Assembly: GCA_021846565.1 (NCBI GenBank)
Contig: JAJZWS010000026.1
Span: forward strand, 1-41,727
DNA from: Bacillota bacterium
Lineage (GTDB): Bacteria; Bacillota; Sulfobacillia; Sulfobacillales; JAIMBI01
Reading direction: 5' to 3'
Length of the DNA: 41,727 nucleotides
This document shows positions 1 through 41,727 of this stretch, piece after piece. Below the pieces are notes generated by a model. That model did no database searches. It had not been told where the DNA came from and saw nothing but the letters and a program-made list of their open reading frames with translations. Position numbers and translations under genes: made by a program. Numbering within the stretch: position 1 is the first letter of the stretch; the number at the start of each line of letters is the position of its first letter.

Positions 1-154
1 GGGTCCCGGTCGGCCGCCGATGAGCGGGGGCCCCGGTCGGCCGCCGATGAGCGGGGGTCCCGGTCGGCCGCCGATGGGCGGGGGTCCCGGTCGGCCGCCG
101 ATGGGCGGGGGTCCCGGTCGGCCGCCGATGGGCGGGGGCCCCGGTCGGCCGAGC
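1..154 (+). repeat. 27-bp in-frame tandem repeat in infB
   Basis: There are five full 27-bp units (20-46, 47-73, 74-100, 101-127, 128-154) and a partial unit at 1-19. Each encodes nine residues of the form [10 protein letters not shown]. Units differ only at a few positions (agc/ggc, ggt/ggc), and the last unit ends in gagc instead of gccg. The array continues past the left edge, so its full copy number is unknown. The units are contiguous and in frame, so they expand the disordered IF-2 N-terminus without breaking it. Near-identity at the DNA level suggests recent slippage or unequal recombination. Confidence 0.95.
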
Positions 155-2176
155 GGTCCAGGGAACGCCAGCGGAGCGGCGGGACGGCCGCGGCCCGGGA
201 CGGGTCGTCCCGGGGGCGGTCCGCCCGCGCCAGCAGCACGCGGCAAGGATCAGCCCAACCGCCGCGCCGCCGCGGGGGGCGGTAAGGACCGTCGCGGGGG
301 TCGCCCTGGAGGGGTCGGGCATGGCCGGCGTTGGCAGGACGACGATTTTCGCGGGCGCTCGCGCCGTCCCAAGGCGATGGCGAAACCGTCCTCGATGCCG
401 CCCGTCAATCGGCGGGTGGTGGTGGCAGGTTCTGTCTCCGTCAAGGATCTGGCCGACCAGTTGGGCGTGAAGGCCGGCGACCTGATTCGGCGGCTAATGG
501 ACCTGGGGGTCATGGCCACTCTGAACCATGAGCTGGACCGCGACACCGCGGTCATTGTGGCCGGGGAGTTTGGGGCACGCGTGGAGGAGCGGGCCACGCA
601 GGAGGAGCGCGAAGGCGTGATCATCGCCGGTGGCGAGGACCAGGACGAGGATTTGGTGGCGCGTCCCCCGGTCATCACTGTGATGGGACACGTCGATCAC
701 GGAAAAACCTCGCTCTTGGACCACATTCGCTCGACGCGGGTGACCGCCCAGGAAGCAGGCGGCATCACGCAGCACATCGGGGCGTCGGTGGTCGAGTGGC
801 AGGAAAACCGCTTAGTGTTCCTGGACACGCCGGGTCATGAGGCGTTCACCGCCATGCGGGCTCGGGGCGCTCAGGTCACCGACCTGGCGGTGCTGGTGGT
901 GGCAGCCAACGACGGCGTGATGCCGCAAACGGTGGAAGCCATCAACCATGCGCGCGCCGCCAATGTGCCCGTGGTGGTCGCCATCAACAAGATTGACCTG
1001 GAAGATGCCAACCCCGAGCGGGTTAAGCAAGGTCTCACGGAGCATCAGCTGGTGCCGGAGGAATGGGGTGGGGACACCATCATGGTGCCGGTGTCGGCGC
1101 GGACCGGCGAAGGGATGGACCGGTTGCTGCAGAGCCTGGTGGCTCAGGCGGAGGTGCTGGAATTGTCCGCCAACCCAGACCGGGCAGGGCAGGGGATTAT
1201 CATCGAGGCGCAGTTGGACCGCGGCCGCGGCCCGGTGGCCACGGTACTGGTCAAGCGAGGCACCTTGAAGGTTGGCGATGCCTTCGTCTCGGGCCATGTG
1301 TGGGGACGGGTCCGCGCGCTCATCAACGACCGTGGGGAGCGGGTGGAGCGGGCCGGGCCGTCGATGCCGGTGGAAGTGCTGGGTTTTGCTGAGGTGCCTG
1401 GCGCGGGAGATGACTTCATCGTGCTGTCGGATGACAAGCAGGCGCACGAGATTGCCGATGCGCGGCGCCAGCGGCGGCGCGACAAGGAGACGGCGGCGAT
1501 TGTGTCGCACGGTGTCTCGCTGGATGAGTTTTATCAACGGCTGCAGGATAGCGAAGTCCGGGATTTGAATCTGGTGGTCAAGGCGGACGTTCAGGGTTCG
1601 GCAGAGGCGTTGGCGGAGTCACTGGGGAAGATTGCGCACGAAGAAGCCCGGGTCCGCATCCTTCACACGGGTGTGGGGGCGGTGACGGAATCCGACGTCA
1701 TGCTCGCGTCCGCATCCCACGCGATCGTCGTGGGGTTTGGCGTGGGGACCGACGGCAAGGCCCGCCGGCTCGCCGAACAGGAGCACGTCGACATCCGGAT
1801 GTACCGAGTCATTTATGATGCGATCGACGACGTGCGCCAGGCTCTGACAGGGCTGTTGTCGCCGAAGTTCCAGGAAGTGATTGTGGGGCGGGCCGAAGTG
1901 CGGGAGGTGTTCAAGGTACCCAAGATTGGGGCGGTCGCGGGCTCCTACGTGACCGAGGGCAAGGTGGCCCGGGGCGGCCAGGTGCGGGTCCTGCGCGATG
2001 GCAAGGTGGTGCACGAAGGGCCGATCGCGTCGCTGCGCCGCTTTAAGGACGATGTCCGGGAGGTGGCCACAGGCTACGAATGCGGCATCGGGTTGGAGCG
2101 GTTCAACGACATTAAAGTGGGGGACCACTTTGAGGTGTTTGCCCAAGAAGAAGTTCCGACGAGCCAAGCCGGGTGA
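2..2176 (+). CDS. infB: Translation initiation factor IF-2, 5' end cut by window edge
   Basis: IF-2 is the GTPase that brings initiator tRNA to the 30S subunit and promotes 50S joining. The frame is open to the first base, so the true start lies upstream; 724 codons are visible. The N-terminal part is low-complexity Gly/Pro/Arg repeats, then a basic linker. The IF2_N-like domain ([22 protein letters not shown]) is followed by a full G domain: G1 GHVDHGKTS near residue 225, G3 DTPGHEAF, G4 NKID and G5 SART. Domains II-IV follow to the C-terminus. The stop overlaps the rbfA start (GTGA), so the two genes are probably translationally coupled. nusA and the YlxR/YlxQ genes usually precede infB but lie outside the window. 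Identity is certain. Confidence 0.98.
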
Positions 2177-2541
2177 AGCAGGAACGGGCCGAACGCGTTG
2201 GCGAGGCGATGCGCACCGAGCTGGCGGACCTGTTGGAAACCTCGGTCAAGGACCCGCGCGTCGGGTTCGTGAGCCTGACACGGGTGGAAGTCAGCCGCGA
2301 CTTGGCTCAGGCCAAGGTTTACGTGAGCGTGCTGGACGCGGCGCACGAGGTGGAGAGCCTCGCGGGCTTGCGCAGTGCGGCGCGGTTTCTCCGCGGGGAG
2401 GTTGCGCGTCGGGTGCAGCTCAGGGTGGCGCCCCAGCTGGTGTTTCTGATCGACCGGGGCATCCAGCAAAGCATGGCGGTGCAGGCCCTCCTGAAGGAGG
2501 CGGGCGCCGTGCCGCCGCCGCGCGATCCCGGCGATGAGTGA
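2173..2541 (+). CDS. rbfA: Ribosome-binding factor A
   Basis: RbfA is a small KH-fold protein that binds the 30S subunit and helps mature the 5' end of 16S rRNA. At 122 residues it has the usual length. Family features visible are the N-terminal basic helix ([21 protein letters not shown]), the KDPRVGFVSLTRVEVSRDLAQAKVYVS strand-helix core, and the LRSAARFLRGEVARRVQLRVAPQLVF segment. The start is GTG at 2173, overlapping the infB stop. The 3' end overlaps the next gene by 8 nt, so infB-rbfA-nrnA read as one operon, the conserved Firmicutes order. Confidence 0.96.
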   Translation: MKQERAERVGEAMRTELADLLETSVKDPRVGFVSLTRVEVSRDLAQAKVYVSVLDAAHEVESLAGLRSAARFLRGEVARRVQLRVAPQLVFLIDRGIQQSMAVQALLKEAGAVPPPRDPGDE

Positions 2542-3541
2542 CGCCGACCGGTCGGCGGTGGTGGCGGAGCTCACCCGCGCTCAGCGGGTGGCGGTCGTCA
2601 TGCACGTGCTGCCGGACGGCGATACCACCGGGTCTGCCCTGGGGTTAGCGGCTGTGCTTCGGTCGCGCGGGCGGACCGTGTCGGTCCTGGGCCCGGACCC
2701 GGTGCTCCCCCCGTATCAGTTTTTACCCGGCGCGGCGGCAGTGGCGTCCGGTCCGCTCTCCCCGATCCGCACACCGGAGGCAGACGTGGTGGTGACGGTC
2801 GACTGCGGCCACCCCGACCGTTGCTTCGGGCTGGGGGGGCTCCGCCAGTTGGCCCCTCGGGTGGTGAACATCGATCACCACCGCTCCAACCCGCTCTTCG
2901 GCGACGTCAACTGGGTGGAGCCTTCGCGGGCGGCCGTGGGCGAGATGCTGGTCGACCTCAGTGACGCTGCCGGTTGGCCCGTGAGCGTCGATGCGGCCCT
3001 TTGCCTGTACGTGTCACTCGTCTCGGACACCGAGGGGCTGCGGTTTGGCTCTCACGATAGTCGGGAGCTGGAGACGGCAGCGCGGCTGGTGCGGGTGGGG
3101 TTGGATCCCGACCGCATCGCGCGCCAGTTGTGGGAAAACCAGACATGGCCACGCGCGCGTCTGACCGGATGGATGTGGTCCCACGTCGAGCACGACGTCG
3201 CGGGCCGCGTCGTCTGGGTGCGCGTGTCGGCGGGTGTGCAACGGGACTTGGGGGCGCACCCCGAGGATGCGGAAGGGCTTATCAACGGGCTGCGTGCCTT
3301 AGAGGGCGTCCAATTGGCGCTTTTCTTCCGTGAAGAAGAGAGCGGAGCCGTGAAAGTGTCGATCAGAAGCCGTCCGCCGTTTTCCGCGGGCGCACTGGCC
3401 GAACGGCTGGGGGGCGGAGGCCACGAGCACGCCGCCGGGATCGTCTTGGGCCCGGGTCTGGACGAGGCGGTGCGCTCGGTGCTGGCCCTCGTGAAGCAGG
3501 AGTGTGGGGAGACGATAAACTGGACGGATTTGTCAGTCTGA
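2534..3541 (+). CDS. nrnA: DHH/DHHA1 phosphoesterase, NrnA-type oligoribonuclease/pAp phosphatase
   Basis: This 335-residue protein belongs to the DHH superfamily. NrnA degrades 2-5 nt oligoribonucleotides and dephosphorylates pAp, using Mn2+. Visible motifs are HVLPDGDTTGS (motif I, metal ligands, near residue 24), VTVDCG (motif II), IDHH (the DHH motif) and VSDTEGLRFG. Near the C-terminus is the DHHA1 substrate-binding signature GGGGHEHAAG. It overlaps rbfA upstream and truB downstream, the standard position of this gene in Firmicutes (B. subtilis ytqI is elsewhere, but many Clostridia carry it here). The start is ATG 2534. A general DHH nanoRNase role is firm; the preferred substrate is inferred. 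Confidence 0.9.
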   Translation: MSDADRSAVVAELTRAQRVAVVMHVLPDGDTTGSALGLAAVLRSRGRTVSVLGPDPVLPPYQFLPGAAAVASGPLSPIRTPEADVVVTVDCGHPDRCFGLGGLRQLAPRVVNIDHHRSNPLFGDVNWVEPSRAAVGEMLVDLSDAAGWPVSVDAALCLYVSLVSDTEGLRFGSHDSRELETAARLVRVGLDPDRIARQLWENQTWPRARLTGWMWSHVEHDVAGRVVWVRVSAGVQRDLGAHPEDAEGLINGLRALEGVQLALFFREEESGAVKVSIRSRPPFSAGALAERLGGGGHEHAAGIVLGPGLDEAVRSVLALVKQECGETINWTDLSV

Positions 3542-4395
3542 TCAAGCCGCCGGGTATGACGGCGCACGACGTGGTGGCGCGGGTACGCCGCGGCCTGGGC
3601 GGGGTTCGCGTGGGCCACACGGGGACACTGGACCCCGATGCGGCGGGTGTGCTGGTGCTAGCCGTGGGCCGCGCCCGTCATTTGCTGGCTTGGTCGGATC
3701 TGTCGCCCAAGCAGTATTGGGGTCGGGCGGTGTTGGGGTGGTCCACGGACTCGCTGGATGCCGCGGGTGCCGCGGCGGCGCGCTCGCATCCTCCATGGCC
3801 CGGTTATGCGGACTGGGAGCGCTCGAGCCGTTGGCTCCTTGGCCAGGGGCTGACCCTGCCCCCCGCGGTGTCGGCCAAGCAGGTGCAGGGGCGCCGGGCC
3901 TACGACGCGGCCCGCCACGGCGAACGGGTGTGGCTCCCACCCGTCGGGGTGTTTGTCCACGACCTCACCGTCGAGAGCGCGCGCGACAACGCCGCCACGT
4001 TTCTCGCCACGACGGCGGGTGGGGTGTACATTCGCGCGCTGGTGAGGGACTGGGGCCACCTCATGGGGCACGCCGCCCATCTGGCCGCGCTCATCCGCAC
4101 GCAGGTGGGACCGTTTCGGATTGAAGCCGCGGCGACGCTGGAAGAGTGGGACACCGACCGCCGGGGCTGGGACGGCCGCTGGCAGCCGGGGTGGTCGGGA
4201 CCCGTCCTGCCCGTGAATGAGGCGGACCGGGATCGCATTTTGCGCGGCCAACGCCCCCGGGGCGTGTCTTGGGCGGGCCCGACCGCGCTCGTGCACGCGG
4301 ATACCCTTTTGGCGGTGGTTGACGAGCGAGGGTTTCGTCACGTGTTCGTGGAGGGTGGCGGGTGGCCGGGGAGCCGCGAGCACGGGATCACGTGA
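3502..4395 (+). CDS. truB: tRNA pseudouridine(55) synthase
   Basis: TruB isomerises U55 of the T-loop in tRNA. The catalytic motif GHTGTLDPDAAGVL is intact, with the nucleophilic Asp encoded at 3631. KPPGMTAHDVV at the N-terminus, KQVQGRRAYDAARHG and YIRALVRDWG are also typical. The frame opens with GTG at 3502, but the only nearby Shine-Dalgarno sequence (AGGAG, 3498-3502) touches that codon. Homologs usually begin just before the D-G-F/V-hydrophobic-K-P motif. A CTG at 3520 lies about 8 nt after a GGGGAG (3506-3511) and would give exactly that N-terminus, so it is a credible alternative start. The gene overlaps nrnA by 40 nt (GTG) or 22 nt (CTG). Confidence 0.95.
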   Translation: MWGDDKLDGFVSLIKPPGMTAHDVVARVRRGLGGVRVGHTGTLDPDAAGVLVLAVGRARHLLAWSDLSPKQYWGRAVLGWSTDSLDAAGAAAARSHPPWPGYADWERSSRWLLGQGLTLPPAVSAKQVQGRRAYDAARHGERVWLPPVGVFVHDLTVESARDNAATFLATTAGGVYIRALVRDWGHLMGHAAHLAALIRTQVGPFRIEAAATLEEWDTDRRGWDGRWQPGWSGPVLPVNEADRDRILRGQRPRGVSWAGPTALVHADTLLAVVDERGFRHVFVEGGGWPGSREHGIT

Positions 4396-4414
4396 GGAGC
4401 GGGGTGGATCGACA

Positions 4415-5380
4415 ATGAGGCAGCTCGGGCCGGAAGAGGAGTACGCCGGAACCCCAGTGGTGACGATGGGGACGTTTGACGGCGTCCATCGGGGCCATCA
4501 GGGATTGATGGCCCGCGCGCGCGCGCTGGCTGGGACGCTGGGCACGGACTGGCTGGTCGTGACCTTTGACCCGCCTCCGAGTGAGGTGCTGCGCGGCGAC
4601 GCGGCCCCGCAGCAGCTCACACCGCTGGAGGAAAAGCTTTGGTGGCTGGAGCGCTTGGGCGTGCCGGCCGTCGCGGTGGTGCCCTTCACCCCGGATTTGG
4701 CAGCCTGGCCCGGCGAGCGGTTTCTGGACGAAGTCGTCCAGGCGCGGCTGCATGCCACCGCGGTGATCGAGGGACCCAATTTTACTTATGGGGCCGGCGG
4801 CCAGGGCAACCTGGATACGCTCATGCGCTGGGGTGCCGCTAGAGGGGTCCGGGTCGAGCGCGCGCAGCCCGTCAGCGTTTCCGGGGCCGAGGGGGCCCTG
4901 TTGTCCAGTTCCCGGATTCGCGCGGCGGTGGCGGCGCAGGAGTTGGCGGTTGTGGCGGCGAGCCTCGGACGGCCCTATTCGGCCACCGGGCTGGTGGTTC
5001 CCGGTGATGGACGGGGACGCACGATTGGGGTTCCGACCGCCAACCTGGCGCTGTCGCCCAAGAAGCTGATGCCGCCCGCCGGCGTCTACGCCGGCTGGGC
5101 GTGGACAGCGGAGTGCCGCTGGCCCGCCGTGGCCAATTTCGGGTGGCGGCCAACTTTTGGCGGCCAAGCCCCCCGGCTGGAGGTGCACCTGCTGGATGCG
5201 GCGCCCGGGCTCGATTTGTATGGCGTGCGGTTGTCGATGAGCCTGGCCGTCGCGGTGCGGCCCGAGCGCCGTTTCGCGGCGGTGGACGCGCTGGTGGCTC
5301 AGATCCAACAGGACATTGCGCGGGTAAGGGCGCTCGCGAGCCAGGAACGGTTGCCCGGACCCGATGGCGTGTTTGGATGA
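4415..5380 (+). CDS. ribF: Bifunctional riboflavin kinase / FAD synthetase
   Basis: RibF converts riboflavin to FMN (C-terminal kinase domain) and FMN to FAD (N-terminal nucleotidyltransferase domain). The 321-residue length fits. The N-terminal half carries GTFDGVHRGHQ (HxGH nucleotidyltransferase motif), the GPNFTYG loop and SSSRIRAA. The C-terminal half carries GRGRTIGVPTANL (kinase ATP/Mg site) and ANFGWRPTF. An upstream in-frame extension to 4217 overlaps truB and has no family similarity. ATG 4415 was chosen because it follows a GGAG/GGGGTGG ribosome-binding region at about 4396-4406. The gene follows truB by 19 nt, the usual Firmicutes order. Confidence 0.96.
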   Translation: MRQLGPEEEYAGTPVVTMGTFDGVHRGHQGLMARARALAGTLGTDWLVVTFDPPPSEVLRGDAAPQQLTPLEEKLWWLERLGVPAVAVVPFTPDLAAWPGERFLDEVVQARLHATAVIEGPNFTYGAGGQGNLDTLMRWGAARGVRVERAQPVSVSGAEGALLSSSRIRAAVAAQELAVVAASLGRPYSATGLVVPGDGRGRTIGVPTANLALSPKKLMPPAGVYAGWAWTAECRWPAVANFGWRPTFGGQAPRLEVHLLDAAPGLDLYGVRLSMSLAVAVRPERRFAAVDALVAQIQQDIARVRALASQERLPGPDGVFG

Positions 5381-5411
5381 GGCGCATCGCAACCCGATGG
5401 ATCAGGCCGAT

Positions 5412-5450
5412 GCGCGCAGGGGACGATCGGAATGCGGGGTGCCTGCGCGC
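5412..5450. repeat. 9-bp perfect inverted repeat between ribF and rpsO
   Basis: GCGCGCAGG at 5412-5420 is exactly complementary to CCTGCGCGC at 5442-5450, with a 21-nt loop. There is no T-run after it, so it is a weak candidate for an intrinsic terminator of the ribF unit. It ends 3 nt before the extended -10 element of the presumed rpsO promoter, so it could instead be an operator. Confidence 0.55.
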
Positions 5451-5452
5451 CG

Positions 5453-5461
5453 TGGTACAAT
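5453..5461 (+). promoter_or_regulatory. Extended -10 promoter candidate for rpsO
   Basis: TGGTACAAT at 5453-5461 matches an extended -10 (TGn followed by TACAAT, 5 of 6 to TATAAT). No good -35 is visible 17 nt upstream, which extended -10 promoters tolerate. Transcription would begin near 5468 and give a leader of about 58 nt before rpsO. Such leaders often carry S15 autoregulatory structure, but no specific fold could be confirmed by eye. Confidence 0.5.
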
Positions 5462-5525
5462 GACCCGAACCGCCCAGGACCCGCGTAGTCGCAGCTTGGC
5501 CGAGAACCGTTAGTACAGGAGGATG

Positions 5526-5798
5526 ATGGGTACGTTAGCGTCGGAGAAGAAGCAGGAAATCATTGCGGAGCACCGGGTCCACTCCACCGACACGGGCTCA
5601 CCCGAAGTACAGGTGGCGATTTTGACCCGCAGGATCCTGGACCTGACCGCGCACCTGCAGGTGCACAAGAAGGACCATCACTCCCGCCGTGGCTTGTTGA
5701 TGATGGTCGGGCAGCGCCGGGCGCTGTTGAACTACCTACGCAAGTCGGACAGTGGCCGCTACCGCAAGCTCATCGCAGATCTGGGGCTCCGGCGCTAA
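5526..5798 (+). CDS. rpsO: 30S ribosomal protein S15
   Basis: S15 binds the central domain of 16S rRNA early in 30S assembly. The 90-residue sequence has the family hallmarks: [27 protein letters not shown], the [25 protein letters not shown] helix and the [10 protein letters not shown] end. Two ATGs occur in a row (5523 and 5526). The ribosome-binding site AGGAGG (5517-5522) touches the first, so 5526 is preferred although its 3-nt spacing is still short. pnp follows, the nearly universal rpsO-pnp pair. Confidence 0.97.
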
Positions 5799-5815
5799 AC
5801 CGGCGCCCCAAATTT
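5783..5815 (+). terminator. Weak hairpin after rpsO
   Basis: GGGGC (5783-5787) can pair with GCCCC (5805-5809). An alternative inner stem is GGCGC (5791-5795) with GCGCC. The hairpin is followed by AAATTTT (5810-5815... partly A-rich). It overlaps the last rpsO codons. It may be an attenuator or processing site between rpsO and pnp; the stem is short and the call is tentative. A CATAAT at 5838-5843 with TTGCGC 17 nt upstream could be a weak pnp promoter. Confidence 0.3.
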
Positions 5816-5902
5816 TGCGCCCCGCCCCACGGTGGTCCATAATGCAACGGATGAGAACAGGTCGCATGACAATCGAGTGAGATCGAGGGAGGAATCCAAC
5901 TG

Positions 5903-8107
<2,205 letters not shown>

Positions 8108-8287
8108 CCGACGGCAGCACCCTCGGGGGATGGCCAGACGATAGGGAAACCGATGGGTGCGCCGAAAGGGGCACGCTGGCTTGTGCTGGGATGAGCCCTG
8201 GACGTGTCCGCCTCGGCGCTGCCTCAGTCGGATGATCGCGGGCCGCCGCGCATACCGTGCACAAAGCGGGCGCGGGGAGGCCAGGGA

Positions 8288-9034
8288 ATGTGGATCGAGG
8301 TGTGGTCGTGGCGGCGCGTCGTCGGGCGGGCCGCCACGTGGTATGAGCTGGCGGCCGCCGTGTTGGTGGGGCTGGCCCTGGTGGGGGCGCCGCGGTGGGA
8401 GAGCGCGGCGGCCCCGCCGCCTGTGCCAGTGTACCGGGTCATCACCCGGGAACCGGTCATGGCGCTCAGCATCAATGTCGTGTGGGGCACCGAGTTCGTT
8501 CCCCAGATTCTCAGCACCCTGATGGCGGCGCACGTCCCCGCGACGTTCTTTGTGGGGGGCGCGTGGGCGGCGGCCAACCCCGCCTTGGTGCAGCAAATGG
8601 TGCGGGACCAGATGGCGGTCGAAAATCACGGCTACGCGCATCGCCACTCCAATCAACTGTCCTTTCACGAAAACCTGAATGAGATCGCCCGGGCCGCCCG
8701 CGCCATTCAGCTGGCGGGCGCGCCCCGGCCGACCCTTTACGCTCCTCCCTACGGGGAGTTCAACGGTACGGTGCTGGCGGCCGCGGAGGCTTTGCACAAC
8801 CTGGTGATCCTGTGGACCATCGACACAATTGACTGGCGGCCCTCATCGGATGCGGGGCTTATCACCGCTCGCGTGCTGGCCAAGGCCCAGGCGGGGGCGA
8901 TTGTCCTCATGCATCCCACCAGTCGGACCCTCGCGGCTCTGCCCGGCCTGGTGGCCGGCTTGCACGCGGCCGGCTATCACCTGGTAACTGTTCCCCAGCT
9001 CCTCGGGCGCGGTACGCCGACGGGGGACGGCTGA
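8288..9034 (+). CDS. ylxY: YlxY-like polysaccharide deacetylase-fold protein, probably catalytically altered
   Basis: This 248-residue protein has one N-terminal hydrophobic segment (YELAAAVLVGLALVG, residues about 18-35), so it is likely membrane-anchored or secreted. A NodB-homology domain follows. The metal-binding His pair is present (ENHGYAHRH), and YAPPYGEFN and LWTIDTIDW match later NodB motifs. Motif 1, normally TFDDG with the catalytic Asp, reads ALSINVVWG: both Asp residues are missing, as I recall for YlxY proteins. The start is ATG 8288 after GGGAGG (about 8276). It sits between pnp and the M16 peptidase gene exactly as ylxY does in B. subtilis. The 180 nt before it show no recognisable gene. 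Confidence 0.82.
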   Translation: MWIEVWSWRRVVGRAATWYELAAAVLVGLALVGAPRWESAAAPPPVPVYRVITREPVMALSINVVWGTEFVPQILSTLMAAHVPATFFVGGAWAAANPALVQQMVRDQMAVENHGYAHRHSNQLSFHENLNEIARAARAIQLAGAPRPTLYAPPYGEFNGTVLAAAEALHNLVILWTIDTIDWRPSSDAGLITARVLAKAQAGAIVLMHPTSRTLAALPGLVAGLHAAGYHLVTVPQLLGRGTPTGDG

Positions 9035-9112
9035 GGTTCTTGGGCGGGCTGGTACGATACACTGGCACCGAAAGGTGTTGGTGCTTTGGGAACCAAGGGG
9101 GCCCCGGGGGTC

Positions 9113-10414
9113 ATGGAGGTGGAGGCGGCGGCCAACGGGTGTCGCCTCGCCATGGAATCAGGGGGCGCCGGGCACGGGGGCTCCGCGGCGGTGGCCGTCT
9201 TTGTCGGGGCCGGGTCCCGCGACGAGCCGCCGCGCGAGTGGGGAGCGGCGCATTTGCTGGAACACCTGGCGTTCAAGGGTGCCGGTGGTCTCAGCACCGC
9301 GGCATTGGCGGACCGCATGGACCGGTTAGGTGGGGATGTCAACGCTTATACAACGCGCGAAGTGACGTGCTACCACGCGCACTGCCTGGCCGAGGACTGG
9401 GAGGCCGCGTTCGAGCTGGTGTGGGCACTGGCCACGGCCCCGCACCTCGAGGCCGAAGACCTGGAGCGGGAGCGCGGGGTGGTGGAGGCCGAACTGCGCG
9501 AGGCACTGAACGATCCGGAGGACCGCGCAGAAAACACGTACCTGAAAGCATTGTGGGGAGACCACCCGGTTTCCCGCGAAGTTTTGGGATCGGCGGCCAG
9601 TCTCCGGCGGATGACGATCGAGGGACTTCGGGCCTTTCACACGCGGACCTATGCGCCCGCACGGACCTTGGTGGTGGTGGCAGGCGGCTGGGGGGGGCCG
9701 GATCCTGCGGAGGCGCGAGCTCGAATGTTGCGTCGGATGGCCGCGTGGGCACCGTCGCCCGCGCTCACCCCGCCGCCGCGGGGCGAGCCGACGGCGTTTG
9801 GCGCGGAGCGTCTGACGCGGGTAGCCGGAGACCAGGCCTATGTCGTGATGGGATGGCCGGCGGTGCCTTGGAACCACCCGGATGCGATGATTTATCGAAT
9901 GCTGGGCGTTGTGCTCGGGGGGCAGAACACCAGTCGGCTGTGGCAGCGCATCCGGGAGCAAGAGGGCCTAGCTTATCAGGTGGGGGCCGGGTACAGCGGG
10001 CACCGGGACCACGGGGACCTGTCGCTGTCCGCGGCCGTCGCCGCCGATCAGGTGGAGCGCGTGGTCACCGAGATGGCGGCCGAGTGGCGGGGGATCACCG
10101 AGCGGCCGCCGACGCCGGACGAACTGGACCGCGCGGCCACGCAACTCAAAATTGGCATTGTGTTTCAGGAGGAAAGTCCAGAAGGCCGCCTCCATCGCGT
10201 CGCGCCCTGGGTAGCAGCTGGCTGGACGGTGCCGACCGTGGCGGATCTGGTGGCCGCCGTAGACCGCGTCCGCCGGGACGACGTGCTGCGCGTGGTGGAC
10301 GAGGTGAATCGGCAGGGCATGCCGCGCATCGCACTGGCCGCGGCGGGCCCGCGGCGGGCCCTGGTGCCGGGGCTGCGGGCGCGGTTTGTGGATGAAACCG
10401 GCGTGCCGTCCTGA
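9113..10414 (+). CDS. mlpA: M16 family zinc peptidase, MlpA/YmxG type
   Basis: This 433-residue, two-domain M16 (pitrilysin-like) peptidase carries the inverted zinc motif HLLEH near residues 47-51. The downstream Glu lies in the ERERGVVEAELREALNDPED region. GGDVNAYTTREVTCYHAHCL and GGQNTSRLWQRIREQEGLAYQVGAGY match the substrate-cavity and C-terminal R/Y regions. ATG 9113 aligns best with family N-termini. An upstream in-frame TTG (9086) has a fair ribosome-binding site (GAAAGGTG) and would add nine residues. Its place after ylxY and before ymxH matches B. subtilis, where the protein is linked to regulation of secreted proteases. The exact role here is inferred. Confidence 0.93.
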   Translation: MEVEAAANGCRLAMESGGAGHGGSAAVAVFVGAGSRDEPPREWGAAHLLEHLAFKGAGGLSTAALADRMDRLGGDVNAYTTREVTCYHAHCLAEDWEAAFELVWALATAPHLEAEDLERERGVVEAELREALNDPEDRAENTYLKALWGDHPVSREVLGSAASLRRMTIEGLRAFHTRTYAPARTLVVVAGGWGGPDPAEARARMLRRMAAWAPSPALTPPPRGEPTAFGAERLTRVAGDQAYVVMGWPAVPWNHPDAMIYRMLGVVLGGQNTSRLWQRIREQEGLAYQVGAGYSGHRDHGDLSLSAAVAADQVERVVTEMAAEWRGITERPPTPDELDRAATQLKIGIVFQEESPEGRLHRVAPWVAAGWTVPTVADLVAAVDRVRRDDVLRVVDEVNRQGMPRIALAAAGPRRALVPGLRARFVDETGVPS

Positions 10415-10443
10415 CGGGCCGTCGCGACGCCGGGGAGGCGACC

Positions 10444-10857
10444 ATGAGTGAGGGGGAGGAGTCGTTGGGCAACGGGGTGGGGGACGACCGACTGGGAATC
10501 ATCTTCGCCTGGCAGCAGCGCTTCCAGGAGGACCTGGTGGCACGGCGGGGACTGGACTTTGACGAGCGCACCTGGATTCAGAAGCAGGCGTTGGCCCTCA
10601 TCGTGGAGTTGGGTGAGGTGCTGGAAGCCGCTCAGTTCAAGTGGTGGAAAAACCCGGAGTCGTGGGACCGGGCCCATCTGCACGAAGAGCTGGTGGATGT
10701 GCTGCACTTCTACGTGGCCATGTGCCTGGCGGCCGGGATGACCGCGGAGGACCTGTTTCAAGGGTACCTGGCCAAGAACCAGGAAAACTTTCGCCGCCAG
10801 GCTGGTCAGTCCGCCAAACCCGGGTACGCCGCGCCCTTGACCGGAGCCGGCGACTAG
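10444..10857 (+). CDS. Dimeric all-alpha dUTPase / MazG-like nucleotide pyrophosphohydrolase
   Basis: This 137-residue all-alpha NTP-pyrophosphatase is closest to dimeric dUTPases (dUTPase_2), which hydrolyse dUTP to dUMP. The Mg-binding signature is visible as E-L-G-E-V-L-E-A and, after the KWWKNPESW loop, E-E-L-V-D-V-L-H-F. AGMTAEDLFQGYLAKNQENF is the typical C-terminal helix. KFKWWK-like loops between the acidic helices are characteristic of this subfamily. The start ATG 10444 follows GGGGAGGCG. It is an insertion relative to the B. subtilis mlpA-ymxH pair. Substrate choice (dUTP or another nucleotide) is inferred. Confidence 0.82.
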   Translation: MSEGEESLGNGVGDDRLGIIFAWQQRFQEDLVARRGLDFDERTWIQKQALALIVELGEVLEAAQFKWWKNPESWDRAHLHEELVDVLHFYVAMCLAAGMTAEDLFQGYLAKNQENFRRQAGQSAKPGYAAPLTGAGD

Positions 10858-10910
10858 GGCGGCGCGCCGTGGACATAGCCCTCGGTCCCCCCACATAAAG
10901 TTCCCCGGGG

Positions 10911-11177
10911 GTGTTGGAGGTGCGCTTTTCGGGTCTCGCGGGCAAGGAGATCATTAACTTGCGCGACGGCGAGCGGTTGGGCCACCTGGGCGACTGCGAC
11001 CTGGAAGTCGATCCCAGCGGATCGTTGCAGACGCTGGTCATGCCCGAGCGCCGCGGCGTAGGGCGTGGGCGCCGTCGGGTGAGCATTCCGTGGTCGGCGG
11101 TGCAGCGCATTGGGCCCGACGTTCTCATTGTGGATCTCGCACCCGCCGACCTGCCCAAAACCTGGCGCGGGGTGTGA
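10911..11177 (+). CDS. ymxH: YmxH/YlmC family PRC-barrel sporulation-associated protein
   Basis: This 88-residue single-domain PRC-barrel protein has the YlmC/YmxH pattern: FSGLAGKEIINLRDGERLGHLGDCDLEVD, then ISIPW-like VSIPWSAVQRIGPDVLIV. In B. subtilis ymxH lies between mlpA and the dipicolinate synthase genes. Here it keeps that relative order, but other genes have been inserted on both sides. The biochemical role of the family is unknown. The start is GTG 10911 (or TTG 10914), with only a weak ribosome-binding site. Confidence 0.85.
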   Translation: MLEVRFSGLAGKEIINLRDGERLGHLGDCDLEVDPSGSLQTLVMPERRGVGRGRRRVSIPWSAVQRIGPDVLIVDLAPADLPKTWRGV

Positions 11178-11217
11178 GACCCCGTGTAGGTCTCTGCCCA
11201 CTGCCACACACTACCCG

Positions 11218-11245
11218 GCGACCGCCCCCTCCGGGGGCCGGTCGC
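11218..11245 (+). terminator. Strong GC hairpin after ymxH
   Basis: GCGACCG (11218-11224) plus CCCCC (11225-11229) pair with GGGGG (11233-11237) and CGGTCGC (11239-11245), leaving a single bulged C and a 3-nt loop. No U-run follows, so it is either a poor intrinsic terminator or an mRNA-stabilising stem. It separates ymxH from the next gene by position. Confidence 0.4.
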
Positions 11246-11264
11246 AAACATCTCAAAAGGTGGG

Positions 11265-11594
11265 GTGCCTGTGTGGGTCATGGCGTTCTTTGACACCCGA
11301 CAGCGGCGGGACCAGGCGGCAGCGCGCCTGCCGGCCAGCATGGTGGACCAGGTGTATCGCGAGGACCCCGAGACGCTCCCCGATGGAGCGGACGGGCCCG
11401 GCGGCCTGACGGTGGCCGAGCTGCCGGTCGCGGGGCCCATCCCGCCTACGGAGCCGGTGACGGGGGCCAGCGCCCCGCGGGCGGACGCCCGGTATCAGCT
11501 GGCGGTCTCGACGCACCGCCCGGATGCCGTGTCGGGCTGGCTGGCCCAACATTACGCGCGGTGGGTGGAGCTGTCCGATGCCCCGCCTCGCTGA
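11265..11594 (+). CDS. Uncharacterised 109-residue protein upstream of the dapL-like gene
   Basis: I do not recognise this family. The start is GTG 11265 after AAAGGTGG (about 11255-11262), a plausible ribosome-binding site. The N-terminus reads PVWVMAFFDTRQRRDQAAARL, a beta strand followed by a helix, resembling small ferredoxin-fold stress proteins with a V-A-x-F-D/R start, but this is only an impression. The middle is Pro/Gly-rich, and a final YQLAVSTHRPDAVSGWLAQHYARWVEL segment could be a second strand-helix unit. Its last 17 nt overlap the aminotransferase gene, whose ribosome-binding site lies inside this frame. That suggests coupled translation and makes a real gene likely. Confidence 0.6.
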   Translation: MPVWVMAFFDTRQRRDQAAARLPASMVDQVYREDPETLPDGADGPGGLTVAELPVAGPIPPTEPVTGASAPRADARYQLAVSTHRPDAVSGWLAQHYARWVELSDAPPR

Positions 11595-12756
11595 CCGCAT
11601 GGTCCAGCTTACGCCCTACGTGTTTCAGTCCATTGGGTGGGAGATGGCGCAGAGGCGCGCGCGGGGTGAAGACGTGGTCGACTTGGGCATCAGCGATCCG
11701 GACCTGGCCCCGTCGCCGCGGGTGGTGGCCGCCCTGGCCGCGGCGGCCGCCCGCGCGACAAGCCACCGCTACCCCCCCTACCGCGGAGCCAGTGGGCTCC
11801 GGCAGGCGGTGGCGGCCTGGTATCGGCGGCACTTTGACGTCGTGCTGGACCCGGAGCGCGAAGTGTGGATCACGCTGGGGTCCAAAGAGGCCTTGGTGCA
11901 CCTGACCCTCGCACTGGTCAACCCAGGCGACGTCGTCCTGGTGCCGGATCCCGGCTATCCGTCTTATCGCATGGCGGGCGCCCTGTTTGGCGCCCGGACA
12001 GTGGACGTGCCGCTTTCACCGGCGCCGCACTTTCTCCCCGACCTGAGTCGGTTGGCGCCGGGGGACGCGGCGCAGGCCCGGGTCTGGTACGTCAACTATC
12101 CCAACAACCCCACCGGTGCGGTCGCCACGCCGGCTGCGATGCGAGACTGGGTGGCGTTCTGCCAACGCCACGACACGGTGCTGGTGAGCGATCTGGCGTA
12201 CGCCGAGCTGGTTTATGACGGACGCGCGGCCAGCGTCCTGGAGATACCCGGCGCGAAGCCCTGGGTGCTGGAAAGTCTCACGTGGTCCAAGGGCCATAGT
12301 TTGCAGGGATGGCGCGTGGGCGCGCTGGTGGGCAGCGCGGAGCTCATCCAGGCGGTTGGGCGCGTCGAAGCCAACGTGAATGCCGGCGTGTTTCTCGCGA
12401 TCCAGGATGCGGCGGCCGAGGCCCTCGCGCACGACCACCCCGAGACCCGGGCCCGCCGCTACCGTGCACGGCGCGACTTGGTCGTGTCGCGCCTGGCGGA
12501 CGCGGGCATTGCGATTCCGGTCCCGCCGGCGGCGGTGTACTGCTGGGTGCCGGTGCCCGGAGGGGATGGTGACGCCCTCGCCCGCACCGCGTTGGCCGCC
12601 GGGGTGGCCGTCGCGCCGGGGTCCGCGTTCGGGCCCGCCAGCCGCGGATATATCCGCCTCAGCCTTACCCACCCTGATGCCGTCCTGGCGCGTGGCCTGG
12701 ATCGGCTGGCCGCCGTCTGGGCCGATGCCCGGGAGCCGGCCACGCTCTCCACTTAA
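11578..12756 (+). CDS. dapL: Class I/II PLP aminotransferase, LL-diaminopimelate aminotransferase-like
   Basis: This 392-residue fold-type I aminotransferase has the PLP-binding Lys in LTWSKGHSLQGWRVG (K238), the NYPNNPTGAV segment, and the VPDPGYPSYRMAGALFG and GSKEALVHLTLALVNPGDVV stretches. These, with LGISDPDLAPSPRVV and SHRYPPYRG, resemble DapL enzymes, which convert tetrahydrodipicolinate directly to LL-diaminopimelate. The neighbouring dpaAB, asd, dapG and dapA genes make this substrate likely, but other aspartate/alanine-type aminotransferases share the motifs. ATG 11578 was chosen because it follows GGTGGAG by 7 nt; it overlaps the preceding gene by 17 nt. dapB is not in the window. 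Confidence 0.78.
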   Translation: MPRLADRMVQLTPYVFQSIGWEMAQRRARGEDVVDLGISDPDLAPSPRVVAALAAAAARATSHRYPPYRGASGLRQAVAAWYRRHFDVVLDPEREVWITLGSKEALVHLTLALVNPGDVVLVPDPGYPSYRMAGALFGARTVDVPLSPAPHFLPDLSRLAPGDAAQARVWYVNYPNNPTGAVATPAAMRDWVAFCQRHDTVLVSDLAYAELVYDGRAASVLEIPGAKPWVLESLTWSKGHSLQGWRVGALVGSAELIQAVGRVEANVNAGVFLAIQDAAAEALAHDHPETRARRYRARRDLVVSRLADAGIAIPVPPAAVYCWVPVPGGDGDALARTALAAGVAVAPGSAFGPASRGYIRLSLTHPDAVLARGLDRLAAVWADAREPATLST

Positions 12757-12792
12757 CCGCGGCGCCGACCGGCTTCGTCCTGCCTGCACCAC

Positions 12793-12836
12793 ACCTCCGA
12801 TCCATCCGTATAGTGAGCCGAGGTCGGATCGGAGGT
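12793..12836 (+). promoter_or_regulatory. Perfect 11-bp inverted repeat covering the dpaA ribosome-binding site
   Basis: ACCTCCGATCC (12793-12803) and GGATCGGAGGT (12826-12836) are exact inverse complements around a 22-nt loop. The right arm contains GGAGGT, the dpaA Shine-Dalgarno sequence, 4 nt from ATG 12841. In RNA the stem would hide the ribosome-binding site. The loop also contains TATAGT (12809-12814), a possible -10. If transcription began there, the left arm would be missing from the transcript and the repeat would act as a DNA operator instead. Confidence 0.6.
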
Positions 12837-12840
12837 CGGG

Positions 12841-13731
12841 ATGACCACATACGCTTCAGAACACAGGCCCCCCATCCTGGTGGTGGGCGGGGATCGGCGC
12901 GAGGAAGCTCTCGTGTTGCGGTGGCGGCAGCGCGGCGGGCTGGCCCAGGCGTTTGGGCACACCCCCGCCCAGACGGGTCTCCCCCCGGCCGCGCTGCTTC
13001 ACGGTGCCTTGGTGGTGGCCCCGCCTTCAGGCATTTCGTCCGAGGGACACGTGCGCGCGGCCGCGGGCACTCTGGTGCTCCCGGCGCAGCGTCTCGCCAG
13101 CACCCTGGGGGTGATGGCCGGCGCCGTGGCCTCCGAGTGGGCCCGGCAGCTGGCGGTTCCCTGGGCGGCGTATCGCGAGCGTCCCACTTTTGCTTGGCCC
13201 AACGCCATTCCGACCGCCGAGGGGGCCTTGGCGTGGGCGCTCGGGTCCGGGGACACCACGGTCGCGGGGTCGCACCTGGTGGTCGCCGGCCTGGGCCGCG
13301 TCGGCACTGCCCTGGCCGTACGGGCCCAGGCCCTGGGGGCGGAGGTGGTGGTGGTGGATCGGGATCCGGCAGCCCGCGGGCGGGCCCGGGCTCTAGGGCT
13401 GGAGGCGGTACCCTTCGGCCCGGGCATGCTGGCGGGGGTTGATTGGCTGTTCAACACCGTACCCGTTCCCGTCTTTGGTGTGGAGGACGTTCTCCACCTG
13501 CCCCCCCGAGCGCACGTGTTGGACCTGGCGTCCCTGCCCGGTGGGTTTCAGGCGGGGGTGGCGGAGGCACTCGGAACCCGCCTCGTGGTGGACCGTGCGG
13601 TGCCCGGGCGCGTCGCGCCGAAGACCGCCGCGGAGGTGTTGGAGCGCTGTGTGGTCGAAATTTGGCGGCAGTGGCATGAGGCAGCCGGCCCCCCGAGGTG
13701 GGGTGGGCCGAGGGAGGGAGAGGCGCCGTGA
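12841..13731 (+). CDS. dpaA: Dipicolinate synthase subunit A
   Basis: DpaA with DpaB oxidises a dihydrodipicolinate-pathway intermediate to dipicolinic acid in the mother cell; Ca-dipicolinate then fills the spore core. This 296-residue protein has a C-terminal NAD(P)-binding Rossmann domain (VVAGLGRVGTALAVRAQALGAEVVVVDRD, about residues 140-170). It also has the DpaA-specific NAIPTAEGALAWAL helix and the DLASLPGGFQ...PGRVAPKTAAEVL stretch. It is also called SpoVFA. The 3' end overlaps dpaB (GTGA). Expression would be expected late in the mother cell, and the inverted repeat at its ribosome-binding site may add control. Its presence marks the organism as a true endospore former. Confidence 0.95.
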   Translation: MTTYASEHRPPILVVGGDRREEALVLRWRQRGGLAQAFGHTPAQTGLPPAALLHGALVVAPPSGISSEGHVRAAAGTLVLPAQRLASTLGVMAGAVASEWARQLAVPWAAYRERPTFAWPNAIPTAEGALAWALGSGDTTVAGSHLVVAGLGRVGTALAVRAQALGAEVVVVDRDPAARGRARALGLEAVPFGPGMLAGVDWLFNTVPVPVFGVEDVLHLPPRAHVLDLASLPGGFQAGVAEALGTRLVVDRAVPGRVAPKTAAEVLERCVVEIWRQWHEAAGPPRWGGPREGEAP

Positions 13732-14318
13732 GCTTACACAACGTGCGGGTGGGCGTGGCGGTCGGCGGTTCGCATTGCAACATGGACCGAGCAGTCGATA
13801 CAATGAAGCGGCTTCGGGCGGCGGGAGCGGTGCTGACCCCGGTCATGTCCAGGGCGCTGTTGCGAGATGCGACCCGCTTCGGCAGCCCCGACGACTGGTG
13901 GGGACGCGTGGCGGAAGCCGCCGGGCAGGAGCCGCTGACGACGATTCCCGAGGTGGAGCCGAGCGGACCCCAGTATTGGTTTGACGTCATGTTGGTGATG
14001 CCGTGCACCGGCAATACCTTGGCCAAGGTGGCCAATGCCATCAACGACAGCCCCACCACCATGGCGGTCAAGGCCCAGTTGCGCAACACGCGGCCCGTCG
14101 TCATGGCTATCACCACCAATGACGCGTTGGGTATGAACGCCATGAACCTGGGCCGGCTGCTGGCGTGCCGAGGCATTTACTTTGTCCCGTTCGGGCAGGA
14201 CAATCCGACCGAGAAGCCGCGCTCGGTGGATGCGCATCTGGAGCTGACGGAAGAAACCATTGCGGCGGCGCTGCGCGGCGAGCAGCTCCAGCCCCTGATT
14301 CGAGAGTGGAGGCGGTAG
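13728..14318 (+). CDS. dpaB: Dipicolinate synthase subunit B
   Basis: DpaB (SpoVFB) is a flavoprotein-fold partner of DpaA. The 196 residues include VRVGVAVGGSHCNMDRAVDTMKRL (N-terminal nucleotide-binding strand-loop-helix), DVMLVMPCTGNTLAKVANAINDSPTTMAVKAQLRN and ITTNDALGMNAMNLGRLL, all diagnostic for the flavoprotein-like family. GTG 13728 overlaps the dpaA stop and follows GGGAGGGAG by about 8 nt. A longer in-frame extension to 13698 lies within dpaA and is not needed. The pair is followed directly by asd, dapG and dapA, the same order as in B. subtilis. Confidence 0.95.
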   Translation: MSLHNVRVGVAVGGSHCNMDRAVDTMKRLRAAGAVLTPVMSRALLRDATRFGSPDDWWGRVAEAAGQEPLTTIPEVEPSGPQYWFDVMLVMPCTGNTLAKVANAINDSPTTMAVKAQLRNTRPVVMAITTNDALGMNAMNLGRLLACRGIYFVPFGQDNPTEKPRSVDAHLELTEETIAAALRGEQLQPLIREWRR

Positions 14319-14321
14319 CAG

Positions 14322-15359
14322 GTGGTGGGGGCGGGACTGGTGGACAGGGGCCCGATTGCGGTGGTGGGCGCCACGGGTCTTGTGGGGGAGATGCTGCTGG
14401 ATCTGCTGGCGGCGGTCGGCGTGCCGCGGGCGGCGGTGATGGCCTTGGCCACAGAGCAGAGCGTGGGACGGACGGTGCCGTATGGGAGAGAGACCCTCTC
14501 GGTGCGTGCATTGGACGAGGAGACCCTGGGCGGGGCCGCCGTCGCCTTTCTGGCGACGCCCAACCCGGTGTCGGCCCGGTGGGGACCGTGGGCGGCCGCG
14601 CGGGGCACGTTCGTGATCGATAAGTCGAGCCACTGGCGCCTGGACCCCGCCGTCCCCCTGGTGGTGCCCGAGGTCAACGCGCACGTGCTAACCCCGGCGG
14701 TGCGTCTCGTGGCCACACCCAACTGCTCCACGATTCCCCTCGCGATGGTGTTGGACGTGGTGCGGCGCCACCGCGGATTGGTTCGCGTGCTGGTCTCCAC
14801 GTATCAAGCCGTGTCGGGGAGCGGACGCGGCGCCGTCGAGGAATTGGCTGCACAGGAGCGGGCTCGGGTCGAGCGGGCAGCGGAGCCGGCGCCCCGGGTG
14901 TACCGTGCCCCGATCGCGGGCAATGTGCTGCCCGAGTGCGATGCCCCGGGGGCCGACGGCTTTACCGGGGAGGAATGGAAATTGATGCGGGAAACACAAA
15001 AACTTTTAGAGAGCGCGGTGCCGGTGGTGGCCACGGCCGTGCGGGTCCCGGTCGCGGTCGGCCACTCCGAGTCGGTGGCCATTCAATGCACGAGCGCGGT
15101 GACGGCCGACGACGTGCGGGAGTGGCTGGGCGCTGCGCCCGGCATTCGTCTCGCGGACGACCCCGACCGGGGGATTTGGCCCACGCCCCGGCAGGCGGCG
15201 GGCACGGACGATGTCTGGGTGGGGCGCATTCGGTCGGATCCCTACGCCGATGACACCGTCCACTTGTTTTTGTCCTGCGACAATCTGCGCAAGGGAGCCG
15301 CGTTGAACGGCCTTCACATCCTGCAGGCAGCCATCGGGCGGGGGGCGATATCGGCGTGA
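14322..15359 (+). CDS. asd: Aspartate-semialdehyde dehydrogenase
   Basis: Asd reduces aspartyl phosphate to aspartate semialdehyde with NADPH, the branch to lysine, diaminopimelate, threonine and methionine. In 345 residues it shows the NADP loop VVGATGLVGEMLL, the active-site Cys in ATPNCSTIP (C135), STYQAVSGSGRGAVEEL, GNVLPECD and the later His/Arg region RVPVAVGHSESVAI. GTG 14322 follows the dpaB stop by 3 nt, with GTGGAGG about 10 nt upstream. The stop overlaps the dapG start (GTGA). The initial eight residues (VGAGLVDR) may be extra relative to homologs. Confidence 0.96.
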   Translation: MVGAGLVDRGPIAVVGATGLVGEMLLDLLAAVGVPRAAVMALATEQSVGRTVPYGRETLSVRALDEETLGGAAVAFLATPNPVSARWGPWAAARGTFVIDKSSHWRLDPAVPLVVPEVNAHVLTPAVRLVATPNCSTIPLAMVLDVVRRHRGLVRVLVSTYQAVSGSGRGAVEELAAQERARVERAAEPAPRVYRAPIAGNVLPECDAPGADGFTGEEWKLMRETQKLLESAVPVVATAVRVPVAVGHSESVAIQCTSAVTADDVREWLGAAPGIRLADDPDRGIWPTPRQAAGTDDVWVGRIRSDPYADDTVHLFLSCDNLRKGAALNGLHILQAAIGRGAISA

Positions 15360-16564
15360 AGGTGATTGTGCAGAAGTTTGGCGGGACGTCGGTGCAGAGC
15401 GAGCGTCACCGCGAGCGCGTTGTGGAGCTGGTGGAGCGCGCCCGGGCCGAGGGCTATCGGCCAGTGGTGGTGGTGTCGGCCATGGGACGTCAAGGGGCGC
15501 CGTATGCGACCGACACCCTCCTGTCGCTGGTGGACGCTGCCGCTCTCGAGCCGGAGCATTTGGACCTGCTCTTGGGGTGCGGCGAGGTGATTGCCGCCGC
15601 GGTGGTGGCGTCCTGCCTGGTTCGGCGAGGTATTGCGGCGGTGCCGCTGACCGGCGGGGCGGCCGGCATTGTGACGGACGGGGCCCACGGCAGCGCCCGC
15701 ATCCTGGAGGTGGACCCCACGCCAGTCGAGGCGCTGCTGGCTGGGGAGCGCGTGCCCGTCGTGGCCGGATTTCAGGGGCGCACGCGCGAGGGCAAGCTCA
15801 CCACGCTGGGGCGCGGGGGATCGGATACCACGGCCACAGCGCTGGGGGCGGCCTTAAAGGCCGAGGTGGTGGACATCTTCACCGATGTCGAGGGCCTGAT
15901 GACGGCTGACCCGCGCATTGTGTCGGACGCTCGCCGCGTCCCGGCCGCCGACTACGACGAGGTGCTGCAGATGGCGACGCTGGGCGCACGGGTCGTGCAC
16001 CCGCGCGCCGTCGAGATTGCGCGGCAGTTTTCCGTGCCGCTGCGCATCCGTAGCGCGTTCTCCGATACGGACGGCACCATGGTGGGGGCGGCGCCCCGCA
16101 CGCTGGACTCGTGGGCACACCGAGAGCCATCCAGCGCCGTGACCGGGGTGACCGCGCTGTCCGGCCTGGCGCAGTGTTCCGTGGAAACGCCCGCCGGAGA
16201 GGCCAACTGGGCGTGGCGGCTGTTCCAGGCACTGGCCGAGGCGGGCATCTCGGTGGACCTGATCAACGTGTTTCCGGAGCGCGCGTATTTTTGCATTCCC
16301 GGGGAGCACAGCGCTCGCGCCCGCGAGGTGGCGCGCACCCAGCAGCTCGTGTGCGCCATTCACGGCGATCGGGCCAAGGTGTCGGTGGTCGGGTCGGCCA
16401 TTCACGGGCTGCCCGGCGTGATGGCCCAGGTGCTGTCCGCTCTATCGGATGCCGGCATCGAGGTGCTCCAAACGGCCGACAGTCACTCGACGATTTCGTG
16501 CCTGGTGGAGCGGGCAGCGATGGAGCCGGCCGTGCGCTGTCTGCATCAGAGCTTTGGCTTGTAG
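15356..16564 (+). CDS. dapG: Aspartate kinase (single-function, ACT-regulated)
   Basis: This enzyme phosphorylates aspartate, the first step of the aspartate family. It has 402 residues. Catalytic motifs are KFGGTSV at the N-terminus, GRGGSDTTATALGAALKA and the FTDVEGLMTADPRIV loop. The C-terminal third has two ACT domains: around TGVTALSGLAQCSVETP and around AKVSVVGSAIHGLPGVMAQVLSALSDAGIEVLQTADSHSTISCLV. The second is the typical ligand-binding site. In B. subtilis the kinase at this position (DapG) is inhibited by diaminopimelate; the same is likely here but not provable from sequence. The GTG start overlaps asd. Confidence 0.95.
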   Translation: MKVIVQKFGGTSVQSERHRERVVELVERARAEGYRPVVVVSAMGRQGAPYATDTLLSLVDAAALEPEHLDLLLGCGEVIAAAVVASCLVRRGIAAVPLTGGAAGIVTDGAHGSARILEVDPTPVEALLAGERVPVVAGFQGRTREGKLTTLGRGGSDTTATALGAALKAEVVDIFTDVEGLMTADPRIVSDARRVPAADYDEVLQMATLGARVVHPRAVEIARQFSVPLRIRSAFSDTDGTMVGAAPRTLDSWAHREPSSAVTGVTALSGLAQCSVETPAGEANWAWRLFQALAEAGISVDLINVFPERAYFCIPGEHSARAREVARTQQLVCAIHGDRAKVSVVGSAIHGLPGVMAQVLSALSDAGIEVLQTADSHSTISCLVERAAMEPAVRCLHQSFGL

Positions 16565-16587
16565 CGCCACGGAGGGGAGGTACCGTG

Positions 16588-17487
16588 ATGGCAGCGGCCG
16601 GCGGGCGGGACCTGGCGAGCGTGGCGGTGTTCACGGCCATGGTCACGCCGTTTTTGGCGGACGGAACGTTGGATGCGGAGGGGGTCGGCCACCTCGCAGC
16701 GTGGCTCGCCCAGCATGGATCGGAGGCGCTGGTGCTGGGGGGCACGACCGGTGAGGGCCCGACGCTCTCGGTGGACGAACGCCACCGCCTGTTCGACGCC
16801 GCTCGGGCCGCCGTCCCGCAGTTGCCCCTCTTCGTATCCACGGGTCACAACAGCACAGCCACCACGATCGAGTGGACCCAGGCGGCGGAAGCCTGGGGCG
16901 CCGACGGGGCGATGGTGGTGACGCCCTACTACAACAAACCACCCCAGGCGGGGTTGACGGCGCACTTTGGCGCGGTGGCCGCTGCCACCCGTCTTCCCCT
17001 CATGCTGTACAACGTCCCAAGCCGCACCGGGGTGCACCTGGCGGTGGAGACCACTCTCGGGCTCATGGCGCGGCACCAGAACGTGTGGGCCGTCAAAGAA
17101 GCGTCTGGGGCAGTGCAGCATGCGGCCGATCTAGCAGCCCGCCTGCCCGCGGGGCGCCGGGTGTTTACGGGCGAGGACGCGCTCCTGCTGCCGTCCCTCC
17201 AGGCAGGGGTCCACGGGATCGTCAGCGTGGCCAGCCACGTGGCGGGGCCCGAGATACAGTCTCTCATTGCGTATGTCGCCGCAGGGCGGCTGACCGCCGC
17301 CGCGGAGGTGGCGGACCGCCTCGCCCCCGTAATTGCCGTCCTGTTTTCGGTCTCGAACCCCATCCCGGTCAAGGGACTCCTGAACCGCCGCGGCCTGCCC
17401 GCTGGCCCGCCCCGGTTGCCGCTCGTGCCGGCATCGGATGCCGAGTTGGCGGAGTGGGGCCGCGTGCTGGCGGCGGCCGGCCTATGA
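16588..17487 (+). CDS. dapA: 4-hydroxy-tetrahydrodipicolinate synthase
   Basis: DapA condenses pyruvate and aspartate semialdehyde, the committed step toward diaminopimelate and dipicolinate. It is a TIM-barrel Schiff-base lyase of 299 residues. GGTTGEGPTLS, the catalytic Tyr in LYNVPSRTG (Y141) and the Schiff-base Lys in AVKEASG (K170) are intact, as is GIVSVASHVAG. ATG 16588 follows GGAGGGGAGG by 7 nt; GTG 16585 immediately before it is a weaker alternative. It closes the asd-dapG-dapA operon. Downstream DNA is decayed. Confidence 0.96.
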   Translation: MAAAGGRDLASVAVFTAMVTPFLADGTLDAEGVGHLAAWLAQHGSEALVLGGTTGEGPTLSVDERHRLFDAARAAVPQLPLFVSTGHNSTATTIEWTQAAEAWGADGAMVVTPYYNKPPQAGLTAHFGAVAAATRLPLMLYNVPSRTGVHLAVETTLGLMARHQNVWAVKEASGAVQHAADLAARLPAGRRVFTGEDALLLPSLQAGVHGIVSVASHVAGPEIQSLIAYVAAGRLTAAAEVADRLAPVIAVLFSVSNPIPVKGLLNRRGLPAGPPRLPLVPASDAELAEWGRVLAAAGL

Positions 17488-17633
17488 TGCCGAGGTTTCC
17501 TCCCAACGAAAGCGCACCGTCACGGGGTGGCCCGTGCGAAGCGGCTGGGCGCTTTGTGCTGGGGTCATCCAGATGAGGCGGCCTAATGATGCCCCCCGAG
17601 ACGCGGACGGGGGCGACGTCGGCTAGCGAGAGG

Positions 17634-18400
17634 TGCGGGTTCCGCGCCCGCTGGCCGGCGCCCTGGTGTGCCTCGGGTCCTGGGTCGTGCCCGAAGACGG
17701 ACCGGGACGGTCCGAGGTGCTGCCGGACGCCTCCACGGACGTGCTGGTGGTGAACGGCGAGGAGCAGTGGGTGGTAGGGCCCGCGACCAGCCCGTGATGG
17801 CGGAGTACCCGGCGGGCACGGTCACTGTGGGCGCCCGGTTTCGGCCCAGACACGCCACTTAGGGGGCTGCTGGTGCCCGCCAAGGCAATCCTGAACACCA
17901 ACCGGCCCTTGCGCGACGTGTGGGGTAGCATGGCTCTGACGATCCAGGATGCGGTTGCGGCCGCCCCTTCCGCCGGCGCTAAACGCACGGCCCTGGCGCC
18001 CGGGCTGCTGGGTCGGCTGGCAGCGGCGGCCGGTCCCGACGTGTCGCTGATGCCGCCGTCCGTTGGATTCCGGCCCACCCCGCAAGCTCCCTGGAAGACC
18101 TGGCGCGGCGGCTGGCTGTGAGCGATCGGCCGCTGGGGCGCCGGGTGACGGGCGCGGTCGGGTATAGGCCCAAGACGTTGCAACGCATCCTGCGTCTGCA
18201 GCGACTTCTGCTCATGCAGCGCACCAATGCCGATGCCGCACCGCTCACGCTGGCGGCTCTAGCCATGACCTGTGGCTACGCTGACCAAGCACACCTGGCG
18301 TCAACTCGCCGACCCGACCCCCTCGGCGCTGCGGCGAACGTCCCAGGGCACGCTTGGCCTGCCCGATTTGTACAAGACAGGGACGTTCGTCGGGGACTAG
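17634..18400 (+). pseudogene. Degraded AraC-type transcriptional regulator
   Basis: Pieces of one protein appear in successive frames. First comes a DUF6597-like sensor start (VPRPLAGALVCLGSWVVPEDG... DASTDVLVVNGEEQWVVG). Then AGTVTVGARFRPRHAT appears in another frame, and VPAKAILNTNRPLRDVWG in a third. The AraC DNA-binding region GYRPKTLQRILRLQRLLLMQR with ALAMTCGYADQAHLA follows, and ADPTPSALRR near the end sits in yet another frame. At least four frame changes are needed, so the gene is dead. The assignment to DUF6597/AraC regulators is from remembered motif similarity. Nothing recognisable lies between dapA and this remnant (17488-17633). Confidence 0.75.
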
Positions 18401-18481
18401 CGTAGGGCGGGCGCTGGGTACAGCGCGGATGCGCCGTCTGAGGCCGGACCGATGACAAGCGGAGTGAAAGGACGGGAGCGC

Positions 18482-19163
18482 ATGATGATGCTGGGGCGGG
18501 ATCGATTGGAGGAGGCTCTCGACTTGGTGGACTGTGACGCACGGCCGCTGGACCGTGCGGTGGCTCGGTGGCTGTTTCGGGGCCGTCCCGTGCGCGACGC
18601 GGCGGACGAGCTGAGGAAGCTGCAGAATAACGAGGGCGGCTTCGGCCACGGCCTGGAGCCAGACCTCGAACTTGTCGAGTCGTCGGTGCTGGCCACCACC
18701 ATCGGCCGGCAGCACGCGATGATCCCACGTTCCTGGATGAGGTCAAAGTGGCCGCGCGGCAGATGCAGGCCGTCGCCCCGAGCCCAATGGACATGTACTA
18801 GCTCCTCTGTTGGATCCGGTGGGCCACCGCTCTCGGGGAGGAGGCTCGCGCTCGGCGACGGAACGCCTGCTGATGGAGGCGAGCGCTATTGTGGCGCAAG
18901 ATGTGCGAGAGTGGGCGGAGTAGGGTGCCAAGCCGCTCTACCTGGCGCCTGCCCCCGATTCGCTCCTCGTTCCTGCCGTGGGCTCGCTGACCAGCGCGAA
19001 CTTGGAGCGGGAGATTCGCCGGCAGGGCACTGACGGCAGCTGCTGGCCCAACTGGTCGTGGCACCAGCATCCGGAGGCCTGGGCCCGTGCCGAGGTGGCG
19101 TGGGCAGGTCGGATCACGGTGGACATGCTGCGGTCGCTCCGAGCCTACGGGCGGATCCCCTAA
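18482..19163 (+). pseudogene. Degraded prenyltransferase/terpenoid-cyclase-toroid-like protein
   Basis: The frame opens with ATG ATG ATG at 18482 after AAAGGACGGGAG. It encodes LEEALDLVDCDARPLDRAVARWLF and ELRKLQNNEGGFGHGLEPDLELVESSVLATTIG, where a Q-N-x-E/D-G-G-F-G pattern is typical of alpha/alpha-toroid repeats. A frameshift near 18718 moves the reading to DPTFLDEVKVAARQMQAV, which ends at a stop. The C-terminal part (PLYLAPAPDSLLVPAVGSL, then CWPNWSWHQHPEAWARAEVAWAG, ending LRAYGRIP) is in a third frame after an in-frame TAG at 18921-18923. The intact ancestor would be about 300 residues. It was probably a soluble toroid protein of unknown function; its decay matches the neighbouring AraC remnant. 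Confidence 0.68.
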
Positions 19164-19532
19164 AGGGGCACGGTGGGGCGATGGGTTGACCGCTCACCGC
19201 CCACGGCCACGCGGGCCGCGGCGTGTGCCCGTCGGCGGAGCAGGGACTGTGGCGCAGAGCGTTGGGAGCAGAGAACGGCCCCGCTCGGGGCCACGCCCGA
19301 GCGACGTGGCGGTCCCATCAGGCCCGCGTCGTGGCGAGGGCTCCCTTGTCGGAGAGGACGCGACACGCCCGCAAGCGGCCACGCGAATCCAGACCCGCCG
19401 CGGGGGCCCCTGACCCTCCGTGCTGCAGAGGACCAGGGTGGGCGGTCCTCCCAATCCCTCAGCCATCGAATCAGAATATCTCCCGCTCCTGTTGTGCGAC
19501 CGTACGAGGAACCGGCCGCGTGTGTCGGGCCG
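19164..19532. other. Non-coding or fully decayed gap before rnjB
   Basis: All open frames here on both strands are short, Arg/Pro/Gly-rich and lack ribosome-binding sites or familiar motifs. No RNA gene, terminator or inverted repeat stood out. It is probably an extension of the decayed region to the left. Confidence 0.6.
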
Positions 19533-19561
19533 TTGGCGTCCGGGCGGCCTTGACGTATAAT
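19533..19561 (+). promoter_or_regulatory. Strong housekeeping (sigma-A type) promoter for rnjB
   Basis: TTGGCG (19533-19538) is separated by exactly 17 nt from a perfect TATAAT (19556-19561). Transcription would start near 19568 and give a leader of about 130 nt before the TTG start of rnjB. This is the best vegetative promoter in the window. Confidence 0.8.
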
Positions 19562-19698
19562 GCGGGGGAGTAAAGCGTGCGGCGGTTCCCATCCGTGGAG
19601 TGCACCATGCGGCGAGATCTTGGCGCGTGTGTCCCGCGGACGGTTTCGGACATGTCTTCCTGCGCCAGCGGCACGCCGTCGGCGTCGGGGAGGCTGGG

Positions 19699-21408
19699 TT
19701 GGCGCGTGCCTCAACACAGTTGGAGGTGGAAGTTCTGGATAGGCCGGCAAAGGGAACGGTACGATTTGTACCCTTGGGTGGCATCGGTGAGATTGGAAAG
19801 AATTTAGCCGTTTTGTGGGTGGGCGAGGATATTATCTTGATCGACAGCGGGTTGGCGTTTCCCGACGAAGAAATGCCCGGCGTCGACTTGGTGCTGCCGG
19901 ACATTCAGTTCGTGCGCGAACACGCGGATCGGGTGGCGGGGATTGTACTGACCCACGGCCATGAAGATCACATCGGGTCGCTGCCCTACGTGCTGCGCGA
20001 CATCCAGGCGCCCGTGTATGGGTCGACCCTGACGATGGGTCTTTTGCAGTTGAAGCTGGACGAGCACAAATTGCCGCTGCCCGCCGGCTCGGAGGTGGTG
20101 ATGCCCGGCAAGCCGTATCGGATTGGCAAGAGCCAGATCACGGTGGAGTGGTACCGTGTCAATCACTCCATTCCCGACGCCATGGGGCTCATTATCAAGA
20201 CCACCGCGGGCATGCTCGTGCACACCGGGGACTTCAAGTTTGATCATACGCCCGTGGACGCGCGGGTGGCTGAGTTTGACCGGTTGGCCCGCGCCGGCGA
20301 TGAGGGGGTGCTGGTGCTCTTCTCGGACAGCACCAACGCGGAACGTCCCGGGTTTACGCCGTCCGAGCGCACCGTGGCGCAGGCCCTGGACCGGGTGATC
20401 CGAGAGGCCCCCGGTCGCGTGCTGGTTTCGTCCTTTGCCAGCCACGTGCATCGCATCGCCTCGACGGTGGAGATTGCGGCCCGATACGGCCGTCGCGTGG
20501 CGGTGGTGGGGCGAAGCATGGAAAATGTAGTCAAGAAGGCCCAGGAACTGGGCCACCTGACGTTTCCGCCGGGGACATTCGCCGAGAAAGAGGAGATTGC
20601 GAAGCTGCCGGCCAACAAACTGGTGATTCTCACGACCGGCAGCCAGGGCGAGCCGATGTCCGCCCTGTCACGGATGGCGGCCTCGGATCACCGCACCGTG
20701 GAGATCCTGGCGGGTGACACTGTGATCATTGCGGCGTCGCCCATTCCCGGCAACGAGAAGCTGGTGGCGCGCACCATCGACAACCTGTACCGGCTGGGCG
20801 CCAGGGTGGTGTACGGCATTCCAATGGGTGTGCATGTGTCGGGCCACGGGGCGCAGGAAGAGCTGAAACTCATGCTGAACCTGGTACGGCCCCGCTACAT
20901 GGTGCCGGTGCACGGGGAGTATCGTCATCTGGTGCACCATGCCGAGCTGGCCCGCGCCGTCGGCGTGGAGTCGGATCATATCTTCATTGTCGAGAACGGT
21001 ACGGTGCTGGAATTTTCCGAACGGGCTGGCCATGTGGCCGGCCAGGTGCCGTGGGGCAAGGTGCTGGTGGATGGAGTCGGGGTGGGCGATGTGGGCCACA
21101 TCGTCCTGCGGGATCGTCGCCAGCTGTCCCAGGATGGCGTACTCATCGTGGTGATGGGCATCGACAGCCAAACCGGTGAGCTGTTGTCGGGCCCCGACGT
21201 CGTGTCCCGCGGCTTTGTCTACGTGCGGGAGTCGGAACGCCTGATGGAGGAAGCGCGCCAGCGCGTGCGCGAGGTGGTGGGGGGCTTGTCGCGGGGCCGA
21301 CCGGACTGGGGCACCATCAAAACTGCCGTACGAGATGCCCTGGGCAAGATGCTGTTCGAGCGTACGCGGCGGCGCCCGATGGTGCTCCCCATTGTTATGG
21401 AACTCTAG
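19699..21408 (+). CDS. rnjB: Ribonuclease J
   Basis: RNase J is a metallo-beta-lactamase/beta-CASP ribonuclease with endo- and 5'-to-3' exonuclease activity. The 569 residues show VPLGGIGEIGKN at the start and the metal motif THGHEDHIG (H86, H88, D90, H91). They also show VHTGDFKFDHTP, FSDSTNAERPGFT, TTGSQGEP, HVSGHGAQEEL and PVHGEYRHL. TTG 19699 was chosen: it follows GGGAGG by 6 nt and begins just before conserved sequence. In-frame ATGs farther upstream add unrelated residues. It follows dapA as ymfA/rnjB does in B. subtilis, though here 2.2 kb of decayed DNA intervenes. Whether it is functionally J1 or J2 cannot be decided. Confidence 0.95.
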   Translation: MARASTQLEVEVLDRPAKGTVRFVPLGGIGEIGKNLAVLWVGEDIILIDSGLAFPDEEMPGVDLVLPDIQFVREHADRVAGIVLTHGHEDHIGSLPYVLRDIQAPVYGSTLTMGLLQLKLDEHKLPLPAGSEVVMPGKPYRIGKSQITVEWYRVNHSIPDAMGLIIKTTAGMLVHTGDFKFDHTPVDARVAEFDRLARAGDEGVLVLFSDSTNAERPGFTPSERTVAQALDRVIREAPGRVLVSSFASHVHRIASTVEIAARYGRRVAVVGRSMENVVKKAQELGHLTFPPGTFAEKEEIAKLPANKLVILTTGSQGEPMSALSRMAASDHRTVEILAGDTVIIAASPIPGNEKLVARTIDNLYRLGARVVYGIPMGVHVSGHGAQEELKLMLNLVRPRYMVPVHGEYRHLVHHAELARAVGVESDHIFIVENGTVLEFSERAGHVAGQVPWGKVLVDGVGVGDVGHIVLRDRRQLSQDGVLIVVMGIDSQTGELLSGPDVVSRGFVYVRESERLMEEARQRVREVVGGLSRGRPDWGTIKTAVRDALGKMLFERTRRRPMVLPIVMEL

Positions 21409-21439
21409 GCCGGAGGTTGTGCGGTCCCCGCGCACGGTC

Positions 21440-21471
21440 AAGGGAGGCGCTCCACAGGGAGCGCCTCCCTT
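21440..21471. terminator. Bidirectional intrinsic terminator between convergent genes
   Basis: AAGGGAGGCGCTC (21440-21452) pairs perfectly with GAGCGCCTCCCTT (21459-21471). The stem extends one more pair to close an ACAG loop. It lies between rnjB (plus strand) and the ytrI-like gene (minus strand), overlapping the latter's stop codon. The T- and A-rich flanks are short, but the symmetry suits both directions. Confidence 0.75.
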
Positions 21472-21964
21472 ATGGCCCTTCAGGGGTCGCCTGCACCAGG
21501 ATGCGGGTGCGGCTGCTGATCAAGAGCGCGCGGGTAGTGATGCGGTAGCGCCGCCCCAGAATCGTCACCTGCCGGTTGTTGAGTGCCTGCCACACGAGGT
21601 CGGGTTCCAGGCGGGCCACGGGCACGCCCAACAGCGCCGAGGTGACCGGTTCCAGGGCCGCCTCCAGGTCGGCGACGCTGGGACCCGGCCCCGTGAGGTC
21701 TATCCGCACCTCTGTCACGACGGGCGGCTGGCTCGGCTGCTGGGTCAACGCCTGAACGCGCTCGCGCAACCGCGCGGCTTCCACCCGCTGGCGTGCGCCG
21801 TCCACCTGACAAATGCGAAGTCGCTCGGCCAGCGTCCCCGCATACCGGTGGTCTTGCAGCTGGGTCATACTGGCTCCCAGCAACAGCCCCACCACAGCGG
21901 CCGCCACCACCGCGCGCCAGCCGGGCCGGGCCGCCTGCCCGTCGTCAGGCCCCGGCCAGTGCAC
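21470..21964 (-). CDS. YtrI-like membrane-anchored sporulation protein
   Basis: This 164-residue protein has one N-terminal transmembrane segment (AVVAAAVVGLLLGASM, about residues 18-34) and a helical, possibly coiled-coil stretch (TLAERLRICQVDGARQRVEAARLRERVQAL). A C-terminal soluble domain ends in YRITTRALLISSRTRILVQATPEG. I do not recognise the domain itself. Its place directly after ytrH, with overlapping genes (20 nt), a similar length and one anchor helix, match B. subtilis YtrI, which is needed for normal sporulation. The assignment therefore rests mainly on position. The start is GTG 21964. The gene is probably cotranscribed with ytrH from the minus-strand promoter at 22289-22316. Confidence 0.6.
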   Translation of the reverse strand: MHWPGPDDGQAARPGWRAVVAAAVVGLLLGASMTQLQDHRYAGTLAERLRICQVDGARQRVEAARLRERVQALTQQPSQPPVVTEVRIDLTGPGPSVADLEAALEPVTSALLGVPVARLEPDLVWQALNNRQVTILGRRYRITTRALLISSRTRILVQATPEGP

Positions 21965-22274
21965 GGATCAGCCAGTAGCCGAACAGCGCGCCGAGATAGG
22001 CCACCACCACGATCGCCAAGTCGCGTAGCACCCCGAGACTTCCCCGCACCAAAAATTCGCGTTCGAGGTTTTCGAGTGCCGTCATGGCGCCTCCGATGGC
22101 CACCGCGACGGCCCAGATGCGAATCCGCCACGCGAGTTGGGCGTAATCCGGGGCAGGGTTGCCCACCACCCATTGGCCGAGCCCGCCAAGCATGGCGCCA
22201 CCCACAGTGATGCCCAACGCCAGGCAGAACGGGGGTGTGAGGCCCCGCGCGAGCCGCCATGCCAAATGCACCAT
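21945..22274 (-). CDS. ytrH: YtrH family sporulation membrane protein
   Basis: This 109-residue protein has about three hydrophobic helices. The YtrH pattern is clear: LALGITVGGAMLGGLGQWVVGNP, then RIRIWAVAVAIGGAMTALENLE, then DLAIVVVAYLGALFGYWLI. YtrH is a mother-cell membrane protein needed for efficient sporulation in B. subtilis. ATG 22274 follows a run of six G on the minus strand (22278-22283), a usable ribosome-binding site. A sigma-E-like promoter lies just upstream. In B. subtilis ytrHI is elsewhere on the chromosome; here the pair is inserted on the opposite strand between rnjB and tepA. Confidence 0.85.
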   Translation of the reverse strand: MVHLAWRLARGLTPPFCLALGITVGGAMLGGLGQWVVGNPAPDYAQLAWRIRIWAVAVAIGGAMTALENLEREFLVRGSLGVLRDLAIVVVAYLGALFGYWLIRALAGA

Positions 22275-22288
22275 GTTCCCCCCGCGTC

Positions 22289-22316
22289 GTTGTATGCGCG
22301 CCGCCGCATAAATTGC
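22289..22316 (-). promoter_or_regulatory. Sigma-E-like mother-cell promoter for ytrH
   Basis: Read on the minus strand, CATACAAC (22296-22289) matches the sigma-E -10 consensus CATACAnT at all but the last base. GCAATTT (22316-22310), 13 nt upstream, matches the -35 consensus kmATATT at five of seven positions. The predicted transcript would start near 22282, only about 8 nt before the ATG. B. subtilis ytrHI is known to be sigma-E dependent. Confidence 0.6.
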
Positions 22317-22359
22317 AGACGACCTTGAACACTAGGCGGGTACGGAAGGGGACGATGGC

Positions 22360-23163
22360 TTGCGTGAGGCGCGGTCGGGCGACGAACCGGAGACAGGAAA
22401 ACGGCCCAAAACCGCCAACCGAGAGGCGCGGGAAAACCTGGAGGCACTGGGCACACCGGAGGTGCCCACCAGCCAGAGCCGTCTCCACACCCTCGTGATC
22501 ATTGGGCAAATCGAGGGACATCTGCAACTGCCGTCCCAGAACAAAACGACCAAGTATGAGCACGTGATTCCGCAGCTCATCGCCATCGAGGAGAACCCGG
22601 ACATCGAGGGGCTCTTAGTCATTTTGAACACGGTGGGTGGTGATGTGGAGGCCGGGCTCGCCCTGGCGGAGATGATTGCGGGCTTGTCCAAACCCACGGT
22701 CGCCCTGGTCCTCGGCGGCGGACACTCGATCGCGGTGCCCGTGGCCGTGTCGGCCCAGCACACCATGATCACGGCCACGGCCACCATGACCATCCATCCG
22801 ATCCGGATGAATGGCCTAGTCATCGGAGTGCCGCAAACCTACGAGTATCTGGACAAGATGCAGGACCGGGTGGTCAACTTTGTCATCCACCACTCCCACG
22901 TCAGTGAGGCCACGTTCCGTGAGCTGATGTTCCGCACGGGCGAGCTGGCGCGCGACGTCGGAACGGTGCTGGTGGGGCAGGACGCGGTGGCGTGCGGCCT
23001 CGTGGACGAAGTGGGCAGCGTCGCCCAGGCCCTGTCGCGGCTGTCGGCCATGGTGGACGCGCGTCCGCGTCCCGCGCGGCCGTCCGAGCCACCGCGCGCG
23101 CGGCGACGTCGGTCCTCGCGGAGCGCGCGGCGGAGCACCACGGCGGTGCATGCGCCCCATTAG
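22360..23163 (+). CDS. tepA: TepA/YmfB ClpP-fold protease-like protein
   Basis: TepA is a ClpP-like serine protease in the crotonase/ClpP superfamily, reported in Bacillus as a translocation-enhancing or spore-related protease. In 267 residues it has [21 protein letters not shown] and [18 protein letters not shown], and the nucleophile region [12 protein letters not shown] (Ser in GHS). [10 protein letters not shown] carries the likely catalytic His. A 30-residue Arg-rich tail ([13 protein letters not shown]) at the C-terminus is unusual. The start TTG 22360 follows GGAAGGGGACG. Its divergent neighbour is ytrH, and ylzJ follows, as in B. subtilis. Confidence 0.92.
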
Positions 23164-23206
23164 CAGGAGGCGACGGGAGACTCTGGGACAGGGGGAGATT
23201 CGACTG

Positions 23207-23410
23207 GTGTTGTACACGCCTCTGGCGCTTGAGCAGGTACTGGCGTCGCCGCTTACTGACGAGGGGGCCGCCACGCTGATGCGGGTGGACGAGCGCACGT
23301 GTCTGGTGCGGGTGGGGCCGGACGGCCGCCGGCGCGTCGAGCGTCTGCTGTCAACCGACCCACGGGATTTCCTGGACCCACGCTGGCAGCCCGGGCAGCT
23401 GGTGGACTGA
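23207..23410 (+). CDS. ylzJ: YlzJ-like small protein
   Basis: This 67-residue protein starts VLYTPLALEQVL, the family hallmark (I/V-LYTP-L/M-xx-E-x-V/I). It sits between tepA and spoIIIE, exactly as in B. subtilis. GTG 23207 follows AGGGGGAG by about 9 nt. An in-frame extension to 23150 overlaps tepA and lacks similarity. The family function is unknown. Confidence 0.82.
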   Translation: MLYTPLALEQVLASPLTDEGAATLMRVDERTCLVRVGPDGRRRVERLLSTDPRDFLDPRWQPGQLVD

Positions 23411-23464
23411 CGAGCGACGCGAGTTTGAGACGGACCGGCATAGTCATTACCCCGGAGGGATGGC

Positions 23465-24217
23465 ATGCCGGTGACCGTATGGTTGGGCATTTTGCAGGGC
23501 GCTACCGAGTTTCTTCCGGTCAGTTCGTCCGGTCATCTGGTCTTAGCCCAGGCCTGGCTCGCGACGGCCACGCCGGGCGCCGGTTTGGACGTGGCGCTCC
23601 ACGTGGGCACCCTCGCGGCCCTGGTCGTGATGCTGCGCCACGATCTCGGCCAGCTGGTTGGCGGCCTGGTCCGGGTGGACCCGGCGGCGCGTCGCCTCGC
23701 GGCGCTGTTGGTGGTGGGTTCGCTACCCGCAGCCTTGCTGGGCGGTCTCGTGGGGGCGGCCCTGGCGACCTGGCTGTTTCAGCCGGCGGTGGCGGCGGGG
23801 GGGTTTTTGGTCACCACGCTGCTATTGGCCACCACCCCGTCGCCGGGACCGGCCATGCGCGGGTTGGACCGCGTGGCGTTCGCGGACGTCGTCGTGGTGG
23901 GCCTGGCCCAGGCCGCCGCGTTGGTGCCCGGGCTGTCCCGCTCAGGCAGCACCATGGTGGCGGCGCGCTGGCGCGGCCTCAACCCGGATGCCGCCTCGCG
24001 GCTGTCATTTCTCTTGGCCGTCCCGGTGACGGTGGGCGCCGCCCTGCTGGAGCTCCCGCGCATGGGGGCGCTGCCGTGGGCTGGCATGGCGGCTGCCTGG
24101 GGCACGGGGGTGGTGGCGCTGCCGCTGGCGCGGGCGGCGCTGGCCTCGATTCACCACTGGCGGGCCTTTTCCGTGTACACTGCCTTGATGACGGTGCTGT
24201 GCCTCTGGGCGTCATAG
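23465..24217 (+). CDS. uppP: Undecaprenyl-diphosphate phosphatase (BacA/UppP)
   Basis: UppP is an integral membrane enzyme that recycles the cell-wall lipid carrier by dephosphorylating undecaprenyl diphosphate, and it can confer bacitracin resistance. The 250 residues show the two signature motifs: [16 protein letters not shown] near the N-terminus and [19 protein letters not shown] in the middle. Seven to eight hydrophobic helices surround them. ATG 23465 follows GGAGGG by 5 nt. It is an insertion between ylzJ and spoIIIE relative to B. subtilis. The length is slightly below the usual 265-280. Confidence 0.95.
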
Positions 24218-24224
24218 CCGAAAG

Positions 24225-26366
24225 TTGGGCGACCAGCAGCACCGGGGTGGAGGTGCACCGACGCGGCGGGAAATTTGCGGCATCCTGTTGGTGGCGCTGA
24301 CCTTGGTGGCGTATCTCACCCTCACGGGGGCCACGGGGGGCATCGTGGGCCGTTTTGTGGCCGCCGACCTCGTGAGCGGTTTTGGCTGGATGGCATGGGT
24401 GGTGCCCGCTGTGGTGGGGGCAGCGGGCGTGCTGTTGCTGTTTGACCGCTGGGGCTGGGGCGGCACGCGGCGCCAACTGGCCGCCTTGGCGGCCCTTGGG
24501 CTCCTGTTGGGCTTTCTGGGCTTGTTTGGCACGGCCACCGGGGGTGCGGCGGGGGCGGCTCTGGGACATGGCCTGGCCCGCCTCATTGGGACGGCGGGCG
24601 CGGGCGTATTGCTGGCGGCGCTGATGATCGTGGCAGGAGCGGTGGCCACCGGCGTGAGCTTGGCCGATGGGATGCGCGCCAGCGGGGCGGGGGTCGCGCA
24701 GGGGGCGGGGTCCGTGGGACGGGGTGGCGCCCAGTACGCCCGCCGGCTCCGGGACTGGGTGGCACCGCTGGAGGAAGACCCAGAGCCGGTCGCGGTCGTC
24801 ACCGTCGCCCCCGAGCCGGTGCCGCCGTCGGTCCAGGAACCCGTGGCCGTGCCCAGTCCCCCGACCCCCCGGCCCCGGGTCGGTCGGCCGGCATCGGCCG
24901 CCAGCGCGGTGGCTCCCGGATCGACGGGTTCGTATCGCCCCCCGTCGCTGGCACTCCTGAATGCCCCCGTGGCGCGGGGCCCGGCGCGCGGGCGCAGCGC
25001 CGCGGAGCGGGGCCAAATTCTGGTGGACACCTTAAGACAGTTTGGGGTCGCGGTGCGGCTGGCGGATGTGAGCCAAGGGCCGGCGGTGACCCGCTTTGAG
25101 ATCGTGCCGCCGCCGGGAGTGAAGGTCTCGAAAATCCTGAACCTGTCGGATGACATTGCGCTGTCGCTGGCCGCCACCGGCGTGCGACTGGAAGCGCCGA
25201 TTCCCGGCAAGAGCGCCATCGGGATCGAGATTGCCAATGAAGAGGTGGGCATCGTTTGGCTGCGCGAGGTGCTGGAGTCGCGCGCCTTCCGCGACAGTCC
25301 ATCTCCCCTCACGGTCGCCCTGGGCAAAGACATCGCGGGACAGCCGGTGGTCGCCGCGCTCGACGCCATGCCGCACCTGTTGGTGGCCGGAGCCACGGGA
25401 TCGGGCAAGAGCGTCCTGATCAACAGCCTCATTCTCAGCCTGGTTTACAAGGCCGGGCCGGAGCAGCTGCGGCTCATCCTGATTGATCCGAAAGTCGTTG
25501 AGCTGTCGATCTACGGCCGCTTGCCCCACTTGGTGGATGAAGTGGTCACGGATCCCAAGCGGGCCAGCCGGGCGCTCCGGTGGGCCGTGGTGGAGATGGA
25601 GCGCCGGTATCGGCTGTTTGCGGCCTCGGGCGCTCGTGACATCACCCGATACAATCGAGGGGCGGACGAGCCGCTCCCGTATTACGTGATCCTTATCGAT
25701 GAGCTGGCTGATTTGATGATGGTCGCGCCCATCCAGGTGGAGCAGTCCATCGCACGCCTGGCCCAGATGGCCCGCGCGGCCGGCCTGCACCTGGTGGTCG
25801 CCACCCAGCGGCCGTCCGTCGATGTCATCACCGGCACCATCAAGGCCAACATCCCGAGCCGGATCGCCTTTGCGGTATCGAGCCAGGTGGACTCCCGCAC
25901 CATCCTGGACACCGCGGGGGCCGAGCGGCTCCTGGGACGGGGGGACATGCTGTTTCACCCGGTGGGCGCGGCTAAGCCCCAGCGGATTCAAGGCGCCTTC
26001 GTGCAGGAGACCGAAATCGAGAACGTCATGCAGGCCGTCGATCCCGGACAGCGGCCCCCCGAAGACACGTCGCCCTGGGCTACGGGGGGGGACGACGACG
26101 CCCCGTCGAGCCAGGACGAGGAGGACAGCCGCTTCGTGGAGGCGTTGGCCGTGGTGGTGGAAAGCCGCCAAGCCTCGGCGTCGCTGCTCCAACGGCGCAT
26201 GCGGGTGGGGTATACCCGTGCTGCGCGGCTCGTGGACCGCATGGAGGAATTAGGGTACGTAAGTCCCTCCGACGGAGCGCGGGGGCGGGAAGTCCGCCTG
26301 TCGCACGAAGAGTTCCACCGCCGGTACGGCGAATCCGCCGACCCAGCCGATGCACTAGACGACTGA
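24225..26366 (+). CDS. spoIIIE: DNA translocase FtsK/SpoIIIE
   Basis: This septum-localised, ATP-driven DNA pump clears the chromosome through the division or sporulation septum. Of 713 residues, about 1-150 hold four hydrophobic helices. A Pro-rich linker follows, then the alpha domain ([27 protein letters not shown]). The motor has Walker A GATGSGKS (389-396), Walker [14 protein letters not shown] and [39 protein letters not shown]. The C-terminal winged-helix gamma domain ([29 protein letters not shown]) reads orienting sequences. The start TTG 24225 lies 7 nt after uppP with only a weak ribosome-binding site, so the true start is uncertain by a few residues. Position after ylzJ favours SpoIIIE. 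Confidence 0.95.
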
Positions 26367-26382
26367 GCCGAGGGGGGACTGG

Positions 26383-26411
26383 CACGCGCCGGGCCGGAGC
26401 CACATAGCCTC
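26383..26411 (+). promoter_or_regulatory. Mother-cell sigma-like promoter for yhbH
   Basis: CACGCGCCG (26383-26391) is followed after 11 nt by CATAGCCTC (26403-26411). Taken as AC-N17-CATAnnnT it fits the sigma-K pattern; CATA also fits sigma-E. The predicted start near 26417 gives a 26-nt leader before the GTG at 26443. An almost identical element precedes prkA (37292-37319). Confidence 0.55.
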
Positions 26412-26442
26412 TAGCGTCGCGGAGGGCCGCGGGGAGGTGCGC

Positions 26443-27585
26443 GTGGCGCGATTGGGGCAGGATTGGTCGTTGCAGCGGAAGGGGCCGGTTGACCAGGCCC
26501 GGCACTTGGCGCGGATCAAATCCGCGCTGCGTGAGCGCCTGGGCGAGCTGGTGACCGAAGACGCCATCATCATGTCAGACGGACGCCACGCGGTACGGGT
26601 GCCCCTCAAGAGTCTCGAGGAGTTCAAGTTTCGGTTCGACCCTTGGCGCGGTGACCATGCGGGGCAGGGGCCCGGCGGTACGAAGGCCGGTGACGTGCTG
26701 GGCCGCCTGCCCGCTCCCCATGCGGGCCCGGGCGGCGATGCCGGGTCCGAGCCGGGGTACGACGTGTATGAGGTGGAAGTCACGGTGGACGAGGTGGCCG
26801 GCCTGCTGTTTTCTGAATTTCGACTGCCCTATCTGGAACCCCGCGGGGGACGTTCGCTCGAGCAGGCGGGGCCGGTCTTTCGCGACATTCGCAAGGTGGG
26901 CCTGTTGGGCAACCTGGATAAGCGGCGCACGCTCAAGGCCAACTTGATGCGCAACGCGCGCGGTGCCGAGGGACCGCGCATCCACAATCTTCGCCCAGAC
27001 GACCTGCGATTCAAAACCTGGATCGACGAGCGCCAACAGGTGGGGTCGGCCGTCGTGATTGCCATGCGCGACGTCTCGGGTTCGATGGGGGACTTCAAAA
27101 AGCGGATGACGCGCGCCTTTTTCTTCTGGATGCTCCGGTTCCTGCGCACGCGGTACCGCCAGGTGGACGTGGTGTTTATCGTGCACCACACGCAGGCGCG
27201 GATCGTCGATGAGGACAGTTTCTTTCAACTGGGGGAAAGCGGGGGCACCAAGGTGTCGTCGGCCTACGAGCTGTGCCGGACGGTGATGGTGAGTCGCTAT
27301 CCGGCCGCTCAGTGGAACGTGTACCCGTTTCACTTCTCCGACGGGGACAACTGGTCGGATGCCGACAATCGGCGCACCGTGGAGCTCTTGGAAGACATGC
27401 TGCCATCGGTCAACCTGTTTGGGTACGCCGAAATCCGGGAGGGCGGTTATGCGTCCACTTTGATGACGGCCCTCAACAAGGTTCAGCATCCCCGTTTTCG
27501 GTCGGTGGCCATTGCGGAGACGCCCGACGTGCTGCGGGCCCTGCGCCGCTTTTTTCAGCCGGAGCAAGGGGGGGGCCGTCCATGA
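26443..27585 (+). CDS. yhbH: YhbH/DUF444 family sporulation protein
   Basis: This DUF444 protein has a von Willebrand-A-like domain. In B. subtilis yhbH is a sporulation gene next to prkA; the E. coli counterpart YeaH works with the kinase YeaG. In 380 residues, the MIDAS-like motif DVSGSMGDFKKRMTRAFFFWMLRFLR and VFIVHHTQARIVDEDSFF are visible. So are GGTKVSSAYELC (threonine metal ligand) and the YPFHFSDGDNWS end. GTG 26443 was chosen because GGGGAGG ends at 26437, 5 nt upstream; an in-frame GTG at 26437 lies inside that site. The stop overlaps the spoVR start (ATGA). Confidence 0.93.
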   Translation: MARLGQDWSLQRKGPVDQARHLARIKSALRERLGELVTEDAIIMSDGRHAVRVPLKSLEEFKFRFDPWRGDHAGQGPGGTKAGDVLGRLPAPHAGPGGDAGSEPGYDVYEVEVTVDEVAGLLFSEFRLPYLEPRGGRSLEQAGPVFRDIRKVGLLGNLDKRRTLKANLMRNARGAEGPRIHNLRPDDLRFKTWIDERQQVGSAVVIAMRDVSGSMGDFKKRMTRAFFFWMLRFLRTRYRQVDVVFIVHHTQARIVDEDSFFQLGESGGTKVSSAYELCRTVMVSRYPAAQWNVYPFHFSDGDNWSDADNRRTVELLEDMLPSVNLFGYAEIREGGYASTLMTALNKVQHPRFRSVAIAETPDVLRALRRFFQPEQGGGRP

Positions 27586-28910
27586 GCCGACTTCCGGATG
27601 CTCACACCATTTGGGAGGCGGCTAAAAGCCTTGGGCTTAACCCGTGGCCGATTCAGTTTGAACAGGTGCCGGCGTCGGTGCTGTACGAATTTGCTGCCTA
27701 TCTGGTGCCAGGCCGGATGAACCACTGGAGCTACGGCAAGGCGTTTTACGCGATGAAAACCCGGTATGACTATGGGCTTGCCAAACTTTACGAAATGGTG
27801 GTCAACGCGAACCCGGCGTACGCCTTTTTGCTCGACACCAACACACCCCTAGAAGATGTGTTTGTCATGGCGCACGTCATGGGGCACGTGGACTTTTTTG
27901 CCCACAACCAGTGTTTTCGGGCCACGCCCGGCGACATGCTGGAGCAGGTGGCCCTCCACGCCGAACGGGTGCGCCAGTATCAGTTTGACCATGGGGCCGC
28001 GCGCGTCGAACAGCTGCTGGACGCCGCCTTGGCGCTGGCGGAACACGTCGACTGGCCAGCCCCGGATGCTTCCACGGGGCGCGCCCCGACGGCAGCGGGC
28101 ACGTCCCACGACACATATCGCGACCTGGGTCCTGGCCCGGCGGTTCCCGGAGAGCGCGCCGTGAAGTCGGTGGAAGCCAATCCGGACGTGCTGGGGTTTT
28201 TGGCCGAACACGCCCCCGACTTGGAAGCGTGGGAGCGGGACATGCTGTCCATGGTGCGGGTGGAGATGCAGTACTTTTGGCCTCAGATCCGCACGAAAAT
28301 CATGAACGAAGGCTGGGCCACCTACTGGCACGCCCGCCTGATGCGGGTGCTGGATCTGTCGGACGCCGACGCGGTGGACTTTGCCCGCCTGCACGCTTCC
28401 ATCCTGCAGCCGGGCCATCTGGGATTAAATCCGTACCTGGTCGGCTTCCGGATTTTTGAGCACCTGAACATCCGTGCAGGGCCGGACGCCGTGTGGCTCG
28501 CCCGCGAGGTGGATGACGATGTCTCGTTCATCCGCAATCACCTCACGGAGGACTTGGTGGAGTCGCTGGATCTGTATACCTGGGCGGTCCGCCAGGAGCA
28601 GGTCGAAGTGCAGTCCACTTCCTGGCAGGTGGTACGGCAACAGCTGGTCCAGGAACTGACTCACGGCGGCATTCCGGTGTTGCACGTCGAAGACGGCGAC
28701 TTCAACCGGCGGCGCGAACTGTACCTCATCCACCGGCACGAGGGCCAAGACTTGGACATTCCCTACGCGGAGCGGGCGCTGCGTCACGTGGCCACGCTGT
28801 GGGGCCGGCCGGTCCACCTCGAGACCCGTCTGCTGGATCCCCCCAGCGGCCAAACCCGCCGCGTCGTGCTCACCTATGACGGCAAGGCCAACACGAAAGT
28901 GACGCTTTGA
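27582..28910 (+). CDS. spoVR: SpoVR family protein
   Basis: SpoVR is needed for spore cortex formation in B. subtilis, and its E. coli homolog YcgB functions with YeaG/YeaH. The protein has 442 residues. Conserved stretches are FEQVPASVLYEFAAYLVPGRMNHWSYGK, VMAHVMGHVDFFAHN, IMNEGWATYWHARLM and GLNPYLVGFRIFEHLNIR. The His/Glu pattern (AHVMGHVDFF, NEGWATYWH) could bind metal. The start ATG 27582 overlaps yhbH, so the two are translationally coupled. A frame extension upstream to 27273 lies inside yhbH and is ignored. prkA, the third member of the set, appears 8.6 kb downstream. Confidence 0.95.
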   Translation: MSRLPDAHTIWEAAKSLGLNPWPIQFEQVPASVLYEFAAYLVPGRMNHWSYGKAFYAMKTRYDYGLAKLYEMVVNANPAYAFLLDTNTPLEDVFVMAHVMGHVDFFAHNQCFRATPGDMLEQVALHAERVRQYQFDHGAARVEQLLDAALALAEHVDWPAPDASTGRAPTAAGTSHDTYRDLGPGPAVPGERAVKSVEANPDVLGFLAEHAPDLEAWERDMLSMVRVEMQYFWPQIRTKIMNEGWATYWHARLMRVLDLSDADAVDFARLHASILQPGHLGLNPYLVGFRIFEHLNIRAGPDAVWLAREVDDDVSFIRNHLTEDLVESLDLYTWAVRQEQVEVQSTSWQVVRQQLVQELTHGGIPVLHVEDGDFNRRRELYLIHRHEGQDLDIPYAERALRHVATLWGRPVHLETRLLDPPSGQTRRVVLTYDGKANTKVTL

Positions 28911-29325
28911 TCCTCTGAGTGCGGGGCTTTCCGCTCGACCCAACTAGCACCTCGGCGGCGCGCCCGCGCGGCGATTCCCATCGCTGCCCGTCGTGCGTCG
29001 CCCGCATCGTTGCTAAGCCGCCAGTCCTCGTGCGGTCGGGGGTGCTGGTCAGTCTGCGCTCGGCAGGTCTTCGTGGGGGGCCACGGCATCGCGGTGGGAC
29101 TGTCCTGGCAGTCGGTGGCGAGGCGTGCCGAAGGTCGCTCACGCGGCGCGGCGCCGCGGAAATCTCGGCTGGTCCGCGTGCAGGGGTCTGCCTGGCGCTC
29201 CCACGAGGACCGGATGGCCATCAACGCGCGGGGTCTCCGGCGGCTGAACCGCGGGCGATGCGGATGTGGCCAATCCCTTGCCCGCCAGCTGAGATCCGGA
29301 GACCCACGCGCATCATGGCTGGCGG
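28911..29325. other. Gap after spoVR without a supportable gene
   Basis: Open frames on both strands here are Arg/Ser/Pro-rich, without ribosome-binding sites or recognisable motifs. No clear terminator follows spoVR. The stretch looks like decayed DNA, as at 17634-19532. Confidence 0.55.
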
Positions 29326-29703
29326 TCACGCTTGACGGGGGCCGGTTCCGTGATTCCATCGGGCCATCGACGGGAGAAACAAGTTGTGCACCCGCTCATG
29401 AGGTACGCGGGGCACAATGAAGCCGTGGTGCCGTCCTTCGGTGTCCACGATGGTCACGCGGGTGGCCTGATACCGGCCCCACCACGTCAACGTGGCGTTC
29501 AACCGGGTCGCGGTGTCGCTCCCCAACTGTACGTCGGCCACCTCAGCCCATGGGAGCTGCCACGCATAGGCACAGAATAGATACCTGGACTGAAAGTGCA
29601 CGCCCTGTTCATCGATGCTGAGGGTGCCGATGCGGAGATGCTTCTGTCGTGGTCCCCCGATGATCTCCGTGGACTTGCCAACGAGGCTTCGTCCAATGGC
29701 CAT
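29326..29703 (-). CDS. Orphan small protein, possible PH-like beta-barrel
   Basis: This 125-residue protein is not recognised. It is a credible gene: ATG 29703 follows GAAAGGAG by 7 nt on the minus strand. The sequence alternates strands as expected for a soluble beta-rich domain (HLRIGTLSIDEQGVHFQSRYLFCAYAWQLPWAEVADVQLG, then RVTIVDTEGRHHGFIVP). The order 'strand, turn, strand with bulky aromatic residues, then a W-x-E-V/I segment' recalls bacterial pleckstrin-homology-like domains. It stands alone on the minus strand in a region otherwise lacking genes, between spoVR and the beta-helix/AAA+ gene. A 14-residue upstream extension (to 29745) is possible but has no ribosome-binding site. Confidence 0.6.
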   Translation of the reverse strand: MAIGRSLVGKSTEIIGGPRQKHLRIGTLSIDEQGVHFQSRYLFCAYAWQLPWAEVADVQLGSDTATRLNATLTWWGRYQATRVTIVDTEGRHHGFIVPRVPHERVHNLFLPSMARWNHGTGPRQA

Positions 29704-30061
29704 GTCCGCTCCTTTCTCAATCGTACGCGCTGCCTGCTCGATCACGGGTTACGCGGCCCACGCATCCCAACGAGGCCGAGAGGGGTTCTTAGGAATTGGC
29801 TATCGACAGAGGGCGCGTTGGCCAGACCACTTGTAGCAGATATTGGCGCGAGGCACAACAATGTTCGGTTGGAATCGGTGAGAAGGAATGTGACACAGCT
29901 TGGCGAATGCCTCCCGACGTTCGCGCGGTGGTTTTGAACCGCTTTTGGAGTAGCCAGCGGGCCTCGTCGTCAGCAAGTTGATTCTCGCGGTCGCCTCGCT
30001 TTCTGTACCAGTTCGTACGTCTCGGGTCAGGCGCCAAGGACGAGCGGAAGGCGGGAACGGA
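29704..30061. other. Gap before the beta-helix/AAA+ gene
   Basis: No gene is supportable here. An in-frame TTG at 29978 could extend the next gene by 28 residues, but those residues ([17 protein letters not shown]) do not resemble the beta-helix start. No convincing promoter was found; the mother-cell type element seen before yhbH and prkA is absent. Confidence 0.5.
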
Positions 30062-33000
30062 TTGCAAGTCAAGGTGGGGCGGGGTTTGCGCTATCCCGTC
30101 AAGTCCCTGCAGGACGCGCTCGGGCGGCCGAATGTGACAGAGATTCTCCTGACGGCCGGGACCTACGACGCTGGCGACGTGGTCATTCGGCGCCCGGTGG
30201 TGATTCGCGCTGAGCCGGGCGTCGCGTTGTCCGGCCAGCTCACCGTGGCCACGGCCTCCGCCGTGTTGATGGACTTGGCGTGGCGGGGAGGCTTGGCGCT
30301 CGCCGCCCAAGCATCGGCGACGGTGCAGCGGTGCGTCATTCGGGCCCACCCAGCCACCCCGGTGGCGGTGGCCGTGGGGGCGGGGGCGGCCCTGACGCTC
30401 GACCACAGCACCCTCGTGGGCAATTCCGGGCGGCCCACCACGCTGTGGGTCGCCGATGGCGCCCGGGTCGAGGCGGCCGGCACGCGCATTGAGGGGGCCA
30501 CTGGCAACGCGGTTCAGACAGGCGATCGGGCGCAGTGCACCTTTGACACCTGCACCCTGGTCACCGAGGCCACCCAAACGGCGACGATATGGGTGCGCGG
30601 CGTCTCGACGGCCGGCCTGACTGGCTGCGAGGTGACGTCTGGGCAGTCCAACGCGCTCTTCGCCGAAGGGGACGCGTCGCTGTCGCTCCGGTCGTGCGTC
30701 ATTGATACGCGCTCACCCGATTCGCCTGCGCTCTATGTACGCGACCGGGCCACCGTCACCATCGTGGATTCCCGACTGCATGCCGCGGGGAGCAATGTGC
30801 TGAACCTCTTGCACGGAGTGCGCGCGACCATCACCGCGAGCCAACTCACGTCAGACAGTGAGGCCTACCCCGTGCTGAGCGCCACCGGTTCCGCCGTCGC
30901 TCAAATCCACGACAGCACACTCACCTCGGCCGAGGCTGGGGTCATCTGGTGCAGTGAGCAGGGGGAGGTGTCGGTGTCCGGAGGCCGCCTAGCCAGCGAC
31001 ACCAGCCCGAAGGCGTTGGTTTCGCTGGCGGGCACGGCCCAATTTGCGGCGACCGGGGCAGAGATCTGGTCGCACAGGGGAACGGGCATGTGGGCTTATC
31101 AGCAAAGTCGCGCCACCTTAAGCCAATGCACCCTGGCAGGCGGAGGTCCAGACGCTGCGGCGGGATACTTCTGCAGCGTGGCCGACACCGCCGAGCTTCG
31201 GGTGGAGGGCGGGAGCATCGCGCTGGCCGCCGGCCCGGGCGCTTTGTACGCCAGGGGCCAGGCGCGCCTGACCGTCACCAGCGCGTCGGTCACCGGGACC
31301 AATGGCGTCGGCATGTGTGTCACGGAATCCGCCGTGGTCTCGGCGCAACGCGTGGAAGCCTCGGGCTTCCACAACGCGGTGTTTGCTGACGGTGGCACCG
31401 CCACGCTGGCAGGCTGCCGGTTGGGACCCAGCCTCGAGGGCACGCCTGTGGTCGCCGCCGACCACGGGGCCCATGTCCAGCTGACCCAGTGCACGATTGA
31501 CCAGAGTGGTGGCATGGGGATGGTGCTGCTGGGTCGGTCGTTCGGTGTGCTGGCGGAAACCACCATTAAAGGATCCAAGAGCCATGGGGTTTGGGTCGAA
31601 GCGCTGTCCGATGTGAGCTTGACCGCGTGCGTGCTGGATGGCAACGGCGGCTCGGCGGTTTTGGCCGAAGCCGAGTCGGTGGGTACCGTTACCCGCTGCA
31701 TCATTCGGGGCCACCACCAAGAACCGGTGCTGAACTTGGCCCGCGGGTCGTTTGTCCGAGCCGAGGGCAACTTTGTCAGCGCGCAGGTGGTTCCCCCGTC
31801 GGCGGCGGGTCTGCCCGCTCACCAGGCTGGAGAGCTGGCGCTGGACGCTTCTCTGTTGGAATTGGAGTCGCTGGTGGGGCTGGCTCAGGTAAAGGCGGCG
31901 GTACGGGACTTGGCGGCGCTGCTCAAGGTCGCGGCCGAGCGGCAGCAGCTGAAGTTGGGCGACACCGGCCTGCCGACGCTGCACGCCTTGTTTTTGGGAC
32001 GTCCCGGAACGGGCAAGACCACCGTCGCCCGGCTCATGGGGGGAATCTTCCACGCGTTGGGCGTGTTGCCCCAGGGCCATGTAGTGGAGGTGGATCGGTC
32101 GCGCCTCGTGGGACAGTACATTGGCGAGACGGCCCAAAAAACCCAGGGCGCCATCTCAAGCGCCATGGGCGGCGTGCTGTTTGTGGACGAGGCGTATGCC
32201 TTGATGCCCAATGCCGGCCACGGTCAGGACTTCGGTCGTGAAGCCATTGACACCCTGCTGAAGGCCATGGAGGACCATCGGCAAAAGTTTGTGGTGATTG
32301 CCGCCGGCTACGCGGACCAAATGCTGGACTTCCTACATGCCAACCCGGGACTCCGGGACCGGTTTGGCTATACGTTTACCTTTGAAGATTACACGCCCGA
32401 CGAGCTGATGCAAATTTTTGACGACGCCGCGGCCGCGGCGGGCCTGCGGGTAGACCAGGATGCCCATGCGCTGGTCACGGAAGAGTTTCAAGCCTTGTAC
32501 GCGCGACGCGACAACGCGTTTGCCAATGCCCGCCTGGTTCGAACCTGGGTGGAGCAAATAACCGTCCAGCAGGCCAGGCGCCTGGCGCGCTGGCCGGACG
32601 CCGAGCGTACCCGCGACGCCCTGATGCAGGTGGTCTTGGAGGACGTCAAACCGATGGTGCGACTGGTGAGCGGCGTCCGCGAAGCCGAGCCCCTGACCGC
32701 GATCATGGCCGATTTGGACCGCTTGGTGGGATTGGCCTCCGTCAAGGACGCGGTCAAGCAAATGGCCGCGTTGGTGGACTATCAGCAGCAGCGTCGGGCG
32801 CTGCATCTCCCCAATCTGTCTCATACCAGCTATCATATGGTGTTTCTGGGCAATCCAGGGACTGGCAAAACGACGGTGGCTCGCCTGATGGGCCGGATCT
32901 TCAAAAGCTTGGGGGTGCTGGAGCGGGGTCAGGTAGTTGAGGTGGACCGCGGCCAGCTGGTCGCGGGGTACATCGGCCAGACGGCTTTAAAGACGCAGCG

Positions 33001-33520
33001 CGCGATTGACGAGGCGCAGGGGGGGGTCTTGTTTATCGACGAGGCGTATACGTTAACGGGGGGCGGCGGACAGGATTTCGGGCGGGAAGCGGTCGAAACC
33101 TTGCTAAAGGCAATGGAAGACCGGCGCGATGCGTTCGTGGTCATCTGCGCCGGCTACCCCGAAAACATGCGCACGTTTCTGGACGCCAACCCCGGGCTGG
33201 CCTCCCGGTTCGCCCAAAGCTGGGACTTTGCCAATTACACCGTGGAGGAACTGCTGCAAATCTTTCGGGACTTGGCGGGGCACGCGCAGCTCGCCCTCAC
33301 ACCCGAACTGCAGGATGGGCTTGGTCGGCAGTTTCGCGAGCGCTTGGGGTCGGGGCCGGCGCACTTCTCCAACGGCCGGTTTGTCCGCAACGTGTATGAG
33401 AAAGTCCAAGGGCAGATGGCCTTGCGCGTCATGGGGCTGCCCGCCACCGAGCGATCGCCCGAAACCTACAGCCTGCTGACCCTGGCCGACCTTCCGGATC
33501 TGTCCACGGTTCCCGACTGA
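30062..33520 (+). CDS. Right-handed beta-helix protein fused to two CbbX/SpoVK-type AAA+ ATPase modules
   Basis: This is a 1152-residue protein. Residues about 1-575 are repeats of roughly 20-25 residues with short strands, Gly-Val/Ile turns and recurrent Cys/Thr/Ser ladders (for example [38 protein letters not shown]), typical of a right-handed parallel beta-helix. After a linker (about 575-600) come two AAA+ modules. The first has GRPGTGKTT (about 646-654), [12 protein letters not shown] and LRDRFGYTF. The second has GNPGTGKTT (about 929-937), [10 protein letters not shown] and LASRFAQSW. Both keep Walker A, Walker B and the presumed Arg finger. [12 protein letters not shown] and [12 protein letters not shown] are pore-loop-like segments of the CbbX/SpoVK/EccA family. 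No signal peptide or membrane helix is seen, so it is probably cytoplasmic. TTG 30062 follows GGAAGGCGGGA; TTG 29978 is the alternative. The function is unknown. Confidence 0.88.
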
Positions 33521-33546
33521 ACAGCCGGCGCTTGGCGAGGCGGGGA

Positions 33547-35361
33547 CTAGAGCGCCGCCATCGTGTCGGGCACGGACCGGTGCACCAAGTCGGCGTACAG
33601 GCCGTCCTGCGCCATGAGGTGTTGGTGGTTCCCACGCTCCACAATCTGGCCCTGATCCATGACGAAGATGAGATCCGCGTCGCGCACGGTCGATAGGCGA
33701 TGGGCAATCACGAGGGTGGTGCGACCCTCCGCAATGCGGGTCAGCCCGCGCTGCAGCACCATCTCGGTGTGGGAATCCAAGCTGGCGGTGGCCTCGTCCA
33801 GTATCAGAATTTTCGGGTTGAACGTCAGCGCCCGGGCAAACGCCAGCAGTTGGCGCTGGCCAAGCGAGAGGTTGGCCCCCTTGGCCCGGAGCCACATCCG
33901 GTAACCCCCGGGCAACTGGCGAATGAACGTGTCTGCACCCGCAACGTGCGCCGCTTCCTCGACCGCTTGGTCGGTCACGTCGGGACGGAACAGCCGGATG
34001 TTGTCCGCCACCGTGCCCGAAAAGATGTTGACCTCCTGCTGGACGATGGCGATCATGCGGTGCAGGTCATGTTGCCGATAGCGCTGGATGTCCACCCCAT
34101 CTACGGTGATGTGGCCCTGCTGCACGTCGTAGAACCGGGTCAAAAGGCCCATCAGCGTGCTTTTGCCCGCCCCGGTTTCCCCCACGAAGCCGACGAAGGT
34201 TTCTGGCGCCACGGCGAACGTCACGTCCTGCAGCACGGTCTGGTTAGGGAGGTAGCCAAACGTGACGTGTTCAAAGGCCACCGCGCCGCGTGCAGCGGCG
34301 CGCCCGTCATCGTCCCAGCGCACCGGGACGGGGTCGGCGACGTCCTTAATTTCTGGCTCCTCCAGCAGCACGCCCCCAATGCGTTCGGCCGACACCAGCG
34401 ACGACTGCAGGGTGTTCCAGTTTTGCGTAAGCGAGTTGATGGGCTGGAAAAACTGGCGAATGTACGACGTGAACGCAAATAGGACGCCAATCTCGATGCG
34501 GTGGTGGAGCACCGCCCCGCCCCCCAGCCATACCATGAGCGCCACCGACAGGTTGCCGAGCGCATCAAAGCTGCGGTTGAACAGCACAGACCACCGATAT
34601 TCCCGGATGTTGCCTCCGGTGTAGCGCCGGTTGAGTTCCGTGTGGAGCTGGAACTGCTTGGGCTCCTGATGGAAAATCTGCGTGATGCGCATGCCGCCCA
34701 AGTTTTCTGCGGTGTACCCGATGAGACGCGAGAACTGCGTTCGGGTGTACTGGTAGCTTTGGTGGAGCTTCTTGCGAAACAGGACGGAAATCAGGACGAT
34801 GACGGGAATCACCAGGAAACTCAGGAGCGCGAGCTGCCAGTTCAGCGCCAGCATGGCGCCCATCACCAGCAGAAGCATCATGCCGTCCTGAATGACGCTC
34901 AAGAGAAACTGCGTGAAAAACATGCTCACGTTGGTGGTGTCGCTGGACACATTGGTGATGAGCCGCCCGGTGGCGTGGGTGTCGAAGAACCGCATGGCCA
35001 GCGACTCCACGTGGCTGAAGAGGTCCTGGCGCATGTTGCGCACGATGCGCTGGCCAATCCACTGCAGCCGGCGGTTTTGCACCAAGTTGGCCCCGAGCCC
35101 CACGAGCGTGACGCCCAGGTACAAGAGGGCCAGCATCAAAATGGGTTCCAATGCGGGGTGCGGGACCAGCAGGTCCTTGTCGATGACTAGCTGCACCAGC
35201 CAGGGCTGGAGCACCTGGGCGCCCACGTAAAGCGCCGCCAAGCCCACCACCACCAGAAAGCCCCTGAGATGGGGCTGTGCGTATCCCCCGAGGCGGGTGA
35301 GCGCCGTTCGGGAGTCTGTCATTCGGATTTCGCGCCCTTCGTCCCAATCGGTCTCAGGCAT
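33547..35361 (-). CDS. ABC exporter subunit, BmrD/YheH type (active ATP site)
   Basis: This 604-residue half-transporter has six membrane helices (about 30-330) and a C-terminal ATPase domain. Walker A is GETGAGKST, the signature is LSLGQRQLLAFARAL and Walker B is ILILDEATASLDS, with the catalytic Glu. The LS-x-GQRQL form is typical of the YheH/BmrD side of heterodimeric exporters. ATG 35361 follows GGAGAGGAG and overlaps the end of the partner gene by 8 nt, so the two are made together. It converges on the beta-helix/AAA+ gene with only 26 nt between them. Drugs, lipids or peptides are possible substrates; the sequence does not say which. Confidence 0.92.
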   Translation of the reverse strand: MPETDWDEGREIRMTDSRTALTRLGGYAQPHLRGFLVVVGLAALYVGAQVLQPWLVQLVIDKDLLVPHPALEPILMLALLYLGVTLVGLGANLVQNRRLQWIGQRIVRNMRQDLFSHVESLAMRFFDTHATGRLITNVSSDTTNVSMFFTQFLLSVIQDGMMLLLVMGAMLALNWQLALLSFLVIPVIVLISVLFRKKLHQSYQYTRTQFSRLIGYTAENLGGMRITQIFHQEPKQFQLHTELNRRYTGGNIREYRWSVLFNRSFDALGNLSVALMVWLGGGAVLHHRIEIGVLFAFTSYIRQFFQPINSLTQNWNTLQSSLVSAERIGGVLLEEPEIKDVADPVPVRWDDDGRAAARGAVAFEHVTFGYLPNQTVLQDVTFAVAPETFVGFVGETGAGKSTLMGLLTRFYDVQQGHITVDGVDIQRYRQHDLHRMIAIVQQEVNIFSGTVADNIRLFRPDVTDQAVEEAAHVAGADTFIRQLPGGYRMWLRAKGANLSLGQRQLLAFARALTFNPKILILDEATASLDSHTEMVLQRGLTRIAEGRTTLVIAHRLSTVRDADLIFVMDQGQIVERGNHQHLMAQDGLYADLVHRSVPDTMAAL

Positions 35362-37099
35362 GCACCCCCGTCTCCTCTCCCATCTGAATGCGGAACAGTT
35401 CGGCGTACAAGCCCCCGGCGCGCACCAGTGCCTCGTGCGTGCCGCGCTCCACCACCGCCCCATGGTCCAGCACGATGATGTGGTCGGCGTCGCGGAGTGC
35501 CGACAGCCGGTGGGCCGCAATAATCGTGGTTTTCCGACCCCGTCCCCGGCGCAGCACCCGCAAGATGTCGGTCTCAGTGCGGGTATCCACCGCAGACAAG
35601 CTGTCATCCAGGATCAAGAGCTTGGCATCGCTCTTGATGAGGGCCCGCGCGATGGCGGTTCGCTGGCGTTGGCCGCCGGACAGGGTGACGCCGCGCTCGC
35701 CAATCTCCGTGTGGATCCCGTCGGGCATCTCGCGGATGGCGTCCAGGATGTGCGACTGGGAGGCGGCCCGCTCCACGGCCTCCGGCACCACCAGGGGCAT
35801 CGAGAACGCGATGTTCTCCCCAATGGTCGTGGAGAAGAGAAACCCATCCTGGGGCACATACGCGATAAGCTCGCGCAGGTCCTCCAGCTTAACGTCCCGG
35901 ATGTCGGTGCCGTCCAGCGCAATGGTGCCCCGGGGGGGATCGTAGTCGCGCAGGATGAGATTCAGCAGCGTGGTTTTTCCGGCACCAGTATGCCCCACGA
36001 TGCCCAGCACGGATCCGCGGGGAATGTGCACGGTCGCGTCGTCCAGCGCCGGGGCGTCGGCGCCCGGATACCGATATGTTAGGTGCGTGATGGTCACCTC
36101 GCCGCGCCAGTCGCGGTGCACAGGCTCGGCCGGATCCACAATGGAAGGCTCGACCAACAGCAGTACTTGGAGCCGAACCAGCGACGCGGACGCGTTTTGG
36201 AAGGTGTTGATGACACGCCCAAATTGCATGAGGGGCTGCACCATCATGGCCAAGTAGGCGGAAAACGCGACAAAGCCGCCCAGGGTGATCACGTGGTGGA
36301 TGACGTCGTAGCCCCCCAGCAGGAGGCCGATCGTGAACGCGATGCCGCTCAGCAGGGGCAGGATTGCCTGAAAGAGCGTGTTGAGCTCCACGAGCTTCAT
36401 CTGCCGCGCCAGCACTTCGTTGGCCAGATCAGCGAAACGGGTGTTCTCCGTGTCCTCGTTCGAGGTGGCTTTGATGAGGCGGATGGCGAGAAAGCTTTCC
36501 TCCGCCCGCTCCGCCATGTCCGAGAGCGCTTCTTGCACCCGTCGCGAGCGCATGCGCACGCGCGGCCCCATGGCCACGATGACCGCGGGAATGAGGAGCA
36601 GGGGCAGGAGGCTCAGGACCGTTAGCTCCACGTTGATGGTGCCCAGCGTCATGTAAAGCGTGGCGGCAAACAGAAATACCGCCTGTGACATTTGGTTAAT
36701 CCCCTGGGAGAGCGCCTGGCGGACGCGGGTGACGTCCGTGAGCGTGTGGTTTAGCAAATCGCCCACGCTGTGCTGCTGGAAGTAGTGCGACGACAGCCGC
36801 TCCCAGTGGCGAAACAGCACTTGGCGCACGTCGTACTCCATCGTGCGGGCCAGCTGGCCCATGAGCATCTGGCCCAGACCAAACGCCACGACATAGCACG
36901 CCGCGAAAAACGCCAACTCCAGCGCATAGTGTTCCACCGCGTGCGGGGTCGCACCCGCCTTCAGGCGGTTGATAAACTGCCCCAACACATGTGGGATCTG
37001 CACCTGCAAAAATTCGGCCCCGCCGACGGCGAGCACGGCCAGGGCGTAGGCCCACTTGTGGCTCCCGAGGAAAGAGCGCATCAGATCCGGGGGCTTCAA
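35354..37099 (-). CDS. ABC exporter subunit, BmrC/YheI type (degenerate ATP site)
   Basis: This 581-residue half-transporter has six membrane helices and then an ATPase domain with Walker A GHTGAGKTT (about residues 368-376), signature LSGGQRQRTAIARAL and Walker B LLILDDSLSAVD. The catalytic Glu after Walker B is Asp, as in YheI/BmrC and TM287-type subunits, where one of the two ATP sites is inactive. With its downstream partner it forms a heterodimeric exporter. In B. subtilis BmrCD is induced by antibiotics through translation-coupled attenuation; no such leader is evident here. The start TTG 37099 follows GGAAGAGGTG by 8 nt; ATG 37081 is the alternative. Confidence 0.92.
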   Translation of the reverse strand: MKPPDLMRSFLGSHKWAYALAVLAVGGAEFLQVQIPHVLGQFINRLKAGATPHAVEHYALELAFFAACYVVAFGLGQMLMGQLARTMEYDVRQVLFRHWERLSSHYFQQHSVGDLLNHTLTDVTRVRQALSQGINQMSQAVFLFAATLYMTLGTINVELTVLSLLPLLLIPAVIVAMGPRVRMRSRRVQEALSDMAERAEESFLAIRLIKATSNEDTENTRFADLANEVLARQMKLVELNTLFQAILPLLSGIAFTIGLLLGGYDVIHHVITLGGFVAFSAYLAMMVQPLMQFGRVINTFQNASASLVRLQVLLLVEPSIVDPAEPVHRDWRGEVTITHLTYRYPGADAPALDDATVHIPRGSVLGIVGHTGAGKTTLLNLILRDYDPPRGTIALDGTDIRDVKLEDLRELIAYVPQDGFLFSTTIGENIAFSMPLVVPEAVERAASQSHILDAIREMPDGIHTEIGERGVTLSGGQRQRTAIARALIKSDAKLLILDDSLSAVDTRTETDILRVLRRGRGRKTTIIAAHRLSALRDADHIIVLDHGAVVERGTHEALVRAGGLYAELFRIQMGEETGVHA

Positions 37100-37291
37100 A
37101 CAGGCAGCACCTCTTCCACGGGCTATCCCGAAGATTACTAATCAGGTTAACAGAATAGCAGACGTGGGGGCTCGGGGCGCAGAGCGATAAGCGGGATCAC
37201 AGACCCGGACTGGGTTTGTCCGAATCTGGCGCAGCGTGGTGCGACTGGGGACGCAATCCCCGGTTCCCACCATCCGCCGATCGAAAGCCGT

Positions 37292-37319
37292 CACGCGCCG
37301 CCGGCCCCGGCATACCCTG
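37292..37319 (+). promoter_or_regulatory. Mother-cell sigma-like promoter for prkA
   Basis: CACGCGCCG (37292-37300) is followed after 10 nt by CATACCCTG (37311-37319). As AC-N16-CATAnnnT it fits sigma-K, and CATACCCT is 7 of 8 to the sigma-E -10. The same CACGCGCCG and CATA[G/C]CCT pair precedes yhbH. The start would be near 37326, with a leader of about 150 nt. The 375-nt space between the divergent exporter operon and prkA (37100-37474) holds nothing else I could identify. Confidence 0.55.
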
Positions 37320-37474
37320 TAACACTCACCCTGAGAGCCGGGCTCGGTGGCGGTGGCCGCTTTGGCGTCCGATCCGTGCCCCGGGTGCATAGGGGAGACG
37401 ACGGCAGAACGACGGCCGGACAAGAACGAACGCACCGACACCGAACCCACCACCCACAGAAGGAGGGAGTCGCG

Positions 37475-39376
37475 ATGGATGCGGCCGCGCTGCAGGAACG
37501 ATTGCGGAGGTGGCGAGCCCAGGAGGCCGAATTGCGCTGGACCGGTACCTTCTGGGAATATTTTGACCGCGTGCGGGAGAATCCGCGCCTGGCGCGCCTC
37601 TCCCATGCGCGGGTGTACGACCTCATTGCCGACGCCGGGGTGGAGGAGGGCCCCGACGGCCCACGCTACCGGTTTTTCACCGACGAGCTCTTTGGGCTGG
37701 AGCGCACCTTGAGCCAACTGGTGGACTACTTTCACTCCGCCGCAAGGCGCTTGGAGGTGCGCAAGCGCATCCTGCTCCTCATGGGACCCGTCGGGGGCGG
37801 CAAGTCGACCTTGGTCACGCTCTTGAAGCGCGGACTGGAGTCCTACTCGCGCACCCCACAGGGCGCGCTGTACACGATTGTTGGCTGTCCCATGCACGAA
37901 GAGCCTCTCCATTTGATTCCGGGGCCCCTCCGCGGGGAACTGGCTGCCGAGTACGCTCTGTACATCGAGGGGGACCTGTGCCCCGTGTGCCAGCACCGCC
38001 TGGAAACGGAATGGGGCGGGGACATTGACCAGGTGCCGGTGGAGCGCCTGGCGCTGGACGAGAAGCATCGCGTAGGCATTGGCACGTTTGCCCCCAGCGA
38101 TCCGAAGTCGCAAGACATCGCGGAGCTCACCGGGAGCATTGATTTGGCCACGGTGGGGGAGTACGGCAGCGAGTCGGACCCGCGCGCGTATCGGTTTGAC
38201 GGGGAGCTCAACATCGCGAACCGCGGTTTGATGGAGTTCATCGAGCTTTTGAAGAGCGACGAGAAGTTTCTGTACGGACTCTTAACCCTGAGTCAGGAGC
38301 AGAGCATCAAGACGGGGCGCTTTTCGCTGATTTACGCCGACGAGGTGATCGTCAGCCACACCAATGAGGCGGAGTACCAGCGCTTCGTCGAAAACGACAA
38401 GAACGAGGCCCTGCGCGACCGCATGATTTTGATTCGGGTACCGTACAACCTTCGGGTGGGCGACGAGCAGCGCATTCACGATAAGCTGATTCGCGAGTCG
38501 GGCCTGGAAGGCGTGCACCTGGCGCCGCACACGCTCCGGGTGGCCAGCATGTTTGCGGTGCTGTCCCGGCTGAAGGAGTCCAAGCGCCAAGGCTTGAGCT
38601 TGGTGAAAAAGTTGAAGCTCTACGACGGGTTGGCGGTGGAGGGCTTCACCGCCAAGGATCTGAAGGACCTGCGCGAGGAGCATCCCGATGAGGGGATGGT
38701 GGGCATTTCGCCGCGCTACATCATCAACCGACTGTCCACGGCCCTCGTGCGGCCCGGCGTGCGCTGCATCAACCCGATCGACGCGCTGCGCGCCCTGAAA
38801 GACGGACTCGAGCAGCACACCGGGTTTTCACACGACGAGAAGGAGCGTCTCTTGAACCTCATCTACGAGACCCGCCGGGAGTACGACGAGATGGCCAAGA
38901 TCGAGGTGCAGAAGGCGTTCGTCTACTCGTTCGAGGCGTCGGCTCGATCCCTTTTGAACAACTACCTGGACAACATTGAGGCGTACATCAACAAAACCAA
39001 GCTGTCGGACCCGCTGACGGGCGAGGAACTGGAGGCGGACGAGAAGCTAATGCGCAGCATCGAAGAGCAGATTGGCGTAACGGAAAATGCCAAGCGCGCA
39101 TTTCGCGAGGAGATTCTGATTCGCATCTCGTCGCTGGCTCGGCGTGGGCAGGCGTTTGACTACACCTGCCACGCCGCTCTCCGAGAGGCGATCGAAAACA
39201 AGCTGTTCAGTGACTTGAAGAACGTGGTAAAAATCACCACTTCCACCAAAACCCCGGACCAGGAGCAGCTGAAAAAGCTTAATGACGTGGCGGCCCGGCT
39301 GATGAGTGAGCACGGCTATTGCCCGGAATGTGCCAACGCCATCCTCCAGTACGTGGGGACGCTGTTGGCCCGCTGA
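37475..39376 (+). CDS. prkA: PrkA serine protein kinase / AAA+ family
   Basis: This 633-residue PrkA protein has an N-terminal AAA+ domain with Walker A GPVGGGKST (104-112), VGCPMHEEPLHLIP and TGSIDLATVGEYGSESDPRAY. It also has LIYADEVIVSHTNEAEYQRF and IRVPYNLRVGDEQRIHDKLI. A kinase/PKA-like C-terminal region follows. PrkA phosphorylates or proteolyses protein targets (both activities have been proposed) and supports sporulation in B. subtilis, acting through sigma-K and Hpr. The E. coli homolog is YeaG. ATG 37475 follows a strong AAGGAGGGAG. It is separated from yhbH-spoVR by the beta-helix/AAA+ and ABC genes, but a shared promoter element suggests joint control. Confidence 0.96.
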   Translation: MDAAALQERLRRWRAQEAELRWTGTFWEYFDRVRENPRLARLSHARVYDLIADAGVEEGPDGPRYRFFTDELFGLERTLSQLVDYFHSAARRLEVRKRILLLMGPVGGGKSTLVTLLKRGLESYSRTPQGALYTIVGCPMHEEPLHLIPGPLRGELAAEYALYIEGDLCPVCQHRLETEWGGDIDQVPVERLALDEKHRVGIGTFAPSDPKSQDIAELTGSIDLATVGEYGSESDPRAYRFDGELNIANRGLMEFIELLKSDEKFLYGLLTLSQEQSIKTGRFSLIYADEVIVSHTNEAEYQRFVENDKNEALRDRMILIRVPYNLRVGDEQRIHDKLIRESGLEGVHLAPHTLRVASMFAVLSRLKESKRQGLSLVKKLKLYDGLAVEGFTAKDLKDLREEHPDEGMVGISPRYIINRLSTALVRPGVRCINPIDALRALKDGLEQHTGFSHDEKERLLNLIYETRREYDEMAKIEVQKAFVYSFEASARSLLNNYLDNIEAYINKTKLSDPLTGEELEADEKLMRSIEEQIGVTENAKRAFREEILIRISSLARRGQAFDYTCHAALREAIENKLFSDLKNVVKITTSTKTPDQEQLKKLNDVAARLMSEHGYCPECANAILQYVGTLLAR

Positions 39377-39501
39377 TCACCGGCTGCCCGACCGGAGGAC
39401 GCGGGGGCCGGGGGACGCCTCTGTTCGGTGGACAACGGCTCTTCCCGGGCGATACGATGAAGTTCGGGCGCTCGTCGCCTCACTGCACGCCAGGGGGTGC
39501 C

Positions 39502-39832
39502 ATGATGCCCGAGATTCAGCCACCGCGTTACATGTTCCACCACGAAAGCTACCACCAGTACTTCCAGGAGACCCACGAGGCCGGCGCGTTGGATGCGAAG
39601 ACCAAGGAGCTGATGCACCTGGCGCTGGTGCTGGCGTTCCACTGCGAACCGACGGGTGTCCCACTTCGCAGGTGCGAAGAAGATGGGAGCCACGGAAGAC
39701 GAGATCCAAGGGACTGTCCAGATGGCAGGATCGGTCGCGGCGGGCGCGGTATCGGCCATGGCAGACCCCGCCCGGCAAGCTGCCGACGGCCACCACTATT
39801 GGTGGAGGCCGCAGCGCGCCCCGGAGCCGTGA
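39502..39832 (+). pseudogene. Frameshifted carboxymuconolactone-decarboxylase/AhpD-family gene
   Basis: The N-terminal half (FHHESYHQYFQETHEAGALDAKTKELMHLALVLAFHCEP) and the C-terminal half (SHFAGAKKMGATEDEIQGTVQMAGSVAAGAVSAMADPARQAADGHHYWWR) are in different frames. A one-base excess in the GGG run at 39654-39656 would restore one frame, giving CEP-T-VSHFAGAKK. The family's usual CxxC becomes C-x-x-T, so the second redox Cys is also missing. Without the shift it would be about 110 residues, a normal single CMD domain. It is either a recent real frameshift or a base-calling error in a G-run. Confidence 0.72.
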
Positions 39833-39862
39833 GCCTAGTGCAGGGACAAAGGCAACCAACGA

Positions 39863-39906
39863 GCGACCGCTGCCGTCCGTCGAGACGTGTCGGACGGTGC
39901 GGTCGC
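39863..39906. terminator. Strong hairpin between convergent genes
   Basis: GCGACCGC (39863-39870) pairs with GCGGTCGC (39899-39906), and the inner CCGTCCG (39873-39879) pairs with CGGACGG (39891-39897). A one-base asymmetry separates the two stems, and the loop is 11 nt. It lies between the CMD-like remnant (plus) and the dioxygenase-like gene (minus), so it probably terminates one or both. No long T-run follows. Confidence 0.6.
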
Positions 39907-39911
39907 GCCCC

Positions 39912-40742
39912 TTATGGCGAAGTATAGACGGCCGACAGCATTCCGAAGTAGGTGGGCACCTGGTACTGCAGAAATGTCGACCGCCAGGCGACGTGTCGTC
40001 GGGCGCCCGTGAGCACGGCGATTTGCCAGAGCCCATCGGGTTTGCCGTGTTCAATCAAAGTGGGGTCCACGTGCAGCAGGGCGGGCAGGTCGTCCGCCCG
40101 TATGCGGTCCACGATGTGGGCATCCAGGACCGCCGCTGCCGGGTCATACCCGTAGGGCCCCTGCGGGTCGTGCGCGTGGCACAGGTCGGAGCTCGCAATG
40201 AGCGCCACCCTGGCTTCCCGCGCCGCCGCGACCGCGTGTAGCACCTCGCCAAACTGCGCGAGCGTTTCGAACGACAGCGCGCGCGACGGCACCACCGTGA
40301 CCACCTGTGGAGCCGCCGCACCCTCGGTGGCCGGGGCGAGGAAATGCAAGGGCACCTGCGCGCCCCAATCCATCGGTAGACAGGAGTGGGGCCCGGATGA
40401 GGCCCCGTAGCTCAACAGCGCGGTCGGGATTCCGACCGCCTCCGCCGCCTCCGACAAGGCGCGAGCCAGCCCGCGATCGACGGGGTGGTTAGCGACGACG
40501 CGTGCGCCGCAGTGCTCCATCACCCCTTCAGTGCGCTCACTGAACGACAGCGCGAAGCGCCCCTCGGCCCGAATCCCATGCGGCGTCACCACCACCAACA
40601 CGTCCGCCTCCGCGGCCTGGACCGTGCGCCCCGCCGCTTCCAACCCTTCGCGGGTGGGGCGAAATATCTCCAACCGCTCTCCCGCCAGGGCTGGGATGGC
40701 TTCTCCTCCATGCGGCACAATCGCGCCCACCACCAGTGGCAT
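39912..40742 (-). CDS. LigB/DODA-type extradiol dioxygenase superfamily protein (MEMO-like fold)
   Basis: This 276-residue class III extradiol dioxygenase-fold protein has VGAIVPHGGEAI at the N-terminus, VVVTPHGIRAEG, SSDLCHAHDPQGPYG and HGKPDGLWQIAVLTGA. The His residues in PHGG, TPHG and LCHAH fit the Fe(II)/metal site of LigB enzymes. MEMO-family proteins share the fold but lack ring-cleavage activity, so enzymatic function is uncertain. ATG 40742 follows AAAGGGG by 8 nt; a 23-residue upstream extension (40811) lacks similarity. It is the last gene of a minus-strand trio (Dabb, VOC, this gene). Confidence 0.8.
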   Translation of the reverse strand: MPLVVGAIVPHGGEAIPALAGERLEIFRPTREGLEAAGRTVQAAEADVLVVVTPHGIRAEGRFALSFSERTEGVMEHCGARVVANHPVDRGLARALSEAAEAVGIPTALLSYGASSGPHSCLPMDWGAQVPLHFLAPATEGAAAPQVVTVVPSRALSFETLAQFGEVLHAVAAAREARVALIASSDLCHAHDPQGPYGYDPAAAVLDAHIVDRIRADDLPALLHVDPTLIEHGKPDGLWQIAVLTGARRHVAWRSTFLQYQVPTYFGMLSAVYTSP

Positions 40743-40782
40743 GCCGAAAACCCCTTTCCGGACCCCGTATGGAAACCGGCGG

Positions 40783-41130
40783 CTAGCGCGCCTCCAACAG
40801 ATCGAACGCAAAGCCGGCCGGATCCACCACGCCGAGCTCCCGGCCCCAGGGCCACGGGGCCACCGGCGCCGGCGGCGGGAAACCCGCGGCCGTCAACTGG
40901 GCCGCCATGGCGTCGACGTCGTCCACGTGCAGATGCAGCGCACCCGGTCCGGGGTCGGCGCGTCGGTGTTCGGTGGCATGCAACGCGAGCGTCAGCGGGG
41001 GAACGGCGTACTCGACGAACCCTGGCCGCTGGACCTGCGGCACCAGCCCGAGACCTTGCTCATAGAACAGACGGCACTCCGCGAAGCGGTCCACAAACAA
41101 CAAGACGGGACCCCATCCGGTGATCGGCAC
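40783..41130 (-). CDS. VOC/glyoxalase-fold protein
   Basis: This 115-residue single VOC-superfamily domain is built of two beta-alpha-beta-beta-beta units. The first is WGPVLLFVDRFAECRLFYEQGLGLVPQ with FVEYAVPPLTLALHA. The second is LHLHVDDVDAMAAQLTAAGF with WGRELGVVDPAGFAFDLLE. The metal-binding His/Glu positions near HLHVDD and the final E are compatible with a glyoxalase or extradiol-dioxygenase-related role; the substrate is unknown. GTG 41130 was chosen because CAAGGGAAG lies upstream. The longer frame (to 41316) lies inside the neighbouring gene and has no similarity. It is 22 nt downstream of the Dabb gene and 40 nt upstream of the LigB-type gene. Confidence 0.8.
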   Translation of the reverse strand: MPITGWGPVLLFVDRFAECRLFYEQGLGLVPQVQRPGFVEYAVPPLTLALHATEHRRADPGPGALHLHVDDVDAMAAQLTAAGFPPPAPVAPWPWGRELGVVDPAGFAFDLLEAR

Positions 41131-41152
41131 GGCGGCGCTTCCCTTGCCAAGC

Positions 41153-41455
41153 TCAGGGGTGGGGGATGGGAAAGTCAAAGGCCAGCACCTCGCCCGCGTG
41201 CGCGCGGATCCAGTGCACCAGTTCCTGGTGGCGCGGATGGACTTGATATGCCTCGGCCGCGGCCTCGTCGCGAAACCGCACGACGATACCAAACTGGCAT
41301 CCCTGCGCCCGCCCACTCACGTCAGTCCCCCAGGCCAGCGATTCCAAGCCACCAATCGCGTCCGGCCAGGTCCGGATCAGCTGACCCATCCAGGCGAGCT
41401 CCTCCGCCGTCAGCGTTTCAGGAAAGCGCATGAGCGCCACATGTTGAAAAGCCAT
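41153..41455 (-). CDS. Dabb (stress-responsive alpha/beta-barrel) domain protein
   Basis: This 100-residue Dabb domain is a dimeric ferredoxin-like barrel. AFQHVALMRFPETLTAEELAWM, then GGLESLAWGTDVSGRAQGCQFGIVVRFRDEAAAEAYQVHPRHQELVHWI are typical (the 'Y-x-x-H-P-x-H-x-x-x-V' pattern is the family signature). Members include stress proteins and polyketide-type cyclases. ATG 41455 follows GGAGG. It is the first gene of the minus-strand trio with a VOC and a LigB-type protein, so a small aromatic or polyketide-like substrate is a reasonable guess, not shown. Confidence 0.85.
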   Translation of the reverse strand: MAFQHVALMRFPETLTAEELAWMGQLIRTWPDAIGGLESLAWGTDVSGRAQGCQFGIVVRFRDEAAAEAYQVHPRHQELVHWIRAHAGEVLAFDFPIPHP

Positions 41456-41591
41456 GCCTGCCTCCGTTCCCCTCGCCACCGCCGCCCGCCCACGCGGGGC
41501 GCCCGCCCCGTTCGTCACCGGCCGGGTCGGGCATCATATGGCACCATACCACCCCCGCGGATCGGATGCATGCCCTCTTCTCCCGGATCGG

Positions 41592-41612
41592 CCGCGCGGA
41601 TCATCCGCGCGG
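41592..41612. repeat. Near-perfect palindrome in the divergent intergenic region
   Basis: CCGCGCGGAT (41592-41601) and ATCCGCGCGG (41603-41612) are exact inverse complements around a single C. It lies between the divergent Dabb operon (minus) and the gene starting at 41674 (plus). It may be an operator or an end-proximal hairpin of a mobile element. Confidence 0.6.
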
Positions 41613-41673
41613 GCCTTCGTTCCAGAGGAATCGCACCTCCGACGGCGAAGGACCCGAGGAAAGGGGGGACAAC

Positions 41674-41727
41674 GTGGAGGAGATAGGGACGGCCCGGCGG
41701 TGGGCCCTTAGTGAGTTTGCGCAGGTG
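41674..41727 (+). CDS. 5' end of a gene cut by the window edge, possibly a transposase
   Basis: GTG 41674 follows GGAAAGGGGGGAC, a good ribosome-binding site. Only 18 codons are visible (EEIGTARRWALSEFAQV). A W-x-x-x-E-F-x-x-V/A pattern at the start recalls the N-terminal DNA-binding domain of IS4/Tn5-type transposases, which continue L-G-D-x-R-R. This is too short to decide, and the gene could be unrelated. Confidence 0.4.
   Translation, partial: MEEIGTARRWALSEFAQV

Follow-up and report, generated by a model that had tools for sequence, protein, structure and literature searches.

The element analysed here has its closest described counterparts in bacteriophage T4 and in Bacillus subtilis. 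In the long early RNAs of T4 gene e, the Shine-Dalgarno sequence (SD) is masked, whereas RNAs made from the late promoter lack the 5' strand of the masking structure, with a reported 100-fold effect (PMC3014915). A hairpin with more than 20 pairs has been proposed to block the read-through RNA of sigG in B. subtilis (PMC5942855). The dipicolinate synthase genes dpaAB of C. difficile are transcribed from a sigma-K promoter, and, in the part of the source on which we draw, a hairpin around the dpaA promoter goes unmentioned for B. subtilis and C. difficile alike (PMC3789822). HTPA, the substrate of DpaAB, is described as a metabolite at a branch point in lysine synthesis (PMC9024752). Judged by titles and the beginnings of abstracts, no report of a hairpin at the dpaA promoter was recognised in searches of the open-access literature.

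We analysed the dpaA locus in a stretch of 41,727 nt (the window) from a Bacillota genome available as a 3.4-Mb draft of 134 contigs. Scanning the window confirmed what an earlier note on this DNA had read from the letters, namely exact reverse-complement arms of 11 bp each that enclose a 22-nt loop (12793-12836), both arms bearing out the repeat by their sequence. The SD of dpaA, GGAGGT (12831-12836), is followed by CGGG and then by the ATG at 12841, so that the SD lies in the right arm, 4 nt before the start codon, just as had been claimed. The features of the locus are the following:

11548-12756, plus strand: aminotransferase gene, LL-diaminopimelate aminotransferase-like (model matches below cut-offs; an earlier ATG lies at 11524)
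12785-12789, plus strand: -35-like element TGCAC
12793-12803, plus strand: left arm of the repeat, ACCTCCGATCC, inside the -35/-10 spacer, with complementarity to the stretch around the SD (from the exact repeat and the swap tests)
12807-12815, plus strand: -10 element, CGTATAGTG, in the hairpin loop
12820-12825, plus strand: predicted sigma-K transcript start, estimated from the distance to the -10
12826-12836, plus strand: right arm, GGATCGGAGGT, containing the dpaA SD
12841-13731, plus strand: dpaA, dipicolinate synthase subunit A (NF006162, E 2.8e-41, and TIGR02853, E 5.6e-36; both matches below the curated cut-offs, yet these are the best models)
13728-14318, plus strand: dpaB, subunit B (NF006161 and TIGR02852, above cut-off)
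14322-15359, plus strand: asd, aspartate-semialdehyde dehydrogenase (NF011456, above cut-off)
15356-16564, plus strand: aspartate kinase, dapG type (NF006068, above cut-off)
16588-17487, plus strand: dapA, 4-hydroxy-tetrahydrodipicolinate synthase (TIGR00674, above cut-off; start set by eye)

By its sequence, the loop element is a sigma-K-type promoter. For a sigma-K promoter one expects a -10 like CATANNNTA, preceded by AC at a distance of about 16-18 nt; CGTATAGTG agrees with this, with a spacer of 17 (AC at 12788-12789), and differs from CATANNNTA by one G for A and by its last base, G. For comparison, the P2 promoter of C. difficile sigK has CATATAAT as its -10 and AC at -35, reported as sigma-K elements (PMC3789822). 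The pattern AC-N16..18-CRTATNNTR precedes dpaA in 39 of the 40 relatives examined, compared with an average of 0.1 in dinucleotide shuffles, and was found in none of them within a stretch inside the dpaA gene itself; the 40 are those of 49 relatives for which the N-terminus was usable and 200 nt of upstream sequence were available, the other 9 having been dropped. GGAAC, GGCAC or TGCAC occupies the -35 place in relatives. The suggestion that TATAGT might be a promoter was thus well placed, the hexamer being part of the sigma-K-type -10. Scanning the window's genome with AC-N17-CRTATANTG returned 4 sites, with 0 in a reversed control; the three sites other than dpaA (in L042, L043 and L044, each at 1501-1528) are candidate sigma-K promoters in their own right. 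A sigma-70 promoter scan gave no site in the dpaA upstream region.

Since the -10 lies in the loop, the left arm falls within the -35/-10 spacer, so the sporulation transcript should lack it, and the hairpin can therefore be expected only in RNA that reads into dpaA from farther upstream. The predicted start at 12820-12825 leans on the promoter geometry that we take to apply here. A 5' end to the right of 12803, which the earlier note had regarded as counting against the repeat if no protein binds, is thus probable for the sporulation transcript, and it leaves a possible role in read-through RNA intact. The note had also treated an RNA switch and a DNA operator at a promoter as alternatives; the evidence instead favours a hairpin and a promoter together, with the -10 in the loop.

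The aminotransferase gene directly upstream, which is retained in three genus mates, could be a source of RNA reading into dpaA: no terminator was found between the two genes in the window, and the hairpin is not followed by a T-run of the terminator kind. Terminator-like sites do occur upstream of dpaA in 21 of 69 sequences of the class and in 11 of 83 of other classes, and read-through would be cut in those relatives. Downstream, gene order is widely kept, with dpaB following dpaA at 30 of 31 loci of the class and 26 of 27 of other classes, and asd following dpaB on the same strand at 30 of 31 and 21 of 27, respectively. Further upstream (8204-12756), the window carries a ylxY-like gene, a protease-like gene (mlpA type), ymxH and the aminotransferase gene before dpaA, an order that we take to resemble that of B. 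subtilis with genes inserted before dpaA. One relative has two consecutive dpaA-like genes on one strand (G365:C1:1335605-1338074).

The repeat, the conserved promoter, the coupled evolution of the arms across Bacillota and the operon order are results of computation, and on them we base a reading that we consider moderately probable, in which a promoter set inside a hairpin gates dpaA translation according to the transcript. On the DNA, a mother-cell promoter of the sigma-K type would have its -10 in the loop and its -35 immediately ahead of the left arm. Here we infer the transcript start, the existence of a read-through RNA, a block to its translation and the purpose of that block. In read-through RNA, the left arm, copied from the promoter spacer, would pair with the dpaA SD and prevent translation of dpaA; dpaB, whose GTG start overlaps the dpaA stop (GTGA), would be locked as well, the overlap being such that translational coupling could carry the lock to dpaB. 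The sigma-K RNA would begin inside the hairpin, without the left arm, and dpaA would be translated from it. The asd and dap genes downstream serve the synthesis of lysine and cell-wall precursors. Growing cells could accordingly place asd, dapG and dapA on one mRNA with dpaAB without diverting a lysine-pathway intermediate into dipicolinate; asd and the dap genes may in addition be expressed from their own promoters.

By anatomy, the dpaA element is of the same kind as the leaders of T4 gene e and sigG, its proposed function being read from that anatomy: the SD lies in the 3' arm of a stem predicted to be stable, and the gene-proximal promoter lies past the 5' arm, in that its -10 stands between the arms and its start would fall beyond the left one. 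As is proposed for dpaA, late promoters just upstream of T4 gene e, soc, 49 and I-TevI yield RNA that is without the 5' strand and is translated; those leaders, however, belong to a phage, use the late sigma factor gp55 and, as reported, were demonstrated by experiment, whereas the dpaA gate is proposed from computation (PMC3014915). Like dpaA, sigG is described as a sporulation gene behind another operon, with a hairpin that cannot form in RNA from its own promoter; it differs in the gene, in the sigma factor and in its forespore setting, dpaA heading a metabolic operon that continues into asd and dap genes (PMC5942855).

The main support for a structure comes from a swap test, in which each promoter's 24 nt to the left of the -10 were set against the +9 to +41 stretches from all species, and own pairings were contrasted with swapped ones once row and column means and the effects of composition had been taken out; this version supersedes an earlier one that had no control for G+C. 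The windows were fixed on data from the class, and the set from other classes, obtained by a phylum-wide draw of genomes with 83 of 89 dpaA promoters usable, was taken afterwards with the same windows as a replication. Of the 6 promoters left out, two had been lost to a coordinate error; refitting yielded a site for one of them, which did not enter the set. Thinning removed 20 of 72 sequences in the class, 25 of 83 in other classes and 45 of 155 in the pooled set. Own pairing was better in the 52 thinned sequences of the class (z -4.54, a value that none of 20000 permutations reached) and again in the 58 of other classes (z -6.10; 0 of 10000). Within the class, the effect was present in the order alone (z -3.3), in other orders (z -2.7) and with the window's genus left out (z -4.3). 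With one sequence per family (61 families, 30 draws), z ranged from -4.46 to -6.85, about -5.6, and with swaps confined to within families it was -4.09. Shifting the left window by 10 nt abolished the effect (z -0.2 in the class, -0.3 in other classes), and in a sliding profile of the class data pairing peaked at the -10 itself. When in-register pairing was counted outward from CCTCC and GGAGG in 25 sequences, the excess for each pair was only small. Taken together, a structure between promoter spacer and 5' UTR is well supported across Bacillota by these sequence comparisons.

Coupling of this kind would also be expected if the hairpin were conserved for some other action on read-through RNA, for example as an RNase site, in pausing or attenuation, or as promoter insulation, with SD masking secondary. 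The distance between promoter and start codon bears on this alternative: in other classes, z was -6.26 where no more than 50 nt separated the -10 from the start codon and -1.08 where the distance was greater. Coupling is therefore strongest where the SD is within reach, which speaks against another action, as does the lack of a T-run terminator at the window's hairpin; yet it partly persists beyond 50 nt, where it is weak in the class (z -2.2; pooled -2.69), and in some relatives (L114 and L230) the right arm stops short of the SD, as this alternative would allow. We regard it as unlikely.

Transcript-specific gating of dpaA draws further on predicted energies. Opening the SD in the window would cost 14.0 kcal/mol in read-through RNA, compared with 3.0 for an RNA starting at 12822, and only 1 of 300 shuffles of the sequence upstream of the -10 masked the SD as strongly. 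In genus mates, the same test gave 4 of 300 (G003), 6 of 300 (G001) and, in the closest relative (G002), no better than 60 of 300. Masking at or below the 5% level was seen for 34 of 110 dpaA genes and for 11 of 131 other gene starts in the same loci; across the 110 sequences, whose starts and promoters (in relatives) were assigned by rule and whose energies are predictions, mean opening cost was 5.5 for read-through RNA, compared with 4.0 when the sequence was shuffled and 2.4 for the sigma-K transcript. A first measure of masking, based on 66-nt shuffles, showed an excess in the first set (rank 5 or better in 13 of 39) and none in its extension to the class (0 of 33, with 24 of 96 rows dropped). 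An RNA switch of dpaA translation, as had been proposed, stands in so far as masking of the SD is possible; a ligand-responsive switch finds no support, and an Rfam riboswitch or leader was set aside, with 0 family matches at gathering thresholds in the window.

A further alternative, which we hold to be quite improbable, is that the exact repeat has no function in this genome and is a product of chance or a relic, made up of the anti-SD-like pyrimidines that the spacer carries in GC-rich DNA. The length of the stem is unremarkable and near chance, since perfect stems of 11 bp or more whose loops measure 3-30 nt number 3 in the window and 0-2 in 6 shuffles, and the folding z of the repeat region is only -1.1. 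The other two perfect stems lie at 21440-21471 (14 bp, 4-nt loop) and 22739-22780 (11 bp, 20-nt loop). The exact 11-bp repeat is unique to the window's genome among it and its three genus mates, in which the right arm is nearly fixed (G001 has one base changed), whereas no compensation accompanies the drift of the left arm: 84% of cells in the arm comparison pair, and two-sided changes occur in 0 of 11 pairs. Compensatory changes, which the earlier note had named as a check on the repeat, likewise appear in 0 of 15 and 1 of 10 pairs of two close clades, and taken alone the genus-level pattern would not support a structure; the coupling emerges at the level of class and phylum, in the swap tests. 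Against chance stand the low shuffle counts for masking in the window, G003 and G001, and a geometry that is the same as in the wider set, example folds of relatives also placing the -10 in the loop region. Stem length alone could not exclude a chance stem, and the class and phylum pattern outweighs it.

That the repeat acts as DNA, controlling the promoter through a palindromic operator or a cruciform centred on the -10, is highly improbable: the repeat is symmetric about the -10, and antisense pairing is above chance too (z -5.28), but the paired 10-bp arms occur at a single place in the genome, the arms differ in sequence between genera while pairing is kept, sense pairs better than antisense in the 110 pooled sequences (z -2.97; 18 of 10000), favouring RNA over DNA, and yabG promoters show no such pairing, so that the operator of the earlier note is unsupported. 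The 52 sequences of the class taken alone showed no difference between sense and antisense (z -0.74). We picked yabG as a second sigma-K gene for control because a YabG-like protease is reported to have a sigma-K promoter in C. difficile (PMC3789822); a like promoter was found at 41 of 50 loci, the other 9 being dropped, and 32 thinned sequences gave z +0.45, compared with -2.2 to -6.4 for dpaA subsamples of equal size. Promoters of spoIVA, a weak control (17 thinned sequences of 30 usable, from 70 loci; an earlier rule had given sites in 17 of the 70), had no pairing peak at the -10. As far as these two genes go, coupling is thus no general trait of sigma-K-type promoters.

The state of sigK in these genomes also deserves mention. 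A search of the window's genome found an N-terminal half of sigK that adjoins a recombinase gene, and no second half; the frame (L034:7-2028, contig C105) ends after ...RLATYAARCIEND, and the adjoining gene is convergent and large-serine-recombinase-like, resembling a skin element. Split halves also occur in G003, in G009 (about 2.7 kb apart) and in G011 (about 14.4 kb apart), and intact sigK genes above cut-off in the genus mate G002 and in G005, G007, G008, G010 and G012. Production of sigma K in this strain would require removal of the element, or a remainder of sigK located elsewhere. Excision of a sigK element is known from B. subtilis and C. difficile (PMC5025042).

Whether the preferred reading extends to Bacillota as a whole we judge to be evenly balanced: one spacer would then have a dual use, as part of a mother-cell promoter and as an anti-SD lock on the translation of a growth-phase mRNA, allowing one operon to supply precursors of lysine and the cell wall at one time and dipicolinate for the spore at another. 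If true, locking dpaA in read-through RNA would account for the separation of the lysine and dipicolinate uses without separate operons, and a device first met in T4 gene e and in sigG would have been retained across many bacterial families. It would also constitute a conserved and readily testable extra layer in the control of spore heat resistance.

Follow-up and report, generated by a model that had tools for sequence, protein, structure and literature searches.

AAA+ ATPases of the SpoVK/CbbX/EccA clade are marked by a GY signature and by an asparagine before the arginine finger, and are described as chaperones with narrow targets whose varied N-terminal domains likely recruit the substrate (Delerue et al. 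2023, PMC10659427). EccA, encoded with the mycobacterial type VII secretion system (T7SS), usually combines one AAA domain with a TPR N-terminal domain (PMC10659427 and general knowledge); it has been hypothesised to act on EspG/PPE complexes, and the secretion defect seen without EccA5 is mild. SpoVK consists of a single AAA domain with a short N-terminal domain, and CbbX of a single AAA domain without a beta-helix, tied to red-type Rubisco. The protein described here belongs to the same clade as all three, sharing with EccA the cytoplasmic location and a putative recruiting domain at the N terminus, and with CbbX the pore loop YIGxT. However, it carries two AAA modules in tandem and a long beta-helix. 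One phrase of Delerue et al. mentions a beta-helix in EccA-type members; it was the sole mention of such a fusion in our literature search, which returned no functional study, in agreement with the preliminary description, which knew of no characterised function. A Streptomyces pan-proteome paper from 2026 refers to beta-helix repeat proteins without mentioning the fusion.

The gene occupies positions 30062–33520 (+) of the window, that is, the whole 41,727-nucleotide stretch of Bacillota DNA analysed here. Inspection of the open reading frames revealed one intact, conserved gene with a product of 1152 amino acids. The frame is uninterrupted (mechanical bounds 29978–33520), and its start was placed at a TTG codon at 30062, a position supported by GGAAGGCGG, which is conserved and precedes the start codon (also TTG in genome G002, GTG in G003). 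As the preliminary description had proposed, both AAA+ halves are thus encoded in one gene with the beta-helix and not in separate genes. Full-length orthologues are present in all three congeners (93, 80 and 66% identity) and in G006 (50%), and a further orthologue in G102 (47%) lies at a contig edge. The gene is under purifying selection, with dN/dS of 0.26–0.36 in the helix and 0.10–0.11 in the AAA part, a rate about 2.5–3.4 times higher in the helix than in the motor. Given this contrast, and the 65–71% motor identity against 16–44% helix identity in comparisons with G006 and G102, the helix evolves faster. Such quick divergence would be expected if the helix contacts a client that itself changes, and is consistent with a recruiting role.

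The right-handed beta-helix domain spans 30062–31786 (+), residues 1–575. Pfam Beta_helix (PF13229) matches the protein at 1.5e-24, and an AlphaFold2 model of residues 1–595, built from three sequences only, has a mean pLDDT of 87.0 and a pTM of 0.85. In the model, the rod makes about 23 coils, which average about 23.5 residues each; a short helix caps it at residues 16–21, and it ends near residue 575. Foldseek and VIA-align (Z up to 34.8) match it to alginate lyases, pertactin, Vag8, tailspikes and epimerases in the PDB; these matches to the predicted structure settle the fold as a right-handed beta-helix and say nothing on function. Predicted structure, fold search and Pfam agree with the N-terminal beta-helix claimed at the outset. 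A beta-helix rises about 4.8 Å per coil, so that the rod, by its modelled coil count, would be about 11 nm long.

The helix could itself be the active part, binding or processing a carbohydrate or envelope polymer, with the AAA part assembling or exporting it together with ABC exporters. Its fold is like that of polysaccharide lyases, epimerases and tailspikes, and a pair of MsbA-like ABC exporters (33547–37099, −) adjoins the fusion gene in the window, between it and prkA, with orthologues at the same place in G002 and G003. Moreover, beta-helix-only paralogues in these two genomes stand beside two ABC-exporter-like genes (G002:C42, L046 4204–9309; G003:C92, L047 7277–12343). However, no signal peptide is visible, as had been noted before; the exporter pair has no orthologue in the congener G001 (best match 34%); and an informal comparison found few invariant residues in the helix, none resembling a catalytic cluster. 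We regard an active helix as very unlikely. The ABC exporters were dropped as constant partners because G001 lacks the orthologue. The helix of G004, which is 54% identical to that of G006 over 581 residues, has a clean end and no AAA part. The stand-alone helices in G004, G002 and G003 thus identify the helix as a separable module, and since it is also found alone in the family, its role may go beyond recruitment. The G004 gene (L049 2454–4352, −) stops exactly at the would-be AAA start and is followed after about 1 kb by an IS-type transposase gene. The stand-alone copy in the window's own genome (G000:C32, L045) contains an in-frame TGA.

The remainder of the protein comprises AAA+ module 1 (31850–32665, +; residues 597–868), with Walker A GRPGTGKT and pore loop LVGQYIGET, and AAA+ module 2 (32705–33499, +; residues 882–1146), with Walker A GNPGTGKT and pore loop LVAGYIGQT. 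Pfam AAA (PF00004, 5.5e-36) and AAA_lid_6 (PF17866, 3e-22) each match two stretches, and Walker A, Walker B, the YIG pore loop, sensor-1 GY, the NPGLxxRF arginine finger and the FxNxR sensor-2 are intact in both modules, in agreement with the clade definition of Delerue et al. The full-length AlphaFold model is poor (pLDDT 58.6, three sequences only), and the AAA assignment therefore rests on the profiles and motifs, which bear out the earlier reading of two complete SpoVK/CbbX/EccA-type modules. By sequence, the best PDB relatives are CbbX and EccA1. A CbbX-type Rubisco activase with an extra domain, to which the first of these relatives might point, is nevertheless highly improbable: the CbbX profile score falls below the cut-off (434.5 against 459.25), and matches to the Rubisco large subunit in the window's own genome are weak only (1.6e-9), with no form I Rubisco found; strong matches are confined to more distant relatives. 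PADLOC returned only weak AAA matches (IetA and others), and no defence system is claimed.

The NCBIfam SpoVK profile TIGR02881 scores the whole protein above its cut-off, although with two stretches summed, and the window and two congeners have yhbH, spoVR and prkA as neighbours of the fusion gene. On the strength of this neighbourhood the preliminary description had suggested a mother-cell or stress role. A more specific version would be a mother-cell sporulation factor that resembles SpoVK and acts together with YhbH, SpoVR and PrkA. The wider comparison does not support such a role. The same genome encodes a separate, single-AAA SpoVK-like protein, to which the fusion motor is 47% identical, downstream of mutS-mutL-miaA (names read from gene order and sequence, not from profile results), in an order resembling miaA-hfq-spoVK of Cytobacillus. 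In the AAA tree, this protein groups with Cytobacillus SpoVK, whereas the fusion protein is placed outside the SpoVK group. The window and G001 are collinear over most of the length compared, yet between spoVR and prkA G001 has neither the fusion gene nor the ABC-exporter pair. Its fusion gene lies about 20 kb away from that region, between orthologues of the window's 9086–10414 and 10444–10857, two genes that only about 30 bp separate in the window itself. The yhbH-spoVR-prkA cluster is no constant context for the fusion gene, and most of the sampled Bacillota genomes lack the architecture, which does occur in Streptomyces ESX clusters; we consider a sporulation factor unlikely. What does accompany the fusion gene is a small divergent gene (29329–29706, −; about 125 amino acids), which adjoins it in four of four congeners and keeps this adjacency in G001 despite the differing location. 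It gives meaningful scores in this genus only, is absent from G006 and matches nothing in Pfam, the PDB or PHROG; by sequence, its product possibly resembles a bacterial PH domain.

A search of plasmid records gave 23 entries with at least 80% coverage of the fusion protein query. Ten loci with Streptomyces beta-helix/tandem-AAA+ genes were inspected, a non-random choice of mostly top-ranked matches in which several plasmids share a replicon type, and ESX/type VII genes flank nine of them. All nine contain eccC, usually together with a mycosin-type S8 peptidase, eccB, eccD and WXG100, and the tenth has no ESX genes within 8 kb. No other EccA is annotated in the stretches inspected, for which the plasmid gene table is incomplete. 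The Streptomyces proteins (e.g. WP_153182292.1 and WP_326813255.1) have the same order of domains in one chain, a right-handed beta-helix followed by two AAA+ modules, and a length of about 1100 residues, with the same motor motifs; the window protein fits this architecture. However, identity with it is only 44–50% in the motor and about 14–24% in the helix, and the Streptomyces forms sit in T7SS clusters, whereas no T7SS was found in the genome of the window. The mention of similar actinobacterial fusions in the preliminary description is supported, but its statement that none of CbbX, EccA and SpoVK carries a long beta-helix was wrong, because of these Streptomyces proteins and of the mention by Delerue et al. 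(PMC10659427). The design is known, and the Bacillota form is a lineage-specific variant of it.

The tree of AAA modules separates both modules of the Bacillota forms from both modules of the Streptomyces-type forms, and places G098, a genome of the window's class, with the latter. Constraining Bacillota and Streptomyces forms to one clade was not rejected (p-AU 0.196), and the sequences are compatible with a single fusion followed by duplications as well as with two fusion events. Since the tree does not unite the two, function may not carry over from one to the other. In a sample of 398 Bacillota genomes, five other than the window's own gave a strong tandem-AAA match, which in each case was limited to the AAA portion of the query. 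Inside the class, the family of the window as well as G102 and G098 have long matches that extend into the beta-helix. Phage records contain AAA-only relatives, none reaching 80% of the query, and SpoVK-type AAA+ ATPases are encoded by Bacillus phage G (gp596, H45) and Brevibacillus phage Emery (H49). Other arrangements were also seen: Streptomyces beta-helix proteins with one AAA+ module (L070 9182–11950; L102 6126–8810), a tandem-AAA+ protein without a beta-helix match next to WXG100-type genes in a Chloroflexota metagenome-assembled genome (L008 5122–9573), and three SpoVK-type AAA+ modules per chain in two genomes of the same class (L055 5872–9696, −; L090 3252–7082, +), with no beta-helix match in L055, the one of the two on which Pfam was run.

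The Streptomyces counterparts in ESX clusters would also allow the protein to be a surviving EccA, whose T7SS has diverged or is not represented in the draft genome. The score against the EccA profile TIGR03922 is below the cut-off (420.4 against 466.65 bits). WXG100 is absent from the window's own genome and three congeners, and with the EssC/EccC profiles the only protein detected in the own genome, in G001 and in G003 is the ordinary FtsK with its single ATPase; G002 gives nothing, and the other carriers tested yield single-ATPase frames only. Because the own genome is a draft that is 95.7% complete, this absence is strong but not final, and a surviving EccA appears fairly unlikely. We favour, as a reasonably probable reading, an AAA+ remodelling chaperone similar to EccA and CbbX that works in the cytoplasm of a bacterium with no detectable T7SS and recruits its client through the fast-evolving beta-helix. 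As the same design lies inside Streptomyces secretion clusters, the protein is probably, by analogy, a dedicated chaperone of the known family.

Such a chaperone would assemble as a hexamer, with its AAA modules stacked as two rings and its six beta-helix rods recruiting one dedicated client. ATP-driven pore loops would then pull on a tail or loop of the client and release or rearrange it, much as CbbX acts on Rubisco and as EccA is hypothesised to act on EspG/PPE complexes. Streptomyces proteins of this architecture probably take the role of EccA in ESX secretion; the Bacillota genus, with no T7SS found, would have a different client. The small divergent gene, which appears to have been co-transferred, would be the best candidate partner. 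More tentatively, and with the odds somewhat against it, the genes for the beta-helix/AAA+ motor and for the small, possibly PH-like protein may constitute a unit in which an EccA-type remodeller operates without a T7SS, its rods guiding an extended client unrelated to the known targets of the clade. Both the N-terminal domain of EccA and the role of EccA in secretion are unsettled. A beta-helix at the place expected for EccA in Streptomyces ESX clusters, and again in relatives without a detectable T7SS, suggests a general remodeller in which the recruiting domain has been swapped, and the Bacillota form, with its single consistently linked neighbour, offers a small, testable pair.
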